The notes beneath the pieces were generated by a model. The model was not told where the DNA came from, ran no database searches, and worked only from the letters and a program-made list of their open reading frames with translations. A program made the translations under genes and the position numbers. Positions 1-64,000 of a stretch of DNA of 64,000 nt are shown piece by piece. The stretch is from Ferrimonas lipolytica. GTDB lineage: Bacteria; Pseudomonadota; Gammaproteobacteria; Enterobacterales; Shewanellaceae. The stretch is taken from positions 744,001 through 808,000 of the forward strand of contig NZ_CP051180.1 of NCBI RefSeq assembly GCF_012295575.1, written 5' to 3'. The first letter of the stretch is position 1, and each line of letters starts with the position of its first letter.

Positions 1-476
1 TGTGGGTTGAGTTGAAATGGTACTAACTCCAGTGCGGTGAACTGTGGCGGCTCAATAATCGGCATATCATTGGTGGTGCGAATTGATAATCCAGCCACAT
101 TAGAGCCGGCGCTCCAGCCAATGTAGTGCATCCCTTGGGTGCATTGAGATTGAATCGCCTCGATCAAGTTGAAACGGTATAACTCATGCAACAGATGAAA
201 AGTATTACCACCACCGACCAAGACGCCGTCATATTTATCTAAAACGGCAGCAGGGTCTTCCAACTGGTGGGCTGAATCGATCTGGCATTGCAACTGTGGC
301 AGCGCATCCATCACCATTTGATGATATTGATCGTAGCTGATGCTTACCCCAGCATAGGGAATAAACAGCCAGCGGCTATCTGGCTGGACGAGTTCTCTAA
401 GCATCTCAATTGCATGAGCTAAATAGCCGGTTCCATCGGCTCGAGAGCTGCTCAATAATAAAATCTTCCCTGACAT
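1..476 (-). CDS. pepE: Peptidase E (alpha-aspartyl dipeptidase), 3' part cut by window edge
   Basis: The first 158 codons of a minus-strand gene are present, starting at the ATG whose complement is 474-476; the C-terminal part lies outside the window. The visible protein begins MSGKILLLSSSRADGTGYL. It carries VLVGGGNTFHL and the nucleophile elbow GWSAGSN, where Ser is the expected catalytic residue of family S51 peptidases. Known members cleave dipeptides with an N-terminal aspartate in the cytoplasm. The gene is transcribed away from htpX, leaving a 152-bp divergent intergenic region. The product call is firm from motifs; completeness cannot be judged. Confidence 0.88.
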   Translation of the reverse strand, partial: MSGKILLLSSSRADGTGYLAHAIEMLRELVQPDSRWLFIPYAGVSISYDQYHQMVMDALPQLQCQIDSAHQLEDPAAVLDKYDGVLVGGGNTFHLLHELYRFNLIEAIQSQCTQGMHYIGWSAGSNVAGLSIRTTNDMPIIEPPQFTALELVPFQLNP

Positions 477-547
477 TATCCCTTTTCCATCTTGCTTTGT
501 TCTAATGGGAACAGCGTAGCAAAAGTTGCCTATTGATCCGATCCCCC

Positions 548-576
548 CTTGAAAATAATCAAGCTAACCCTCACAT
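548..576 (+). promoter_or_regulatory. Candidate sigma-32 (heat-shock) promoter of htpX
   Basis: A CTTGAAA box at 548-554 is followed after 13 bp by CCCTCACAT at 568-576. This resembles the sigma-32 pattern (CTTGAAA, 11-16 bp, CCCCATnT), with an imperfect -10 half. The position, about 50 bp before the htpX start, fits, and htpX belongs to the heat-shock/envelope-stress regulon in E. coli. This is inference from the pattern. Confidence 0.45.
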
Positions 577-628
577 CATCTACTAAGCAACAAAGGTTGC
601 CCGATTCTATTAGGAGAAATAACGAAAA

Positions 629-1507
629 ATGAAACGCATTGCTTTGTTCTTGTTAACCAACTTAGCAGTCATGCTGGTGTTAGGCGTCGTACTTTCAGTC
701 GTGACCTCAGCATTGGGTATTACCCATAACAGCGTTGGCTACTTGGTGGTTTTAGCGGGTGTGTTTGGTTTTGGTGGCTCTATTCTTTCGCTACAGATGT
801 CCAAGTGGATGGCGAAGAAAAGCATGGGCTTGCAAGTGATTGAGCAAGCTCGTGATGAGCAAGAGCAGTGGTTGATGGATACCGTTGCTGCACAAGCTCA
901 ACAAGCTGGTATTAAGATGCCAGAAGTGGCCATCTACAGTGGTCCAGAGATGAATGCGTTTGCAACCGGCCCAAGTCGTAACAACTCGTTGGTCGCGGTT
1001 TCAACCGGTCTACTTTACGGCATGAACCGTGACGAAGTAGAAGCCGTTTTGGCGCACGAAGTAAGTCATGTTGCCAACGGTGACATGGTAACCATGGCGC
1101 TGATGCAGGGGGTAGTGAATACCTTTGTGATCTTTGCTGCACGCTTTATCGCAGGCACGGTATCCAATGTTATCGGTGGTAGCGATGAGGAAGAGGGCGG
1201 TGAAGCGTCGTACATGACCTACTTTGTTGTTTCTATGGTGCTAGAGATCCTATTCGGCATGTTGGCTTCGGTTATCGTGATGTACTACTCCCGTCAACGT
1301 GAGTATCGTGCTGATGCCGGCGGCGCGGCATTGGCTGGCCGAGAAAAGATGATTTCAGCGCTTGAGCGGTTGCGTCATAACCACGAAAGTAGCATGCCAG
1401 CGAGCATGGCGGCGTTTGGCATCAGTGGTAAGAGCGCAATGTCTGAGCTGTTGCTGACTCACCCACCGCTGGAAAAGCGAATTGCTACGTTGCGTCAAGC
1501 AGGTTAA
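629..1507 (+). CDS. htpX: Protease HtpX, inner-membrane M48 zinc metalloprotease
   Basis: The 292-residue protein has the usual family length. Two N-terminal membrane segments (about 5-28 and 35-55) are followed by the zinc-binding HEVSH motif (His143, Glu144, His147), further hydrophobic segments around 155-215, and the EYRADAGGA motif that supplies the third zinc ligand. HtpX degrades damaged inner-membrane proteins together with FtsH. An AGGAGA ribosome site lies at 611-616. The gene stands alone: a probable heat-shock promoter precedes it and a strong intrinsic terminator follows. Confidence 0.97.
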
Positions 1508-1524
1508 TCCCTGCGGCAACGAAC

Positions 1525-1554
1525 AACGGCGACCTTAGGGTCGCCGTTTTGCTT
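1525..1554 (+). terminator. Intrinsic terminator after htpX
   Basis: A stem of CGGCGACC (1527-1534) pairs with GGTCGCCG (1539-1546) around a TTAG loop, followed by a T-rich tract. It closes the htpX transcript. Confidence 0.85.
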
Positions 1555-1627
1555 TGTCGGGGTAGTGAAACTAGATTTATCTAGTGAGGGGGCAGATTCC
1601 TCTTATTTTGCTACTAGGAGAAACTGT

Positions 1628-1960
1628 ATGAAGCGCTTTACTCTGCCGTTGACTGTTTTAGCGGCATTAACATTTAATGTATCAGCCGCAGATGACGATG
1701 TACTGGCTGATGTCCATGCCGAAATAAACGGTGGCTGTGAATCCTGTCATACCGAAGGTGGGGAGCCGACAGACGACTTTGTGGCCGAGAATCAGGCGTG
1801 TCAAGATTGCCACGGTAGTGCCGATGAGCTCGAAGGAGATCATCATGCCATTCATGCGGAATTGATGATGTGTTCTGACTGTCATGAACCCCATGAAATG
1901 CCATTTAATCAGAAACCTAGCTGTGACACCTGTCATGATGACGGCCGAACAGTTGAGTAA
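1628..1960 (+). CDS. Small periplasmic tetraheme cytochrome c (CctA/STC type), copy 1
   Basis: The start is the ATG at 1628, preceded by TAGGAGAA. An upstream in-frame start would place about 21 hydrophilic residues before the signal peptide and is rejected. The 110-residue product has a Sec signal peptide ending near VSAADD, then four CxxCH heme-c motifs (CESCH, CQDCH, CSDCH, CDTCH) and extra histidines as sixth ligands. Known Shewanella small tetraheme cytochromes shuttle electrons through the periplasm between CymA-type donors and terminal reductases. The next gene encodes a paralogue with the same layout. Direction of electron flow here is inferred. Confidence 0.9.
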   Translation: MKRFTLPLTVLAALTFNVSAADDDVLADVHAEINGGCESCHTEGGEPTDDFVAENQACQDCHGSADELEGDHHAIHAELMMCSDCHEPHEMPFNQKPSCDTCHDDGRTVE

Positions 1961-2155
1961 ATAACAGCGAATTGGGCACTGTCCTACTCCTGATGCAGCT
2001 CCTAAACTGTGATTTTTTGTGATCTAACGAATGATTACGTATAAAAAATTGATCTGTTTGGGAGAATGGCCAAAGTGCATCTGTTATATTCCTGCGATCT
2101 CAATACGTTGAGATAGCGAGCTACGGCTCCTGATAAATGAGCGAGGAAGAATCTA

Positions 2156-2464
2156 ATGTTTAAGAAATTGCTGGTTATGGTTTTCGGTGTAGCAATGGCG
2201 TTCAGTGTTTCTGCTGATCTGTCTGAAATGCATGCTGAAATGGAAGGTTGTGAAGCTTGTCACGCTGAGGGCGAACCTTCTGATGACGGCGCTTACGAAG
2301 TAGAGCAGTGTGCAGCTTGTCACGGTGAACTGGCAGATATGGAAGGCGTGCATCCTGCCCACGACGGCCTGATGGAATGTACCGACTGTCACATGCCACA
2401 CGAGCACGAAGCAGCTGCAGACGTTACTTGTGACGAATGTCATGACGACGGCCGCACCAAGTAA
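2156..2464 (+). CDS. cctA: Small periplasmic tetraheme cytochrome c (CctA/STC type), copy 2
   Basis: The 102-residue protein has a signal peptide ending near FSVSA and four CxxCH motifs (CEACH, CAACH, CTDCH, CDECH), matching the roughly 90-residue mature Shewanella STC. It shares the C-terminal CHDDGRT ending with the upstream gene, so the pair probably arose by tandem duplication. This copy is shorter and has an acidic spacer between hemes. A GAGGAAG ribosome site precedes the ATG. It has its own 195-bp upstream region and a strong terminator, so it is probably transcribed independently. Expected role: abundant periplasmic electron shuttle in anaerobic respiration. Confidence 0.9.
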   Translation: MFKKLLVMVFGVAMAFSVSADLSEMHAEMEGCEACHAEGEPSDDGAYEVEQCAACHGELADMEGVHPAHDGLMECTDCHMPHEHEAAADVTCDECHDDGRTK

Positions 2465-2493
2465 TAGCTACTAATTAGCACATTGCTTAATCT

Positions 2494-2521
2494 AAAGCGT
2501 CAGCCTCGGCTGGCGCTTTTT
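2494..2521 (+). terminator. Intrinsic terminator after the tetraheme cytochrome, disrupted by an element in its T-tract
   Basis: AAAGCG-T-CAGCC pairs with GGCTG-G-CGCTTT, followed by TTTTTGTT at 2517-2524. Those eight bases are duplicated at 2815-2822, on the far side of the inserted repeat element, so the element landed in the T-tract. Confidence 0.85.
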
Positions 2522-2524
2522 GTT

Positions 2525-2814
2525 GACTCTGTACCAACTAACCGTGTTCTTTCCATTGCTGTTAAAGCACCGGCTAGGCGAGTGTTGATACAAGGGTAAA
2601 GCGCTGCCGTTGTTGATCGTCTGCCGCATTGGAGCAGTTCAGCGAGGTGCTTTGGACTGCGACCTAAGGCAAGGGGGGATTCCAAAGGGGGTGAAGCTTC
2701 GCCCTAATGAATACAAGAATGTGCCGTCGCCACCGCGACATCATCCTTTAAAGCACCACAATCGGTACAGTCGAAGGCTTGATATTAACCTCAACACTTA
2801 GCTGCGACACCGCC
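2525..2814 (-). mobile_element. MITE-like element, copy 1 (reverse orientation)
   Basis: This 290-bp segment is a reverse-complement homologue of 38601-38894 and 42263-42552. Its ends (GACTCTGTACCAACTAA at the left, the complement of GGCGGTGTCGCAGCTAAG at the right) are degenerate versions of the terminal inverted repeats best seen in copy 3. It is flanked by a perfect 8-bp direct repeat TTTTTGTT (2517-2524 and 2815-2822), the signature of transposition. It has no convincing open reading frame: the 63-codon frame inside it is not conserved in the other copies. It separates the cytochrome terminator from the queE promoter. Confidence 0.85.
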
Positions 2815-2821
2815 TTTTTGT

Positions 2822-2850
2822 TTGGTATTGAAAACGGTTGTGCCTACAAT
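2822..2850 (+). promoter_or_regulatory. Candidate sigma-70 promoter of queE
   Basis: TTGGTA (2822-2827), 17 bp, TACAAT (2845-2850). It sits directly after the right target duplication of the MITE copy, 23 bp before the queE start. Confidence 0.5.
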
Positions 2851-2873
2851 AGCGCCCTTGATTAGGGGGTGTG

Positions 2874-3539
2874 ATGCAGTATCCAGTTAATGAAATTTTT
2901 CAAACCATACAAGGCGAAGGCCACTTTACTGGCGTAGCCGCCATCTTCTTGCGTTTGCAAGGCTGCCCTGTAGGTTGCAGTTGGTGTGATACCAAACATA
3001 CGTGGGAAGTCGATCCTGCTAATCAGGTGGCGCCGCAACAGGTGATAAATGTTGCTCAAGATCAGCCTCATTGGGCTTACTGGTCAACAACCGCTTTAGT
3101 CGATTTGCTTACCGGTCCCCAATACCAAGCTAAGCACATCGTTATTACTGGCGGTGAACCCTGCCTTTATGATTTAACGCCGCTAACCCAACTGTTTGCT
3201 GAGCGTGATGTTCAGTGTCAGATTGAAACCAGTGGTTGTTACCCTGTGTTGTGTGACGCGCGCACCTGGGTAACGGTATCACCGAAACTGGGAATGAAGG
3301 GAGGGCTGGATATTGCAGCGCAGGCATTGGAGCGAGCCAATGAGATTAAACACCCAGTCGCTAAGCAGAGTCACATTGAGCAACTGGATCAGCTATTAGC
3401 TCAGACCAACAACACCCCGGCGGTAGCGCTGCAACCTATTAGCCAACAAAAGCGTGCAACTCAGTTATGTATTGATACCTGCATCGAGCGTAACTGGCGC
3501 CTGTCAGTACAGTTGCATAAATACCTGAGTATCGATTGA
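2874..3539 (+). CDS. queE: 7-carboxy-7-deazaguanine synthase QueE (radical SAM)
   Basis: This enzyme converts 6-carboxy-tetrahydropterin to 7-carboxy-7-deazaguanine in the preQ0/queuosine tRNA-modification pathway. The N-terminus has the QTIQGEG motif, followed by the radical SAM CxxxCxxC cluster motif (Cys31, Cys35, Cys38 in CPVGCSWCD). The ITGGEP segment is the SAM-binding glycine motif. The ATG at 2874 is preferred over the GTG at 2871 because the AGGGGG ribosome site (2864-2869) is only one base from the GTG. Length, 221 residues, is normal. The convergent neighbour queD supplies its substrate. Confidence 0.95.
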   Translation: MQYPVNEIFQTIQGEGHFTGVAAIFLRLQGCPVGCSWCDTKHTWEVDPANQVAPQQVINVAQDQPHWAYWSTTALVDLLTGPQYQAKHIVITGGEPCLYDLTPLTQLFAERDVQCQIETSGCYPVLCDARTWVTVSPKLGMKGGLDIAAQALERANEIKHPVAKQSHIEQLDQLLAQTNNTPAVALQPISQQKRATQLCIDTCIERNWRLSVQLHKYLSID

Positions 3540-3589
3540 TAGCCATGACACAACCTTCCCCACAACAGCGCCATTAAATCTGGTGGCTG

Positions 3590-3952
3590 TTACTCACCGC
3601 GGTAGCGGCAGCCCGCGGTGCAGGTTTCCATCACTTCAACTTCGCTCAGTTGCGCTAGGTTTGGCTTAACCTGATTGTAAATCCACTTAGCCAATACTTC
3701 GCTGGTTGGGTTCTCTAACCCTTCGATGTCATTTAAATAGTAATGATCTAGCCGTTTGTAGGTTGGCATAAACGCGGCTTTAAGATCGGCAAAGTCGATG
3801 ATCCAACCGGTATGTGGATCAACATCACCAGCAACAGTTAGTCGAACTTTGAACGAGTGCCCATGCAAACGACCACATTGGTGACCTTCAGGAACGTGCG
3901 GTAATTTATGGGCTGCTTCAAAATAGAACTCTTTAAAAATCTCTGTTGCCAT
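3590..3952 (-). CDS. queD: 6-carboxy-5,6,7,8-tetrahydropterin synthase QueD
   Basis: QueD makes 6-carboxy-tetrahydropterin from dihydroneopterin triphosphate, the step before QueE. The product closely follows the E. coli enzyme: [24 protein letters not shown] contributes the zinc histidines and the catalytic Cys, then [21 protein letters not shown] and the ending [12 protein letters not shown]. The start is the ATG complementary to 3950-3952, with GGAG seven bases upstream, giving 120 residues. A longer reading with 30 extra residues does not match the family and is rejected. It converges with queE 50 bp away. Confidence 0.95.
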
Positions 3953-4136
3953 TAAATACTCCAATGCTGTACCAATCCTGTTAATCGGCGCAGTCTGCCA
4001 CGGCATTACTGGTGTTACAACCGCTTGATTAGATAGGCTCAATCATAAGGAACGATTGCAAAACAGTGTTGATTCAGTGCTAATCTGAGTTGAACGCATC
4101 TAACGTTAGTCGATAGCGCACATAGTAGGAGTAATA

Positions 4137-4349
4137 ATGAAAGTATTCGGGTTGGCTGTATTGTTGATTGGTCTTAGTGGTTGTGGAGAGCCCCAATTGG
4201 TGTGGGTACACGATGACAAAGCAAATCATAATTTTTTACAGGACCGAGATACCTGCTCTACCCGTATCGGAAGTATGGATGCCGACTACAAGCAGATGTT
4301 TGATCGCTGCATGACTGAACTAGGCTGGAAGCAACAACAGCTCAATTAG
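4137..4349 (+). CDS. Small hypothetical lipoprotein
   Basis: The 70-residue product has a lipoprotein signal peptide with lipobox LSGC (lipidated Cys16) and a mature part of about 54 residues. That part has two further cysteines (in DTCSTR and DRCMTEL) that could form a disulfide. TAGGAG precedes the ATG. The gene ends 9 bp before msrBA and may be co-transcribed with it. No function is recognised. Confidence 0.7.
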   Translation: MKVFGLAVLLIGLSGCGEPQLVWVHDDKANHNFLQDRDTCSTRIGSMDADYKQMFDRCMTELGWKQQQLN

Positions 4350-4358
4350 TGAGGCACC

Positions 4359-5258
4359 ATGAGTAAAGCGCCGCTAACACCTCAAGAACATCAAGTTATT
4401 GAACATAAAGCAACAGAACACCCATTTAGTGGGCGCTTTCTCTTTTTAAGCAACGCTGGCACCTTTTGTTGTCGTCGTTGCGATACGGCGCTGTTTAAAT
4501 CGGAAAGTAAGTTTGATGCAGGTTGCGGTTGGCCTTCATTCGATGATGAAATCACAGGTGCGGTTACCCGCAAAATGGACGCTGATGGGCGCCGTACTGA
4601 GATTCTCTGTAGCCATTGCCTTGGACATTTAGGTCATGTGTTTGTAGGGGAGAAGCTGACCCTAAAAGACACTCGTCATTGTGTTAACGCTCAGGCGCTG
4701 CAGTTTGTGCCGCAGCAAGTAGCGATTGAACAACAAACAGCAATATTTGGTGGTGGCTGCTTTTGGTGCTTGGAAGCACTATTTCAACGGGTTCGAGGGG
4801 TTGTTCAAGTAACCAGCGGTTATTGTGGTGGACACGCCGACACTGCGAACTATCGTGCGGTATGCAGTGGTACCTCTGGCCATGTCGAAGTGATTAAAAT
4901 TGATTTTAATCCATCAGAGATCTGTTTTGGCCAACTGTTAGAACTGTTCTTTGATTGCCACGATCCAACCAGTGTTGATCAACAAGGGGCAGATAAGGGT
5001 AGCCAGTACCGCAGCGCAATCTTCACCATGGACGACGAGCAACAGCAGCAAGCCAAACAACATATGGCGACGATGCAACAATACAGTAATGCGAAGTTGG
5101 TGACTCAGATTGAACCCGCCTCGGTGTTCTATAGTGCCGAAGAACAGCACCAGAACTATTTCAACGATAATGCTCAGCAACCATATTGTGCGTTTAATAT
5201 TGCCCCTAAGTTAGCGAAGTTAACGGAAAAGTACGCGGATCGGATTAAGCCTCAATAG
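4359..5258 (+). CDS. msrAB: Bifunctional methionine sulfoxide reductase, MsrB-MsrA fusion
   Basis: The protein repairs both stereoisomers of oxidised methionine. Residues 1-120 are MsrB, with zinc CxxC pairs at Cys38/Cys41 and Cys84/Cys87 and the catalytic Cys108 in RHCVNA. Residues about 127-290 are MsrA, with GGGCFWC (catalytic Cys134). The domain order is B then A, the reverse of the classical Neisseria and Streptococcus arrangement. There is no signal peptide, so a cytoplasmic location is expected. It complements the periplasmic MsrPQ system encoded at 32737-34349. Confidence 0.95.
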   Translation: MSKAPLTPQEHQVIEHKATEHPFSGRFLFLSNAGTFCCRRCDTALFKSESKFDAGCGWPSFDDEITGAVTRKMDADGRRTEILCSHCLGHLGHVFVGEKLTLKDTRHCVNAQALQFVPQQVAIEQQTAIFGGGCFWCLEALFQRVRGVVQVTSGYCGGHADTANYRAVCSGTSGHVEVIKIDFNPSEICFGQLLELFFDCHDPTSVDQQGADKGSQYRSAIFTMDDEQQQQAKQHMATMQQYSNAKLVTQIEPASVFYSAEEQHQNYFNDNAQQPYCAFNIAPKLAKLTEKYADRIKPQ

Positions 5259-5312
5259 CAATTGATATGTTGCACTGTGCAATGGTAAGCGTTCTCGGGT
5301 AGATTATCTCTT

Positions 5313-5807
5313 ATGGATATAAACAGCGTAAATTACAGCGAAATCAAAAGCATTTTGTTTGTTTGTCTTGGCAACATTTGCCGCTCACCAACCGCTGAAG
5401 CGGTATTTCGTGGCAAGGCCAATAAACTGGGCTTGTCGCTGCAGTTTGATTCGGTTGGCACTAGCGCTTATCACCAAGGTGAGGCGCCAGACCCTCGCTC
5501 ATGTGATGCGGCCCAACAGCGTGGTTTCGATTTTAGTGGAATTCGTTCACGTCAGATCGCTAGCCATGATCTAGCCCGATTTGATCTGATCTTAGCGGCG
5601 GACAAGGAAAACCTAGCAGAATTGCAGAAGCTGGCGAGTCCGAACCAACAACACAAACTTGGTTTGATGTTGCAGTGGGGAGATTTACCCTATTCTGAGG
5701 TGCCAGATCCTTATTACGGCGGTGCGAATGGTTTTGCCTTGGTACTAGACCTAATTGAAGAGTCGGCCCACAATCTATTGAGCAAGATTGCCGCCGCCAA
5801 ATGCTAG
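5313..5807 (+). CDS. Low-molecular-weight protein tyrosine phosphatase
   Basis: The product is 164 residues. The phosphate-binding loop VCLGNICRSPTAEA carries nucleophile Cys18 and Arg24. The late DPYYGG motif supplies the general-acid aspartate. The family dephosphorylates phosphotyrosine, often on polysaccharide export kinases, but no capsule genes are nearby, so a housekeeping role is equally possible. No strong ribosome site precedes the ATG. It converges on the transporter gene through a shared terminator. Confidence 0.92.
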   Translation: MDINSVNYSEIKSILFVCLGNICRSPTAEAVFRGKANKLGLSLQFDSVGTSAYHQGEAPDPRSCDAAQQRGFDFSGIRSRQIASHDLARFDLILAADKENLAELQKLASPNQQHKLGLMLQWGDLPYSEVPDPYYGGANGFALVLDLIEESAHNLLSKIAAAKC

Positions 5808-5820
5808 TTTGTGAATTATC

Positions 5821-5850
5821 AAAAACGGCCACATTACTGTGGCCGTTTTT
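5821..5850. terminator. Bidirectional terminator between phosphatase and punC
   Basis: AAAAACGGCCACA pairs with TGTGGCCGTTTTT around a TTAC loop. A-run and T-run flanks let it serve both convergent genes. Confidence 0.9.
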
Positions 5851-5874
5851 AGTAAAGGGTTAGTCTATTAACGA

Positions 5875-7053
5875 TTAAGCAGTAGCGGCAACGGCTTTGT
5901 TCCAGTTGGCGGTTAAGTAGCCTGAAAACACTACGGCTGCGCTGGCGGCGATCGCAATTCCGGTGATCTCCAGTGCTTGGCTAGCAAAGGCCGCCACAAC
6001 AGCACTGGCACCAAAACTGATGGTGATTTGTAGACTGTTCTGTAAGCCAGCTGCCGTTGCGGCCATCTGGGTAGCGCTGCCTAAGGCTCGGCTAACTAAA
6101 ATCGGGTAGATAGCTCCGTTGACAGAAGCCATCAGGCAGAATGGAATTAGCAGCGGCCATATCGATACTAGTGGCTGCTGGGTTACTACTAGTAGCGTCG
6201 TGGAAATAACGGCAAACAACAGCACCAAAAATCGTAATAAGCCTTTATCTCCATGGCGGTTAACCCACTTTTTGCCGATGTAGCCACCCAGCATGAACGC
6301 GATAGTTTGTGGTACAAATGCCAAACCGATTTCCGTCTCAGCGTACCCTAGGCGATGCATGATTTCTGGCATGCCAGTAAGGAAAGCAAAGAAAGCGGCT
6401 GAGGCAGCGCCAAACATAATTACATTGCCCATAAATACGCGTGATGACAGCAGTGTCGTGATGTCATTAAACACCGCGCGCTCGTTTTTTATTTTAGGGG
6501 TATTTGGTAGGCGATAAGTAATGGTGAGTAATACCGCTCCGATAACGCTAAGAGCGGCAAAGATACTCTTCCAGCCAAACATTGAAGCCAAGCCGACCCC
6601 GATCTGAGGTGCAAGCGCTGGGGACAGAGCTACTAGCGGCATAATTGTTGCGAAGATCTGTTGTGCTTTTTTGGAGTCATAACGGTCGATAACCAACGCC
6701 TGCCAAATGACGGCGGGGGCACAGACGCCAATAGCTTGGAGAAAACGCAGCGAAAGCAATTGCCATATTTCGCTAGAAAACCACAGCCCTATAGAGGCTA
6801 ACGTGTAGACCGCTAATCCAATAAGCAGGGTTTGTCGGCGCCCAAAGCGATCGGAGGCCATCCCCCATAACAACTGTCCACCGGCCATCCCAGCTAAGAA
6901 TACAGATAACGACAGTGCAATTGATTCTGCCCCGGTTAAATAGAACGCTTCCATCTGTTTGAATACCGGCAGGTACATATCGGTCGCGATAAAACCGAGC
7001 ATGGATAGGCCAGACAGATAAATTAGTTCAACAATAGTGATTTTTTGAGGCAT
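5875..7053 (-). CDS. punC: MFS transporter of the Bcr/CflA family, PunC-like
   Basis: The 392-residue protein has about twelve hydrophobic segments. It has the MFS loop 2-3 motif (LLWGMASDRFGRRQ) and ATDMYLP in helix 1, typical of Bcr/CflA drug and metabolite exporters. The sequence resembles E. coli PunC (formerly YdhC) along its length, for example VCAPAVIWQALV, IFATIMPLVALSPALAP and YVPQTIAFMLGGY-like segments. The divergent neighbour resembles PunR, the PunC activator, which strengthens the assignment. In E. coli this pair is tied to purine (adenosine) utilisation. Substrate here is inferred. Confidence 0.85.
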   Translation of the reverse strand: MPQKITIVELIYLSGLSMLGFIATDMYLPVFKQMEAFYLTGAESIALSLSVFLAGMAGGQLLWGMASDRFGRRQTLLIGLAVYTLASIGLWFSSEIWQLLSLRFLQAIGVCAPAVIWQALVIDRYDSKKAQQIFATIMPLVALSPALAPQIGVGLASMFGWKSIFAALSVIGAVLLTITYRLPNTPKIKNERAVFNDITTLLSSRVFMGNVIMFGAASAAFFAFLTGMPEIMHRLGYAETEIGLAFVPQTIAFMLGGYIGKKWVNRHGDKGLLRFLVLLFAVISTTLLVVTQQPLVSIWPLLIPFCLMASVNGAIYPILVSRALGSATQMAATAAGLQNSLQITISFGASAVVAAFASQALEITGIAIAASAAVVFSGYLTANWNKAVAATA

Positions 7054-7190
7054 GAGTTCAATCTTTTTGATTTAAATAGCTGCGAAATATGCAGTTAAAT
7101 TCGAAGGTTGTGGATTCTATATGGTGAGCTGGCCGCTGTTAAACGCTATATTTTCACTAATACTTTCAATTTTTTTGATAGGTAGTAAAG

Positions 7191-8090
7191 GTGTTTGATC
7201 TCGGTACATTACAGATGCTCGATAATGTCGCTCGCTTAGGCAGTTTTAGTGCTGCTGCGCATGCGATGCATAAGGTGCCTTCAGCCATTAGCTATTCTGT
7301 GAGGCAAGTAGAGCAACAGCTTGGAGTGCTGTTGTTTGAGCGTAAACCTAGGCAGGTGGTGCTTACGCCGGCAGGGGAGCACTTTATTAGCCAATGCCGT
7401 TTATGGTTACGTGAGATGGAACAAGTTAAGTTGCACACTCAGCGAGTGGCAAATGGTTGGCAGCATCAAATCAACTTGGCATTGGATACCGTTGTGAAAG
7501 CGGAACGAGTGACTGAGCTGATCCGAGATTTCTATAATCGTTTCAATGATGCTGAATTGGTTATTAACAATGAGGTATTCAACGGGGTTTGGGATGCCTT
7601 GGCTGATGGTCGGGCAGACATTGCTATTGGCGCGACGGCAGCAATACCGGTAGGTGGTGATTTTGGCTATCGCGATATGGGCTTATTGCGCTGGGCGCTG
7701 GTGATGGCTCCGGATCACCCGTGTGCAGATATAGTTCCATTGCCGGTTGAGGAGTTGGAGCGTTTCCCAATGGTTAGTCTCGAGGATACCTCGCGAACCT
7801 TGCCTCGGCGTAGTAATTGGAAGCTGGATAATCAACGGCGGATCCTAGTGCCTGATTGGAACAATGCTGTTGCCTGTGTTACCGCAGGGATAGGGGTAGC
7901 GTATGTTCCTCGTCACTTTGTGGAACCAAGCTTATTGGAAGGTACGTTGGTAGAGCGAGAGCTTCCGACTGGGCAGCGACCTAGTCCTTGTTGTTTAACC
8001 TGGCGTAAAGAGAGCGAAGGACCATTAATGCAGTGGTTACTAGATTACTTAGGGGACGAACAGAAGCTACAACGAGAGTGGTTGCTATAA
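7191..8090 (+). CDS. punR: LysR-family regulator, PunR-like
   Basis: The 299-residue protein has an N-terminal winged helix-turn-helix (about 5-62: GSFSAAAHAMHKVPSAISYSVRQ) and a LysR substrate domain. It matches E. coli PunR (YdhB) in several stretches, including FNGVWDALADGRADIAIGA, EDTSRTLP and the C-terminal WLLDYLGD segment. Its start is a GTG at 7191. It lies divergent to the transporter across a 137-bp A/T-rich spacer that should contain both promoters and the operator. Confidence 0.85.
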   Translation: MFDLGTLQMLDNVARLGSFSAAAHAMHKVPSAISYSVRQVEQQLGVLLFERKPRQVVLTPAGEHFISQCRLWLREMEQVKLHTQRVANGWQHQINLALDTVVKAERVTELIRDFYNRFNDAELVINNEVFNGVWDALADGRADIAIGATAAIPVGGDFGYRDMGLLRWALVMAPDHPCADIVPLPVEELERFPMVSLEDTSRTLPRRSNWKLDNQRRILVPDWNNAVACVTAGIGVAYVPRHFVEPSLLEGTLVERELPTGQRPSPCCLTWRKESEGPLMQWLLDYLGDEQKLQREWLL

Positions 8091-8132
8091 CAGTGGTTAT
8101 TAACAGTTATAACAACGCTGAACTGTAGATAT

Positions 8133-8162
8133 AAAAACGGCCACTCAAGAGTGGCCGTTTTC
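8133..8162. terminator. Bidirectional terminator between punR and rne
   Basis: CGGCCACTC pairs with GAGTGGCCG, flanked by an A-run on the left and T-run on the right. It can stop both convergent transcripts. Confidence 0.88.
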
Positions 8163-8175
8163 TATTTAGCACTGA

Positions 8176-11100
8176 TTACTTGTCTTCTGGACGAGTCATC
8201 GTTGAGTTCACCATGCTGGCGTAGCGGTTATGAGCAAAGTCGTTCTTCTTTGCTTCAAACTCCGGCACAGTTACATCGATTTTTTTCACTTCAGAGTCGA
8301 CGCTCTTTGGTGATGCCATCTTAGCGCTAACGCCTCGGGAGTTATCAAGTAGGCCGCGCTTTGGAGTCGTAGGCTTAGCTTCAGCTACTGGAGCCGGTGC
8401 AGGAGCAGGCTTAGCTTCAGCTACTGGAGCCGGTGCAGGAGCAGGCTTAGCTGCAGCTGCTGGAGCCGGTGCAGGAGCAGGCTTAGCTTCAGCTACTGGA
8501 GCCGGTGCAGGAGCAGGCTTAGCTTCAGCTACTGGAGCCGGTGCAGGAGCAGGCTTAGCTTCAGCTACTGGAGCCGGTGCAGGAGCAGGCTTAGCTGCAG
8601 CTACTGGAGCCGGTGCAGGAGCAGGCTTAGCTTCAGCTACAGGAGCCGGTGCAGGAGCAGGCTTAGCTTCAGCTACTGGAGCTGGTGCAGGAGCAGGCTT
8701 AGCTTCAGCAACTGGAGCCGGTGCAGGAGCAGGCTTAGCTTCAGCTACTGGAGCCGGTGCAGGAGCAGGCTTAGCTTCAGCTACAGGAGCTGGTGCAGGA
8801 GCAGGCTTAGCTTCAGCTACTGGAGCCGGTGCAGGAGCAGGCTTAGCTGCAGCTACTGGAGCAGCTGGCTGTAGATCCATTGGGATCTGTTGAGCTTGAT
8901 TTTCAGTTTGCTCAGGGTAGCGAGCATTAACTGGATCAGTCTGAGTTGTTTCCTCATCGCGGTTACGACGGCGACGTTGACCAGCGGCACGTAAGTGACG
9001 CGGGCTGCGGCGGGAACGACGGTGAGCTTGACGCTCGTTGTCGGTCAGGTTGATCTCAGTTTTCTCTTCTGCTTTTGTTACTGCTGGTGCAGCTTCAACA
9101 GCTTGCTCTTCTACCACAGGTGCTGGAGTCGGAGCCTTAGATTCAACCGCTGGAGCGGCAATTGGTGCGGCTACTGGCTCTACCGGCGTTGCAGCTATTG
9201 CAGCGGTTTCGGTTTGCTCTTTAGCAAGACGTACAGACCGCTCCATCTGACGACGTGGACGACGTTCACGCTTAGGCTGCTCAGTGCGTTCGGTACGTTC
9301 TGCACGTTCGGTACGCTCAGGACGGGCTTCTTGCTTGGCTGGTGCATCAGCGGCTGCTATTTCTACCGGTGCGGCATCGCGTTTCTGTTTGTTACGACGC
9401 TCGTTACGCTCAGTACGGCGTGCTTCATCGCGTTCGTTGCGACGGGTTTCGTCACGTTCGTTGCGACGCTTGTCATCAGGCTTCACGCTTGTTTCAACAG
9501 CAGTGTCGTTGTTACGGCCGCGTTGTTGCTCGTTGCGACGGTTGTCATCGCGTTCGGTGCGTTCGTTGCGGTCGCGGCGGTTGCGGCGACGTTCGTTTTT
9601 CGCTTCACCTTGCTGTTCGCTGTCGTCACGCTTGTCGTTGCGGTTACGGTTGCGACGATTGCGATCGTTACGTTCACCACGTTCACCACGTTCTTTGCGG
9701 TCGTTGTTACGACCACGGCGGTTGTCGTTACGACGTCCTTTTGGCTCCGGCTTTGCTTCCTCTTCGCCGCCGAATAGGCTCTTAATTGCTGCACCAATAC
9801 GGGCAAACAGGCTCGGTTGTGGCTCCGGCTTGCGCTCTTGGCGTGGCGCGCGCTTAGGCTTTTCACGCTTAGGCTTTCGTTCTGGGCGAGCTTCAGCTTT
9901 CGTTGGTGCAGCAGCTGGGGCAGGGGCAGTAACTGGCGCTGGGCTCAGAGCGCTAACCGCTGGCTTATCCAATTGAGCACGTTCGTGTTTACGAGGCTCG
10001 TACAGTTTAGCTTCAGGACGCTCCACTAAGGTGTAGCTAGCTTCAGCAATGGTGTCATCTTTACGATGACGAACCACTTTATAAGCTGGGGTTTCCATGT
10101 GTGGATGTGGGATCACATACACTTCAACCTTGTGACGCTGTTCGATGATACGAATTGCCTTGCGCTTTTCGTTCAGCAGGTAAGCGGCAACATCAGTTGG
10201 AACCTGAGCTTCAATCTGCGAAGTGTGCTCTTTAATCGCTTCCTCTTCCATCAGACGCAGGATAGATAGCGCTAATGATTCAGTACCACGGATAGAGCCT
10301 TGGCCATTACAGCGAGGACATAGGTGTGCCGCGGATTCACCCAACGATGGGCGTAGGCGCTGACGGGACATTTCAAGCAGGCCAAAGCGCGAGATGCGAC
10401 CAAGCTGAACGCGAGCACGATCTTGACGAACAGCATCACGCAGACGGTTTTCTACTTCACGTTGATGACGTACCGGGCCCATATCGATAAAATCGATAAC
10501 GACCAAGCCACCCAAGTCACGTAGACGTAACTGACGGGCAATTTCGTCGGCTGCTTCTAGGTTGGTTTGCAGCGCGGTTTCTTCAATATCGCCACCTTTG
10601 GTTGCACGAGCGGAGTTAATATCCACTGCGGTCAATGCTTCGGTCGGGTCGATAACGATGGAGCCACCAGAAGGCAAACGCACTTCACGTTGGAACGCAG
10701 ACTCAATCTGAGTTTCAATCTGGTAATGGGTAAATAGTGGTACTTCGCTCTGGTATAGTTTCAGCTTAGACACTGCATCAGGACGCACTAGCGCGATGTG
10801 ATCTCGTGCTTTTTCGAAGATTTTCTGATGGTCAATCAGTATTTCACCGATGTCAGTACGCAAGTAGTCACGAATAGCGCGAACAATTACGTTTGACTCT
10901 TGGTGAATAAGTAGCGGCGCAGGCTTAGAGTCTGCCGCAGTTTTGATTGAGTTCCAGTGGTGCAGCAGTACGTTAAGATCGTCTGCTAGCTCTTCGGCTG
11001 CTTTGCCAACACCAGCTGTGCGGACAATTAGGCCCATACCTTGCGGTACGTCAAGCTTAGACAACGCTTCTTTTAGGTCGCTACGCTCGTCGCCTTCGAT

Positions 11101-11523
11101 GCGGCGTGAGATGCCACCGGCGCGAGGGTTATTTGGCATCAATACCAAGTAAGAACCGGCCAAGCTGATAAAGGTGGTTAGGGCTGCACCTTTGGTGCCA
11201 CGCTCTTCCTTATCAACCTGAATGATTACTTCCTGACCCTCTTTAATCGCTTCTTTTACCGAAGGACGACCTTTTTGAGATGGGTTGATGAAGTATTCGC
11301 GAGCAATCTCTTTGAGCGGCAAAAAGCCGTGACGGTCAGCGCCGTAATCGACAAAAGCGGCTTCAAGAGAAGGTTCTACTCGGGTAACTTTACCCTTGTA
11401 AATGTTAGCTTTTTTCTGTTCATGACCTGGGCTTTCGATGTCCAAATCATATAAGCGTTGGCCATCGACCAACGCTACGCGCAACTCTTCAGATTGAGTT
11501 GCGTTGATCAGCATTCTTTTCAT
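8176..11523 (-). CDS. rne: Ribonuclease E
   Basis: This is the endonuclease and scaffold of the RNA degradosome, 1115 residues. The catalytic half has the S1 domain (about 36-120), the RNase H-like and 5'-sensor regions, and the DNase I-like domain with magnesium ligands Asp301 and Asp344. The zinc-link CPRC follows at Cys402/Cys405. An amphipathic helix near 565-582 ([17 protein letters not shown]) matches the membrane-targeting segment of E. coli RNase E. Next come Arg-rich RNA-binding stretches, then a 13-unit [12 protein letters not shown] repeat. The tail ([14 protein letters not shown]) resembles the PNPase-binding segment (inference). The gene has a long structured leader. Confidence 0.97.
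8390..8857 (-). repeat. 36-bp coding tandem repeat in rne (13 units)
   Basis: Thirteen consecutive 36-bp units encode [12 protein letters not shown], with three variant units (VAAA, AAAA and similar). The DNA units are nearly identical, differing at a few third positions, which suggests recent expansion or gene conversion. Copy number is likely to vary between strains. Confidence 0.92.
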
Positions 11524-12104
11524 TTGGTGACTGAATCCATTTTTTTAGTCACCGTATACAGATGTCGCCCGGACAAGATCCGGCACCCCGACAAAAGGCA
11601 GCCTCGCGGCTGTAATGGGGGAGTGGAGGTCGATAACTAAGCCAAATTTAATGGACTTGTTACTCACAAGAGCAGGCTGCTGTGGGTCAACCACAGATGA
11701 TCTCGATGCCTGATTGTCCTCAAACGTGTACGCTTGGTACTCAGTGGGCCGCATATAGGGTGCAACCAACAGAAATTCTCTAATGCCGGCAGTTTCCGGC
11801 AGCATCTGTATCGGTAACGATTTTAGTAAAATATAAAGTAGCGGGGGATGACGTTTCGTCAATGACTATGGTGCCTGGACCGGGCCACAATAGGTTTAGC
11901 TGTGGGCTTACCGACCTGACGAGATGCGAGACGCTTTATAAATAATAGCGCTGGCTCATCCTTGTCCCTACGATGGCTAATATAACAGCGATTTGCGCAC
12001 GTAAATGCCACCGGTGACGCAAGCATAGCAAGTTCATCAATATGCGGCAATCTACATATCCGCTTAGCTTGGGACTACTGCCATAAATAGGTACAATAGC
12101 GGCC
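11524..12104 (-). promoter_or_regulatory. rne-rluC divergent spacer with long structured rne 5' leader
   Basis: No credible gene is seen in these 581 bp. Several hairpins can form on the rne side, including CTGTGG/CCACAG (11680-11696), TGCCGG/CCGGCA (11784-11801) and a CAGCC/GGCTG-type stem near 11600-11615. E. coli rne has a long structured 5' UTR through which RNase E represses its own mRNA. A similar arrangement here is inferred from length and structure. The rluC promoter should lie near the right end. Confidence 0.55.
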
Positions 12105-13064
12105 ATGAATTTATCTGAACAAACTCCGGCACCCAAAGTTCAATGGGTGACCATTACCGACGATCACGTCGGTCAACGAATCGACAATTTTTTAATCACC
12201 TTTCTTAAAGGGGTTCCTAAAAGCCTTATCTATCGGTTACTGCGCAAAGGCGAAGTACGGGTAAATAAGAAGCGGATTAAACCCGAATATAAGTTGCAAG
12301 ATGGCGACGAACTGCGCATTGCCCCAATTCGCGTTAGTGAGCCGAAGCCGGATGCATTACCCAATGCCAACCTCGATCAGGTGAAAAGCCTAGAGCATCA
12401 CATTATCTACGAAGATAAGGTGATGTTAGTGCTGAATAAACCGTCTGGGATTGCAGTGCATGGCGGCAGCGGGCTTAACTTTGGCGTAATCGAAGCATTG
12501 CGTGCCTTGCGTCCAGAAGAGCGAAATCTCGAGTTGGTGCACCGTATTGACCGAGCAACATCGGGCTTATTGATGGTTGCCAAAAAGCGCTCTGCATTGC
12601 GCCACCTGCAGGATCAACTGCGCCATAAGACGATGCGCAAGCAATACTTGGCGTTGGTTAAAGGGGGATGGCCGGCTAAACGTCGTGCCATTCAAGCACC
12701 ATTGTTAAAGCGTGAATTGAACACTGGTTTACGTGCAGTGTCGGTTTCGCCTGAGGGCAAACCTTCGGAAACGCGTTTTCGTATCATCGAGCAGTTGAAC
12801 GGTGCCACCTTGGTTGAAGCCAGCCCCGTCACCGGTCGTACTCACCAGATCCGAGTGCATACTCAGTACGCGGGTCATCCAATTGCGTGTGATGAGCGTT
12901 ACGGTGATGATTATTTTGACAAGAAGATGCGTGAGGCGGGGTTAGACCGGTTATTCCTACACGCCTTTAAGTTGAAGTTTACTCATCCAGTTGAAGAGGT
13001 AATGATGGAGCTGGAAGCACCATTAGAACCGAAGCTGCAGAAACTGTTGGCGAAGTTACGCTAA
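12105..13064 (+). CDS. rluC: 23S rRNA pseudouridine synthase RluC
   Basis: RluC isomerises U955, U2504 and U2580 of 23S rRNA. The 319-residue protein has an N-terminal S4 RNA-binding domain (about 23-80, SLIYRLLRKGEVRVNKKR) and the RluA-type catalytic domain with HRIDRATSG, where Asp149 is the nucleophile. The GRTHQIRVH motif follows. Its position divergent from rne is conserved in gammaproteobacteria. The stop codon overlaps the next start by one base, implying translational coupling. Confidence 0.95.
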   Translation: MNLSEQTPAPKVQWVTITDDHVGQRIDNFLITFLKGVPKSLIYRLLRKGEVRVNKKRIKPEYKLQDGDELRIAPIRVSEPKPDALPNANLDQVKSLEHHIIYEDKVMLVLNKPSGIAVHGGSGLNFGVIEALRALRPEERNLELVHRIDRATSGLLMVAKKRSALRHLQDQLRHKTMRKQYLALVKGGWPAKRRAIQAPLLKRELNTGLRAVSVSPEGKPSETRFRIIEQLNGATLVEASPVTGRTHQIRVHTQYAGHPIACDERYGDDYFDKKMREAGLDRLFLHAFKLKFTHPVEEVMMELEAPLEPKLQKLLAKLR

Positions 13065-13711
13065 TGAATAATTCAATTAAGCATGTGATTTTCGATTGGG
13101 ATGGAACCATTCAAGACACCATCAGCAATATTGTTGCTGCGTGGCAAGGTGCCTCTACTGAGCTGTCATTAGCGCCGCTGAGCGCTGTACAGATCAAATC
13201 GATGATCGGGTTATCGTTGCATGCAGGTATTGGTAAAGTCGAGCCGAACCTATCTGAGGCAGGGATCGAAGCCTTTATCGAATGCTACCGTAAGCATTAC
13301 TTCGCGTTGGAAGCCCAACCGTCTCCGTTATATCGCGCCATTCCCGAGTTGATGGAGCAGTTACGGACGCAAGGGCAAACACTAACGGTGGGTACGGGGA
13401 AAGGGCGGCAAGGGTTAGACCGTACACTCGCTAGCAGCGGCATCAGTCAACACTTCAGCGCCACTCGAACCGCCTGTGAAACCGCGAGTAAGCCAAGTCC
13501 GTTAATGGTACAAACCTTGTGTGAACAGGTTGGTATTGCACCGGCGCAAACCATGATGGTTGGTGATGCTTACTTTGATATGGCTATGGCACGTAATGCT
13601 GGTGCTGTTGGCGTGGGCGTAAGCTACGGTGCCGGGACAATTGAGGAGCTGCAGCGGGCACAGCCGTTAGCCATTATTGGCGAGCCGCTGGCACTGCTTA
13701 ATTTGTTGTAA
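13064..13711 (+). CDS. HAD-superfamily (subfamily IA) phosphatase
   Basis: The 215-residue product has HAD motif I DWDGTIQDT (nucleophile Asp and acid/base Asp near residues 9-11), a helical cap of about 80 residues, motif II TVGTGKG and motif IV VGDAYFDMAMARNAG. It resembles phosphoglycolate-phosphatase-like proteins found after rluC in related bacteria. The substrate is not evident. It overlaps rluC by one base, and its 3' end overlaps the convergent DUF962 gene by 14 bp. Confidence 0.88.
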   Translation: MNNSIKHVIFDWDGTIQDTISNIVAAWQGASTELSLAPLSAVQIKSMIGLSLHAGIGKVEPNLSEAGIEAFIECYRKHYFALEAQPSPLYRAIPELMEQLRTQGQTLTVGTGKGRQGLDRTLASSGISQHFSATRTACETASKPSPLMVQTLCEQVGIAPAQTMMVGDAYFDMAMARNAGAVGVGVSYGAGTIEELQRAQPLAIIGEPLALLNLL

Positions 13712-14054
13712 GTTCCGGTTGGCCATGGCGTTGTTGCGCGATGGCCAGCTTCGCCTCAAGTTGGCCGGTCAGCCAATCCTTTAGCATTACCCAATCACTG
13801 ATAAAACTGTAAAACGGATACTTAAAGGTGGCCGGTTTATTGTGCTCGAATTTGAAATGGCCAATCCAAGCGAAGCCATACCCTATTAGCAAAGCAGTCC
13901 AAAGCCACTGCCATTGGCCGGTAACGGTCAGCGCCAATAATATCCCCAGAACTCCAAATGAACCGGCGTAGTGCAAGCGACGACAGGTTACATCTTGATG
14001 TTCGCTAAGGTAATAAAGGTAGAAGTCAGCGTAACGAGAGAATGAGTTGGCCAT
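13698..14054 (-). CDS. DUF962/Mpo1-like membrane protein
   Basis: The 118-residue protein has the family pattern: a first part with SEHQDVTCRRLHYAG, two hydrophobic segments (about 29-60), then GHFKFEHNKPATFKYPFYSFISDW. The conserved histidines in these motifs bind iron in yeast Mpo1, a 2-hydroxy fatty acid dioxygenase; activity in the bacterial proteins is not settled. It is transcribed from the opposite strand to the HAD gene, with a 14-bp 3' overlap. Confidence 0.8.
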   Translation of the reverse strand: MANSFSRYADFYLYYLSEHQDVTCRRLHYAGSFGVLGILLALTVTGQWQWLWTALLIGYGFAWIGHFKFEHNKPATFKYPFYSFISDWVMLKDWLTGQLEAKLAIAQQRHGQPELTTN

Positions 14055-14141
14055 AATTGTGTCCTAACTGGATAAACAAGGTGGCAACTGCAATCTTTCG
14101 CCACGCAGAGAGGCGAAGCGGATAACCGGTGCGGCTAACGG

Positions 14142-14744
14142 TTAACTCACAGCGGTTTGTTGTTGCAGTACATCGATGCCTTGATTCGCCAACATCTCAC
14201 CAAGGGTGATCAATGGCAAGCCAATTAAGGTGTTTGGATCACGCCCCTCTAAGCGATCGAATAACATGATTCCTAAGCCTTCGCTCTTGAAGCTACCGGC
14301 ACAATTAAGTGGTTGCTCGGCTGCAACATAGCCTTCAATCTGGGCCAAGCTCAAATCCTTAAAGTGTACTTTAAACGGTTCAACCGTTGTTTGCGCTTCA
14401 CCGCTATCGCTATTAACTAAGCAAAGGCCGGTATAAAAGGTGACAGTTTTTCCAGCGGCGCTTTGTAATTGTTTAACCGCGTTAGCGTGATTACCTGGTT
14501 TTCCCAAAATGCTGCCATCGACCACGGCAACCTGATCCGAGCCAATAATCAAGGCATTACTATGACGTTCAGCGACCGCTCTGGCCTTAGCTTGGGCGAG
14601 GCGACCAACCAACTGCTCTGCGGTTTCGTTAGCCAATGGGGTTTCATCAACCTGCGGTTTATCACATTCAAACGGTAACCCTAGTTTGGCTAGGATCTCG
14701 CGGCGAAAAGGGGAGGTAGAGCCCAAGATTAGGGTTTTGTTCAT
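14142..14744 (-). CDS. yceF: Maf-family nucleotide pyrophosphatase YceF (7-methyl-GTP type)
   Basis: The product begins [18 protein letters not shown], the expected Maf N-terminus with the substrate-binding Ser/Arg motif. It continues with [12 protein letters not shown] and GSFKSEGLG. The chosen ATG (complement of 14742-14744) gives 200 residues. An upstream in-frame start would add 11 residues not found in the family. YceF hydrolyses m7GTP and limits incorporation of modified nucleotides. In gammaproteobacteria it sits divergent from yceD-rpmF, as here. Confidence 0.92.
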
Positions 14745-15128
14745 TGCTGTAGTTGTCCGACAAATTCTGTGGGGCAAAGGTTAGCAAAGGCCGATAACCG
14801 CACCAAGTGTAAACAAGAAAAATGGCTGCTATATCGCTTTTTACTCTGGTTGCTAGAGCAACTGTGCACACCGTTAATAGATACTAAGGGATAAGATTAT
14901 TACGACGTTGTTGGTCCTCCTCGCTAGCTAATGCTCGTTAACTAACCGGCTTAGATCGAATTTGGGCTTATGGTCGTTGACAGCACAGCACCAACCACGT
15001 ACAAACATCGGCTTGCGAACGCTTTTAGTATCGGTTGTCATGGTTAGGTAATCCCTTACCACGGACAGTGCTGAACGAGCTAAAATTGTTTTGACTCGTG
15101 ATTACACTCTCTATAAAATGCGCGGCCT
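14745..15128. other. yceF-yceD divergent spacer
   Basis: These 384 bp hold no recognisable gene. The only clear signal is the strong promoter at 15091-15119 for yceD. The yceF promoter must lie in the left part but no good match was found by eye. Confidence 0.5.
15091..15119 (+). promoter_or_regulatory. Strong sigma-70 promoter of yceD-rpmF-fab operon
   Basis: TTGACT (15091-15096), 17 bp, TAAAAT (15114-15119). The predicted transcription start is within a few bases of the yceD ATG at 15129, and no ribosome site is visible between them. Confidence 0.7.
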
Positions 15129-15662
15129 ATGCAAAAAGTACTAATTCCAGTTACGTTGAACCCTGCCCGATGCGCTCAACGTCATTTGACCTATGAAGGA
15201 ACCCTTCCTAGTAAAGTGATGAAGCGTGTTAATGGGGCCAGCGCTGGTGACTGCAAGGATTTAGACGTTTCCGTGGAATGCGGTGTCGATGTTCAGGGGA
15301 TAGTCTACCTCTCGGGGAAGGCTGTGACGGAGCTCACTCTGATATGTCAACGCTGTATGGAACCGGTAAAAGTCCCTGTTGCGGTTGAATTCGCATTCAG
15401 CCCTGTGACTGATGATTCACAGATAGATGAGCTCCCGGATGCTTATGAGCCAGTCGAACTCGACGAAAATGGCGAAGTGATGCTCCACCAATTGATCGAA
15501 GATGAAATTTTAGTGGCTTTCCCAATCGTGCCGTCGCACGACACCGATAGCTGCAACTTAGCATCTCGCGATGTAACAGTTGGTAAAATAGCTGAACCGA
15601 AACCTGCTGATGAGCGTCCGAAGAACCCGTTCGCGGTGTTAGAAACTCTTAAGCGAAATTAA
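15129..15662 (+). CDS. yceD: YceD, DUF177 protein needed for 23S rRNA accumulation
   Basis: The 177-residue protein begins MQKVLIPVTLNPARCAQR and ends NPFAVLETLKRN, matching both ends of E. coli YceD. The central LICQRCMEPV motif is the family CxxC. The family is associated with 23S rRNA accumulation or ribosome assembly in bacteria and plastids. It is the first gene of the yceD-rpmF-plsX-fabH block. The start is notable because the best promoter leaves almost no leader. Confidence 0.93.
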   Translation: MQKVLIPVTLNPARCAQRHLTYEGTLPSKVMKRVNGASAGDCKDLDVSVECGVDVQGIVYLSGKAVTELTLICQRCMEPVKVPVAVEFAFSPVTDDSQIDELPDAYEPVELDENGEVMLHQLIEDEILVAFPIVPSHDTDSCNLASRDVTVGKIAEPKPADERPKNPFAVLETLKRN

Positions 15663-15679
15663 ACTAGGAGATTGGGGCC

Positions 15680-15850
15680 ATGGCCGTACAGAAAAGTAAA
15701 GTAACTCGTTCACGTCGCGGTATGCGTCGTTCACATGATGCGTTGACCACTGTTCAACTGTCTGTTGACGCAACTTCCGGCGAGAAGCACTTGCGTCACC
15801 ACGTGACTGCAGACGGTTTCTACCGTGGCAAGAAGGTAATCAACCTGTAA
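15680..15850 (+). CDS. rpmF: 50S ribosomal protein L32
   Basis: The 56-residue protein reads [20 protein letters not shown] and ends [10 protein letters not shown], a typical gammaproteobacterial L32. It lacks the four zinc-binding cysteines found in some lineages, as is normal for this group. The ribosome site is AGGAG at 15666-15670. It lies 17 bp after yceD and 13 bp before plsX, coupling ribosome and lipid synthesis genes. Confidence 0.97.
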
Positions 15851-15863
15851 GGTTGCTACCATC

Positions 15864-16889
15864 TTGACTAGTCTAACCCTAGCGTTAGATGCAATGGGGG
15901 GCGATTTCGGCCCCCATGTAACAGTGCCTGCAGCTTTGCAGGCATTGTCGCATTTCCCGCACCTAAATTTAATTTTGGTCGGGGATCGCATTGCTATTGG
16001 AGAGCAACTCCGTAGCCACAACGCAACTGAATCCCCTCGATTACAACTTCTCCATGCAGAGCAAGTTGTGTCTATGTCTGAACGGCCTGCGCAAGCATTG
16101 CGTACCCGCCGTCAAAGCTCTATGCGCCTCGCACTCGACTTGGTTCGCGATGGCCAAGCAGACGCCTGCGTTAGCGCAGGGAATACCGGAGCCTTAATGG
16201 CGATGTCGAAAGTGGTGTTACGAACCCTTCCAGGGATCGATCGCCCGGCATTAGTCGCCCGGGTACCTACGGTGATAGGTAAACCTGTATATCTGCTCGA
16301 CCTTGGCGCCAATGTGGTTTGTGATTCCGATACGCTGTTCCAATTTGCGGTAATGGGCTCGGTTTTGGCCGAGTGCTCTGATCAACGAGGGGCGCCAAAG
16401 GTGGCGTTGCTTAATGTTGGTACAGAGCAGGTCAAAGGAAATGATCAGGTACAACAAGCAGCACAACTGCTGCAGCAAACACCACAATTGAACTACGCTG
16501 GATTTATAGAAGGCGACGCCATTTTTAAAGGTGATGTTGATGTGATCGTCTGTGACGGTTTTGTCGGTAACGTAACCTTGAAAACCACTGAAGGCGCCGC
16601 CAGATTACTGTTACAGCAGGTTCATGATGCGATTCAGGGCAACCTCTTAGCTAAACTACTAGGTTGGTTGCTCAAAAAACGGCTTAAACAGCTGAATCAG
16701 CATATGAACCCCGACCAGTACAATGGTGCCAGTCTGTTAGGATTGCGCGGTATTGTGGTGAAGAGCCACGGCAACGTTGATAAAACAGCCTTTTTCCACG
16801 CGATAGAACAAGCGGTGGCAGAGGTTGAACAACAGGTGCCGTTGCAAATCAAAGACCGATTAGAATCGGTATTGTTGGAAAAGTCCTAA
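15864..16889 (+). CDS. plsX: Phosphate acyltransferase PlsX
   Basis: PlsX converts acyl-ACP to acyl phosphate, the first step of phospholipid synthesis through PlsY. The protein (341 residues) contains [12 protein letters not shown] at the N-terminus, [29 protein letters not shown] and [15 protein letters not shown], all standard. The start codon is TTG at 15864; the E. coli homologue also begins just before LTLALD. It is peripheral to the inner membrane. A 7-bp gap separates it from fabH. Confidence 0.95.
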
Positions 16890-16896
16890 ATCTTCT

Positions 16897-17862
16897 ATGT
16901 ATACAAAAATTCTTGGAACAGGTAGCTACCTGCCGTCTCAGGTGCGTTCCAATGCTGATCTTGAGCAGATGGTCGATACCACCGACGATTGGATTGTTGA
17001 GCGCACCGGTATTCGTGAACGTCGCATTGCGAGTGCAGGCGAAAACGTCTCCACTATGAGTTATCAAGCGGCGTTAAAGGCGATTGAAGCGGCGGGTATC
17101 GACGCCAGCGAGATCGATCTGATCATTAACGGCACCTGTAGTGCGCCTAATGCCTTCCCATCGTCTGCTTGTGAAGTACAAGCGATGCTGGGTATTCAGG
17201 GCGGTGCTGCATTTGATGTGGCAGCGGCGTGCAGTGGCTTCATCTACGCGTTGTCGATTGCGGATCAATTTATTAAAACCGGTGCGGTTAAAAAGGCACT
17301 GGTGATCGGTTCTGACATCTTGTCTGAAGTGTGTGATCCGGAAGACCGCTCCACCATTATCTTGTTTGGTGATGGTGCCGGTGCGGTGGTTGTTGGCGCG
17401 AGCGAAGAGCCAGGTATCTTATCCACGCATATCCACGCTGATGGTCAACACGGCAGCCTGCTGTGCGCCGGACGCCCAACCCGCTCTAAGGACCCAAAAG
17501 TTACTGGTGCGGAAGATTACATGCAGATGAAAGGGAACGAAGTGTTCCGTCATGCCGTCTCTCGTTTAGCCCAAGTGTGCCAGCAAGCGCTGGAACACAA
17601 CAATATGGATAAAAGCGAGCTGGATTGGTTGGTTCCTCACAATGCCAACTACCGAATTTTAAAAGCAACTGCGAAGAAGCTCGGCATGAGCATGGACCAA
17701 GTGGTACTGACCTTGGAAAACCACGGCAACACCTCTGCGGCTTCTGTGCCTATTGCTCTTGATATGGCGGTTCGCGATGGCCGAATCCAGCGAGGCCACA
17801 CCCTAATGCTTGAAGCATTTGGTGGTGGTTTTGCTTGGGGCGCTGCGGTTGTTAAGTATTAA
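16897..17862 (+). CDS. fabH: Beta-ketoacyl-ACP synthase III
   Basis: FabH starts fatty-acid synthesis by condensing acetyl-CoA with malonyl-ACP. The 321-residue product has the catalytic triad in place: Cys112 (AAACSGF), His in [10 protein letters not shown] near 246 and Asn in [10 protein letters not shown] near 276. Length is typical. It is followed after 12 bp by fabD, with an AAAGGAA ribosome site in the gap. Confidence 0.97.
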
Positions 17863-17874
17863 AGGAATTTGAAC

Positions 17875-18798
17875 ATGAGCAAAAACGCATTTTTATTTCC
17901 AGGACAGGGCAGTCAGAGCGTTGGCATGCTGGCGGATGTGGCGGCAGAGCACGCTGTCATTGAGCAAACCTTCGCGGAAGCGTCAACAGTATTAGGTTTT
18001 GACCTTTGGGCAATGGTGCAAGCAGGACCTGCTGAAGAACTGAATCAAACCCATAACACTCAACCGGCTTTACTGACGGCTTCGGTGGCGCTCTATCGCG
18101 CTTACCTAGCACAAGGTGGAGCAGCACCAGCGTTAATGGCTGGACACAGTTTGGGCGAATACTCGGCATTGGTTTGTGCTGGAGCGATCGACTTTAAAGA
18201 CGCAGTTAAGTTAGTTGCGCTCCGCGGCCAACTAATGCAGCAAGCCGTTCCTGCTGGTGTTGGCGCCATGTACGCCATTATCGGTTTGGCTGATGATGCC
18301 ATTGCCACATGCTGTGAAGAAGCGGCGCAAGGGCAGGTTGTATCACCGGTTAACTTTAATAGTCCAGGCCAAGTGGTTATTGCTGGTCATAAAGAAGCGG
18401 TAGAGCGAGCAGGTTTAGCCTGTAAGGAAGCGGGTGCTAAACGCGCATTACCACTGCCGGTTTCAGTGCCGTCCCATTGTGCATTAATGCAGCCAGCTGC
18501 AGACAAGCTGGCTGAAGCATTGGTTGCGATAGACGTTAACGTGCCTGTCATACCAGTTGTTAATAATGTTGATGTCACAATGGCTGCCGATGCAGCAGCA
18601 ATCAAAGACGCTTTAGTACGTCAGTTGCATTGCCCAGTCCGCTGGACAGAAACCGTCAATCTGTTAGCTGAGCATGGTGTAACCAACCTGTTTGAAGTTG
18701 GCCCAGGCAAAGTACTGACCGGTTTAGCAAAACGAATTAATAAAACAATGACTGCGGCGACGTTGAATACTACAGCGGATCTGTCGACAGTCAGTTAA
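17875..18798 (+). CDS. fabD: Malonyl-CoA:ACP transacylase
   Basis: FabD loads malonyl groups onto ACP. The start is the ATG at 17875, placed 7 bases after AAAGGAA; a TTG two codons earlier lies too close. The 307-residue protein has FPGQGSQ near the N-terminus, the active-site GHSLGEY (Ser92) and the catalytic His in SVPSHCALM near 200. It is part of the fab operon. Confidence 0.96.
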   Translation: MSKNAFLFPGQGSQSVGMLADVAAEHAVIEQTFAEASTVLGFDLWAMVQAGPAEELNQTHNTQPALLTASVALYRAYLAQGGAAPALMAGHSLGEYSALVCAGAIDFKDAVKLVALRGQLMQQAVPAGVGAMYAIIGLADDAIATCCEEAAQGQVVSPVNFNSPGQVVIAGHKEAVERAGLACKEAGAKRALPLPVSVPSHCALMQPAADKLAEALVAIDVNVPVIPVVNNVDVTMAADAAAIKDALVRQLHCPVRWTETVNLLAEHGVTNLFEVGPGKVLTGLAKRINKTMTAATLNTTADLSTVS

Positions 18799-18813
18799 TT
18801 GGGGAGAAAGCCA

Positions 18814-19560
18814 ATGAGTGTCACTCTGGATCTATCCGGCAAAGTGGCGTTGGTCACTGGTGCAAGCCGTGGAATCGGTAAAGCTATCGCACTGCAACTA
18901 GTTGCGGCTGGTGCAAAGGTTATTGGTACCGCAACCAGTGATCGTGGTGCGGCAGCCATCGCTGAATATATTGGTGACAACGGCACCGGCATGGTCTTAA
19001 ATGTGACTGAGCAAACGTCTGTTGATGCCTTGTTTAGCGACATTAAAGCCAAGTTTGGCGAAGTTGACATCTTGGTTAACAATGCCGGCATCACGCGCGA
19101 TAATTTGATGATGCGAATGAAAGAAGATGAGTGGACCGATATTATCGATACCAACTTAACTTCGGTGTTCCGCACCTCAAAAGCGGTAATGCGCGCGATG
19201 ATGAAAAAACGTCATGGACGTATTATCAATATCGGTTCTGTTGTTGGTACCATGGGTAATGCTGGTCAGGTGAACTACTCTGCCGCTAAAGCAGGCTTAT
19301 TAGGTTTTACTAAGTCGCTAGCGAAAGAAGTTGCGAGCCGCGGGATCACCGTAAATGCGATCGCGCCCGGATTTATCCAAACGGATATGACCGATGAACT
19401 GACGGATGAGCAAAAAGCAGGCATTATGAATCAAGTGCCGACTGGTCGCTTGGGTCAAGCCCAAGAGATTGCTGATGCCGTTTTGTTCTTGGCATCTGAC
19501 CGTGCGGGATACATTACCGGTGAAACAATTCATATTAACGGCGGCATGGTAATGGCCTAA
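18814..19560 (+). CDS. fabG: 3-oxoacyl-ACP reductase
   Basis: FabG is the NADPH-dependent reductase of the elongation cycle. The start is the ATG at 18814, with GGGGAGA at 18801-18807; an upstream TTG frame overlaps the ribosome site and is rejected. The 248-residue SDR protein has TGASRGIG (15-22), NNAGITRD (89-96) and the catalytic Ser142, Tyr155 and Lys159. Confidence 0.96.
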   Translation: MSVTLDLSGKVALVTGASRGIGKAIALQLVAAGAKVIGTATSDRGAAAIAEYIGDNGTGMVLNVTEQTSVDALFSDIKAKFGEVDILVNNAGITRDNLMMRMKEDEWTDIIDTNLTSVFRTSKAVMRAMMKKRHGRIINIGSVVGTMGNAGQVNYSAAKAGLLGFTKSLAKEVASRGITVNAIAPGFIQTDMTDELTDEQKAGIMNQVPTGRLGQAQEIADAVLFLASDRAGYITGETIHINGGMVMA

Positions 19561-19648
19561 GGCCATCATGCAGTCAAAGGCAGTGAATTCGCTTCGAACT
19601 AACGTGAATTTGTAACTAAATTCGTGGTTTGACCACCAAGCTAAACGC

Positions 19649-19676
19649 TTGCATTGTATGTGGAATCGAATAAAAT
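19649..19676 (+). promoter_or_regulatory. Candidate promoter of acpP
   Basis: TTGCAT (19649-19654), 16 bp, TAAAAT (19671-19676), in the 163-bp gap before acpP. A separate acpP promoter is expected because ACP is made in large excess over the other Fab proteins. Confidence 0.6.
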
Positions 19677-19723
19677 AGTCGGCAATTCAACGCAAGTGCG
19701 TACCTGAATAGGAAAGTAAAATA

Positions 19724-19957
19724 ATGAGCAATATCGAAGAACGCGTTAAAAAAATCATCGTTGAGCAACTGGGCGTTAAAGAAGAAGAAGTGAAAGCTGA
19801 AGCTTCATTCGTTGACGATTTGGGCGCAGATTCTCTGGATACCGTTGAGTTGGTAATGGCTCTGGAAGAAGAGTTCGATACTGAAATCCCAGACGAAGAA
19901 GCTGAAAAGATTACTACTGTTCAGTCTGCTATCGACTACGTTCAAGCTAACCAATAA
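19724..19957 (+). CDS. acpP: Acyl carrier protein
   Basis: The 77-residue acidic protein has the phosphopantetheine attachment site DSLD (Ser37) within [18 protein letters not shown]. It carries growing acyl chains for FabD, FabF, FabG and FabH encoded alongside and for PlsX. AGGAAAG precedes the ATG. A terminator separates it from fabF, so part of its transcription is monocistronic. Confidence 0.98.
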
Positions 19958-19976
19958 GCTGAACTGATAAATTTTT

Positions 19977-20009
19977 AAAACAGGCGGCTTAACAGTCGCC
20001 TGTTTTTTT
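19977..20009 (+). terminator. Terminator between acpP and fabF
   Basis: AACAGGCG pairs with CGCCTGTT, followed by seven or more T residues (20003-20009). It probably lets acpP be expressed above fabF through partial read-through. Confidence 0.85.
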
Positions 20010-20025
20010 ATTTGCGGAGGTTACC

Positions 20026-21264
20026 GTGACTAAACGTCGTATCGTAGTTACTGGTATGGGGGCTGTTACCCCTGTAGGTAACGACACTGAAACTGCATGG
20101 AACAATTTGCTTGCTGGGACAAGTGGCGTCGGCCCAATCCCTCATTTTGACGCCAGCGAATTCGCAGTAAAGTTTTCTGCTTCGGTTAAAGACTTCAATG
20201 TTGAAGAATACCTAAGCAAGAAAGACGCCCGCAAAATGGACTTATTTATCCAATACGGAATGGCGGCTTCGATTCAAGCGCTAAAAGATTCCGGTTTGGA
20301 AATTAATGAAGCTAACGCTCACCGTGTCGGCGCCGCTATTGGCTCTGGTATGGGAGGCTTGCAACTGATTGAAGCGGCTAAAGATACCTTGGCGAAGTCG
20401 GGTCCACGCCGGATTTCACCGTTCTTTATTCCTTCAACCATCATCAACATGATTGCCGGTCACCTGTCTATCATGTATGGATTTACTGGCCCTAACATCG
20501 CCATTGTTACCGCTTGTACCACTGGTGTGCACAACATCGGTCAAGCGGCGCGTATGATCGCCTATGGTGATGCCGATGTGATGATCGCTGGCGGCGCAGA
20601 GATGGCGACGACTGAGCTGGGTGTTGGTGGTTTTGCTGCTGCTAAAGCACTGTCTACTCGCAATGACGACCCACAAACGGCTTCTCGTCCTTGGGATAAA
20701 GATCGCGACGGTTTCGTTATCGGTGATGGTGCAGGCGTTATCGTATTGGAAGAGTACGAGCATGCTAAAGCTCGCGGAGCGAAAATCTACGCTGAATTAG
20801 CGGGCTTTGGTATGAGCGGCGATGCTCACCACATGACCTCCCCATGGGACGATGGTCGTGGAGGCGCGGCGGCAATGCAAAATGCATTGAACGATGCCGA
20901 CGTTGCGCCGGAGTCTGTGGGTTATATCAACGCCCACGGCACATCTACTCCAGTAGGAGATATCGCCGAAGTTAACGGTGTTAAGAAGATTTTTGGCGAA
21001 CATGCCTACAAGTTGATTATGGGTTCGACCAAGTCGATGACCGGTCACTTATTAGGTGCTGCCGGTTCGGTTGAATCTATCTTTACCATCAAAGCGCTGC
21101 ACGATCAGAAAGTGCCGCCAACCATCAACTTGGAAAACCCAGGAGAAGGTTGCGATCTGGACTTTAACCCAGGGGGCGCTCGTGAAGTTGAGTTAGAGTA
21201 CGCTCTATGTAACTCCTTCGGCTTTGGCGGAACCAACGGTTCGCTGCTATTTAAGCGGGTATAA
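20026..21264 (+). CDS. fabF: Beta-ketoacyl-ACP synthase II
   Basis: FabF elongates acyl-ACP and controls unsaturated chain length at low temperature. The start is GTG at 20026 with GGAGG seven bases upstream. The 412-residue protein carries the Cys-His-His triad: Cys164 (TACTTGVH), His in NAHGTSTP near 304 and His in [10 protein letters not shown] near 341. A strong terminator closes the operon. Confidence 0.97.
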
Positions 21265-21279
21265 AGCGCTTAAGTAAAG

Positions 21280-21307
21280 AAAAAGGCGCCCTTCGGGGCG
21301 CCTTTTT
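21280..21307 (+). terminator. Terminator after fabF
   Basis: AAAAAGGCGCCC pairs with GGGCGCCTTTTT around a TTCG tetraloop; textbook intrinsic terminator. Confidence 0.92.
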
Positions 21308-21408
21308 GCTATTTGACGTAATTTGCATTGTGTAACGAGATCTCAGCGCAGTATTTCTGCAATGAGTTTGGCAAGATAGATTGCATGCATATTTAAGGGA
21401 GTAAAGTA

Positions 21409-22269
21409 ATGAAAGTCGCGTTTATTGGTCTTGGTGTAATGGGCTACCCAATGGCTGGGCACCTGCAAAATGCCGGGCATCAGGTTTGTGTATACAACCG
21501 TACATTCGCTAAGGCTGAGCAGTGGGTAGCGCAACATGGTGGTCGCTGTGAAGCAACGCCGGCTTTGGCTGCGCAGGATGCACAGTTAGTGTTTGTGTGC
21601 GTAGGCAACGACAATGACCTGCGCTCGGTGCTGGTTGGCGATGACGGTGCCTTTGCTGGTATGGCTCCAGGCAGCATTTTGGTTGATCACACTACCGCCT
21701 CTGCAGACGTTGCCCGCGAGATGGACGACGTGGCTACCACGTTGCAATTGGGCTTTATCGACGCCCCAGTATCGGGTGGTCAGGCTGGTGCTGAGAACGG
21801 TGTATTGACGGTGATGGCCGGTGGAGACCAAACACAGTTCGAACAAGCGCAGCCGGTAATGGAGGCGTTTGCTCGCAGTGCTGTATTGATGGGGCCAGTC
21901 GGCAGCGGTCAGTTGACTAAGATGGTAAACCAGATCTGTATAGCTGGGGTAGTTCAGGGACTTGCAGAAGGGGTACATTTTGCTGAGAAGGCCGGCTTAG
22001 ATAGCAGTAAAGTATTTGATGTTATCGGTAAAGGCGCGGCGCAGTCGTGGCAGATGGATAACCGCCATAGCACCATGATCAAAGATGAATTTGATTTTGG
22101 CTTTGCAGTTGATTGGATGCGTAAAGATCTCGATATCGCCCTGACCGAAGCGCGCCGTAATGGCGCTCAGTTACCGCTAACGGCGTTGGTTGATCAGTTT
22201 TATGCTGAGGTGCAAAAGCTTGGTGGCAGTCGTTGGGACACCTCGTCGCTGAAGGCGCGATTAAATTAA
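21409..22269 (+). CDS. 3-hydroxyisobutyrate dehydrogenase family oxidoreductase
   Basis: The 286-residue protein has an N-terminal Rossmann fold with GLGVMGYPM, the family signature after the GxGxxG loop. The substrate motif DAPVSGGQAGAENG and the catalytic lysine in TKMVNQI follow. The family includes 3-hydroxyisobutyrate dehydrogenase, tartronate semialdehyde reductase and succinic semialdehyde reductases; the substrate cannot be fixed from sequence. It is monocistronic between two strong terminators. Confidence 0.9.
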   Translation: MKVAFIGLGVMGYPMAGHLQNAGHQVCVYNRTFAKAEQWVAQHGGRCEATPALAAQDAQLVFVCVGNDNDLRSVLVGDDGAFAGMAPGSILVDHTTASADVAREMDDVATTLQLGFIDAPVSGGQAGAENGVLTVMAGGDQTQFEQAQPVMEAFARSAVLMGPVGSGQLTKMVNQICIAGVVQGLAEGVHFAEKAGLDSSKVFDVIGKGAAQSWQMDNRHSTMIKDEFDFGFAVDWMRKDLDIALTEARRNGAQLPLTALVDQFYAEVQKLGGSRWDTSSLKARLN

Positions 22270-22300
22270 GGTAATCGCTCGATATCTGTTATCGACATAC

Positions 22301-22332
22301 AAAAACGCCACCGTAATTGCGGTGGCGTTTTC
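22301..22332 (+). terminator. Terminator after the HIBADH-family gene
   Basis: AACGCCACCG pairs with CGGTGGCGTT, followed by TTTTC. An A-run on the left could also serve cdd on the other strand. Confidence 0.88.
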
Positions 22333-22395
22333 TGTTAGGCGGTTGGTTTCGGTCGATTTAACAGGAACCAACTATGACGCCGATGTCTTAATTTT

Positions 22396-23286
22396 CTATT
22401 CTTGGTGGCCAAACACAACCTCGAGCTCAACATTACTGATGGAGGTTAGCGCCGACTTGCTGGCGCGAACTTGGCTGATTTCGGCGGCTTCTGCTTCAAT
22501 CAACAAAGCGCGTTGAATCGAAGTGAATGGCACCTGCTTTAACATCATCGCGTTTAGTGCCATCTGCATTGGCGGTAGACTTGGGTTGAACGCCGCGTTT
22601 TCGGCATAGCGGCCACAAAAATGCTGACCGTCTTCGGTTTCTAACACCACTGCAGCCGGGCTTTTGGAATAGGGCGCATAGCTGGCTTGCGCATGGCCTA
22701 ATGCCAACTGAACTAGCTCATCGGCAGACTCGATGGTGAGTGGCAGCGCCGGAGCACTCATCAAACCGTAACTTATGCCAAGATTTTTCGGCCCAAAGGC
22801 ATAAGGAAGGTAGTGCGATAGCGATTTGCTGCCTTCGTTGGGTAAGGTTATCTGGAGCTCTTTGGGTGTGGTTAGCTCATTCATAAACTGCCGACAGTGA
22901 CCACAAGGTGAGGCGTTAACAACGATATCGCTGATGCTTTTTTCACCCGCTAACCAGGCATGGCTAATGGCAGATTGCTCGCCATGTACGCTATGGAACA
23001 ACGTTTGTTGAGGCAGCTCCATATTGGCACCGAAATAGAGCGAACCGGACTCTCCGACCGCAATAGCTCCAACGTTAAAGCCGGATACTGGGGTATAAGC
23101 GAACTCGGCTGCCAGCGGCAGTAAAGCGAGCAATAGATCGTGGTCGACCAAACCACTTTGCTGCTCTAATGTCTCACGTTCAGCTGCGGTAAATTGCCCA
23201 TAAAACGGTTGCTCGAGTCGTGCTGCTAGTGACTTGGCAAGCGTCTTAGGCATTGCCGCTAAGATCGTTTGATAATTTATACTCAT
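22396..23286 (-). CDS. cdd: Cytidine deaminase, two-domain enterobacterial type
   Basis: Cdd deaminates cytidine and deoxycytidine for pyrimidine salvage. The 296-residue length matches the dimeric E. coli form, with a catalytic N-terminal and a degenerate C-terminal domain. Zinc ligands are His101, Cys128 and Cys131 (SPCGHC), with the proton-shuttling Glu103. The usual HAE reads HGE here (Gly102), confirmed from the GGC codon; it is a mild departure that keeps all catalytic groups. Monocistronic. Confidence 0.94.
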   Translation of the reverse strand: MSINYQTILAAMPKTLAKSLAARLEQPFYGQFTAAERETLEQQSGLVDHDLLLALLPLAAEFAYTPVSGFNVGAIAVGESGSLYFGANMELPQQTLFHSVHGEQSAISHAWLAGEKSISDIVVNASPCGHCRQFMNELTTPKELQITLPNEGSKSLSHYLPYAFGPKNLGISYGLMSAPALPLTIESADELVQLALGHAQASYAPYSKSPAAVVLETEDGQHFCGRYAENAAFNPSLPPMQMALNAMMLKQVPFTSIQRALLIEAEAAEISQVRASKSALTSISNVELEVVFGHQE

Positions 23287-23368
23287 CTGGAATTTCCAAA
23301 AAGAAACCTAGGCACAGTGTAGGTAGTTGCGAACTACATTATTGTGCGATTGCTCACGACTAATCGGC

Positions 23369-24781
23369 TTACAAGCTCTGAAGATAGTGTCCTAGGGCTG
23401 TAAGTAGGCGCATTTTATACTCATCTTCGTTATGGGTGCGAAATAGTTGTTCGAGCTGATAAACGTACTCTGGGTTATCTAATGTAGCGGCACAATGTTG
23501 TTGCCAGCGACTTAGCTCTGTCTCAGAAAGGGTGTGTGGGTAGTTACGGGCGCGGTACAGGAATAATAACGGCTCTAATCGAGGGTCATCAAATTGCGGA
23601 GTAAGCGCTGCTAGATTCTCCGCTGAGGTAGTGCGGATAAGCTCCATTTGAGCTCGGTCTGCATCGTTAAAGAAACCACCATACAATTGCTGATCAACCG
23701 GTTGGTTGGTTGCTTCACGAGCTTCATCGTCGAATAATTGGTGTAGCTTTTCACGGATCAGCTGATGGTTTTGGCGCAATAAACGAAAATGCTCACGGCA
23801 TTGTTGTTTATCGATGTCGAGACGTTCAGCACTGGCATCTTCTAAGACACTAGCGGGAGCAATAAACGGACTCTTGTTGAGGTGCACTAATTTAACCGGC
23901 ACTCGCGGCTCGCCTTCAGCGCGCTCACTGGCCTTCTGATAGAGCTTCTGCTTTAACGTCTCTACGTCCCATTCGATTAGTGGGGTTGGATCGAGACGCA
24001 TATCAATACAAGCAACTGCATTTTTATTGGTTGGATGCCATGCCATTGGTAAAACCAGCGATGCACAACCATTGCGGGCTGGGAAACGTGAGCTAATGTG
24101 GAGCAGCGGCTTTAACGTAAGGATGTCGATCTGAGCCGACACAGCTTGTTTTTTGCGCAGCGAAAAATACCAATCATATAGCTTTGGTTGCTTGTCTTTG
24201 ATTAGCTTTGCCATCGCAATGGTCGCTTTTACATCGGACACCGCGTCGTGGGCGTTTTCATGAGCTAAGCCATTAGCAACGGTAAGGTGTTCGAGCTTGA
24301 AGCTAGGCACGCCGGGTTCCCGCTCTGGCCATTCAATACCTTCAGGTCGCAACGCGTAGCAGGCGCGCACCAGATCAATGATGTCCCAGCGACTGTTACC
24401 GTTTTGCCATTCGCGGGCGTAGGGATCAAAGAAGTTACGGTAGAGAGTATAGCGGGTTACTTCGTCGTCGAAGCGGATGGAGTTATAGCCCACGGTACAG
24501 GTACCTGGCCGAGCCATCTGTTGGTGCACCTTGTTGATAAATTCAGCTTCAACTACGCCGACACGATTGGCTTTTTGCGGGGTAATACCGGTAACAAACA
24601 TCGCTTCGGGGCTGGGCAAGTAATCAACCGGCAGTTGGCAAAACACTTCAATCGGGTCGCCAATTGGGTTCAACTCCAAATCGGTGCGGATAGCTGCAAA
24701 CTGAGCTGGTTTGTCTTGGGACGGTTTAGCCCCCCAAGTTTCGTAATCGTGCCAAAGAAGGGTGGGCTGATTGTTGCTCAT
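23369..24781 (-). CDS. sbcB: Exodeoxyribonuclease I
   Basis: SbcB is a 3'-5' single-strand DNA exonuclease of the DEDDh family, involved in recombination and mismatch repair. The 470-residue protein begins with the exonuclease motif HDYETWG and PAQFAAIRTD, close to the E. coli enzyme. GYNSIRFDDE and HDAVSDVKATI follow. The C-terminal SH3-like and helical domains are present by length. Confidence 0.95.
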   Translation of the reverse strand: MSNNQPTLLWHDYETWGAKPSQDKPAQFAAIRTDLELNPIGDPIEVFCQLPVDYLPSPEAMFVTGITPQKANRVGVVEAEFINKVHQQMARPGTCTVGYNSIRFDDEVTRYTLYRNFFDPYAREWQNGNSRWDIIDLVRACYALRPEGIEWPEREPGVPSFKLEHLTVANGLAHENAHDAVSDVKATIAMAKLIKDKQPKLYDWYFSLRKKQAVSAQIDILTLKPLLHISSRFPARNGCASLVLPMAWHPTNKNAVACIDMRLDPTPLIEWDVETLKQKLYQKASERAEGEPRVPVKLVHLNKSPFIAPASVLEDASAERLDIDKQQCREHFRLLRQNHQLIREKLHQLFDDEAREATNQPVDQQLYGGFFNDADRAQMELIRTTSAENLAALTPQFDDPRLEPLLFLYRARNYPHTLSETELSRWQQHCAATLDNPEYVYQLEQLFRTHNEDEYKMRLLTALGHYLQSL

Positions 24782-25112
24782 GGTTGGTCGGTCTCAATCT
24801 ATAGGTGACGCAGGTGAATACTGGCTAGGATGAAGGGCAATCCATTGTTTGTCACGTATTGTCGCGAGTAGAGCACCGTGGCTGGGCAGATTTTGTCTCA
24901 CTGTTAGTTATCAAATCGGATTTGGTCTCAATAATGGCTAATGAGCTAGGAGGGTATCAATGTTGCAGATAGTTACTGCTATCGTTGTTGCTCCCAATTA
25001 ACTTGAGGTCAGCAAAGTTAGTTAAATATGTCAGTACTTTAGGTCTATTTAAAAACGGCTCAAACCGACTAAACTAACAATACGATTAAACTGATGTTTG
25101 GGTAGATGTGTC
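24782..25112. other. sbcB-mltF divergent spacer with a short leader-like ORF
   Basis: No full gene is visible. A 13-codon frame at 24960-25001 (MLQIVTAIVVAPN) follows a near-perfect AGGAGGG site (24948-24954) with 5-base spacing. It is rich in Ile and Val, like attenuator leader peptides, but no terminator/antiterminator pair was recognised after it. Confidence 0.3.
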
Positions 25113-26672
25113 ATGGGCGAACAGACACGAGTAACCGGTTGGCAGCGGTGGTGCCGTTGTAGCGTGCTGACGATGTTGCTGGCTGTTGTTGCGTGTGGCC
25201 AACAGGCGCCGCCAGAGCAGCAGCAAGAATCAATCAATGCGCCGGCACCCACTAAGGTGGCCCCAGTAAGTGTTGCTCCGTTAGATGACGTTTGGCCGAT
25301 ATTGGCACAACCCTCAGGTGGTGATCTCGATGAGATGCTTGCGCGCGGTGAGATCCGCATCCTGACTACCTTTACGCTTGGCTGGTACTACATCGAGCAG
25401 GGACAACCCAGTGGCATCACCTATCAATTAACCCAACTGTTCGAGCGCTATGTTCATAAAACCTTAGGTGACAAGGCTAAAGGAGTGAAGGTTACGGTTA
25501 TTCCTGTTCGGCGTGATCAGCTGTTGATGCACCTTAATAATGGTCACGGTGACTTGGTGTTTGCCAACATGACCATTACTGCTGCACGTCAAGAGCAGAT
25601 CGATTTTTCCACGCCGTTGACAAGTTCGGCTCGGGAGGTATTGGTTACTGGTGTGGATTATCCAGCGCTGCAAGGCATAACGGATTTGTCTGGCGCCACA
25701 GTGGTGGTTCGTAAAGAGTCGAGCTATTACCAGAGCTTGTTACGCTTGAACGATGAGTTGCAAGAGCGTGGTATGAAACCGGTTAATATTCAACTTGCTG
25801 ATCCTCGCTTGGAGGATGAAGACCTGATGCAAATGGTCGCACAAGGGCACTACCCAGCCAGTGTTGTCGATGAACATAAAACCTGGCCTTGGCAACTGGC
25901 TTTGGCTGAGATGAAGGTACATCAACAAGTGGCGCTGCGTGAACACGGACGTATCGCCTTTGGTCTGAGAAAGAACAGCCCGCAATTAAACGAGCTGATT
26001 GATGGTTTTGCTGAAACGGTATCTATCGGTAGCAAAGAGTTCAACATGCTGGTGAATCGCTATCTAAAGAGGGGTAGTTGGGTTAAGTCGGCGCTGTCCG
26101 ACGAAGCCTTTGATAGAGCTGACGAGATGATCCCGCTATTCAAAAAATATGGTGAAAAATATCAGCTTGATTGGGTGTTGTTGATGTCATTCGCTTATCA
26201 AGAGTCGCGCTTTAACCCTAAGGCGCGGAGCCATGCCGGTGCCATCGGTGTGATGCAGGTGATGCCGTCCACCGCCAAAGATAAGCGAGTCAACATCGAT
26301 AATATCTACGATCTTGAGAACAACATCCACGCCGGCACCAAATACCTTAGTGTGCTACGAGATCGTTATTTCAATGAACCGCAGCTATCGGACTTTAATC
26401 GCACGGTGTTTGCTATGGCGGCCTACAATGCCGGTCCCAATCGCATTAACCGGTTAAGGCGCCAAGCGAGCAAGCGCGGCTTTGACAGCGACGTATGGTT
26501 TCAGAATGTTGAGAACTTAGTTGCAGCGCAAGTTGGCCAAGAACCAATTACGTATGTCTCCAACATATACCGCTTTTATATTATCTATAAGCGGGTACTA
26601 GCGGAAGCTACGGAACGCGATCTTATTCGTGAGCGGTTACAGGTTTCACCGCCACAGGCCCCCGACGCTTAG
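25113..26672 (+). CDS. mltF: MltF-like membrane-bound lytic murein transglycosylase with solute-binding domain
   Basis: The product has an N-terminal hydrophobic segment ending in VVACG, a plausible lipobox. A Pro/Gln-rich linker, a periplasmic solute-binding (SBP_bac_3) domain at about 75-315 and a C-terminal SLT domain follow. Catalytic Glu lies in YQESRFNPKARS, with GVMQVMPSTA and AAYNAGPNR after it. In MltF the SBP-like domain regulates the muramidase domain. The ATG at 25113 is preferred to an in-frame TTG at 25098. The 3' end overlaps the convergent tgpA-like gene by 50 bp. E. coli MltF lacks a lipobox, so orthology is not exact. Confidence 0.85.
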   Translation: MGEQTRVTGWQRWCRCSVLTMLLAVVACGQQAPPEQQQESINAPAPTKVAPVSVAPLDDVWPILAQPSGGDLDEMLARGEIRILTTFTLGWYYIEQGQPSGITYQLTQLFERYVHKTLGDKAKGVKVTVIPVRRDQLLMHLNNGHGDLVFANMTITAARQEQIDFSTPLTSSAREVLVTGVDYPALQGITDLSGATVVVRKESSYYQSLLRLNDELQERGMKPVNIQLADPRLEDEDLMQMVAQGHYPASVVDEHKTWPWQLALAEMKVHQQVALREHGRIAFGLRKNSPQLNELIDGFAETVSIGSKEFNMLVNRYLKRGSWVKSALSDEAFDRADEMIPLFKKYGEKYQLDWVLLMSFAYQESRFNPKARSHAGAIGVMQVMPSTAKDKRVNIDNIYDLENNIHAGTKYLSVLRDRYFNEPQLSDFNRTVFAMAAYNAGPNRINRLRRQASKRGFDSDVWFQNVENLVAAQVGQEPITYVSNIYRFYIIYKRVLAEATERDLIRERLQVSPPQAPDA

Positions 26673-28614
26673 CCTGATTGGTCTGCCGAATAAAGAATTG
26701 AAAGCGGCCTCGGAGCCGCTTTATTTTGGCCGGCGTTGGCGTAGCCTGGTATTGCACCTCGATAAACAGCCGACAAAACGGCAGATAAGCGTCGTACAGT
26801 GCTTGTGAATGCTGCTGCACCCGTTCTAAATGAGCTAGCGGCGCTTCATTATCCAATCGTTGTATGCCCCAACGACTTAGGCGTTGTTGGGCTTTGTTAT
26901 AAAGCCTAATAGGTGTCGGAGTTGGTTTAGTTCGAGATAACAACCCAGATTGACTGATGCCAACCAGTAACAAGATAAACCCGAGTAAAACGGCCAATTT
27001 CCACCACTGAAAGCCTCCCAGCCACTCCTGCCAAAAACTAATTTGCCGTTTATGGTCGAAACCGATGACGTGGCGACTCCACTGGTAATCCAGTTGCTCA
27101 AGCACTCCGCGTAGGTGCCAGATAGCGCGACTGTTGCGCCACGTGAATAAGCCGCTTTGTTGGCTGAACTCCGGTTGTTGTGACAAGGTTGCTTCCGCTC
27201 CCTGTTCTACTCGTTCCGGTGCGACCGCTGCGGTTGGATCGATGCGTTGCCAGCCTTGCAATGGCAGCCAATACTCAACCCAAGCGTGGGCGTTGTATTG
27301 ATATACCGATACAAACTCATTGTTTAAGCCTCTTTCACCACCTTGATAACCGGTAACGATGCGCGCAGGAACTCCGGCAGCACGGGCGACAAACACCATT
27401 GTTGAGGCGTAATGTCCACAGAAGCCAGCTTTGGTGTTAAACAGAAAACCGTCTATCTGTTCACCACCGAGCGGCGGTGGTGATAGCGTGTAACGAAATG
27501 GATTCTGGCGGAAGTGGCTCATTATTGCCGCCATACGCTGTTGCGGCTGTGGGTATTGTTCGCGCAGTTGTTGGGCCCACTGCCGAGCCAACGGGTTGCC
27601 ATGAGCCGGTAGTAATAAGTTTTGTTGCTCCGCCTCCAATGATAACGACATCGCCGCCGGATAATGGCCCTGCTGTAGGTCAATTTTAGTACGGCTGATC
27701 AATGGCACTTGCCAATGAAGCTGTTGTGCTGCTTGTGGACGTAGGCGAGAACTGTCGCTGCGACTGCCACGCAGGGTTGCCAACCAAGTTTGATTGTTGG
27801 CCTCAACCTGAAGGCTATAGTCGAGAAATGGTGCCATCGGTTGATAATGCTCAGCGGGTTCAGTTGCTACATTGGCACTGGCGCTCCAACGGCGACCATC
27901 GTAACTGTCCAGAATCAATGCGCGCCAATACAGTTGTTCTGCTGGTGGAGGGTCATCAGTAAAGCTGGCGCGCATCACCAGCTCATCGGAGCGAGTAAGT
28001 TGGGCGATATCACCTAATGCCATCGAGTCCGATAGGCCGGTTCGAGCCAAGGTACTGGTTTGAATTTGCCACATTGGCGGTAACCGTGGAATGAGTACAA
28101 ATAGGGCGATGGCCAGCGGCAGGCTAGCGACGATCAGTTTGAGCGAGAGAATAAAGGTGTGTTTAGTCTCTTGGCTGCGATAGTTGCTGAGCATACAGGC
28201 ACTGTTAAGCGCCACCATCAGGATGAGCTGAACTGACATTATCGCGCCAAAGCGATCTATCAGATGTAAGCCGATTAGGAAGTATCCAGTAAGCAATACC
28301 ACCATCAGATCCTTGCCGCTTTTGGTTTCGATGCTCTTTAGGCTGTAACCAAGTAACAGCAAGTTGATTAAGGTGGCCATGGTGCCATTACCACTTAACT
28401 GTGAGAATAGCGCCGCGGCGGTACCAATGCCTAGCAGGTTGAGTAACCAGCGAGGGGGGCTGGCCCAACGGGCAAAGAATATGCCTAGCCGCCACAGTAA
28501 ACACAGGCTGACGATGGCTAGTGTCCAGTGGCTCGCTTGATCCATTAACGGCACCATAATGGCGACTTGAGTAAGCAGCATCCAGCCTTGGGTTGCACGG
28601 CTAATGCCGCTCAT
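26623..28614 (-). CDS. TgpA-like membrane transglutaminase-fold protein
   Basis: The product of 663 residues has five to six N-terminal membrane segments (about 15-185) and a periplasmic transglutaminase-like domain with catalytic Cys in KAGFCGHYAS and His in NAHAWVEYW. A late membrane segment and a C-terminal DUF4129-like tail follow. The ATG complementary to 28612-28614 overlaps the stop of the DUF58 gene as ATGA, with CAGGAGGG upstream; a longer start is rejected. TgpA is essential in Pseudomonas aeruginosa, but its exact substrate is not firmly known. Last gene of the MoxR-DUF58-TgpA operon. Confidence 0.9.
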   Translation of the reverse strand: MSGISRATQGWMLLTQVAIMVPLMDQASHWTLAIVSLCLLWRLGIFFARWASPPRWLLNLLGIGTAAALFSQLSGNGTMATLINLLLLGYSLKSIETKSGKDLMVVLLTGYFLIGLHLIDRFGAIMSVQLILMVALNSACMLSNYRSQETKHTFILSLKLIVASLPLAIALFVLIPRLPPMWQIQTSTLARTGLSDSMALGDIAQLTRSDELVMRASFTDDPPPAEQLYWRALILDSYDGRRWSASANVATEPAEHYQPMAPFLDYSLQVEANNQTWLATLRGSRSDSSRLRPQAAQQLHWQVPLISRTKIDLQQGHYPAAMSLSLEAEQQNLLLPAHGNPLARQWAQQLREQYPQPQQRMAAIMSHFRQNPFRYTLSPPPLGGEQIDGFLFNTKAGFCGHYASTMVFVARAAGVPARIVTGYQGGERGLNNEFVSVYQYNAHAWVEYWLPLQGWQRIDPTAAVAPERVEQGAEATLSQQPEFSQQSGLFTWRNSRAIWHLRGVLEQLDYQWSRHVIGFDHKRQISFWQEWLGGFQWWKLAVLLGFILLLVGISQSGLLSRTKPTPTPIRLYNKAQQRLSRWGIQRLDNEAPLAHLERVQQHSQALYDAYLPFCRLFIEVQYQATPTPAKIKRLRGRFQFFIRQTNQAKRRGPVAVKPVTAHE

Positions 28615-29552
28615 TTGCCCTCCTGATAGAGCGCAAGGGCGTCCAAACACTGGAGCAAGTGAGTTCGACCAATATCGGCTTCTATCGACTGTTGCTGTAA
28701 CTTCAGGGCATAGGGTTGGCGATTGTTTTCATGCTGCAGTAGCTGTGCCGTTAGGTGCGATAACCCATCTTCAATCGAGCAGCAGCTATCTAGGGTAAGA
28801 ATTGTTGGGCTCGCAATCGGTTCGACAAACTGTTTAATCTGCCAACTGCCGGTTTGGGCTAGCTGTTTCCACGCAACCCTACTTTGGCTGTCCCCCTGCT
28901 GCCACCGTTCTAGCCCTTGAAAGTCCTCGATGCCGGGACGTATTTGCTGCGGTTGATTCTGGTCAGTGTTGCTGGCGCTGTTTAAACCAGTTGGGCCGGC
29001 AATCGCTGTTGGCCAAATGAGGGCGCTAAGATTGAGATCTTGCACTGACCAAGCGCGACAAAGTCCTAACGGATAGCGGGTTTCTATCCAGATCCGGCCA
29101 GGGTTGAGCTTACCCCGTTGAGTGCTAGGGAACGGCAGTTCGCAGCAGCTATTGTGAGCATTATCGACGTCGGTTAACTGTGCGGTTGTGTTAGCAAAAC
29201 CAAGGGCGATATGGTGACGATAACGCTCAGCGCTCAGCTCGACAGTAAAGGAGGCTTGCTCACCGGCGTGACAGGAGTTGCTCTTGCCAGCGCGCAAGGT
29301 TATGCCAGATAGGTTGCGGTAGGCCATGAGCAGGCTGGTGTGAAACAAACTGAGTAAGATGAACGCTAAAGCTAATATCAAGTTGTTCTGATAGTTGGTT
29401 CCTAGAATGAACAACACCATGCACATCACCAAATAGGCGATACCAGCGCCACTAGGCAATATAAATATACTCCGATGGCTGAGGGTTTGTGCCCGACTTG
29501 GCGGTAAGCGCTTATGCAGCCATTTGTGCCACATAGCATTAGCGATATTCAT
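28611..29552 (-). CDS. DUF58 family protein
   Basis: The 313-residue protein has two N-terminal membrane segments (about 30-75) followed by a soluble region. The family signature appears as DFQGLERWQQGDSQSRVAWKQLA, the degenerate von Willebrand-like core typical of DUF58. It is usually encoded between a MoxR ATPase and a TgpA transglutaminase, exactly as here. ATGA overlaps at both ends show tight translational coupling. The molecular function is unknown; a role in envelope or periplasmic protein maturation is inferred from context. Confidence 0.9.
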   Translation of the reverse strand: MNIANAMWHKWLHKRLPPSRAQTLSHRSIFILPSGAGIAYLVMCMVLFILGTNYQNNLILALAFILLSLFHTSLLMAYRNLSGITLRAGKSNSCHAGEQASFTVELSAERYRHHIALGFANTTAQLTDVDNAHNSCCELPFPSTQRGKLNPGRIWIETRYPLGLCRAWSVQDLNLSALIWPTAIAGPTGLNSASNTDQNQPQQIRPGIEDFQGLERWQQGDSQSRVAWKQLAQTGSWQIKQFVEPIASPTILTLDSCCSIEDGLSHLTAQLLQHENNRQPYALKLQQQSIEADIGRTHLLQCLDALALYQEGK

Positions 29553-30460
29553 TGAATAGGATTTACCGCCAAGAGGATCTGCTGTGCATAGAGGGTACCG
29601 TCGGCACGTAGCCCAGCCCTGAGGCGATGTTCGGTTACCGCAGCAAACACCGCTTGAATGTCATCAGGTACCACATAGTGGCGGCCGGAGATCAGCGCCC
29701 ATGCTTTTGCTGCTGCTAATAGGGCTCGACTGGCCCGAGGGGACAGTGGTGCGCTACCGTTGTCGCTATTACGTGAGTGATTAATTAATGCCAGAAGATA
29801 GTCGAGTACCGCTTCGGTTGCCTCAACCTGGCGCCCCTCGAGTTGCATTTCAGCCAAGTGACTGGGTTGTAATTGCACCAGAAGTTGGTTGAGGTTATCA
29901 GCCAAGTGTTCGCCTTTAAGCAGCTTCTTTTCAGCAGCAAGCCCTGGGTAACCGAGGCTTAAGCGCATCATAAAGCGGTCGAGCTGTGATTCTGGTAAAG
30001 GGAAGGTCCCTGACTGCTCCTGTGGATTCTGGGTGGCTATTACGAAAAAAGGTTGGGGCAGTGGGTAGGTGGTGCCATCAACACTTACCTGCTGCTCAGC
30101 CATCGCTTCCAGCAATGCACTTTGGGTTTTGGGGCTGGCGCGGTTGATCTCATCGGCCAACAGCACCTGACTAAAGATAGGGCCAGAGTGGAACTCAAAC
30201 TTTTGAAGCGCGGGATCAAAGATGTTTACCCCGAGCAGATCCGCTGGCAGCATATCGGCAGTGAACTGCAGCCGTTGGTGGCTCAATCCTAACGACTTAG
30301 CCAAAGCGGTCGAAAGGGTGGTTTTCCCCATGCCGGGCAGATCCTCTAGCAATAGATGTCCCCCAGCGAGCAAGCAAGTAATAGCCAGTTTGAGTTCTAC
30401 TGGCTTGTCGAGCAATACCTGACCTAACTGCTTCAGAACGGGGCTAACCCTTGGATCCAT
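29549..30460 (-). CDS. MoxR-family AAA+ ATPase
   Basis: The 303-residue protein has Walker A (LPGMGKTT), Walker B with sensor (LLADEINRASPKTQSALLEAM) and sensor 1 (ATQNPQEQ). The AAA lid with arginine finger (LSPRASRALL) follows. MoxR ATPases act as chaperones for assembly or activation of VWA-type partners. Here the partner is the co-translated DUF58 protein. First gene of a three-gene operon. Confidence 0.93.
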   Translation of the reverse strand: MDPRVSPVLKQLGQVLLDKPVELKLAITCLLAGGHLLLEDLPGMGKTTLSTALAKSLGLSHQRLQFTADMLPADLLGVNIFDPALQKFEFHSGPIFSQVLLADEINRASPKTQSALLEAMAEQQVSVDGTTYPLPQPFFVIATQNPQEQSGTFPLPESQLDRFMMRLSLGYPGLAAEKKLLKGEHLADNLNQLLVQLQPSHLAEMQLEGRQVEATEAVLDYLLALINHSRNSDNGSAPLSPRASRALLAAAKAWALISGRHYVVPDDIQAVFAAVTEHRLRAGLRADGTLYAQQILLAVNPIQ

Positions 30461-30502
30461 TTTATCTTATCCCCTGATATATCTATGGGTGAAGCTATCG
30501 CC

Positions 30503-32419
30503 TCAATAGCGGTAGCTTTGTTCGCCCTCCGTCATCAGCGGCAAGGTGCGATCGTCTAAGGTGGCGTAAATAAGTTGGTAGCTCAAGATCGCCTCAACGT
30601 AATCTCGAGTCTCCTTGAACGGAATTGTTGCCACAAACTGGGCGGCTGATAATTTGCCTTTGGACCGTTTCAGCCAAGATTTCACTCGATGAGGCCCAGC
30701 ATTGTAGGCAGCACTTGCGAGTAACCTGTTGTTATCATATCGAGAATATAGTTGCTGATAGTAAGCTGAGCCTAATTGAATGTTTCGTTTGGGCTGATAG
30801 AGGTCGTCAACTTGGCGATAAGGAGCTCCAATTTTACGGGCGGTTTCCTTGGCCGTAGTTGGCAGTAACTGCATCAACCCGTGGGCGTTAGCGCCAGAGC
30901 GAGCATTGGGGTAAAGCGCACTCTCACGACGTGCTAATGCTTGGAGCAGTGCCATGTCGAGTTGGCGCATCTCGGCAAACTGTAAGAAGTGATCGCCATA
31001 GGCAGTAGGGAAGCGCCACTCCAGCGCATCCCACATCTTGGTTTGGATGGTTCCCTGTACAGTTAGGAAGTGCCACTGTTTTTCATGACTGATGGCCAAT
31101 AATGCCGCCTGTTCTGAGCTGCTTAACCGACTAATCAACCAACGCAGTTCTTGCTTAGCGTCGTAATGTTTATCTAATGCCATGAGTTCATGAATACGGG
31201 CGTAGCCCTGATGTTGCAGCACTTGTTGACGGTCTTGTTTGCTCACCACTGGCAAATTGCTTTGCATTGAGTAGGGCAAATTAAGCTGCTGCGCTGCCAA
31301 AAAACCATAGTAGTTACGACGTTTAGCTAACGAGGTCCAAATTTGCGTCGCTTGTTGCCGCTGACCCGATTGGATTAATACATAGCCCTGCCAAAACTGC
31401 CATTCGCTCTGCTGTTGAGCCTGAGCCGATAGTTGACCTATCCAATAGGCGGTGTCACTCCAATCACTAACAAAGATGGTCTGACGAAGACGCTGTTGTT
31501 TGAGCTTATCGGTACCAAACTCAGCCAAAATGAGGTTATGTTCCTCACTCCAATAATCATCAATTAAGCTACGATACAACAGAGTACGAGCGCTGCTCTG
31601 GACATTGCTCTTACTTAGCACTGGGCGCCATTTTTGCCATTGTTGCCATGCTTTCTTGGGCGTTTTACGAGCCATTTTACCAAGCGCGCGGACAACAATT
31701 TGTTGGCCCATGGTCGATGACGCTAAGCCTGCACGGAAGCGCAACTCTTGCGGGTGTTTGTACAGTCGTAGTAGCAGGTCACCGTGCTGGCGGTTACTGG
31801 CAGTTAAGGTACTGTTGAGATAGCGCAGCAGTGAATATTGCTTAGCGTCATAGGCGAGCAGCATCCGTTGCCAAATCTTATCTTGGGTGCGGTTTCCCTG
31901 TTTTTGCCACGCGTCAAACAACGGGTCACAGGCTTTGTCACGGCTCTTTCCTGATAACCACAGCACGTCTGCTCCTGCAAAGGCTGTTTTGTGGTCACCA
32001 GTGGCGAGGCGAGCCCGATAGTAATAACACTGCAAACGTTCGTTATTCGGCCGCTCTGGACTCACTTGCAGAAAATTAGCCCAATTTTTTTGTTTGCCGT
32101 GGCTAGCTAAATAGCTGTGTTTAAATTGATTATAAAGTGGTGTGTTGGCCAGATCTTGTAAGATCTCTATGGCTTGCTGTGGAGTCAGCGAAGCAACTTG
32201 GTTTTGCCGAAAACGGTAATCGAGATAAGGAGTGAGTGGGTAATCATCGAGCTTTTGGCGCAAGGAAAAATACGCATTATTTTTCTTAAGCTTAAGCGCC
32301 TCTCTGGCCTGGTTATACCATGCCCGCTGTTGCTCAATAGAGGCAGCAGTAACTGAACTGCTGAACAATAAAATAAGGCTAAGTCCTATGCCTAAGCCAT
32401 GGCGTAACTGCAATGCCAC
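30503..32419 (-). CDS. slt: Soluble lytic murein transglycosylase Slt
   Basis: The 638-residue periplasmic enzyme has a signal peptide ending near VTAAS, a long alpha-helical U-shaped domain and a C-terminal SLT domain. Catalytic Glu is in ARRESALYPNARSG, followed by GLMQLLPTTAKETA and ASAAYNAGPHRV. It cleaves peptidoglycan to 1,6-anhydromuropeptides. It is the second lytic transglycosylase in this 7-kb stretch, flanking the TgpA operon with mltF. Confidence 0.95.
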   Translation of the reverse strand: MALQLRHGLGIGLSLILLFSSSVTAASIEQQRAWYNQAREALKLKKNNAYFSLRQKLDDYPLTPYLDYRFRQNQVASLTPQQAIEILQDLANTPLYNQFKHSYLASHGKQKNWANFLQVSPERPNNERLQCYYYRARLATGDHKTAFAGADVLWLSGKSRDKACDPLFDAWQKQGNRTQDKIWQRMLLAYDAKQYSLLRYLNSTLTASNRQHGDLLLRLYKHPQELRFRAGLASSTMGQQIVVRALGKMARKTPKKAWQQWQKWRPVLSKSNVQSSARTLLYRSLIDDYWSEEHNLILAEFGTDKLKQQRLRQTIFVSDWSDTAYWIGQLSAQAQQQSEWQFWQGYVLIQSGQRQQATQIWTSLAKRRNYYGFLAAQQLNLPYSMQSNLPVVSKQDRQQVLQHQGYARIHELMALDKHYDAKQELRWLISRLSSSEQAALLAISHEKQWHFLTVQGTIQTKMWDALEWRFPTAYGDHFLQFAEMRQLDMALLQALARRESALYPNARSGANAHGLMQLLPTTAKETARKIGAPYRQVDDLYQPKRNIQLGSAYYQQLYSRYDNNRLLASAAYNAGPHRVKSWLKRSKGKLSAAQFVATIPFKETRDYVEAILSYQLIYATLDDRTLPLMTEGEQSYRY

Positions 32420-32736
32420 AGTGATTTATCCCCTCGATGTTCGTGTTGCAACCGGTGTACTAAACGCTTCAGTTTAGTGAGACCACCGATCGGCTAAATA
32501 AGTTTGACCGTATATGCAATGGAGACCTTGTGTACATCGTTTCAGGCGGTCCCGAGCGTTGAGGTATCTGTCCTACAGGTTCCAGAGTGGCAGTCATAAA
32601 TAATCAAAGCAATAGCCGGATTGATGTTTAGTGAACAGTTAGGCTACTGCAATAAAATCGGTAAAACGCCTTTCTTGTTTAATAACAAGCTAATTTAGTT
32701 AGGTTAGTGCAGTTTTCACCGATCTAGGAGTTTAGG
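32420..32736. other. slt-msrP divergent spacer
   Basis: These 317 bp hold no recognisable gene, terminator or repeat. They must carry the divergent promoters. The msrP ribosome site TAGGAG lies just before 32737. No convincing operator was identified by eye. Confidence 0.5.
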
Positions 32737-33741
32737 ATGACCAACAAACCCAAATGGCAGCTGTCCGCAGAACAAGTAACCCCGGAGCGGGTTTTCCAAC
32801 AGCGTCGTAAGATTGTTCAGGCACTGGGGTTGTCTGCCATTGGTGCCAGTGTTCCCTTAGGTGTGCAAGCGGGTTTGCTTGATTGGTTTGGTCAGCCCGA
32901 GGAACAGTTGGCCCCACGTAGGTCATTGAGTTTCGAAAAGACCCTTCGTTATGGCATTAACGATGAGTTAACTCCTGAAGATAAAATCGTAAGCCACAAC
33001 AACTTTTATGAGTTTGGTACCGATAAAACCGATCCCGCCAAGAACGCCCAAAGTCTGATAACCGATCCGTGGAGTTTGACCATCGAAGGCGACGTTGCTA
33101 ACCCTCGCGTGTGGACAGTGGAAGATATTCTGAAAGAGTTCCCACTGGAGGAGCGTATCTATCGTATGCGTTGCGTTGAGGCGTGGTCGATGGTTATTCC
33201 ATGGTTAGGTTTTTCACTGGCGAATCTCATCGAGAAGGCCGAACCCGGAGCCAGTGCTAAATATGTGGCCTTTGAAACACTGTACGATCCTGAACAGATG
33301 CCCGGACAGAAGTCGCGTTTCGTTGGTGGCGGCATCAATTACCCCTATGTAGAAGGGTTGCGCTTAGATGAGGCGATGCACCCATTAACCATCTTGAGCC
33401 TTGGCTTATATGGAAAAACGTTGCCACCACAAAATGGCGCGCCTATCCGTTTGGTCGTACCGTGGAAGTATGGTTTTAAGAGCATTAAATCGATCGTTAA
33501 GATCCGCATCACCGATAAGATGCCGCCAACAACCTGGAATCAGTTAGCCTCGAATGAGTATGGCTTCTATGCCAATGTAAACCCTAATGTCAGCCACCCG
33601 CGATGGTCACAGGCGTCTGAACGTCGGATAGGCAGCGGAGGTTTGTTGTCCGCCAAACGGATCCCGACTGAACCCTTTAATGGTTACGGTGATCAAGTTG
33701 CATCGTTGTATGAAGGAATGGATCTACGTCAGTGGTATTAA
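32737..33741 (+). CDS. msrP: Periplasmic methionine sulfoxide reductase, molybdopterin subunit MsrP
   Basis: MsrP reduces oxidised methionines in periplasmic proteins using a molybdopterin cofactor. The N-terminus carries a twin-arginine export signal (Arg23-Arg24 in [11 protein letters not shown]). The molybdenum-ligating cysteine is Cys146 in [14 protein letters not shown]. Further family motifs are [15 protein letters not shown]-like and [11 protein letters not shown] near the C-terminus. Length of 334 residues is normal. It overlaps msrQ by 10 bp. Confidence 0.96.
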
Positions 33742-34349
33742 CTAAGCATAAAGTTTGGCTGACTAAGTCGGCGCTCCATATTGGATGTGCACTGCCTTTA
33801 ATATGGCTCTATATCCAAATCGAGCTCGATAACCTTGGCGGCGATCCGGTGCAGTACATCATTCACTTTTTGGGGATGGGAGTTCTGCATACGTTAGTAC
33901 TTACCTTACTTATTTCGCCGCTTGCTAAGCGCTTTAAAGTTGGCTGGTTACTGCGTTCAAGGCGGGCAATAGGGCTATGGAGCTTTGCCTATCTGGTGCT
34001 GCATATCTTTTCTTTCTTAGCATTTGATCTGTTATTTGACTGGTCATTATTGCTCAGCGAAATAATTAAGCGCCCCTATATAACCGTTGGCATGATTGCT
34101 TCGATTATTATGCTCGCTTTGGCGCTTACTTCGCCGCAGTTGATACAGCGTAAAATGGGACGCCGCTGGCAGTTACTGCACAAGCTGGTCTATCTGGTGG
34201 CGATCTTAGGGCCTATCCATTTTTGGTGGTCGGTCAAATCGGGCAACGTTGAGCCAGCAATCTATCTGCTGATCTTCATGGCTTTACTGTGGTGGCGCCG
34301 GCCGGTTAAGCAAATATCCCGGCGAAGTGGATTAGCCTCAACAAAATAA
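33732..34349 (+). CDS. msrQ: Heme-b membrane subunit MsrQ
   Basis: MsrQ passes electrons from the quinone pool or flavin reductase to MsrP. The 205-residue protein has about six membrane segments of the ferric-reductase-like fold, with histidines in [17 protein letters not shown] and [19 protein letters not shown] as heme ligands. Translation begins at a GTG inside the end of msrP, a sign of coupling. Confidence 0.94.
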
Positions 34350-34366
34350 TGCTAACAGGTTATAAT
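34338..34366 (+). promoter_or_regulatory. Candidate promoter of the DUF885 gene
   Basis: TCAACA (34338-34343), 17 bp, consensus -10 TATAAT (34361-34366), 35 bp before the start codon. Confidence 0.6.
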
Positions 34367-34400
34367 ATGGCCACTTTTTGTCTATTCCATGGAGTTGGGA

Positions 34401-36179
34401 ATGAAACATACCGGTGTAATGCTGGCGATATCGGTCGCGTTATTAGGGGGCTGTCAGACTCAGCCTGAAACCACAACAGCGGTTGTTGAGTGTAATCAGC
34501 AGTGTCAGGCGGAGCAATTTGAGCAGCTGTCTGAGCGGATGATTAACGAGCTATGGCAGCTCTCCCCAGAATGGGCTATCTACCAAGGTAAATATGAATT
34601 TGCAGCTAAGCTAACCCTGCCAAATCAGCAACAGCGCCAGCGTACTCAAGCATTTGTGGATAAGTGGCGGTTGGCATTAACCAATGTCGACGACGGTGTG
34701 CTCGCTGCCAGTCAACAAACCGATAAGGCTTTGTTGCTCAATATAGTTAACTCAATGGAGTGGGAGCAGAGTCGCTTCAAAAGCTGGCAATGGAACCCAT
34801 CCCAATATAACGTCGGTGGGGTGTTTGGACGCATTCTGTCAGAGCAGTGGGGCACCGAGCAACAAGTACTGCAAGCGGTGTTAGCACGCATGCTTGATGT
34901 ACCTGAATACTATGCTGTGGCCAGAACCAATATCGATAACCCCACCAAGCAACACACCGAATTAGCCATTTTGCAAAACAAAGGGTCTCTGGCGGTTTTC
35001 AGTCAGGAACTGTTAACCAGAGCGAAGCAATCCAGCCTAAGTGTTGACGACAAAATCAATTTTGAGCAACGCTACTTTGAAACTCGGCAAGCGATACTGA
35101 GCTACATCTCATTCCTTGAACAAACCCTTGCCAATATGGACGCCAAGCCTGCGCGCTCGTTTCGTATCGGTGAGAGTCTGTATGAAGAGAAGTTTAGCTT
35201 TGATATTCAAGCGGGTATGAGCGCTAATCAACTATACACAAAAGCGCTGGCAGACAAAGACAGAGCACAACAGCAGATGGTTAAGATCACCACTGAGTTG
35301 TGGAGTAAGTATTTCACCACCGCAATGCCAAACAATAAGTTGGTGGCGGTGCGACAATTGATCGATCACCTATCGGCGCAACATGTCCAGCGAGATAATT
35401 TTGTTGAAGAGGTGCGGCAACAGATCCCTGAGTTGGTTAACTTCGTTAACGAAAAAGACCTGTTGACTCTCGACCCAACCAAGCCACTAATTGTTCGTGA
35501 AACACCGGAGTATATGCGTGGTTTTGCTGGTGCCAGCATCTCGGCTCCTGGACCTTATGACAATGGCGGTAACACTTACTACAACGTAACACCGTTAGAC
35601 AACATGGGTGATGAAGAAGCCGAAAGCTACTTGCGTGAATACAATCACTGGGTTTTGCAAATCCTCAATATTCATGAAGCGATCCCAGGTCATTACACCC
35701 AGTTGGTCTACTCCAACAATGAATCGTCATCGTTGGTGAAGAGCCTGTTTGGTAACGGCGCTATGGTTGAAGGCTGGGCTGTTTATGCTGAACGAGTGAT
35801 GTTGGAGCAAGGATATGGTGATTTTGAGCCTGAGCTGTGGCTGATGTACTGGAAGTGGAATCTCCGCGTGATCTGTAACACCATTTTGGATTACAGCATC
35901 CATGTGTTGGATATGAACGAAGCAGAGGCGCTGGATCTGTTGGTTAACCAAGCCTTCCAACAGCAAACGGAGGCATCGCAGAAATGGCGCCGAGCAACCC
36001 TCAGCCAAGTTCAGTTAACTTCCTATTATTCTGGCTTCCGTGAGATCTACGATCTTCGTGAAGAACAAAAACTGAACAAAGGTGAAGCCTTTGATCTTAA
36101 AGATTTTCATCAGCAGTTCTTAAGCTACGGCAGCGCCCCAGTAAAACAGATACGTGGGTTGATGATGTCGCAGCAGTGA
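34401..36179 (+). CDS. DUF885 family lipoprotein, putative zinc peptidase
   Basis: The start is the ATG at 34401, six bases after GGAG; an ATG at 34389 precedes the ribosome site. The 592-residue protein has a lipobox LLGGC, so it should be membrane-anchored in the periplasm. The DUF885 signature HEAIPGHY (near residue 426) resembles a metal-binding HExxxxH motif, followed by EGWAVYAE with a likely third ligand. The family is related to M32-like peptidases, but activity is rarely shown. Monocistronic with a strong terminator. Confidence 0.88.
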   Translation: MKHTGVMLAISVALLGGCQTQPETTTAVVECNQQCQAEQFEQLSERMINELWQLSPEWAIYQGKYEFAAKLTLPNQQQRQRTQAFVDKWRLALTNVDDGVLAASQQTDKALLLNIVNSMEWEQSRFKSWQWNPSQYNVGGVFGRILSEQWGTEQQVLQAVLARMLDVPEYYAVARTNIDNPTKQHTELAILQNKGSLAVFSQELLTRAKQSSLSVDDKINFEQRYFETRQAILSYISFLEQTLANMDAKPARSFRIGESLYEEKFSFDIQAGMSANQLYTKALADKDRAQQQMVKITTELWSKYFTTAMPNNKLVAVRQLIDHLSAQHVQRDNFVEEVRQQIPELVNFVNEKDLLTLDPTKPLIVRETPEYMRGFAGASISAPGPYDNGGNTYYNVTPLDNMGDEEAESYLREYNHWVLQILNIHEAIPGHYTQLVYSNNESSSLVKSLFGNGAMVEGWAVYAERVMLEQGYGDFEPELWLMYWKWNLRVICNTILDYSIHVLDMNEAEALDLLVNQAFQQQTEASQKWRRATLSQVQLTSYYSGFREIYDLREEQKLNKGEAFDLKDFHQQFLSYGSAPVKQIRGLMMSQQ

Positions 36180-36208
36180 TAACGGGCGTAGTGACTTGCT
36201 AAGTGTTC

Positions 36209-36240
36209 AAGCGGCGCATTTTGCGCCGCTTTGTCGTTTT
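36209..36240 (+). terminator. Terminator after the DUF885 gene
   Basis: AAGCGGCGCA pairs with TGCGCCGCTT around a short T loop, followed by a T-rich stretch ending GTCGTTTT. Confidence 0.85.
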
Positions 36241-36365
36241 ATGGTGTCCGCTCAAACATTAATTAATGGAATTTCAGTCAGTACCGTAATGAGTGGTACA
36301 CTATGCTGATACCAATCTTAATGAATCTTTGTCACCCGTTCGGTGATTGTCGCTGTAGGTCCCCC

Positions 36366-36722
36366 ATGAATTTGAAACAAGAAATCCATCAATTGAACAA
36401 CCGTTTGAGTGTGGTGAAGCGTAAGCTGCAAGCGGCGCACGAGCGTAATGATCAACTTATTATTGATCAGTTCAACGAAGAAGTAGCTGCGCTGACCAAG
36501 CGTATTCAGAACGTTAAAAAGACCAGCACTCGTCAGTTGAGTAAGAAGGGTCAAGAGATTAAAAACTTGCCATTTAACCGTGCTTTAACCAAGGCGGAGC
36601 AGGCTGATATGGGCGCGCTGAAGAAAAAAGTTCGCGGTCTGGTGGTTGTGCATCCAATGACTGCGATTGGTCGTGAAATGGGCATCGAAGTAATGACTGG
36701 GTTCGCCCCGAAGCAGTTCTAA
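36366..36722 (+). CDS. yibL: YibL family ribosome-associated protein
   Basis: The 118-residue basic protein has a coiled-coil N-terminal half (about 5-60). Its C-terminal half, with LTKAEQADMGALKKKVRGLVVVHPMTAIGREMG, is nearly identical to E. coli YibL, which associates with ribosomal subunits. The ATG at 36366 gives the family length; an in-frame start at 36303 would add 21 residues not seen in homologues. Role in ribosome assembly or hibernation is inferred. Confidence 0.92.
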   Translation: MNLKQEIHQLNNRLSVVKRKLQAAHERNDQLIIDQFNEEVAALTKRIQNVKKTSTRQLSKKGQEIKNLPFNRALTKAEQADMGALKKKVRGLVVVHPMTAIGREMGIEVMTGFAPKQF

Positions 36723-36763
36723 ACTGTTATCGAATAGCTAGATTGTATTAAAACGCAATCGCT

Positions 36764-36795
36764 AAAAAGGGTCTGAACTTATCAGATCCTTTTTC
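36764..36795 (+). terminator. Terminator after yibL
   Basis: AAAAAGGGTCTGA pairs with TCAGATCCTTTTT (one G-T pair). Confidence 0.85.
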
Positions 36796-36939
36796 GTATC
36801 TAAAGCGATTCAACGCCGCTGGGTTGGTTTGCGGTCGCGACAGCGCTCATGCTTCCACCAAGCGTGTAGGTGTAGCCGTAGCCGAATAAGTCATTGAGTT
36901 AACCGCGATAAACTTCAACAGCTAACTATGACACAGCCC

Positions 36940-36969
36940 AAAAAAGGATCGGCTCAATGCCGATCCTTC
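36940..36969 (-). terminator. Terminator after rpoS
   Basis: On the minus strand AAGGATCGGC pairs with GCCGATCCTT, followed by TTTTTT. It ends the rpoS transcript. Confidence 0.88.
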
Positions 36970-36989
36970 TCTATTCCACACCGTAATCA

Positions 36990-37919
36990 CTACATGCTGA
37001 ATAAGCTCTCTGCAGATAAGCCTTCACTGCTTAACTTGTTGCGTAGCTTCGCTAACGCAGCGGTTTGAATTTGGCGTACTCGTTCTCGAGTTAGGCCAAT
37101 CTCGTTACCCACCTTCTCGAGGGTCATTGGCTCATAACCGAGTAGCCCGAAGCGTCGAGCGATGATCTCTTTCTCTTTATCGTTTAACGATAATAAGATT
37201 GCTTTCACTGAGCTGTGAATATCTTCTTGCTCAACGCGGCCGCTAACATCCGCTTCATCAGCAACTAAATCGACAATCGACTTATCTGCATCGCCTGCTA
37301 TTGGCGAATCTAATGAGGTAGTTTTCTCTTTTAGTTTGAGAATTTTACTTACTTGTTCAACCGGCTTACCAACCTTATTAGCGATCTCTTCGATGGTTGG
37401 CTCATGATCGATATCCTGCGACAGCTGGCGGGCGGTGCGAATATAGAGGTTTAGCTCTTTAACCACGTGAATAGGTAAGCGAATGGTGCGAGTGCTATTC
37501 ATGATGGCGCGTTCGATATTTTGTCGAATCCACCAGGTGGCATAGGTTGAGAAACGGAAGCCACGCTCGGGATCGAACTTCTCGACTGCGTGCATTAGAC
37601 CTAAGTTGCCCTCTTCAATCACGTCAAGTAGGGCCAGGCCGCGATTGTTGTAGCGGCGAGCAATCTTCACCACCAAGCGTAAATTACTCTCAATCATACG
37701 ATTGCGAGATTTGGCACAGCCTTGGTGAACGCGACGAGCGAAGTAGACTTCCTCTTCTGCAGTAAGCAGAGGGGAGAAACCGATCTCACTTAGATACATC
37801 TGAGTGGCATCGATATTCTTGACTAAGTCTTGTTTAACTTGTTCGTCGATGCTGGAAGCATCAAGGGTGTCCGCTGAAGCGGTTACATCCATGTTTAATG
37901 CGGTATTGTCGAAGCTCAT
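36990..37919 (-). CDS. rpoS: Stationary-phase sigma factor RpoS
   Basis: The 309-residue sigma factor has region 1.2 ([27 protein letters not shown]), region 2 ([28 protein letters not shown]), region 3 and the region 4 helix-turn-helix ([11 protein letters not shown]). Its 1.2-2 segments follow RpoS rather than RpoD, RpoH or FliA. The chosen ATG (complement 37917-37919) follows AAGGGGAA; upstream extensions are rejected. Unusually, nlpD does not precede it: upstream lies about 1.1 kb without intact genes. A second RpoS paralogue elsewhere cannot be excluded. Confidence 0.88.
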
Positions 37920-38439
37920 CGTGTTCCCCTTGTTCCGGTCGAGAATGCGATAACGGCGGTTGTAAACTATCAACCAGCCCTTACACGATCGTGCATGTTT
38001 AGTGGCAGATTCCACATAACTATGCGAGTGATAATATTGATTCCATATCGACTTCGAAGTCCGACTTGATCAATATTCTCTATTTATCACTGCGACTTAC
38101 TTCGTCCTTGCCCTGTGGACTGTTGCAATGATGCTCCTGTAACTCCACCCTACGAGTCTAAAAATGAATCGTCAATAGTCTTTTATTCCATTTAATAAGG
38201 GAAATTAGTTTAAACGTTTGTTTAGTTTTTTTAGGACAGTGTGTTCGTTTATGCGCTGACGCCAGATGTTGTGTCTTATCGCGATGATTAGATATGCAAA
38301 AGTGTCACTTCGCCAGCTAGTTGTTGTTTGAAAAAACACATTAAATTTTTTTGGGGCTCGATAAGTGGTGGTGATAACACTGTTATGATGATTTCGATGA
38401 AATCAGCGAGATAGTCAGACAGGTCATGCGCCAGCATCA
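37920..38439. other. Long rpoS upstream region
   Basis: About 520 bp of relatively A/T-rich DNA with no gene recognised. It must include the rpoS promoter and 5' UTR. E. coli rpoS has a long leader targeted by sRNAs and Hfq; whether that applies here cannot be read from sequence alone. Confidence 0.4.
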
Positions 38440-38960
38440 TTGCAGCAGGCACAGCCGTTGGGAATTGCGCCGGTGCTGCAACATGGTGAAGTTAGTTTGG
38501 CTGAATCAGCCAGCATTATGGAATAGCTGCTGTTATTGGTACCGCAGTCGATGCTTGGTTCTGTGGCCACAACAGTTAACGACTGGCAGTATGATGAATA
38601 GGCTATGTCACAGTTAAGTGTTGAGGTTTATAGCAAGCCTTCGGCTGTACCGATTGCAGTACTCTTAAGGGGTTATGTCGCGGTGGCGACGGCACATTCT
38701 TGTATGCATTAGGGGGGGAGCTTAGCCTTCTTTGGAATCCCCCCTTTGTCTTAGGTCGCAGTCCAAAACGCTTCGCTGGGCTGCTCTAATGCGGCAGAAG
38801 CTCAACGGCGGTAGTGCTTTCCCCTTGTATTAATACTCGCCTAGCCGGTGTTTTAACAGCATTGGAAAGAACAATACTTAGTTGGTACACAGCCAATGAA
38901 TGGCTTCATTTTGCTGCAGGGGTCGATGGTTATGTCGATGGTGTTGTTTGCGGATAAACA
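38440..38960 (+). pseudogene. Degraded glutathione S-transferase remnant, split by a MITE
   Basis: Reading in frame from 38440 gives QPLGIAPVLQHGEVSLAESASIME, the classical GST N-domain pattern (proline-valine-leucine, then ES-x-x-I for glutathione binding). It is followed by a TAG at 38524-38526 where the family has the Tyr of EYLL, then an in-frame stretch to NDWQYDE. The MITE occupies 38601-38894. After it, EWLHFAAG and, after a frameshift, GSMVMSMVLF continue the GST linker (WLHFAEGSLM in homologues). The N-terminal 40 or so residues and most of the C-domain are missing. No intact GST was found in the window. Confidence 0.55.
38601..38894 (+). mobile_element. MITE-like element, copy 2
   Basis: This 294-bp copy begins GGCTATGTCACAGTTAAG and ends with TTGGTACACAGCC. 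It is largely alignable to copies 1 and 3, including the internal GTCGCGGTGGCGAC palindrome and the AGTCCAAA hairpin region. Flanks share ATGAAT (38594-38599 and 38896-38901), offset by one base on each side, a likely slightly altered target duplication. It interrupts the GST remnant. Confidence 0.85.
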
Positions 38961-39061
38961 ACAGTTGCTGATAGATCAGCTTGCAGCGCTTACCTACAAC
39001 GGATACCACCCTGCCAGCCTTTATTGCAGCGATGAAATATCAATAATTTTAGGAAAATACA

Positions 39062-39655
39062 GTGACTCAATTTGCTCAGCAAATCGCTTTCTTGCAAGAG
39101 ATTGAAAAATTAAAGGCGGTATACCGTCAGACCACAGTGTTGGCGGATAACGATCGCTCAGAAAACAGCGCCGAGCATAGCTGGCATATTGCGTTAGTTG
39201 CCCACGTGTTACGGCCTTACGCTAATGGCGAGGTGCAAATCGAACGAGTGATCATGATGCTGCTGATCCACGATATCGTTGAAGTGGATGCCGGCGATAC
39301 GTTTGCCTTCGCGGATGATGTTGATATGGACGCGCAATCTCAGCAAGAGTTACTAGCAGCAAAGCGGATCTTTGGTTTATTGCCAGCAGAGCAGGGCCAA
39401 CCGTTGATTGAGCTTTGGCATGAATTTGAGCTGGCCGAGAGTGCCGATGCCGAGTTTGCCAAGGCGATGGACCGGATCTTACCGTTGATGCAGAACATGG
39501 CTAACGATGGCGGCAGCTGGGCACGACACACGGTAAGCAAAAGCAAAGTGCTGGAGCGTAACCGCTATCTACAGGAGAGTGCGCCACGGCTGTGGCAATA
39601 CGCGTGCGAGCAGATTGATATTGCTGTGGCAAATGGCTGGCTAACTGACAACTAA
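39062..39655 (+). CDS. HD-domain phosphohydrolase
   Basis: The 197-residue protein carries the HD-superfamily metal motif: His in SAEHSWHIALVAH, the HD pair in LLIHDIVEVDAGDT, and a later Asp in AKAMDRILP. It belongs with HDDC2/YfbR-like 5'-deoxynucleotidase-type HD proteins but is distinct from E. coli YfbR. A role in nucleotide hydrolysis is inferred from family. The start is a GTG at 39062 with TAGGAAA upstream; the 5' end abuts the GST remnant. Confidence 0.85.
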   Translation: MTQFAQQIAFLQEIEKLKAVYRQTTVLADNDRSENSAEHSWHIALVAHVLRPYANGEVQIERVIMMLLIHDIVEVDAGDTFAFADDVDMDAQSQQELLAAKRIFGLLPAEQGQPLIELWHEFELAESADAEFAKAMDRILPLMQNMANDGGSWARHTVSKSKVLERNRYLQESAPRLWQYACEQIDIAVANGWLTDN

Positions 39656-39731
39656 GGCCGATGCTGTCATTTCGACCGAGCGGCATTCGGTTAGATGTGG
39701 TGATCAGATAGCGAATTCGTGATCACAATAG

Positions 39732-39787
39732 ACAAACCCCTTATTGGCATATGCCAGTATGGGGTTTGTTTTATTTAGCATATGCCA
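39732..39787 (+). promoter_or_regulatory. Large palindrome and repeated operator-like sites upstream of the DUF134 gene
   Basis: ACAAACCCC (39732-39740) pairs with GGGGTTTGT (39761-39769), enclosing the perfect palindrome TGGCATATGCCA (39745-39756); the combined stem is 18 bp with two mismatches. A second near-identical site TAGCATATGCCA lies at 39776-39787, just before the ribosome site. The outer stem plus TTTTATTT could end the HD-gene transcript. The paired inner sites, 31 bp apart (centre to centre), suggest an operator for a dimeric regulator, possibly the DUF134 protein itself. Confidence 0.6.
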
Positions 39788-39800
39788 ACAAGGAGTGATG

Positions 39801-40115
39801 ATGCCGCGCCCTAAAATGCCGAGAACCGTGTGTGGTCGCCCAGCCAATAGTTGCTTTAAGCCCAATGGGGTGCCGATGCCTAAGTTGGAGCAGGTGCCGT
39901 TGGCTGCAGATGAATTTGAGGCGCTGCGCTTGGTTGACTTGCAAGGCATGCAGCAAAAGCAGGCTGCAGAGCAGATGGAAGTATCTCGGCAGACATTGGC
40001 GAATATTGTCAAATCGGCGCGACTGAAGGTAGTCGACTGCTTGGCGAATGGTAAGGCATTGATGATGACTGAAATTGAAGGAGTAACAGATGATCACCGC
40101 AATCCCACTGAATAA
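39801..40115 (+). CDS. DUF134 family helix-turn-helix protein
   Basis: The 104-residue protein begins MPRPKMPRTVCGRP and contains LAADEFEALRLVDLQGMQQKQAAEQMEVSRQTLANIVKSARLKV, a sigma-region-4-like helix-turn-helix typical of DUF134. The ATG at 39801 is used because AGGAG at 39791-39795 leaves only two bases before the ATG at 39798. It overlaps the next gene by 26 bp. DUF134 genes commonly pair with NifX/NifB-domain proteins; regulation of the pair by this protein is inferred. Confidence 0.88.
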   Translation: MPRPKMPRTVCGRPANSCFKPNGVPMPKLEQVPLAADEFEALRLVDLQGMQQKQAAEQMEVSRQTLANIVKSARLKVVDCLANGKALMMTEIEGVTDDHRNPTE

Positions 40116-40539
40116 CGACAGGTTGGCGAGTCACTTTAAACAAGCCACTACATTCGGCATATTTACTGCTGATGGTCAGCAAGTTGCGACATTGGTAAAC
40201 CCTAGCCCAGAACAGGGTTGTCGTGGTCGAGAACAGCTATTGGTTGAATTCGAACGACATCAGGTTGCACGAGTATTTACCAAAAACATGGGCCAGAATA
40301 TGCTTGGAGAGCTGCTCGATAAGGGTTACCAAGTCGCGAAAGTTGGTCGTGGTCGGGTGTCTATCAAATCACTATTTCCCAACTCTAAACATCTTCAAGT
40401 TTATACCGATGCAAGCGAAGGGCGACCGTCATTGCATAGCGATGACAAACCGTTGATACAAGCGATGACGCTCACACCAGTTAAGCAGTGCTGTCGCACC
40501 AAAAGTCAGCTGACATTGGGCCAGCGTCGTCGCGGTTAA
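40090..40539 (+). CDS. NifX/NafY-like dinitrogenase cofactor-family protein
   Basis: The 149-residue product has the NifB/NifX/NafY fold pattern: an N-terminal IPLNNDRLASHFKQATTFGIF strand-helix, EQGCRGREQLL, VFTKNMGQNMLGELLDKGYQV and a C-terminal CC pair. In nitrogen fixers the fold carries FeMo-cofactor precursors; related proteins in non-fixers have metal-cluster roles that are poorly known. No nif genes are seen here. GGAG precedes the ATG, inside the DUF134 gene. It converges with aidB, sharing 4 bp. Confidence 0.85.
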   Translation: MITAIPLNNDRLASHFKQATTFGIFTADGQQVATLVNPSPEQGCRGREQLLVEFERHQVARVFTKNMGQNMLGELLDKGYQVAKVGRGRVSIKSLFPNSKHLQVYTDASEGRPSLHSDDKPLIQAMTLTPVKQCCRTKSQLTLGQRRRG

Positions 40540-42185
40540 GTCAATCTTGGTGCCGCTCGGGCAATTATCTTCGCGCTATCAATCTCAGCAGGCAGGGCGC
40601 CATACATCAGTGATGACGAGTCGCTAAGTCGGGCAAGGCAGAATTGTTCAGCTACCCAAGGCTCACCAAACTGTAATAAGGTAGCGGCTTGCCATAATAG
40701 TGCCATTCGCTCGAGCTGCTGGCGTAGTTGCGCTTCCTGCCATGAGGTTTCGGGTTGCTTGAGGTAATCGTTATAGGCGTTATCGTATACACTGGATTTT
40801 CCGATGGCGCGTGCTAGTTCATCGTTAAAGGCAACCAAACTCGCAGGTTCTTTGCTACAAGCTCGAAGAACATCTAGGCATTGAATGTTACCGGAGCCTT
40901 CCCAGATGGCGTTGATTGGTGCGTCTCGATATAACCGAGATAACACATTGTCTTCGACCACTCCAACACCACCAATGCATTCCATCGCTTCGTAGGTCAA
41001 TTGTGGAGTGCGTTTGCAGACCCAATATTTGCCAATGGCACTACCAAGTCGAAACAGTAATTTGTCATGGCGGTCGTCACTGTCTAATGCTGCGGCTAAG
41101 CGCATACTAATAGCCAGCGCTGCCTCCGCATCTAACGTCATGTCAGCCAATACATTTTGCATTAGCGGTTGTTGGCTGAGTGGCTTCCCAAATGCGCTCC
41201 GACCAGCGGTATGGTGCAATGCTTCTCTACACGCTTGGTTCATATGGGATGTGCTACCAACTATACAATCGAATCGGGTGAGGGCTACCATCTCCAAAAT
41301 AGTGGCAACCCCACGGCCTTCATCTCCCACTAGCCAACCGAGTGCCCCAAAGAATTCGATCTCTGCCGATGCATTGGAAACATTGCCTACCTTACTTTTT
41401 AGTCGTTGGATCTGTATGGGATTTTTGCTGCCATCCGGGCGCCAACGCGGTACTAAAAAGCAGCTCAAATTATCATCGATGTAAGCCAACACTAAGAAGG
41501 CATCACACATTGGTGCTGAGCAAAACCATTTGTGGCCGATTAATTGGTAGGCGCTGTTGCCTGCTACTGCGCCGATGGCAGTCGCTTTGGTGGTATTGGC
41601 ACGAACATCAGATCCCCCTTGTTTTTCAGTCATTGCCATACCAATGGTTAACCCCTGTTTGGCAAAATAGGGGATATTGCGGCTGTCATAAATGGCAGCG
41701 GTGATCTTTGGTAACCACGCTTTGGCTAACGCAGGTTGATGTTGAAGTGCTGCCACTGAGGCAAAGGTCATGGTTAATGGGCAACCGCTGCCAGGATCGG
41801 CTTGGGTATGGAGATATTCCAATCCTGCTCGCACGACGTGTGCGCCGATTTTTGGTTGCCGCCAGGGCAGGCTATGGATGTTTGCCTCAATGGCACTTTG
41901 CATCAGTTGATGGTAGCTAGGATGAAAGTTAATTTGGTCGATACGGTGGCCAAAACGGTCATGGCTTTGAAACTCTGGTTTGCTGCGATTGGCGTCAAAG
42001 CCAGCCTGTTGCAACAGGCCACCGACTTTATCACCGTAGTCGTGGAGTTGTGATTCTCCCCAGTGGCCCCCAAATACCTCAACATAGTGCTGGAGGAGCG
42101 GATCACTATGATAAGCGTTGAAGTTTGCTAATGCGCTTGGTTGGTTAATAACGTCATGAGTTTTGAAATCACTGAAGGTTGTCAA
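40536..42185 (-). CDS. aidB: AidB-type acyl-CoA dehydrogenase family protein
   Basis: The 549-residue protein has the long AidB N-terminus (VINQPSALANFNAY, HPSYHQLMQ), the flavin-binding middle (LTIGMAMTEKQGGSDVRAN, HKWFCSAPMCDAFLVLAY) and the C-terminal helical region (LTYEAMECIGGVGVVEDNVLSRLYRDAPINAIWEGSGNIQCLD). E. coli AidB is a flavoprotein of the adaptive response to alkylation that binds DNA and is regulated by Ada and RpoS. Catalytic acyl-CoA activity is weak in known members. Confidence 0.92.
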   Translation of the reverse strand: MTTFSDFKTHDVINQPSALANFNAYHSDPLLQHYVEVFGGHWGESQLHDYGDKVGGLLQQAGFDANRSKPEFQSHDRFGHRIDQINFHPSYHQLMQSAIEANIHSLPWRQPKIGAHVVRAGLEYLHTQADPGSGCPLTMTFASVAALQHQPALAKAWLPKITAAIYDSRNIPYFAKQGLTIGMAMTEKQGGSDVRANTTKATAIGAVAGNSAYQLIGHKWFCSAPMCDAFLVLAYIDDNLSCFLVPRWRPDGSKNPIQIQRLKSKVGNVSNASAEIEFFGALGWLVGDEGRGVATILEMVALTRFDCIVGSTSHMNQACREALHHTAGRSAFGKPLSQQPLMQNVLADMTLDAEAALAISMRLAAALDSDDRHDKLLFRLGSAIGKYWVCKRTPQLTYEAMECIGGVGVVEDNVLSRLYRDAPINAIWEGSGNIQCLDVLRACSKEPASLVAFNDELARAIGKSSVYDNAYNDYLKQPETSWQEAQLRQQLERMALLWQAATLLQFGEPWVAEQFCLARLSDSSSLMYGALPAEIDSAKIIARAAPRLT

Positions 42186-42262
42186 AGCCGCTTCTCCTTA
42201 TGGCTTTGCTTACTTAACCAGCAGCGTGAGCAATATTCAAGCTTTGCTTAGAAACAATAAAA

Positions 42263-42552
42263 GGCTGTGTAACAGTTAAGTGTTGAGGTTTATATCAAGC
42301 CTTCGGCTGCAGCGATTGCAGTGCTTTGGGGGGAGGATGTCGCGGTGGCGACGGCACATTCTTGTATGCATTAGGGGGTAGCTCCACCCCCTTTAGAATC
42401 CCTTTGCCTTAGGTCGCAGTCCAAAGCGTTTCGCTGGACTGCTCCAATGCGGCAGAAGATCAACGACGGCAATGCTTAACCCCTGTATCGTCGTTCGCCT
42501 AGCAGGTGCTTTAACTGTATTAGAAAGAACAACACTTAATTGGTACACAGCC
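42263..42552 (+). mobile_element. MITE-like element, copy 3 (best preserved ends)
   Basis: The 290-bp element begins GGCTGTGTAACAGTTAAGTG and ends with the complement of GGCTGTGTACCAATTAAGTG, giving terminal inverted repeats that match at 21 of 23 positions. It is flanked by the 7-bp direct repeat AATAAAA (42256-42262 and 42553-42559). Its right end abuts the nqrM terminator, whose T-tract forms part of the duplication. No protein-coding frame is evident; an autonomous partner elsewhere in the genome is assumed. Confidence 0.92.
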
Positions 42553-42555
42553 AAT

Positions 42556-42589
42556 AAAAACGCCGTTGATAGGGGATATCAACGGCGTT
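42556..42589 (-). terminator. nqr operon terminator (after nqrM)
   Basis: On the minus strand CGCCGTTGA pairs with TCAACGGCG, followed by TTTTTATT. The T-tract is duplicated beyond the MITE copy. Confidence 0.85.
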
Positions 42590-42611
42590 GTAACGGCTAG
42601 GCCGACGAATG

Positions 42612-42833
42612 CTAAATGATACGCTGCTGATTCAATTTGGCAGCGCGGGCTTCGTCAGCCATTTTTTTCTTGCGCTTATCGCATGGTTCAGGGCAGTCAC
42701 AGGCTTTGTCGATGCCGATGCTACCAAGGCCCCCGCAGGAACCACCAATGCTCTTACGTTTGATGATGTAGCCGATAGACATGGCTGCGATCACGAACAA
42801 AAATACTGTGAAAGTGGCAATAAATTGAATCAT
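42612..42833 (-). CDS. nqrM: Na+-NQR maturation protein NqrM (DUF539)
   Basis: The 73-residue protein has an N-terminal membrane helix (about 3-24), then GGSCGGLGSIGIDKACDCPEPCD, the conserved cysteine motif of NqrM. NqrM helps deliver iron to the Cys-ligated centre between NqrD and NqrE and is needed for an active complex. It lies 102 bp after nqrF; the apbE gene that separates them in Vibrio is missing. Confidence 0.95.
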   Translation of the reverse strand: MIQFIATFTVFLFVIAAMSIGYIIKRKSIGGSCGGLGSIGIDKACDCPEPCDKRKKKMADEARAAKLNQQRII

Positions 42834-42935
42834 AACTCGAATCCTATCTCTTCAACACGCGCTAACGGTTGATACTCCATTGGCGCCGATAGTAAACGAA
42901 AACGAGGTACCAAGGGTACCCCGTTGTCGATTTAG

Positions 42936-44156
42936 TTAGTCACCGAAATCATCCAAAAGGATGTTTTCATCTTCAACCCCTAAGTCTTTCAACATCTTAA
43001 TCACTGAAGAGTTCATGATTGGTGGACCACACATGTAGTACTCACAATCCTCTGGCGCTTTGTGATTCTTTAAAAACTCTTCGAAGATAACGTTGTGGAT
43101 GAAGCCGGTGTAGCCAGTCCAGTTATCTTCTGGAAGCGGGTCGGATAGTGCCACATGCCATGTAAAGTTGTCATTTTCAGCCGCTAATTTATCAAACTCG
43201 TCGTCGTAGAAGATTTCACGCACTGAGCGAGCGCCGTACCAGAAGCTCATTTTACGCTTGGTTTTTACACCTTTGAGTTGATTAAAGACATGGGAGCGCA
43301 TCGGTGCCATACCGGCGCCCCCGCCGATAAATACCATCTCAGCATCACTGTTTTCTTTGACGAAGAATTCACCGAATGGGCCCGAGATAATCACTTTATC
43401 GCCAGCTTTTAAGTTGAAAATGTACGATGACATCTGCCCCGGTGGTAGATCATTGCTTGGCGGAGTAGCGATCCGCACGTTGAGCATGATAAGCCCCTGT
43501 TCTTCAGGGTAGTTGGCCATCGAGTAAGCGCGGAGTACGTCTTCATCGACGACGGACTGTAGCTCAAACAGGTTGTATTTTTCCCAGTCATCGCGATATT
43601 GCGCTGGAATATCAAAGTCTTTGTAATCAACGCTGTGGGCTGGGGCTTCAATTTGAATGTAACCGCCGGCTTTAAATGGAACCGCTTCGCCTTCAGGGAT
43701 CTGCAGGCGTAGTTCTTTAATGAAGGTGGCTACGTTGTCGTTGGAGACGACTTCACACTCCCACTTTTTGACACCGAAGATCTCGTCCTCGATCTCCAAC
43801 TCCATGTCACCTTTTACCGCAACTTGGCAGGCGAGGCGACAACCCTCTTTGGCTTCTTTCTTGGTGATGTGGTCACGCTCGGTAGGGAGGATATCGCCGC
43901 CACCGGATTTTACGTGCACACGGCATTGGCCACAGGTACCACCGCCGCCACAGGCTGACGGGATAAAGATATCTTTGCTTGCCAAGGCGCCAAGAAGTTT
44001 GTCGCCAGCACTGGTGGTGACGGACTTATCAGGATCACCGTTAATATTCAGCGTTACATCGCCGCTGGCGACCAGTTTGCTTTTGGCGAATAGGATCACT
44101 GCGACCAGCAAGCACACCACGGTGGTGAACATGCCGATACCGATTGCCATTTCCAT
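42936..44156 (-). CDS. nqrF: Na+-NQR subunit F, NADH dehydrogenase component
   Basis: NqrF oxidises NADH and feeds electrons into the sodium pump. The 406-residue protein has an N-terminal membrane helix (about 5-25), a 2Fe-2S ferredoxin domain with Cys69, Cys75, Cys78 and Cys110, an FAD-binding domain ([11 protein letters not shown]) and an NAD domain ([14 protein letters not shown], ending with the CGPP motif and an aromatic-poor tail). Sixth subunit gene of the operon. Confidence 0.97.
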
Positions 44157-44182
44157 AAAAATTACCCTTCTTGCTTAATCGA

Positions 44183-44791
44183 TTACAGCGACACACCAGC
44201 GAAGGACATAAAGCCCAGCGCCATTAGGCCAGTGGTGATAAAGGTGATACCGATCCCTTGCAGTCCCTCTGGGATTGCTGCGAACTTCATCCGCTCGCGG
44301 AGGCCGGCCAGCAGTACGATAGCCATAGCCCAACCGGTACCAGAACCAAAGGCAAAAACCAGTGATTCCGCCATGTTGTAATCGCGGTTTGCCATAAAGA
44401 TAACCGCCGCAAAGATGGCGCAGTTAACGGTTAGCAGTGGCAAAAATATCCCCAATGTCTGGTATAGCGCCGGCATAAATTTATCCAGCACCATCTCCAA
44501 AATCTGTACCAATGCAGCGATAACGCCGATGAAGGTAATCAGTTTGAGGTAACTCAAATCGAGGCTGGGTAAACCAGCCCAGGCTAAGGCGCCAGGCTTT
44601 AAAAAGTTAACGTAGATCAGCTGATTTACTGGCACGGCCAGCATCATTACGACGATCACAGCAACGCCTAAACCAAATGAGGTCGACACCTTTTTTGAAA
44701 CCGCTAAGAAGGTACACATCCCCATAAAGAAGGAGAGCGCCATGTTGTCGATAAATACCGCCTGAACGAACAGGCTCAAGTAATGTTCCAT
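44183..44791 (-). CDS. nqrE: Na+-NQR subunit E
   Basis: This integral membrane subunit has 202 residues and six hydrophobic segments. With NqrD it forms the inverted-repeat pair that binds an iron centre through cysteines, here in [12 protein letters not shown] and LTVNCAIFA. It takes part in sodium translocation and electron transfer across the membrane. Confidence 0.96.
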
Positions 44792-44800
44792 GGGATCCCC

Positions 44801-45412
44801 TTAGCGCTTACGCAAAATCACGTTGATGGCCCAAATTAATAGGCCAATCAAGAAGAAGGCGCTTGGTGCGGACTTAAACATCTCGTTTGCCATGTAGTAG
44901 CCGCCATTCTCGATGGTGGTTAGCACTTCGTAGCCAAATAGAGTACCGCTGCCAAACAGCTCACGGACAAAGCCGACACTGAGCAAAATGAAGCCGTAGC
45001 CGGCGGAGTTACCAAGAGCGTCGATTACTGACATCATTGGTGAACTCTTCATCGCGAAGGCTTCAGCGCGGCCCATTACAATGCAGTTGGTGATGATCAA
45101 GCCAACAAATACCGACAGTTTTTGTGAAAGCTCGTACGCTACATCTTGCAGCACCATATCCACCACAATTACCAGCGAAGCGATAACCGTCATCTGCGCG
45201 ATAATACGTACGCTTGATGGGATAAAGTTACGGATCAAACTGATAAATAGGCTCGAAAATACCAATACGAAGGTTAGCGCTAAGGTCATTACTAGTGCGG
45301 TTTCCATTGAGTTGGATACCGCTAGAGCAGAACAGACACCAAGCATTTGCATGGCTACTGGGTTGTTGGCGAAGATAGGTGAGGTCAACACCTGTTTGGT
45401 TGCATTACTCAT
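44801..45412 (-). CDS. nqrD: Na+-NQR subunit D
   Basis: The 203-residue membrane subunit pairs with NqrE. Six membrane segments are visible, with the iron-ligating cysteines in [12 protein letters not shown] and [14 protein letters not shown]. It lies 9 bp before nqrE. Confidence 0.96.
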
Positions 45413-45413
45413 C

Positions 45414-46178
45414 TTATGCCTCCGTCTTTAGCGTGCTGAGGAAGGTTTTATAACCTTCAGGACCAAACCAGAAGCGAACCGCTTTTTGTAGACCAGTGCC
45501 GGTTTTGGTTGCGCCAGAAACTGCGTCTACGCCGTGGATGTCATCGGCTTTAGCACCGCCTTTAACCACTGCAAATACCGGTTTACCATCGGCGTCGAAG
45601 ATCTGCTTTCCTTGCCATGTGTCAGTCCAAGCTTGGTCATTAAGGAAATCGGCGATACCTGGGGTCTCGCCGTGTTCAGAGATCACCATGCCTTCGATGG
45701 TATTAAGATCTGGTTTTACCGCAACGTAACCATAAACCACTGACCATAAACCTTTACCGTGAATTGGCATCACAACCGAGGCGAGATTGCCGTCAGCGTC
45801 ACTGATCTTAAACACTCGAGCCTGGTTGGCACGGCGCTTAATGCGAGCCAGATCTTTCTTCGGTTTGATTGAGGTGTCTTTGTTGATGGCGGCCATGCGA
45901 TCGTCAAAATCAAGGATCTCGGTAGTGCTGAGATCGGCTGCATTACCGCTGTCTAGATTCACCAGCAGCGGGGTGACCCGAGCATCAAAAAGTTGATCAA
46001 TGTCGTCGCCATCAACATTGGCTGCAACTAAGACGAAACGCTTTAGCTCGCTGCGTTTTTTGTCTAGCTTGCGCTCTTTGAGTACCTCCGCAGTACCAGT
46101 GATCATAAATGAACAGCAGAGACACAAGATGGCGGAGAAGATAAAAGTGCCCGCCACACTGTCTTTGTTAAAGGCCAT
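45414..46178 (-). CDS. nqrC: Na+-NQR subunit C (covalent FMN)
   Basis: The 254-residue subunit has an N-terminal membrane anchor (about 9-30) and a periplasmic FMN-binding domain. FMN is attached through a phosphoester to Thr224 in [12 protein letters not shown] by ApbE. The ATG complementary to 46176-46178 is chosen; a TTG three codons earlier overlaps the GGAGA ribosome site. The gene overlaps the end of nqrB by 11 bp and lies 1 bp from nqrD. Confidence 0.95.
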
Positions 46179-47376
46179 TACGCGCAATTCTCCGTTTGAT
46201 GTTGGCTTGAACCACGATGTAATCGAAGATCGGCGCCCATAGGTTGGCGAACAGAATGGCTAGCATCATGCCTTCAGGCATCTTTGGGTTAACCACACGG
46301 ATTAATACACACATCAAGCCGATCAACACACCATAAGCAAATTTACCTTTGTTGCTGTACGCCGCGGTGATCGGATCGGTCGCCATAAACATCATGCCGA
46401 TAGCAAAACCACCGGTAACCAAGTGCCAGGTCCACGGCAGCGCAAACATGGCGTTTTTGCTGGAGCCAATGAGGTTGAACATGCTAGCGGTGAGGATCAT
46501 CCCCGCTAATACACCCACTACAATGCGCCAGTTGGCTAAGCGAGTTAACAGCAATAAGCCACCACCAATCAGTAGCGCTAGGGTACTGGTTTCACCAATT
46601 CCTCCGGGTTGAAAGCCTAAGAAGGCGTCGAGCCAGCGAGGATCGGTAAAGGCATCAAACCAGCTGTAATCATTAAAACTAAGTTTCTTTGCGGCAATTT
46701 GGGTTAGTTGAGTTGCCCCAGAGAAGCCATCAACCGCAACTAGTTGCTCTTTGGCTGCAAATACCTTGGGGTAGGCGAAGTAGATAAAGGCCAAGCTGGT
46801 GAGGGCAGGGTTTAAGAAATTGCACCCCATGCCGCCAAATACCTCTTTGCCCATCACCACACCGAAGCTGATGCCCATTGCGACCATCCACAGTGGTGTG
46901 TTCACCGGTAGGATCAAGGTAAACAGCAGCGCGGTAACAAAAAAGCCTTCATGCAGTTGTTGCTTACGCACGCGAGCGAAGATGACTTCCCAGAAAAGGT
47001 TAACGCTAAGGGCGGTAATATAGATTGGGAAGTAGAAACTGGCACCGTATAAGAACAGTGATGAACCGGAAGATTGAGTGGTGATCTCACCAAACAAGGC
47101 ATTGAATGGCACCAGTTGCCATGCGTCTGGCGCTGCGGCGCCAGCGGCGATGGCGATCTGGGCTTGATAACCGATGTTGTACATGCCAAATAAAATGGCC
47201 GGTAACAAGCAGATCATCACCATATGCATGGTGCGTTTGACGTCGAGGCCGTCACGAACGGCAACACGACCTTGGGTTGGACGTGCATTGGCGATAAACA
47301 ACGAACGAAGGAAATCCTTCATCGAGTTACCGTGAGCGTAGTACTCGTCTTGTTTGTGGGGTTTCTGGTTACTCAT
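46168..47376 (-). CDS. nqrB: Na+-NQR subunit B (covalent FMN)
   Basis: The largest membrane subunit, 402 residues, with around ten membrane segments. The covalent FMN site is Thr222 in DGFSGATQL. GMGCNFLNPALTSLAF and the late FMATDPITAAYSNKGK region are standard. NqrB also holds riboflavin and the quinone site. AGGAGGGG precedes the ATG, which follows the nqrA stop without a gap. Confidence 0.96.
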   Translation of the reverse strand: MSNQKPHKQDEYYAHGNSMKDFLRSLFIANARPTQGRVAVRDGLDVKRTMHMVMICLLPAILFGMYNIGYQAQIAIAAGAAAPDAWQLVPFNALFGEITTQSSGSSLFLYGASFYFPIYITALSVNLFWEVIFARVRKQQLHEGFFVTALLFTLILPVNTPLWMVAMGISFGVVMGKEVFGGMGCNFLNPALTSLAFIYFAYPKVFAAKEQLVAVDGFSGATQLTQIAAKKLSFNDYSWFDAFTDPRWLDAFLGFQPGGIGETSTLALLIGGGLLLLTRLANWRIVVGVLAGMILTASMFNLIGSSKNAMFALPWTWHLVTGGFAIGMMFMATDPITAAYSNKGKFAYGVLIGLMCVLIRVVNPKMPEGMMLAILFANLWAPIFDYIVVQANIKRRIARNGL

Positions 47377-48735
47377 TTACCCCTCCTTCTCAATAATTTC
47401 TAAGCAAGTTCGTAGTTCTTTGCCAAAGTCGTATTTGCCTGGGCAAACAAAGGTACACAGGGCCAAATCCTCTTCATCCAACTCCAGTGCTCCTAGCTGT
47501 TGCGCTTCATCGGTATCTTGGGCGATGAGATCGCGCACCAAAATAGTCGGCAAAATATCCAATGGCATCACCCGTTCAAGCTGGCCCATAGCAACGATGG
47601 CGCGTTTGTCACCACCGGCGCTAGTTGTCATGTCGAACTTCTTATTCGGCGAGAACAGCGACAACATGGTGCGAGTGATTGAGAAGCGGTCACGGCCGGT
47701 TTTAGCCCACGGCAATAGCTGCCGTTGGTTGTCTTCCGGTAGTGCTGAGATCTGATTGTGGAAACGGCCAAGGAAGTCGTGGGCATCATCTGCTTTGTGA
47801 CCAGATAACACTGAGCCTGAAACAATACGGTAAAGATCGCCCGAGATTTCACTGCTTAGGTTAGGGCTAAGCTCGGCGCCAATTGGGGTTCGAATTAAGC
47901 GCGGATTGATGATGCTCGGCCCAGCCAATGAAACGATTCGATCGGTGTATAGCTCACCGGTTTGGAACAGCTTGCCGTAGGCAATAACGTCTTGATAACC
48001 AATATGCCAAACTGTGCGCTCTAAGCTCACTGGCATAAGGTGATGAATGTGTGTGCCGACCAATCCGGCTGGATGAACACCACCAAAGCGTTGGTTGTGA
48101 ACATTTGGCAGGTCTTGGCCTGGTAGATGACCGTTGTCATCTTGGCACAGGAACAGCTTGCCATCGGTTAATTTGGTTAGCAGTACCAGCCCTGCTTCGA
48201 ACGCTTGAGGGTGTTCAGCGATGATTTGGCGGGGATCTGCGGCTAATGGATTGGTATCTATCGCGGTAACAAAAATTGCTGCCGGGACTGCGTTGGGGGC
48301 TGGTACCTTAGAGAATGGACGGGTACGCATTGCAGTCCATAAGCCACTGTCTAAAAGGTTCTGAGTGACTTCAGCACGACTTAGCGAAGTAACATCATCA
48401 TAGCGATTGAAGCAAACTTGTTCGTTGCCGCTAACCCTAATGACCACCGACTGAAGTACACGTCGTTCACCGCGGTGAATTGCGACTATCTCACCTGCTG
48501 CAGGGGCGGTGAAGCATACCCCAGGGGTTTTCTTATCGGCGAATAGAGGCTGCCCTTTAGCTACCTTGTCGCCAACCTCGACTAACATTGATGGTTTTAA
48601 GCCAACATAGTCTTCACCTAACAGGGCAACATGCTGAGGCTGTAGTCGACCGTCAATTATCGCTTTCGGTGTCCCAGCAATCGGGACATCAAGCCCTTTG
48701 GTTATCGTTATAATGTGGTTTGAAGAGTTCGTCAT
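47377..48735 (-). CDS. nqrA: Na+-NQR subunit A
   Basis: First gene of the operon and the cytoplasmic subunit of the complex, 452 residues. The N-terminus (MTNSSNHIITITKGLDVPIAGTP) and the FTAPAAGEIVAIHRGERRVLQSVVI segment (biotinyl/lipoyl-like fold) are typical; the C-terminus carries ELDEEDLALCTFVCPGKYDFG. NqrA interacts with quinone and stabilises the complex. Together with nqrBCDEF it forms the respiratory sodium pump. Confidence 0.96.
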   Translation of the reverse strand: MTNSSNHIITITKGLDVPIAGTPKAIIDGRLQPQHVALLGEDYVGLKPSMLVEVGDKVAKGQPLFADKKTPGVCFTAPAAGEIVAIHRGERRVLQSVVIRVSGNEQVCFNRYDDVTSLSRAEVTQNLLDSGLWTAMRTRPFSKVPAPNAVPAAIFVTAIDTNPLAADPRQIIAEHPQAFEAGLVLLTKLTDGKLFLCQDDNGHLPGQDLPNVHNQRFGGVHPAGLVGTHIHHLMPVSLERTVWHIGYQDVIAYGKLFQTGELYTDRIVSLAGPSIINPRLIRTPIGAELSPNLSSEISGDLYRIVSGSVLSGHKADDAHDFLGRFHNQISALPEDNQRQLLPWAKTGRDRFSITRTMLSLFSPNKKFDMTTSAGGDKRAIVAMGQLERVMPLDILPTILVRDLIAQDTDEAQQLGALELDEEDLALCTFVCPGKYDFGKELRTCLEIIEKEG

Positions 48736-49071
48736 CGAAACACCAACCGCTAAAAATTTAAGTAAGAGAATGATAGAACTTCATTTGCTCAGGTTCTATT
48801 TGAAATGTCACACTTTGGTGTTCAAAATCGACACTTTTATAACAGTATAGTAATAGGAATGCATGAAGGTGGGCATGAATTGAAACTTTTTATGTATATT
48901 TTTTCTTTTGCAATCATGAGCTTGTAATGTACTGCGTTCGGTTTTTTTTGCATTTCATATGCTGTTAATTTTCATTTTGTGTAGTTTTTTTACTAACATG
49001 GCTAGAGTGGTTTGCAGTTCAACTTAGCCCCAAATTTTAGAAATGCTGTTTATTTGAACAATAATTGAGAG
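48736..49071. other. nqrA upstream spacer
   Basis: These 336 bp are A/T-rich, with several T-tracts (near 48895-49000) that would give bent DNA. No gene is seen. The nqr promoter should lie close to 48740-48830 and the promoter of the following SDR gene near the right end. Confidence 0.45.
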
Positions 49072-49746
49072 GTGAAAGTGATTTTAATCACTGGTGCCAG
49101 CAGCGGGCTGGGGGCGCAGATTGCGCAACGGTATGCACAGCAAGGTAAATCATTACTGTTAAGCGGGCGTGATCAACAACGATTACAGCAGGTTAAAGAC
49201 AATTGCTTAGGAAAGGCAGCTACCCACGTGACCGACTTGGCTGAGGCAAAGTCGGTGTCAACCCTGTTTGACGCTTTACCACAACCGCCAGAGCTGATTA
49301 TCCACTGCGCAGGCAGCGGTTACTTCGGCCCATTAACTGAGCAGCAACCGCAACAGATTGTGGCGTTGATCAACAACAACTTGCTATCGGCCACATTAGT
49401 GTTGCAGCAAGCGGTTAAGCGTTATCAGGATCAAGCGGTGACGGTTGTGGTGGTTATGTCAACTGCTGCCCAGGTAGCAAAAGCCGGTGAAAGCAGCTAT
49501 TGCGCTGTTAAGTGGGGCGTACGGGGTTTAGTTGAGTCGTTGCGGTTAGAGCTGAAATATAAGCCAATGAAATTGGTGGCGGTATACCCAGGCGGTATGG
49601 CAACCGAATTTTGGCAAACCAGTGGTAAAGACATAGATCTGTCAAATTTTATGAGCGCTGCTGAAGCGGCACAGATGCTGGTTGATGCACTGCAACACAG
49701 TGCTCGTGGCTTCGTTTCTGATATCACCATTAACCGCACAGAATAA
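49072..49746 (+). CDS. Short-chain dehydrogenase/reductase
   Basis: The 224-residue SDR has the cofactor motif TGASSGLG near residue 8, HCAGSG, and the catalytic Ser in STAAQ with Tyr and Lys in SYCAVKWG. It resembles uncharacterised bacterial SDRs of the DltE/YdfG class; substrate unknown. Start may be the GTG at 49072 or the GTG at 49078, the latter giving better spacing to GAGAGG. Confidence 0.85.
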   Translation: MKVILITGASSGLGAQIAQRYAQQGKSLLLSGRDQQRLQQVKDNCLGKAATHVTDLAEAKSVSTLFDALPQPPELIIHCAGSGYFGPLTEQQPQQIVALINNNLLSATLVLQQAVKRYQDQAVTVVVVMSTAAQVAKAGESSYCAVKWGVRGLVESLRLELKYKPMKLVAVYPGGMATEFWQTSGKDIDLSNFMSAAEAAQMLVDALQHSARGFVSDITINRTE

Positions 49747-49852
49747 ACTTCACGCTGCTAACCTAAACTAACAGTGGGCAGTCTAAATAGTCCTCGACTA
49801 CGCTAATAATTTGAATGAGATACAGGTTAATGATAGCCAAGGAGGGTAGATC

Positions 49853-51406
49853 ATGATGAGCCTTGAACAACAAAGTGTCCCAACAGCTAATAACCCAGAT
49901 GAGGCTCAGTTACAGCGACAACAACTGCTAACTCTCTATCAAGTATCGCCCGACAAAGTGGTTGAGGCGGTTGCCTCTACTGATAAAGCGCGCACATTGT
50001 TGGTGGATTTCGATGAAACCCTATGGCTGCGTAATTCGACCGAGACCTTTCTCGCCAACATCAAACCTGCATTTTTGTTGGCGATCGTTGTTCAATTCCT
50101 AAATCTGTTGAAGCCTTGGCGTTGGCGCAGTGGCTCCGACTCCGAGCATTACCGCGAAGTGATGCGGCTTAAAGTGATCTTGTTTTTGATGCCTTGGGCT
50201 AAGGGGCAATGGTTGCAAGCGGCAGCTTCCCTTGGACCTAAATACGTCAATCAGGATCTGTTGGGAGCCTTACGCCAATCGGGTAATACTAACATTCATG
50301 TTGTTTCTTTCGGCTTTAGTTTCATCATTGAACCTCTTCTGGCAGCGATTGATCCCAACTTTAAGTTAACCATGTCGTCCACCTTTGATAATGCAGTTGA
50401 TTTGCGCCAGCGTGGTAAAGCGCAAACCGTTGTTGATCAGCTCGGACGAGAGGCAGTTGAAGAGAGCGTCTGTATTACCGACAGCTTGCTCGACCAAGAT
50501 CTGTTGCAAATGGCGAAAGTAGGTTTGCTCTGTCAGTGGCCAGCAGCCAAAAGTGAACTGGCAGGGTTGTCACCAATGTTGCCGTTTGTATTCACAAAGA
50601 AAGTAAACCGACCAACCGAGAAGTACTTTACTAGGGTGGTGCTTGGACACGACTATTTGGCGCTGTTTTTGGCATTGGTGCTGGTTAGTAGCCAACCACT
50701 GCTGTGCGCAATCAGCTTGTTGTTATTTGTGATGGCCTTCTTTGCTATATACGAAACCGGTTACTACGAGAACGATCGACTTGGACAGCTGTTGGAGGCT
50801 AAGCCGCGAGTATCGAAACAGTTCATTAAACTGGGCCACCATTTTAATCCACGCTTTGCATGGCTTTGTGGCGCCTTAATCGCGCTGACTGCGGCGTGGT
50901 TGGCCAGTTACGGTGCCAGTTGGCTACCACAATACTTTGAACTGGATGGTGGCGCTGCCGTTGCTGCCATATGGTTGGTGTTTATGGTATTTATGGTCGG
51001 AGTTCGGGCGGTGTTTTACGCTTTCAACCGCACTCCAGTGAAGGGGCGGATTGTGCCCATGCTGCTGCTGCAAGTTGCCCGCAATTGTGGCTACTTCATT
51101 ATCTTTCCCGTAGCGGAGGCCGGTGCCTTGTTTTGCTTGGCGTGGGCGTTGGGTAAATGGTTCCCCTATATGATTTATCGATTCGGTGGTTCCAATATTG
51201 GCTACCCTAATCACTTGGTGACTGGGCTGTTGATGCTGTCGATGGTAGTAATGGTAGGAGCGAGCCACGTTGACGGTTTTGCGCTGTTCTTTAATTGGCC
51301 TGCCGCGGTGGTCGTGCTGTATGTGTTAATTCGTGCAGGCAAGGATTTGTGGTCATTCCGCAGTCAACTTAAGCCGATGCAACCAATTGCTGGGCGTGAG
51401 TTGTAA
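49853..51406 (+). CDS. HAD-like domain fused to a multi-spanning membrane domain, function unknown
   Basis: The 517-residue protein has an N-terminal HAD phosphatase-like domain: motif I LLVDFDETLW near residue 50, VVSFGFSFI as motif II, and CITDSLLDQDLL in place of motif III/IV. From about residue 265 the chain has around seven to eight membrane helices, with the loop YETGYYENDRLG that recalls the Asp-rich loop of UbiA prenyltransferases. Some HAD-UbiA fusions are known in lipid and polysaccharide synthesis, but the match here is weak. AAGGAGGG precedes the ATG. No operon partner is apparent. Confidence 0.7.
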   Translation: MMSLEQQSVPTANNPDEAQLQRQQLLTLYQVSPDKVVEAVASTDKARTLLVDFDETLWLRNSTETFLANIKPAFLLAIVVQFLNLLKPWRWRSGSDSEHYREVMRLKVILFLMPWAKGQWLQAAASLGPKYVNQDLLGALRQSGNTNIHVVSFGFSFIIEPLLAAIDPNFKLTMSSTFDNAVDLRQRGKAQTVVDQLGREAVEESVCITDSLLDQDLLQMAKVGLLCQWPAAKSELAGLSPMLPFVFTKKVNRPTEKYFTRVVLGHDYLALFLALVLVSSQPLLCAISLLLFVMAFFAIYETGYYENDRLGQLLEAKPRVSKQFIKLGHHFNPRFAWLCGALIALTAAWLASYGASWLPQYFELDGGAAVAAIWLVFMVFMVGVRAVFYAFNRTPVKGRIVPMLLLQVARNCGYFIIFPVAEAGALFCLAWALGKWFPYMIYRFGGSNIGYPNHLVTGLLMLSMVVMVGASHVDGFALFFNWPAAVVVLYVLIRAGKDLWSFRSQLKPMQPIAGREL

Positions 51407-51430
51407 CGGTTTATCTAGTGAGCAATAGCA

Positions 51431-51462
51431 AACGGCAACTCAGGTTAGTTGCCGTTGTTATT
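51431..51462 (+). terminator. Terminator-like hairpin after the HAD/membrane gene
   Basis: AACGGCAACT pairs with AGTTGCCGTT around CAGGTT, followed by a weak T-tract (GTTATT). Confidence 0.6.
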
Positions 51463-51519
51463 CCCGTTAATACTGCTTTGTTCGGTTTACTCTATTGGGT
51501 TGCATACCAAGTCACATCC

Positions 51520-52188
51520 CTACATAGCACCTAAAACGCTAATGAATGCCAGTGTAATTCCGACCGCGATTACGCACAACAGCGCCCGTAATGGTTGCCA
51601 CTTTTTATGGCTTACCACACTGCCAACTGCGTTATCCCAGCGAGTGGTTTCGTGTTTTTTAAGATCAAAGTAAGCAAATATTCGAGCGACGAAATTTGCC
51701 ACTGGCAACGCCAATGCTTCGCCTTTTAGCAGTAGGTGAAAGCCACGCTGTAGTGCTTGGGTAAAGCTTAAGTTGTCACCCTGATGACTGGTTACTGTTA
51801 TGCCAAACAGCGCCTTAGCCGGTGTGCTTTTAAAAGTACTAAGACACAAGGCTTCCACTGGTAACCACAACAGATACAGGACCACTCCAGCAACAATGGG
51901 GTTGCTGAGGCTATTGATAAAGTCATCGGTTAATACCGGTGCGAACCACGCCATTATTAAGACCAACAGAAACAGCAGCAGTGGCGCTAATAACAGGATA
52001 TCCACGGTGCGCGCGAATAGGCGCCGCCACGGGTGCAGTGCCGCTGTTTTGGCTTGAATGTTCGCTGTTGGGTCAACGACAGTTTGCGCAGAATGCTCCG
52101 CCTGCACCGTGTTAATCACAGCAGTACCACAGTGGTTACAGAACTTTGCTGACGCGGGTAGGGCGACGCCACATTGATGACAAAACAT
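51520..52188 (-). CDS. Zinc-ribbon RDD family membrane protein
   Basis: The 222-residue protein starts with a double CxxC zinc ribbon (FCHQCG and FCNHCG, residues 2-22), followed by a linker and an RDD domain (from RRLFARTVDILLLAP). Three or four membrane helices and KSTPAKALFGI are typical of RDD proteins. The family is thought to include ion exchangers and membrane adaptors; the function here is unknown. It is followed on the same strand, upstream, by the HU-like gene 23 bp away. Confidence 0.82.
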   Translation of the reverse strand: MFCHQCGVALPASAKFCNHCGTAVINTVQAEHSAQTVVDPTANIQAKTAALHPWRRLFARTVDILLLAPLLLFLLVLIMAWFAPVLTDDFINSLSNPIVAGVVLYLLWLPVEALCLSTFKSTPAKALFGITVTSHQGDNLSFTQALQRGFHLLLKGEALALPVANFVARIFAYFDLKKHETTRWDNAVGSVVSHKKWQPLRALLCVIAVGITLAFISVLGAM

Positions 52189-52211
52189 GGGGTGTAATTA
52201 CTCTCAGTAAT

Positions 52212-52487
52212 TTATCCGCTTACCGCTTGCTTTAGCTGGCTGGCAGGTTTAAATGCGGCCACGGTACGTAATGGGATCTGAATTTCAGCACCAGTTTGTG
52301 GGTTACGGCCACTTCTTGGCAAGTGATGACGGATCTCAAATACCCCAAGCTTGGGTAAATAAACGGTTTCACCCTCGTGTAAGGCTTTACATATCACCGC
52401 TTCCAGTTGGGTTAGAGTGGCTTTGCACGTGGTTTGTGGCAGATCAGACAGTTGCGCCATGCGCTTAATCAATTGAGTGCGATTCAT
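52212..52487 (-). CDS. HU/IHF-family DNA-binding protein
   Basis: The 91-residue protein has the HU fold: MNRTQLIKRMAQLSDLP at the N-terminus and the beta-arm with GVFEIRHHLPRSGRNPQTGAEIQIP, matching the RxGRNPxTGE signature. The start is the ATG complementary to 52485-52487; longer frames add residues not in the family. It is neither classic HupA/HupB nor IHF, having substitutions near the start. Role: nucleoid-associated or specialised DNA bending (inference). Confidence 0.85.
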   Translation of the reverse strand: MNRTQLIKRMAQLSDLPQTTCKATLTQLEAVICKALHEGETVYLPKLGVFEIRHHLPRSGRNPQTGAEIQIPLRTVAAFKPASQLKQAVSG

Positions 52488-52589
52488 TCGGGGTTCCGCG
52501 CAAAAAGGCGGTGTTATACCCCAATGGTTTCGGGCTTGCGAGAGCGGGCGACTCAACCGGATAAAATCCATACTAAATTGGCCGAATTA

Positions 52590-52624
52590 CAGGCAAAAAA
52601 ACGGCACCAAAGAATTAGTGGTGC
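52590..52624 (-). terminator. Orphan minus-strand intrinsic terminator
   Basis: On the minus strand GGCACCAC pairs with the GTGGTGCC-type arm (GGCACCA/TGGTGCC), followed by GTTTTTTT. It lies upstream of the HU-like gene, yet no minus-strand coding gene lies upstream of it, because the next gene (53020) is on the plus strand. Confidence 0.7.
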
Positions 52625-53019
52625 CGCGTAATAACCAACAAGGTCTAGTTTGGGAAGGACAAGCTTCGAGCTTCATACTAGAGTGGTTCGGCCAAGGAAA
52701 GTGTGAACTGGCGCAACCTTGACGGAAACGTTTCAGGCGTTTCTTCACTAAATTTCAATAGATTGTACTGGTTAACCCGAGTTGCTTTCAGCAGTGAGAA
52801 TAATCTGCTTTTAAAATCGTCAAGTTGCGACGAGTAGGGTTAGAAAAGCCCCGTGTCAATTGCTAGCGCAGAGTAAATTACCCAGCTAGTTACCCGCTTT
52901 AAAAATCACCATTTTGGTTAATTCTTTTTCAACCTTAAATCGGTAAACAAAAAGCGATCATGCTGGGTTGGTACAAGGATTGCTGTAATTCAGTAAACCG
53001 AAGTGGAGGTTGATCATAT
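52625..53019 (-). ncRNA. Candidate small RNA upstream of the orphan terminator
   Basis: These 395 bp contain no supported coding gene. The strong minus-strand terminator at 52590-52624 implies a transcript ending there. The transcript could be an sRNA or a long leader. No clear promoter was picked out by eye and no known sRNA family was recognised. The region also contains the plus-strand promoter of the 53020 gene. Confidence 0.3.
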
Positions 53020-53835
53020 ATGGATACAACAGTCCCGCCAATATTGGTGGTTACCGATCTCGATGGCTCCCTATTGGATCACCATAATTACAGCTTTATC
53101 GCGGCTAGCTCTGCCTTGCTGCGACTAAGTGAACTCGATATCCCGGTTATTTGTAACACCAGTAAGACTGAGGCGGAGCTGATGCCGCTGCGCCAGGCTT
53201 TGCACAACACTCACCCTTTTGTTGTCGAAAATGGCAGCGCCGTGCATTGGCCATTGGGCTATTTCCCCGCAATCTCCGGCCATAAACGGGTGTTTGGTGT
53301 AACGCGCCAGCAAGTGATGCAGTGTATTGACGCCGTTCGCTCATTGTTCTCCCCGCCACTAGAGGGGTTTAGTGATTGGAGTGCTCTCCAGTTGATTGCG
53401 CATACGGGCCTAAAAGAGGAGGAAGCGACGCAAGCGCTCAAGCGCAATTACTCCGAACCTCTGTTGTGGCAGCAAGGCGAGCAGGGTCTCATGCAGTTTA
53501 AAAAGCTGATGGAGGCACGAGACTTGCAACTCCTCCAAGGTGGACGCTTTGTGCATGTGCTTGGTCGCTGCGACAAGGGCCAAAGCCTCGAATGGTTACG
53601 TCACGCCTATCAACAAAAGTGGGGGCAAACACCAATCATTATCGCCTTAGGTGACGGCCAGAACGACGTGGCCATGCTGGAACAAGCTGATTGGCCAGTG
53701 GTAATTCGCTCGCCCCAAAATGATGCACCGCAGCTATCTGAAGCTGCACAAAAGCGGTGCATCTACACCGTTGAGTACGGCCCAATTGGATGGAACAACG
53801 CCATTCTGACCATCTTACAACGCTTGGGTATTTAA
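53020..53835 (+). CDS. MPGP-family phosphatase, probable glucosyl-3-phosphoglycerate phosphatase
   Basis: The 271-residue HAD type IIB enzyme has motif I VTDLDGSLLDH, ICNTSKTEAE as motif II, and GDGQNDVAML as motif IV, as in mannosyl-3-phosphoglycerate phosphatases (MPGP, E. coli YedP). The next gene encodes a GpgS-like synthase, so the natural substrate is probably glucosyl-3-phosphoglycerate, giving glucosylglycerate. This is context-based inference. TGGAGG precedes the ATG. Confidence 0.88.
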   Translation: MDTTVPPILVVTDLDGSLLDHHNYSFIAASSALLRLSELDIPVICNTSKTEAELMPLRQALHNTHPFVVENGSAVHWPLGYFPAISGHKRVFGVTRQQVMQCIDAVRSLFSPPLEGFSDWSALQLIAHTGLKEEEATQALKRNYSEPLLWQQGEQGLMQFKKLMEARDLQLLQGGRFVHVLGRCDKGQSLEWLRHAYQQKWGQTPIIIALGDGQNDVAMLEQADWPVVIRSPQNDAPQLSEAAQKRCIYTVEYGPIGWNNAILTILQRLGI

Positions 53836-53868
53836 CGTCGTCACAACAATAACTGAAGGATGAACAGC

Positions 53869-55095
53869 ATGGGTGATTTCTATCAAAACGGTATTATTAC
53901 CACACTCCATAATCTCTCTTGTCGTAGTGCGGCGGAGATGGAAGATGAGTTGGTAAAGTTTTCGAAAACACGGCCAATGAGTTTGGTACTACCGAGCTTA
54001 TACAGTGAACTGCAGGGGCCAGCGTTAGAGAAGATCGTTACCGAGCTGCAACAGGTTCCCTACCTCAACGACATTGTGATTGGTTTGGACCGCGCCAACT
54101 TGGATGAGTATAAGCATGCTTTAAAATATTTTGGGCGGCTGCCGCAATCGCATCGGGTACTTTGGAATGATGGCCCGCGCCTCAAGGCGATCGACAATAT
54201 GCTCCAACAGCAGGGGCTTGCGCCAACTGAGTTGGGCAAGGGGCGTAATGTCTGGTATTGCCTAGGTTACGTGCTCGCAAAGGGCAAAGCGGAGTCGGTC
54301 GCCCTGCACGATTGCGATATCGTGACCTACGACCGTTCGATGCTGGCGCGATTGATCTACCCAGTAGCCAACCCTAGTTTTAACTATGAATTCTGTAAGG
54401 GTTACTACGCTCGTGTTGCCGATAATAAGCTTAATGGCCGGGTGACACGATTATTGGTTACACCGCTGCTGCGCTCACTTATGAAGGTATTGGGGCCGCA
54501 AGATTATCTCGATTATCTCGATAGCTTCCGCTATCCCCTTGCCGGTGAGTTTTCGTTTCGGATTGACGTGATTAATGATCTGCGGATTCCAAGCGATTGG
54601 GGCTTAGAGATTGGAGTGCTGTCAGAGATGAAGCGTAATTACGCCACCAACCGTCTGTGTCAGGTTGATGTTGCTGACTGTTATGACCACAAACACCAAG
54701 ATCTGTCCGCCCACGATGATCAGGGCGGGTTGTCGAAAATGTCCATCGACATATCCAAAGCTATCTTTAGAAAGCTTGCTACTGACGGAGTGGTATTTAC
54801 TTGTTCGACGTTTAGAACTATCAAAGCAACCTATTATCGAGTTGCGCTCGATTTTATTGAAACCTATCGAAATGATGCGGTGATTAATGGTCTAGATTTT
54901 GATGTGCACAAAGAGGAAAAGTCGGTCGAATTGTTTGCCCAAAATGTGTTGAAAGCAGGGCTACATTTTCTCGATAACCCGATGGATAAGCCATTTATCC
55001 CTAGCTGGAATCGAGTGCAGAGCGCGATTCCCGATATCTTTGAGCAGTTAAGCGAAGCGGTCGAAGCAGATCATAAAGAATTCCATCAGTTATAG
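53869..55095 (+). CDS. Glucosyl-3-phosphoglycerate synthase-like glycosyltransferase (GT81 type)
   Basis: The 408-residue protein has a GT-A fold pattern with a catalytic metal site DCDIV (in LHDCDIVTYD) and the earlier GKGRNVWYCLGY nucleotide-sugar segment. Long stretches such as AGEFSFRIDVINDLRIPSDWGLEIG are characteristic of GpgS-like enzymes. The expected reaction is NDP-glucose plus 3-phosphoglycerate to glucosyl-3-phosphoglycerate. The ATG at 53869 is used because AAGGA at 53856-53860 overlaps the earlier ATG. It lies between a matching phosphatase and phosphorylase. Confidence 0.85.
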   Translation: MGDFYQNGIITTLHNLSCRSAAEMEDELVKFSKTRPMSLVLPSLYSELQGPALEKIVTELQQVPYLNDIVIGLDRANLDEYKHALKYFGRLPQSHRVLWNDGPRLKAIDNMLQQQGLAPTELGKGRNVWYCLGYVLAKGKAESVALHDCDIVTYDRSMLARLIYPVANPSFNYEFCKGYYARVADNKLNGRVTRLLVTPLLRSLMKVLGPQDYLDYLDSFRYPLAGEFSFRIDVINDLRIPSDWGLEIGVLSEMKRNYATNRLCQVDVADCYDHKHQDLSAHDDQGGLSKMSIDISKAIFRKLATDGVVFTCSTFRTIKATYYRVALDFIETYRNDAVINGLDFDVHKEEKSVELFAQNVLKAGLHFLDNPMDKPFIPSWNRVQSAIPDIFEQLSEAVEADHKEFHQL

Positions 55096-55106
55096 GGTGT
55101 TGGGGT

Positions 55107-56942
55107 ATGTCATCACAATTAAATGCTTATCAAGAGTGCCACCATCGAGTGATACAGCATCTACAGGCGATATACCCAGATCACAATCATGCGCTGTTGG
55201 CGGATAACCTGATTGAAGCGATGTGCCACGGTGGTGTTTGTGCAGTGCCTGAAGCCCGAACTAACAACTGGTCACAGCAAGATCTTATCTTAATTACCTA
55301 TGGCAATAGCGTTGAGAAAGTAGGAGAGCCGCCGCTTCGTACTCTCAATACCTTTTTACAGCAGCATATGAGCTCAGTGATCTCTGGGGTACATATTCTG
55401 CCGTTCTTTCCCTATAGCTCTGATGATGGCTTCTCAGTGATTGATTACACCAACGTCAATCCTGAACTTGGCGATTGGCACGATATTGAAGCGATTGCAA
55501 AGCAGTTCGATCTGATGTCGGATTTGGTGATCAACCATTGCTCCAGTCAAAGTAAGTGGTTTACTCAATTTAAACAGGGGCTTGCTCCTGGCAAAGAGTA
55601 TTTTGTAACGGTACCTGCGGATACCGATACCTCATTAGTGGTGCGGCCTCGCACCTCACCGCTACTGCAGGCGGTTGACACTCCGCAAGGGCAGCAGCAT
55701 GTGTGGTGTACCTTTAGTTTTGATCAGGTTGATCTTAACTTTGCTAATCCAGATCTGTTGTTTGAGATGGTGCGTATCATCGCCTTGTATCTTGATAAGG
55801 GCGTTAAGATTTTCCGTCTTGATGCGGTCGCATTTTTGTGGAAGCAGCTTGGCAGCCCATGCATTAATCTGCCCCAAACCCATGAGGTGATTAGGCTGAT
55901 CCGAACCTTGGTTGAGTTTCGCACCGCTGCGGCTATCTTGATTACCGAAACCAATATCCCAAACCAAGAAAACCTCAGCTATTTCGGTAACGCCAACGAA
56001 GCCCACTGTATCTATAACTTTTCATTGCCACCATTGCTGCTACATACCATGATGACCGGCAGTTGCCAGCATTTAAAGCAGTGGCTTATGAGCATGCCGC
56101 CAGCTCAATCTGGTACCGCCTACTTTAACTTTATTGCATCCCATGACGGTATCGGGTTGCGCCCGGTTGAGGGCTTGTTAGAAACCGCAGAGATCGACGA
56201 GCTGGCGGAGGTGATGCAAGGTTTCGGCGGGGCGGTGTCATGGCGCACCATGACTGACGGCAGTGTTCGCCCATATGAGATTAACATTGCCCTGACCGAT
56301 GCCATGCAAGGCACAGTTAACGGCGTAGATGATCTCTTGGTGGAGCGTTTTATTTGCACCCACGCCATTATGCTGGCGCTTGAAGGGATCCCGGGGATCT
56401 ACATTCACAGCTTTTTAGGCACCCGTAATGACTACGCGAAGATGGCTCAGACCGGCAGTAATCGCGCTATCAATCGCCATAACTGGCAACTAGAGACGCT
56501 AACGCAGCAGTTGGAGGATCAAGGGGTCGCAAGTCAGATATTTAGTAACATGAAACGTCTGTGTGAACTGCGGCAACAGCAGCCAGCATTTAACCCCAAT
56601 GCGACTCAATTTACCTTGCATCTAGGGGATCAAATCTTTGCATTTTGGCGTCAAAGCATGCGTCGAGATCAGAGTATTTTCTGCCTAAATAATGTCACCG
56701 ATAGACCACAGCGAGTGGCGTTAACTCAGATTAACTTAGTGGCCAATGAGCGTTGGCGCGACATTATTAGCGGTACCGTTTATGAAGATACAAGGGAAGA
56801 GATAGAGCTCGAGCCATATCAGAGTGTTTGGCTGAGTAACTGGGATGGCGCTGGGGTGGTAATGAAACGACCGGTGGGGCAAGGAGAACCTTTCGCTAAT
56901 CAACCGTTAAACGACCCAGATGAACGGCGGCGGCATGGTTAA
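55107..56942 (+). CDS. GH13 subfamily 18 phosphorylase, probable glucosylglycerate phosphorylase
   Basis: The 611-residue protein belongs with sucrose-phosphorylase-like GH13_18 enzymes. Catalytic residues are Asp239 (nucleophile, FRLDAVAFLW), Glu281 (acid/base, LITETNIP) and Asp347 (IASHDGIGLRP). HILPFFPYSSDDGFSVIDY near 97-114 is the first conserved motif. In context with GpgS and GpgP-like proteins it probably phosphorolyses glucosylglycerate to glucose 1-phosphate and glycerate, as E. coli YcjM does. Sucrose phosphorylase is the alternative. It lies 11 bp after the transferase gene. Confidence 0.85.
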   Translation: MSSQLNAYQECHHRVIQHLQAIYPDHNHALLADNLIEAMCHGGVCAVPEARTNNWSQQDLILITYGNSVEKVGEPPLRTLNTFLQQHMSSVISGVHILPFFPYSSDDGFSVIDYTNVNPELGDWHDIEAIAKQFDLMSDLVINHCSSQSKWFTQFKQGLAPGKEYFVTVPADTDTSLVVRPRTSPLLQAVDTPQGQQHVWCTFSFDQVDLNFANPDLLFEMVRIIALYLDKGVKIFRLDAVAFLWKQLGSPCINLPQTHEVIRLIRTLVEFRTAAAILITETNIPNQENLSYFGNANEAHCIYNFSLPPLLLHTMMTGSCQHLKQWLMSMPPAQSGTAYFNFIASHDGIGLRPVEGLLETAEIDELAEVMQGFGGAVSWRTMTDGSVRPYEINIALTDAMQGTVNGVDDLLVERFICTHAIMLALEGIPGIYIHSFLGTRNDYAKMAQTGSNRAINRHNWQLETLTQQLEDQGVASQIFSNMKRLCELRQQQPAFNPNATQFTLHLGDQIFAFWRQSMRRDQSIFCLNNVTDRPQRVALTQINLVANERWRDIISGTVYEDTREEIELEPYQSVWLSNWDGAGVVMKRPVGQGEPFANQPLNDPDERRRHG

Positions 56943-57015
56943 GTTCAATTAATAGCGCCGTGCACCGCAGTGGTGCTTATTTATTGAGCGCTTAAGCCGA
57001 TTATTTATACTTACC

Positions 57016-57045
57016 TTGGTGGTTGCTATTGGCCTGTGCTAGTAT
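57016..57045 (+). promoter_or_regulatory. Candidate promoter of rplY
   Basis: TTGGTG (57016-57021), 18 bp, extended -10 TGCTAGTAT with -10 at 57040-57045. It lies upstream of the leader hairpin. Confidence 0.55.
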
Positions 57046-57072
57046 TCGCCGGCTTTTTTAAGAAAGCGCTGT

Positions 57073-57106
57073 AACGGACCTTGGTCGCAAAGGTCCGTTT
57101 CTATTT
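57073..57106 (+). promoter_or_regulatory. Leader hairpin upstream of rplY
   Basis: AACGGACCTT pairs with AAGGTCCGTT around a seven-base loop, followed by TCTATTTT. It could act as an attenuator or as part of an L25-binding leader. Gammaproteobacterial rplY is known to be autoregulated through its leader; that this hairpin does so is inference. Confidence 0.5.
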
Positions 57107-57127
57107 TATGATACTGAGGTAATTATC

Positions 57128-57415
57128 ATGTCCTTCACTCTTGAAGCAAAATTACGTACTGACCTGGGGAAAGGTGCGAGCCGCCGCCTGCGTCACGCGA
57201 ACCTAGTTCCTGCCATCATCTACGGTGGTGAAGCTGCACCAGTTTCTATCGAACTGGCACACGATCCTCTGCTGCACGCACAGGAAAATGACGAGTTTTA
57301 CACTTCTGTACTGACTATCAACATCGATGGCCAAGAAGTTAACGTTAAAGCGCAAGCTATGCAGCGTCACCCGTACAAGCCTAAAGTTAACCACGTAGAT
57401 TTCATCCGCGTATAA
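57128..57415 (+). CDS. rplY: 50S ribosomal protein L25
   Basis: The 95-residue protein is the short (single-domain) L25 that binds 5S rRNA, as in E. coli; the longer CTC form is not present. [22 protein letters not shown] and the PAIIYGG segment are typical. The ribosome site GAGGT is 57116-57120. It has its own promoter, leader and terminator. Confidence 0.97.
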
Positions 57416-57433
57416 GCTTTAGCCTTACGGCAG

Positions 57434-57460
57434 AAAAGGCACCCTTCGGGGTGCCTTTTT
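57434..57460 (+). terminator. Terminator after rplY
   Basis: AAAAGGCACCC pairs with GGGTGCCTTTT around a TTCG tetraloop. Confidence 0.92.
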
Positions 57461-57480
57461 CGTATGGGGCGTTTGCCCTA

Positions 57481-57512
57481 AAAAACAGGCAGCCATAAGG
57501 CTGCCTGTTTTG
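57481..57512. terminator. Bidirectional terminator between rplY and the UPF0149 gene
   Basis: AACAGGCAGCC pairs with GGCTGCCTGTT around ATAA, with an A-run on the left and TTTT on the right. It ends the minus-strand UPF0149 transcript and backs up rplY termination. Confidence 0.88.
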
Positions 57513-57528
57513 CTTGAACAGATAACGG

Positions 57529-58116
57529 TTAATCGTTCAATTTCTGAAATGACCAGATCTGCTCCAATGATTCCGCCATGGTTGCCAGCAGCTGCTGTGG
57601 AGATGGCTCGTCGCCATTACGCCAAGCGACAGCGTGGTCTTCATCAGAGCCTAGGGTTGCAACGTAGCCGATGAAGCCAACACAATCCTCAAGCTCTGCT
57701 TGGGTTTGCTCATTTAGCTGCTTGGGCCACTCTTCGCGCAGGAAGCGGTAACCAAACACAAAACCTGCACACCAGTTTCGCAGTGGTTGGGTGAGTTGAC
57801 GTTGCTGGATCAATTCGATCGATTCATCTAGATCACTTGGCAGCAATTGTTGCTTTTCATGCAGACGTTCATGGATTTGATTGAACAGAACAAACAGCAG
57901 ATCCATGTCTTTTTCATCAAAAGGCCAGTGACTCTTACTTTGTTCCATTGCGGCAATGGCACAGCTCCAACCGCTTGGATCCATACTTTTTGGATAGCAG
58001 TGCAGATGGGTCAAGAAACCTTGGCTCTGCCAGAAGTTTAATCCACCGTGTTTAGCGGCATCGTCGAGCACCTCAATTAGGCGCTTTTCATCGGTTTTTG
58101 AAAGTTTATTCTTCAT
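57529..58116 (-). CDS. UPF0149 family protein (YecA/YgfB type)
   Basis: The C-terminal part (PLRNWCAGFVFGYRFLREEW, DCVGFIGYVATLG) is the UPF0149 signature: an all-alpha domain of unknown function, in YecA followed by a SEC-C zinc motif that is absent here. Start is uncertain: the ATG complementary to 58114-58116 gives 195 residues; alternatives are an ATG at 58149 or a GTG at 58173. No strong ribosome site supports any of them. Confidence 0.8.
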   Translation of the reverse strand: MKNKLSKTDEKRLIEVLDDAAKHGGLNFWQSQGFLTHLHCYPKSMDPSGWSCAIAAMEQSKSHWPFDEKDMDLLFVLFNQIHERLHEKQQLLPSDLDESIELIQQRQLTQPLRNWCAGFVFGYRFLREEWPKQLNEQTQAELEDCVGFIGYVATLGSDEDHAVAWRNGDEPSPQQLLATMAESLEQIWSFQKLND

Positions 58117-58306
58117 GCTGGCAAGATTTGTGGATGGCTTCGTAAGCATTACAGAAAATGGCTCAGTTGGCACCAGCCAATGTCGGGGTTTTGAGCTGTT
58201 TCACAGATAATGCGTTAGCGAGCTCTGCCCAGTGATGATTAACCCATAACGCGCGCGCCTTGGCATTACTCGCGGTTAAAGCTTGGCTTAATCACCACGG
58301 TGACTA

Positions 58307-61300
58307 TCACTCAATTTCGAACAGGTAATAGATATCTAAGGAATCTTCCGGTTCCTCTTTTGATATCTCGCTCACGGCTTCGAGCCATAACCGTTGCAGT
58401 AGATAGTAGCGTACCGTTAGTTCCGATAAACCTTCACCGAAGACATCGACACCATATTTGATGTAGAGCTTATTGCCGATATAACCACTAACCGTTACCT
58501 GAGTATCATCGCCGCTGCCTTCGGCATCGAGCTTAACGTCGCGTAAGCCTAGTTCTTCTCCGATGGTACTGACCAAGCCACCGGTTGTGCCCACACCAAG
58601 ACTCACAGCGGCGGTGGCCCAAAGTGAGCTATCACCATCAGAGCTGAGCCCCTGACCACGCACCAGATAGGATAGGATTTCCTGTTGCTCCATACTTCGA
58701 CTCGCGAAGAGCGTGAGCTTTGGCGCTTTAGGAACGCCGGTGACGCGGACACCAACGGTGAGATCTTCACTGTCGATCTCGCGGACCGCTTCAACATCGA
58801 GATTGGGTAAGGTTGGTGGGCCGTTAAAGGTTACTTTACCGCGGTTGATACTCAGTCGCTGCCCATAGGCATTAAATCGACCATCTTTGAGATCGAGTGC
58901 ACCAAACACTTGGATCGGTTGGGTTGGTAGCTGCCGAACCTTAAGTTCGCCGCCGAGAGCGCCGGTGAGGCCGAGAGCATCGGTGGTTAGGCCCTCGGCG
59001 ATATTGATGGATAGATCTAAGGTTGTGCGTCGGCTTTCGCTTTGCTGTTGATCCGCAATCGAGTCGATGTAGACCACATCATCACTAACGGTAACGGTGC
59101 CTTTAGGAAGAGACTTAATCTGAAAACGCCCCTCAGTGATGCCGATATCGCCGGTTAAACTGAATAGGGTCGGCGCCCAAATTAGGTTGAGCTGTGGTGA
59201 TGATTTAACTTGCACCATTGGCGGATAGAGCAGATCAAGTTCGTTGCCTGAGATCTTGGCTTCGGCAGCAAACCCTTGAATCCAATAGAGTCGACCAGTG
59301 ACATCAGCAAGTCCTTCGCCAACGAGGGTAGTGCCATCAAAGTCGGCAGTGTTGCCATTAAAGTTGAGGCGCAGTTGCAGCTGGTCTAATTCAGTTGGGT
59401 TGATATGGGCGCGAGCACTGCCATCCTTTAGCGACAATTCGCCATGGATAAGTGGTTGTTTTACTGTGCCGGCTATCTCAACTTGGCCATCTAAGCGAGC
59501 ACTGGCGCCATCCGCTAAGGCGGGGATTAATGCCAGAAATGGCGCTAAATCAATATTATCGCTATCAAACAGACCCTTTAATGCATAGGGCGCTTTGCGA
59601 CCCAAAAGAATGCCAGCCTCCATCGATTGTTTTTCGTTTACCACCAATTTGGAGTTGAACGCAAACCCATCCGGCTGCAGCTCAACGGTGGTATAAGATT
59701 GTTGCCAAGCAATGGCTTGTGCTTGCAGTCCCATATCCCGTTGTAACTCTAAGCGGCCATTGTCGTCGTTAAGGGAGACATTGAGACGGGGATCTTGGTT
59801 CGGTACCCAACCCAAGGTCAGTTCGCCGCTCATCTGGCTCTGCAGCGATAGCCGCTGTGGTAGCAGTGGTTTCAACAACTGCGCCATATCTGCATTGATA
59901 TCCCATGCCATCGCCCCGCGCTGACCAATAAGCGATGGGCCGCGAGAACAGAGCTCGGTGCCACGAGTTAACCAGCAGTGCTGATCAACAATCGCTTCCT
60001 GTTTATCGATATCAACGGTTAATCCAACCAGATGATTAAGGCTTAGCCCCCACTCACCTTGGGCAACATTGGCGTGGATAAGTCCACCGAGCCACTTTTG
60101 TTGCTCTGGGTAGTAGTTGCCACCAACGCCAATGGATATCTTGCTGTCGCCTTTTGTATCAACGGTTAACTCTTGTCGTTCGGTTGAGCCTATAAAGTGG
60201 GCGTTGGTTCTCCCCAACGGTTGACCGGCAACGATCAGAGTATTGGCTGACAGCAACACATCGGCACTGTGTTGATTGAGCGGATGGTAAGTAGCTGCGA
60301 TTGAGGCTTTGTTTAGGCTGTGTTGTTCAAAGCTGATGCGATTGGTTTCAGTAAAAATCTCAAACTGCGGGTTATCTGCCTGGCCACTGAGGGTGAAGTT
60401 GGCGACAATATCCCCTTCAAGTTGCGGTAACCACTGTTGCAGTTGCTCCGCCCTCAGCTGACCTTCCAGCTGCCAGTTGTCACCAACTAAACCACCATCA
60501 AGTTGCAGTTGGGTGTCGTTCAGCTCGACCACCAGTTGCTCAGCGCTGGCTTGCCATTGCGAGTTAAGCTTGGTGTTGCCGGTTAACCTTAGCGGATATT
60601 GCTGCCATGCACCGTGCAGTTCAGCTTGTTGCAGCTCAACCTGCCAGTCGTCGAGTTGGCGGTAGTAACCGTTTGAATTGGCATGGCCTGACAGCTGCAG
60701 CGGAGTATTGGCATGGAGTGATGTGAGGTCAAGGTTATCGGTGTTGATCCCCAGTTGCCAATGGATGCCGTTATTGAGATCGAGCTGGCCACGACCGCTG
60801 GCTTGGCCTAGGCCGCCAGCGATGCTGGCTTGATGCAGGGTAATAACCTTGTCTTGGTGGCTAGCGCTGATAAGTGCACTGGTTTGAGGGTAGCCAACAA
60901 CAGTGATGTTACCGCTGCCTTTGATGGTCTGTTGGTGAAGATCTCCCGAGGCGCTCAATACCAACTCTTCACCACGGTAAAGGGGATCGCCAGTAAGTGG
61001 CCAGTGGACCTTATTGGCAACCACATTGGCGCTAAAAGGCAGCGCTGCTTGGGTTAAATCTAATGCGCCGCTGATAACGCCTTGCCATTCGCCTCGGGTA
61101 CTAGCGGCAATCTCAAGTTGTTGCAAACTGTTATCGACATGGCCTTCAAAGGCAATCCCTTCAAACTCAAGTGCCCAAGGTAGTTTCGCTAAAACCCCTT
61201 CCAAGGTGGCGTTAATCGGGTAACCCTGCTGGAACACCATAGTGGCTTCGCCTGCTACCGTTGCCCAATCGTGGTTGAGGTCGAACTGTTGCAGCGACAG

Positions 61301-62104
61301 GGTACTGTGGTGCCAAAACCCTTTCAGTGCGAGATGAGAGAATTGTTGTTCCAGTTCACCGGTTTGCACATACCCTTGGCGAATGGTGATGTCGTCAACA
61401 TCAATGGCGAAAGGTAGGTCCACCGGAGGCAGATCGGCAAGTGGACCACCGTTATCACGGTTTACGTTTGTTGCGACCGTTGTTTGATTGACAGCGGTGG
61501 AGGTATCGCGCTTAGGTGGCAGGACGTAGCTGAAATTATCCGCTTCAGTATTGTCTAACCACAGTCGTTTCGAGCCAAGAAATAACTCGGTATCTAAACG
61601 ACTTGCAGCAATGGTCATATCACCAATAAGCACTTTAATATTAGTAATATTGGCCTGTTTCACATTGATATCAAAGGGCAAACTGATGCCTTGGTAATCG
61701 TTGTCAGCAGTAGTGCTCTCGATAGGTTCCTGTTGCTTATCGCCTGTTGGCTTCGGCTCGCCGTTTGGCGCAGTGTCGTCGGAATGCAACGGCACTATCA
61801 CCTCAACCCCATTGGCGGTTAACCCGTTGGCGCAAAGTTCACCTTGAAATAGACAACCAAGGCGCCAATCCAAGGCCGCCTCCTTAAGGCGTACCGTGAC
61901 CATTGGTAACTCTAAATCGAAATTTGATATAGCGAAACCACGGCTTAAGGTGCCGCTTTGGTAGTTCAGCGATACCATTGGTACTAGTTTATCGATACCG
62001 AACAGCAATATACGGCTGCCCATCGGTGTGCCGACCAGTAAGGCGATCACAATCAGCAAGGTCACCGGAATAAGGCTAAATCGAAACAACCAAGCGCGAA
62101 TCAT
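58307..62104 (-). CDS. tamB: Translocation and assembly module subunit TamB
   Basis: The 1265-residue protein has one N-terminal signal-anchor helix (about 8-27) and a very long periplasmic beta-rich body of the AsmA-like/RBG repeat type. It ends in the conserved DUF490 (TamB) domain, with VRVTGVPKAPKLTLFASRSMEQQEILSYLVRGQGL and a final YYLFEIE. TamB bridges the inner membrane to TamA and is implicated in outer-membrane protein insertion and lipid transport. Its ATG overlaps the tamA stop as ATGA. Confidence 0.96.
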   Translation of the reverse strand: MIRAWLFRFSLIPVTLLIVIALLVGTPMGSRILLFGIDKLVPMVSLNYQSGTLSRGFAISNFDLELPMVTVRLKEAALDWRLGCLFQGELCANGLTANGVEVIVPLHSDDTAPNGEPKPTGDKQQEPIESTTADNDYQGISLPFDINVKQANITNIKVLIGDMTIAASRLDTELFLGSKRLWLDNTEADNFSYVLPPKRDTSTAVNQTTVATNVNRDNGGPLADLPPVDLPFAIDVDDITIRQGYVQTGELEQQFSHLALKGFWHHSTLSLQQFDLNHDWATVAGEATMVFQQGYPINATLEGVLAKLPWALEFEGIAFEGHVDNSLQQLEIAASTRGEWQGVISGALDLTQAALPFSANVVANKVHWPLTGDPLYRGEELVLSASGDLHQQTIKGSGNITVVGYPQTSALISASHQDKVITLHQASIAGGLGQASGRGQLDLNNGIHWQLGINTDNLDLTSLHANTPLQLSGHANSNGYYRQLDDWQVELQQAELHGAWQQYPLRLTGNTKLNSQWQASAEQLVVELNDTQLQLDGGLVGDNWQLEGQLRAEQLQQWLPQLEGDIVANFTLSGQADNPQFEIFTETNRISFEQHSLNKASIAATYHPLNQHSADVLLSANTLIVAGQPLGRTNAHFIGSTERQELTVDTKGDSKISIGVGGNYYPEQQKWLGGLIHANVAQGEWGLSLNHLVGLTVDIDKQEAIVDQHCWLTRGTELCSRGPSLIGQRGAMAWDINADMAQLLKPLLPQRLSLQSQMSGELTLGWVPNQDPRLNVSLNDDNGRLELQRDMGLQAQAIAWQQSYTTVELQPDGFAFNSKLVVNEKQSMEAGILLGRKAPYALKGLFDSDNIDLAPFLALIPALADGASARLDGQVEIAGTVKQPLIHGELSLKDGSARAHINPTELDQLQLRLNFNGNTADFDGTTLVGEGLADVTGRLYWIQGFAAEAKISGNELDLLYPPMVQVKSSPQLNLIWAPTLFSLTGDIGITEGRFQIKSLPKGTVTVSDDVVYIDSIADQQQSESRRTTLDLSINIAEGLTTDALGLTGALGGELKVRQLPTQPIQVFGALDLKDGRFNAYGQRLSINRGKVTFNGPPTLPNLDVEAVREIDSEDLTVGVRVTGVPKAPKLTLFASRSMEQQEILSYLVRGQGLSSDGDSSLWATAAVSLGVGTTGGLVSTIGEELGLRDVKLDAEGSGDDTQVTVSGYIGNKLYIKYGVDVFGEGLSELTVRYYLLQRLWLEAVSEISKEEPEDSLDIYYLFEIE

Positions 62105-64000
62105 AACTCCGCTCCAATGGTTATGTGCAATCGATATGGTGGATCGTCTTCAGTGAAGCCATAACCGAGATCTAAGCGCAGTGGACCGATAGGGGAGATC
62201 CAGTGGATGCCGAGGCCAACAGAGCCAGCCCAATCGATATCTTTTTGATGACTTTCGTTAAAGGCGCTACCGCCATCAAGAAACGTCGCCGCTCGCCATT
62301 TATCAGAAAGATAATATTGGTATTCAACACTCGCAGTGGCGAGGTAACGACCACCAACGACTTTTTTAGTGCCATCTTCGGTGGTTATCGTCGGCGCCAA
62401 GCTTTGGTATGAATAGCCCCGCACTGTTTGGTCACCACCGGCGAAGAAGCGCAACGACGGGGCCAGCTGTTGCACCGACTCATCGCTGACGTTGTTGTAG
62501 CCTAAGTCCAACCGGCTGGTAAAACGTTGTCGGTCGAATGGTGAAGCAACAAAACGCCATTGACCACGCAAGCGAGTGGTTGCTTCCGCATCGGAATCGA
62601 TAGGGCTGCCGTGCTCGATGGTATAGAGCTGGCGGAAACCACTGCTTGGATCCAAGGTTGGGCCACGACGAGTGGTTTTATTGAAGCTGATCCCCGGCAA
62701 GAGGTAATCCGATGTAGTGCTTATGCCGGCTTGGTCCCAGCTTTCGTTGAGGTAACGAATAAAATAGCGCCGCGTCCAGCCGCCACCTAATACGGTTTTG
62801 CGAGAGATGCTGAGCTGGGTTTGTTGGCTTTCTAGATCACCAAACTCTTCTTTACCAAAGCTACTGCCTAACTGGAGGATGTCGTTGAGGGGGTGATCCA
62901 GTGGGATTCGATACTCAAACGACAGCTCTGGGTTGACCTTAGATATCTCCAACCGAGTCTCTTGAGAGTGACCGTAGCGGTTGACCTGTGGCGTTCGCCA
63001 GGTAATTGAAACTCGGCCCTCGGTATCGGTTGAGTAGCCAGCACCAAGCTCAAATGAATGGCTCGGGCTAGGGGAGAGTTCAACGTCGATAGGGATCTGC
63101 CCGCCTTTGCTGCGTTGTGGCTGCGGGAATACCTTTACTTCTTTAAAGTAACCTGAGCTTAGCAATGTGCCGGTAAAGTCACTGACTTGGTCGTTGTGAT
63201 AGGGCTCATTGGGTTTAAATTGCACCATAGAGAACAGCAGATCATCCTCCAAATCGAACGGGGCAAAGTTAACCTCGCCAAAGGTGTAGCGCTGATTGCT
63301 GTCGTAGACCAGCACCAGTTCCGCTTGGTACTTGTCACGATCTATCGCAATCCGTTGCGTCACCATGCTGCCATCAAAATAGCCACGAATAAGACCAAGG
63401 CTAACCAGATCGCTCTTCAGCGTTTCATATTTGCCGTGATGAACTACGTCGCCCTTGGCAATCTTGGCGCGCTTGAGCCGGAGTTTAAAGGCAGGGTCAC
63501 TCTTGGCGGCGCCGCGAATTTGAATCGATACCTTGCGGTAACGCATCGGTTCACCAGGAGTTATTTGTAGTGATAGCTGCCATGGTGAGACATCGCGATT
63601 TAAACTGGCGTCTATCTGGCCACGGTAATACCCTAACGCCTGCATCGCTTGTTGGATATCTTCTTGGTAGGAGAATAGGAATGTGGCGCGTTCGGCACTG
63701 CTTTCGGGCAGGTTCTTCAGGTGAGCATCGATGTTTTCCGCTAAGGCGCCTTTGACGCCGTTAACCTCGATGACGAGAAATTCATTATCATCATTGATGG
63801 CGTTGGCTACTCGCTCGCCCAATTTACGGCCACCTTCGCCTGCGGTCTCAATTACCTTTTCGGTCTTTTCGACTACCGTTGTGGCTGGGTTGATGATTAC
63901 CCCTTCAATCACGGCTTTTGACGCGCTTTTGGTACCAGTACCGATGCTCTTCAATGTCTCTTTGGATGCATCAGCGGTTTTTTGGAGGATATTTCGTTCA
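62101..64000 (-). CDS. tamA: Translocation and assembly module subunit TamA, N-terminus outside window
   Basis: The frame is open to the right edge of the window, so the N-terminus is not visible. The apparent start at 63954 is a TTG inside the frame and not the true start. Residues from 63954 give three POTRA domains followed by a 16-strand Omp85 barrel with RFFAGGDQTVRGYSYQS. The protein ends TIGAEL. The segment before POTRA 1 is unusual: at least 80 residues with a Lys/Ser/Thr/Ala-rich helix-like pattern (KTADASKETLKSIG) where E. coli TamA has only a signal peptide. Last four bases overlap tamB. Confidence 0.93.
   Translation of the reverse strand, partial: ERNILQKTADASKETLKSIGTGTKSASKAVIEGVIINPATTVVEKTEKVIETAGEGGRKLGERVANAINDDNEFLVIEVNGVKGALAENIDAHLKNLPESSAERATFLFSYQEDIQQAMQALGYYRGQIDASLNRDVSPWQLSLQITPGEPMRYRKVSIQIRGAAKSDPAFKLRLKRAKIAKGDVVHHGKYETLKSDLVSLGLIRGYFDGSMVTQRIAIDRDKYQAELVLVYDSNQRYTFGEVNFAPFDLEDDLLFSMVQFKPNEPYHNDQVSDFTGTLLSSGYFKEVKVFPQPQRSKGGQIPIDVELSPSPSHSFELGAGYSTDTEGRVSITWRTPQVNRYGHSQETRLEISKVNPELSFEYRIPLDHPLNDILQLGSSFGKEEFGDLESQQTQLSISRKTVLGGGWTRRYFIRYLNESWDQAGISTTSDYLLPGISFNKTTRRGPTLDPSSGFRQLYTIEHGSPIDSDAEATTRLRGQWRFVASPFDRQRFTSRLDLGYNNVSDESVQQLAPSLRFFAGGDQTVRGYSYQSLAPTITTEDGTKKVVGGRYLATASVEYQYYLSDKWRAATFLDGGSAFNESHQKDIDWAGSVGLGIHWISPIGPLRLDLGYGFTEDDPPYRLHITIGAEL

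What the first reader, a model, noticed from the sequence alone, without database searches (positions are those of the whole stretch)
42263..42552. A family of about 290-bp non-autonomous mobile elements with three copies in 40 kb
Sequences at 2525-2814 (reverse), 38601-38894 and 42263-42552 are homologous over their whole length. The best copy has terminal inverted repeats that match at 21 of 23 positions and begin GGCTGTGTA. Copy 3 is flanked by the 7-bp repeat AATAAAA and copy 1 by the perfect 8-bp repeat TTTTTGTT. No copy carries a transposase, so it is a MITE mobilised by an autonomous element elsewhere. GG-starting ends and 7-8 bp A/T-rich duplications recall families such as IS1595 or ISL3, but this is not settled. 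Three copies in 64 kb predict many in the genome.
Basis: seen in the sequence. Interest (0 to 1): 0.85.

Follow-up and report, generated by a model that had tools for sequence, protein, structure and literature searches.

The report
Terminator-seeking IS1595-type MITE family
A bacterial genome carries a large, apparently old family of 290-base passenger transposons whose ends match an IS1595-type jumping gene, and many copies sit in the run of T's just after a gene's stop-transcription hairpin, where an insertion should do little harm.

Summary
The three copies are 85% identical, and copy 3 has 21/23 matching inverted ends. The genome (a Ferrimonas species, inferred) holds 220-255 copies of the core. 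With a 28-base probe none of 13 congeners has it; with a looser probe one sister genome has 39.

Target duplications are 8 bp: 54 of 92 copies with both ends match within one base (3.1 expected). The sister genome keeps the unoccupied site of copy 1 with one copy of the duplicated bases.

The IS1595 lead holds. An IS1595-family element with the same GGCTGTGT ends and 8-bp duplication lies decayed in this genome and intact in F. futtsuensis. No ISL3 transposase was found. Among 64 copies compared the closest pair is 96.2% identical, so the burst looks old.

Two additions. (1) Many targets are T-tracts of terminator-like hairpins: 21 of 54 sites against about 5% of matched controls. Seven of 7 Telluria/Massilia IS1595 sites do the same, but 0 of 2 other chromosomal and 2 of 11 plasmid sites. 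The duplication leaves a T-tract beside the hairpin. (2) About 60 bp of the core recurs in another family's repeats that lack these ends, so the element may be a chimera.

The parts
2525..2814 (-). MITE copy 1, 290 bp
   Evidence: orthologous empty site in sister genome G013
2517..2524 (+). 8-bp target duplication TTTTTGTT, left side of copy 1; it is the T-tract of the hairpin before it
2815..2822 (+). 8-bp target duplication TTTTTGTT, right side of copy 1
2495..2516 (+). terminator-like hairpin AAGCGTCAGCCTCGGCTGGCGC, followed by the T-tract into which copy 1 inserted; about 30 bp after the end of a cytochrome-like ORF (2156-2464)
   Evidence: counted as stem 8 (row L047)
38601..38894 (+). 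MITE copy 2, 294 bp, between rpoS (minus strand) and an ORF at 39062
42263..42552 (+). MITE copy 3, 290 bp (best-preserved ends)
42263..42285 (+). left terminal inverted repeat of copy 3
   Evidence: 21/23 to the right end
42530..42552 (-). right terminal inverted repeat of copy 3
42256..42262 (+). 7-bp duplication AATAAAA, left of copy 3
42553..42559 (+). 7-bp duplication AATAAAA, right of copy 3; on the minus strand it is the T-tract of the terminator at 42559-42589
42559..42589 (-). intrinsic-terminator-like hairpin (13 pairs) whose T-tract is the target of copy 3; lies after nqrF (42936-44156, minus strand)
   Evidence: (1 found, 0.6 expected in shuffles)
42337..42367 (+). conserved core 31-mer in copy 3 (start of the core module)
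   Evidence: place 786337-786367 of the genome
38675..38705 (+). conserved core 31-mer in copy 2
   Evidence: place 782675-782705
2711..2741 (-). conserved core 31-mer in copy 1
   Evidence: place 746711-746741
36830..36938 (-). truncated fourth copy (first ~94 positions only), just downstream of rpoS
   Evidence: 22.6 bits

Best explanation
These are copies of a non-autonomous, IS1595-type MITE. A DDE transposase supplied in trans by an IS1595-family insertion sequence with GGCTGTGT ends bound the inner part of the shared ends, moved the 290-bp unit, and joined it across an 8-bp stagger in A/T-rich, usually intergenic DNA, very often the T-tract of an intrinsic terminator. Because the 8 bp are duplicated, the hairpin keeps a T-tract beside it, so such insertions should be nearly neutral and can accumulate. 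The family spread in one Ferrimonas lineage to some 220-255 copies, diverged, and was stranded when the transposase source decayed. Shown: copy number, ends, duplications, empty sites, matching IS, excess of hairpin-flanked targets. Inferred: mobilisation in trans, order of events, preserved termination, neutrality.
For: 220 and 255 core copies with controls 0 and 1. 8-bp duplication in 54 of 92 copies with both ends (34 exact; shuffled pairing mean 3.1, maximum 7 of 200 shuffles). Sister genome G013: 5 flank pairs aligned, none holds the element, 2 with a clean junction carrying one copy of the target, copy 1 among them. Matching IS: decayed copy in own genome, ends 21/23 and 19/23 to the MITE consensus A end; intact 1023-bp IS in congener G005, ends 19/23 and 21/23, duplication CTTTTTTG, 315-aa transposase scoring 185.4 bits against NCBIfam IS1595 (cut-off 75), identical to F. 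futtsuensis. Targets: 21 of 54 abut a hairpin of 7 or more pairs against 4.7% of 4126 locus-matched A/T-rich 8-mers pooled, 5.4% as mean of loci, binomial 1.9e-13; 39 of 92 if all copies are taken. Sites avoid genes: 8 of 88 lie in an open frame of 100 codons or more against 85% of 2000 random window positions.
Against: Transposition in trans is not shown. Homology between MITE and IS was seen only in the ends; the interior is not a deleted IS. 38 of 92 copies show no 8-bp duplication within one base. 33 of 54 duplicated sites have no adjacent hairpin. The terminator test was prompted by sites in the same set. In wider IS1595 relatives the preference is uneven: 7 of 7 in Telluria/Massilia but 0 of 2 other chromosomal sites and 2 of 11 plasmid sites. 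ISfinder was not available.
Confidence: 0.9

Rival explanations
1. ISL3-type or other GG-ended transposase mobilised the MITE.
For: GG ends and 8-bp duplications occur in more than one IS family (recalled).
Against: No PF01610 match in the genome (4 of 4 candidates scored). The only IS found here that shares these ends encodes an IS1595-type transposase, in two genomes.
Confidence: 0.03
2. Not a transposon but a dispersed structured repeat (REP/BIME-like or an RNA gene family) kept for a host function.
For: Internal hairpins; core positions 76-106 differ from the subfamily consensus at 2-4% against 5-15% for 27-75 and 11-13% for 201-267; some compensatory change between types in one helix.
Against: Inverted ends, 8-bp duplications and empty sites. 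The second hairpin is broken in most own copies aligned. RNAalifold found 11 pairs, none with a two-sided change, covariation term 0.01. No Rfam match in the window.
Confidence: 0.04
3. Terminator association is only a by-product of preferring A/T-rich intergenic 8-mers.
For: All targets are A/T-rich and mostly intergenic; 2 of 11 plasmid IS sites only.
Against: Controls were A/T-rich 8-mers of the same loci: 4.7-5.4% against 39%; 7.9% against 7 of 7 in Telluria/Massilia. Window intergenic control 7.3%, 8.6% with G/C flanks.
Confidence: 0.2
4. The core is native to the MITE and the look-alike repeats in the other family acquired it from Ferrimonas, or the resemblance is convergent.
For: Model hits were weak (E 5.5e-4 to 0.008 per genome over 394 genomes, about 4 expected by chance at 0.01).
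Against: Literal 21-base motif within one mismatch in 4 other genomes of 394, controls 0, with the following hairpin and AATCCC/ACTCCC shared.
Confidence: 0.4

Closest known systems
IS1595 family (zinc-ribbon plus DDE transposase; groups such as ISSod11, ISPna2)
   Same: GG-starting ends, 8-bp duplication, same end sequence as an intact IS1595 element of F. futtsuensis (family features from passages of PMC8101967)
   Different: The MITE carries no transposase and shares only the ends; terminator targeting was not in the passages I saw. Which group the Ferrimonas IS belongs to was not tested.
MITEAba12 of Acinetobacter (PMC6382973, passages seen)
   Same: MITE with parent IS inferred from shared ends and duplication length; part of the copies keep duplications; targets A/T-rich
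   Different: 113 bp, 9-bp duplications, up to 22 copies in a genome, no target motif seen; here 290 bp, 8 bp, 220-255 copies, terminator T-tracts
Correia elements of Neisseria, ERIC of enterobacteria (recalled)
   Same: short, intergenic, hundreds of copies, inverted ends
   Different: different sequence, ends and target (Correia TA, ERIC TA; recalled)
TwoAYGGAY RNA, Rfam RF01731
   Same: One of four repeats of the other family that share the core module (L246) passes its cut-off, 45.7 against 43 bits; two more fall just below
   Different: No such match in the window (gathering scores) or in the five Ferrimonas loci scanned

Membership tests
MITE | short, many near-full-length copies, no transposase | tested here: met
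   290 bp typical; 220-255 core copies
MITE | terminal inverted repeats | tested here: met
   21/23 in copy 3; 92 of 164 collected hits have both ends by the script's rule, the rest being partial, decayed or cut by the locus
MITE | target duplication and empty site | tested here: met
   54/92 within one base; clean empty site in 2 of 5 aligned sister loci, element absent from all 5
MITE | mobilised in trans by an autonomous element | not testable with these tools
   inferred from matching ends only
IS1595-type ends | ends shared with an IS encoding an IS1595 transposase | tested here: met
   19-21 of 23; NF033547 185.4 bits, cut-off 75; PF12762 42.9, cut-off 27
IS1595-type ends | 8-bp duplication for both IS and MITE | tested here: met
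   IS: CTTTTTTG (G005), TATTAAAA/TATTAAAG (own); MITE
IS1595 family as a full member | own transposase gene | tested here: not met
   290 bp, none; so the element is an IS1595-type MITE, not an IS1595 IS
ISL3 | ISL3 transposase with these ends | tested here: not met
   PF01610 absent from the genome
REP/RAYT | no duplication, single palindrome, tyrosine transposase | tested here: not met
   8-bp duplications present; RAYT gene not searched
Rfam families | covariance model match | tested here: not met
   0 matches at gathering score in the window

The most novel reading that the evidence does not exclude
IS1595 elements with GGCTGTGT-type ends are terminator-seeking: they prefer the T-tract of intrinsic terminators, and their 8-bp duplication restores that tract so the terminator survives. 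In Ferrimonas such ends captured a pre-existing structured repeat core, still found without these ends in another family of the order, and so made a chimeric MITE that reached about 250 copies at little cost.
Probability: 0.4. Interest if true: 0.65.

Novelty: new member of a known kind. Interest (0 to 1): 0.5.

Why it matters
Where a transposon lands decides whether it can spread. A transposase that often chooses terminator T-tracts, and whose duplication leaves one T-tract beside the hairpin, would explain how a small element fills a compact genome without breaking genes, and it is directly testable: sequence new insertions, measure termination with and without the element. If the shared core is real, it also shows that a transposon's ends can pick up a repeat that already existed.

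Tried and rejected
ISL3 as parent: no transposase found. Phage or plasmid origin: no blastn match of copy 3 in phages or plasmids, no exact core 22-mer in IMG/VR or in 84,980 GTDB species outside the own genome. Rfam: none in the window; one chance-level match below cut-off in five Ferrimonas loci. A conserved RNA fold for the whole element: weak (energy -11.7, covariation term 0.01, 0 of 11 pairs with a two-sided change); on a structure that I drew by hand, 8 of 22 pairs show a two-sided change and covariation exceeds 500 shuffles and the slid versions, which the tool warns relatedness can cause. Outward promoter or inner terminator of copy 3: one promoter-like site found against 0.7 expected, outside the element; the one terminator found is the flanking one. 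Recent activity: not seen; closest pair 96.2% among 64 copies, a sample drawn from search lists, not from all copies. The same core in Pseudoalteromonas plasmids: two partial matches, 63 bases at 82-84%; a whole repeat of the other family found nothing there.

Selection of rows. The 164 collected hits came from the 136 own loci and the window, which were chosen from capped lists (the core 31-mer lists favour intact cores); 92 had both ends by my rule, 54 of these an 8-bp duplication, 88 flanks long enough for, 64 a length of 284-296. One search was given 21 of the 28 IS relatives; an end pair with duplication was found in 11, of which 2 (F. futtsuensis contig ends) lack one flank, leaving 9 sites: 7 hairpin-flanked, 0 of 2 for the Burkholderiales MAG and Nitrosomonas MAG. 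Plasmids: 14 regions fetched of 30 listed hits (121 records); ends found in 11, hairpin in 2. The F. futtsuensis/G005 IS flanks show stems of 6 pairs by the same rule, below the cut-off of 7, on 2 of 4 contig flanks, and are in none of the counts. The hairpin rule allowed loops up to 8 and up to 9.

Full report
Observation. Ends match at 21/23 in copy 3, 17/23 in copy 2, 13/23 in copy 1. Copy 1 has an 8/8 duplication, copy 3 a 7-bp one, copy 2 a decayed one. A fourth fragment lies at 36830-36938.

Extent. The window is base 744001-808000 of a single 4,133,133-base contig. A 31-base core probe finds 220 sites within 3 mismatches, control 0; a 20-base probe finds 255 within 2 mismatches, control 1. 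At about 290 bp each this would be near 1.8% of the genome (inference). A 28-base probe finds 226 sites here and none in 13 congeners. The 20-base probe finds 39 in congener G013, 0 in G005, 0 in G006 and 1 in G010, where reversed controls give 1, 2, 3 and 2. Full-length blastn in 152 genomes of the family matched only the own genome and G013, with few candidates scored per genome. No other GTDB species of the named collection has the exact 22-mer.

Host. The genus is Ferrimonas by inference: the IS of congener G005 is identical in protein, at four contig ends, to that of F. futtsuensis DSM 18154.

Anatomy. Complete copies are mostly 286-294 bp. Two subfamilies differ in the left end (37 A, 26 B, 1 unclear of 64). 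Of 92 copies with both ends, 54 have an 8-bp duplication within one mismatch and 34 an exact one; shuffled pairing gives 3.1 on average and 7 at most. The target is six to eight A/T bases of eight in 53 of 54, with C or T favoured at its first and A, T or G at its last position, and G/C about two bases outside. Only 8 of 88 sites lie in an open frame of 100 codons or more, against 85% of random window positions.

Empty sites. Flanks of five copies were aligned to sister genome G013; none of the five has the element there. Two junctions are clean. For copy 1, G013 reads ACAAACAAAAAGCGCCAGC once, where the window has AACAAAAA on both sides of the element; L066 behaves alike. The other three sister intervals are too diverged at the junction to show the duplication.

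Parent. The own genome has one match to the IS1595 transposase domain, over the cut-off (28.4 against 27 bits) but with two in-frame stops. It sits in a 1029-bp element that starts GGCTGTGTCTTAATTAGCTGTTG and ends in the inverted GGCTGTGTTTGAGTTAACTGTTG, flanked by TATTAAAA/TATTAAAG. Congener G005 has an intact relative, 75% identical in DNA, 1023 bp, flanked by CTTTTTTG, with a 315-aa IS1595 transposase. These ends match the MITE consensus A end at 19-21 of 23. The interior of the MITE shows no homology to the IS by eye beyond the ends. The ISL3 domain is absent.

Terminators. At 21 of 54 duplicated sites a hairpin of at least 7 pairs ends within two bases of the A/T target, on the T-run side, 10 on the left and 11 on the right of the element; locus-matched A/T 8-mers do so in 195 of 4126 cases (mean of loci 5.4%; binomial 1.9e-13), and 39 of all 92 copies do. 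Window controls are 7.3% intergenic and 2.3% genic. Copy 1 lies in the T-tract after the hairpin 2495-2516, copy 3 in that of the hairpin 42559-42589. The idea came from these sites, so an independent set matters: 7 of 7 sites of related IS in Telluria antibiotica (6) and Massilia pinisoli (1) are hairpin-flanked, against 7.9% of 505 controls. Two other chromosomal sites are not, and of 11 plasmid sites 2 are, against 1.2% of 4014 controls. So the preference is strong in the GGCTGTGT-ended group tested and uneven beyond it. That termination survives is inferred from the duplicated T-tract, not measured.

Core. Against the subfamily consensus, positions 76-106 differ at 2-4%, 9-26 at 2-4%, the right end at 4-5%, but 27-75 at 5-15% and 201-267 at 11-13%; the pattern holds in the 28 copies chosen by whole-length similarity. 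G013 has diverged relatives, some with 480-bp bodies and three of six checked without a recognisable end. A covariance model of the core gave weak hits in three genomes of another family of the order, at a level where about four chance hits are expected, but all show the motif TGTCGCGGTGGCGACGRCACC plus the next hairpin and AATCCC or a near variant. A 21-base probe within one mismatch finds it in 4 other genomes of 394, all in that family (9, 2, 1 and 1 sites), control 0. Their repeats show no IS1595 end (best 8-10 mismatches of 23 in 13 loci, as in background) and differ in the rest. One passes the cut-off for TwoAYGGAY RNA. Hence the chimera reading; the direction of transfer is open.

Literature. 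Of PMC8101967 and PMC6382973 I saw passages only. Ten library searches (listings) gave no paper on a Ferrimonas MITE or, in the titles and abstract openings listed, on terminator targeting by IS1595; Siguier et al. 2009 on the IS1595 family was seen only as a reference and is not held, so prior description cannot be excluded.

Verdict. A well-supported new member of a known kind, with a target habit worth testing.

Noticed in passing
G000:C1:909390-910299 (locus L020): Three MITE copies in tandem with about 20 bp between; the first keeps an older form of the core (CCCAAAGGGG instead of ATTCTTGTATGCATTAGGGG).
   Followed up: partly
G000:C1:819178-819599 and 211649-212105: Nested or adjacent copies: one MITE next to pieces of another.
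   Followed up: no
window 36830-36938: Truncated fourth copy just downstream of rpoS; copy 2 lies upstream of the same gene.
   Followed up: no
L242, L234, L232, L213 (sister genome G013): Longer relatives (about 480 bp) with the same left end, core and extra hairpins around CATCC(A)TG.
   Followed up: partly
L244-L248, L256-L274 (other family of the order): Multi-hairpin intergenic repeats of about 230 bp starting at TGTCGCGGTGGCGAC with CATCCATG palindromes; one passes the Rfam cut-off for TwoAYGGAY. Mode of mobility unknown.
   Followed up: partly
L002 (G000:C1:245441-245732): A MITE copy sits inside the loop of a GC-rich hairpin (GGCGCCGGC...GCCGGCGCC) rather than beside it.
   Followed up: no
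L158 (Telluria antibiotica contig20): A second GGCTGTGT lies 8 bp after the right end of the IS, as if another end were adjacent.
   Followed up: no
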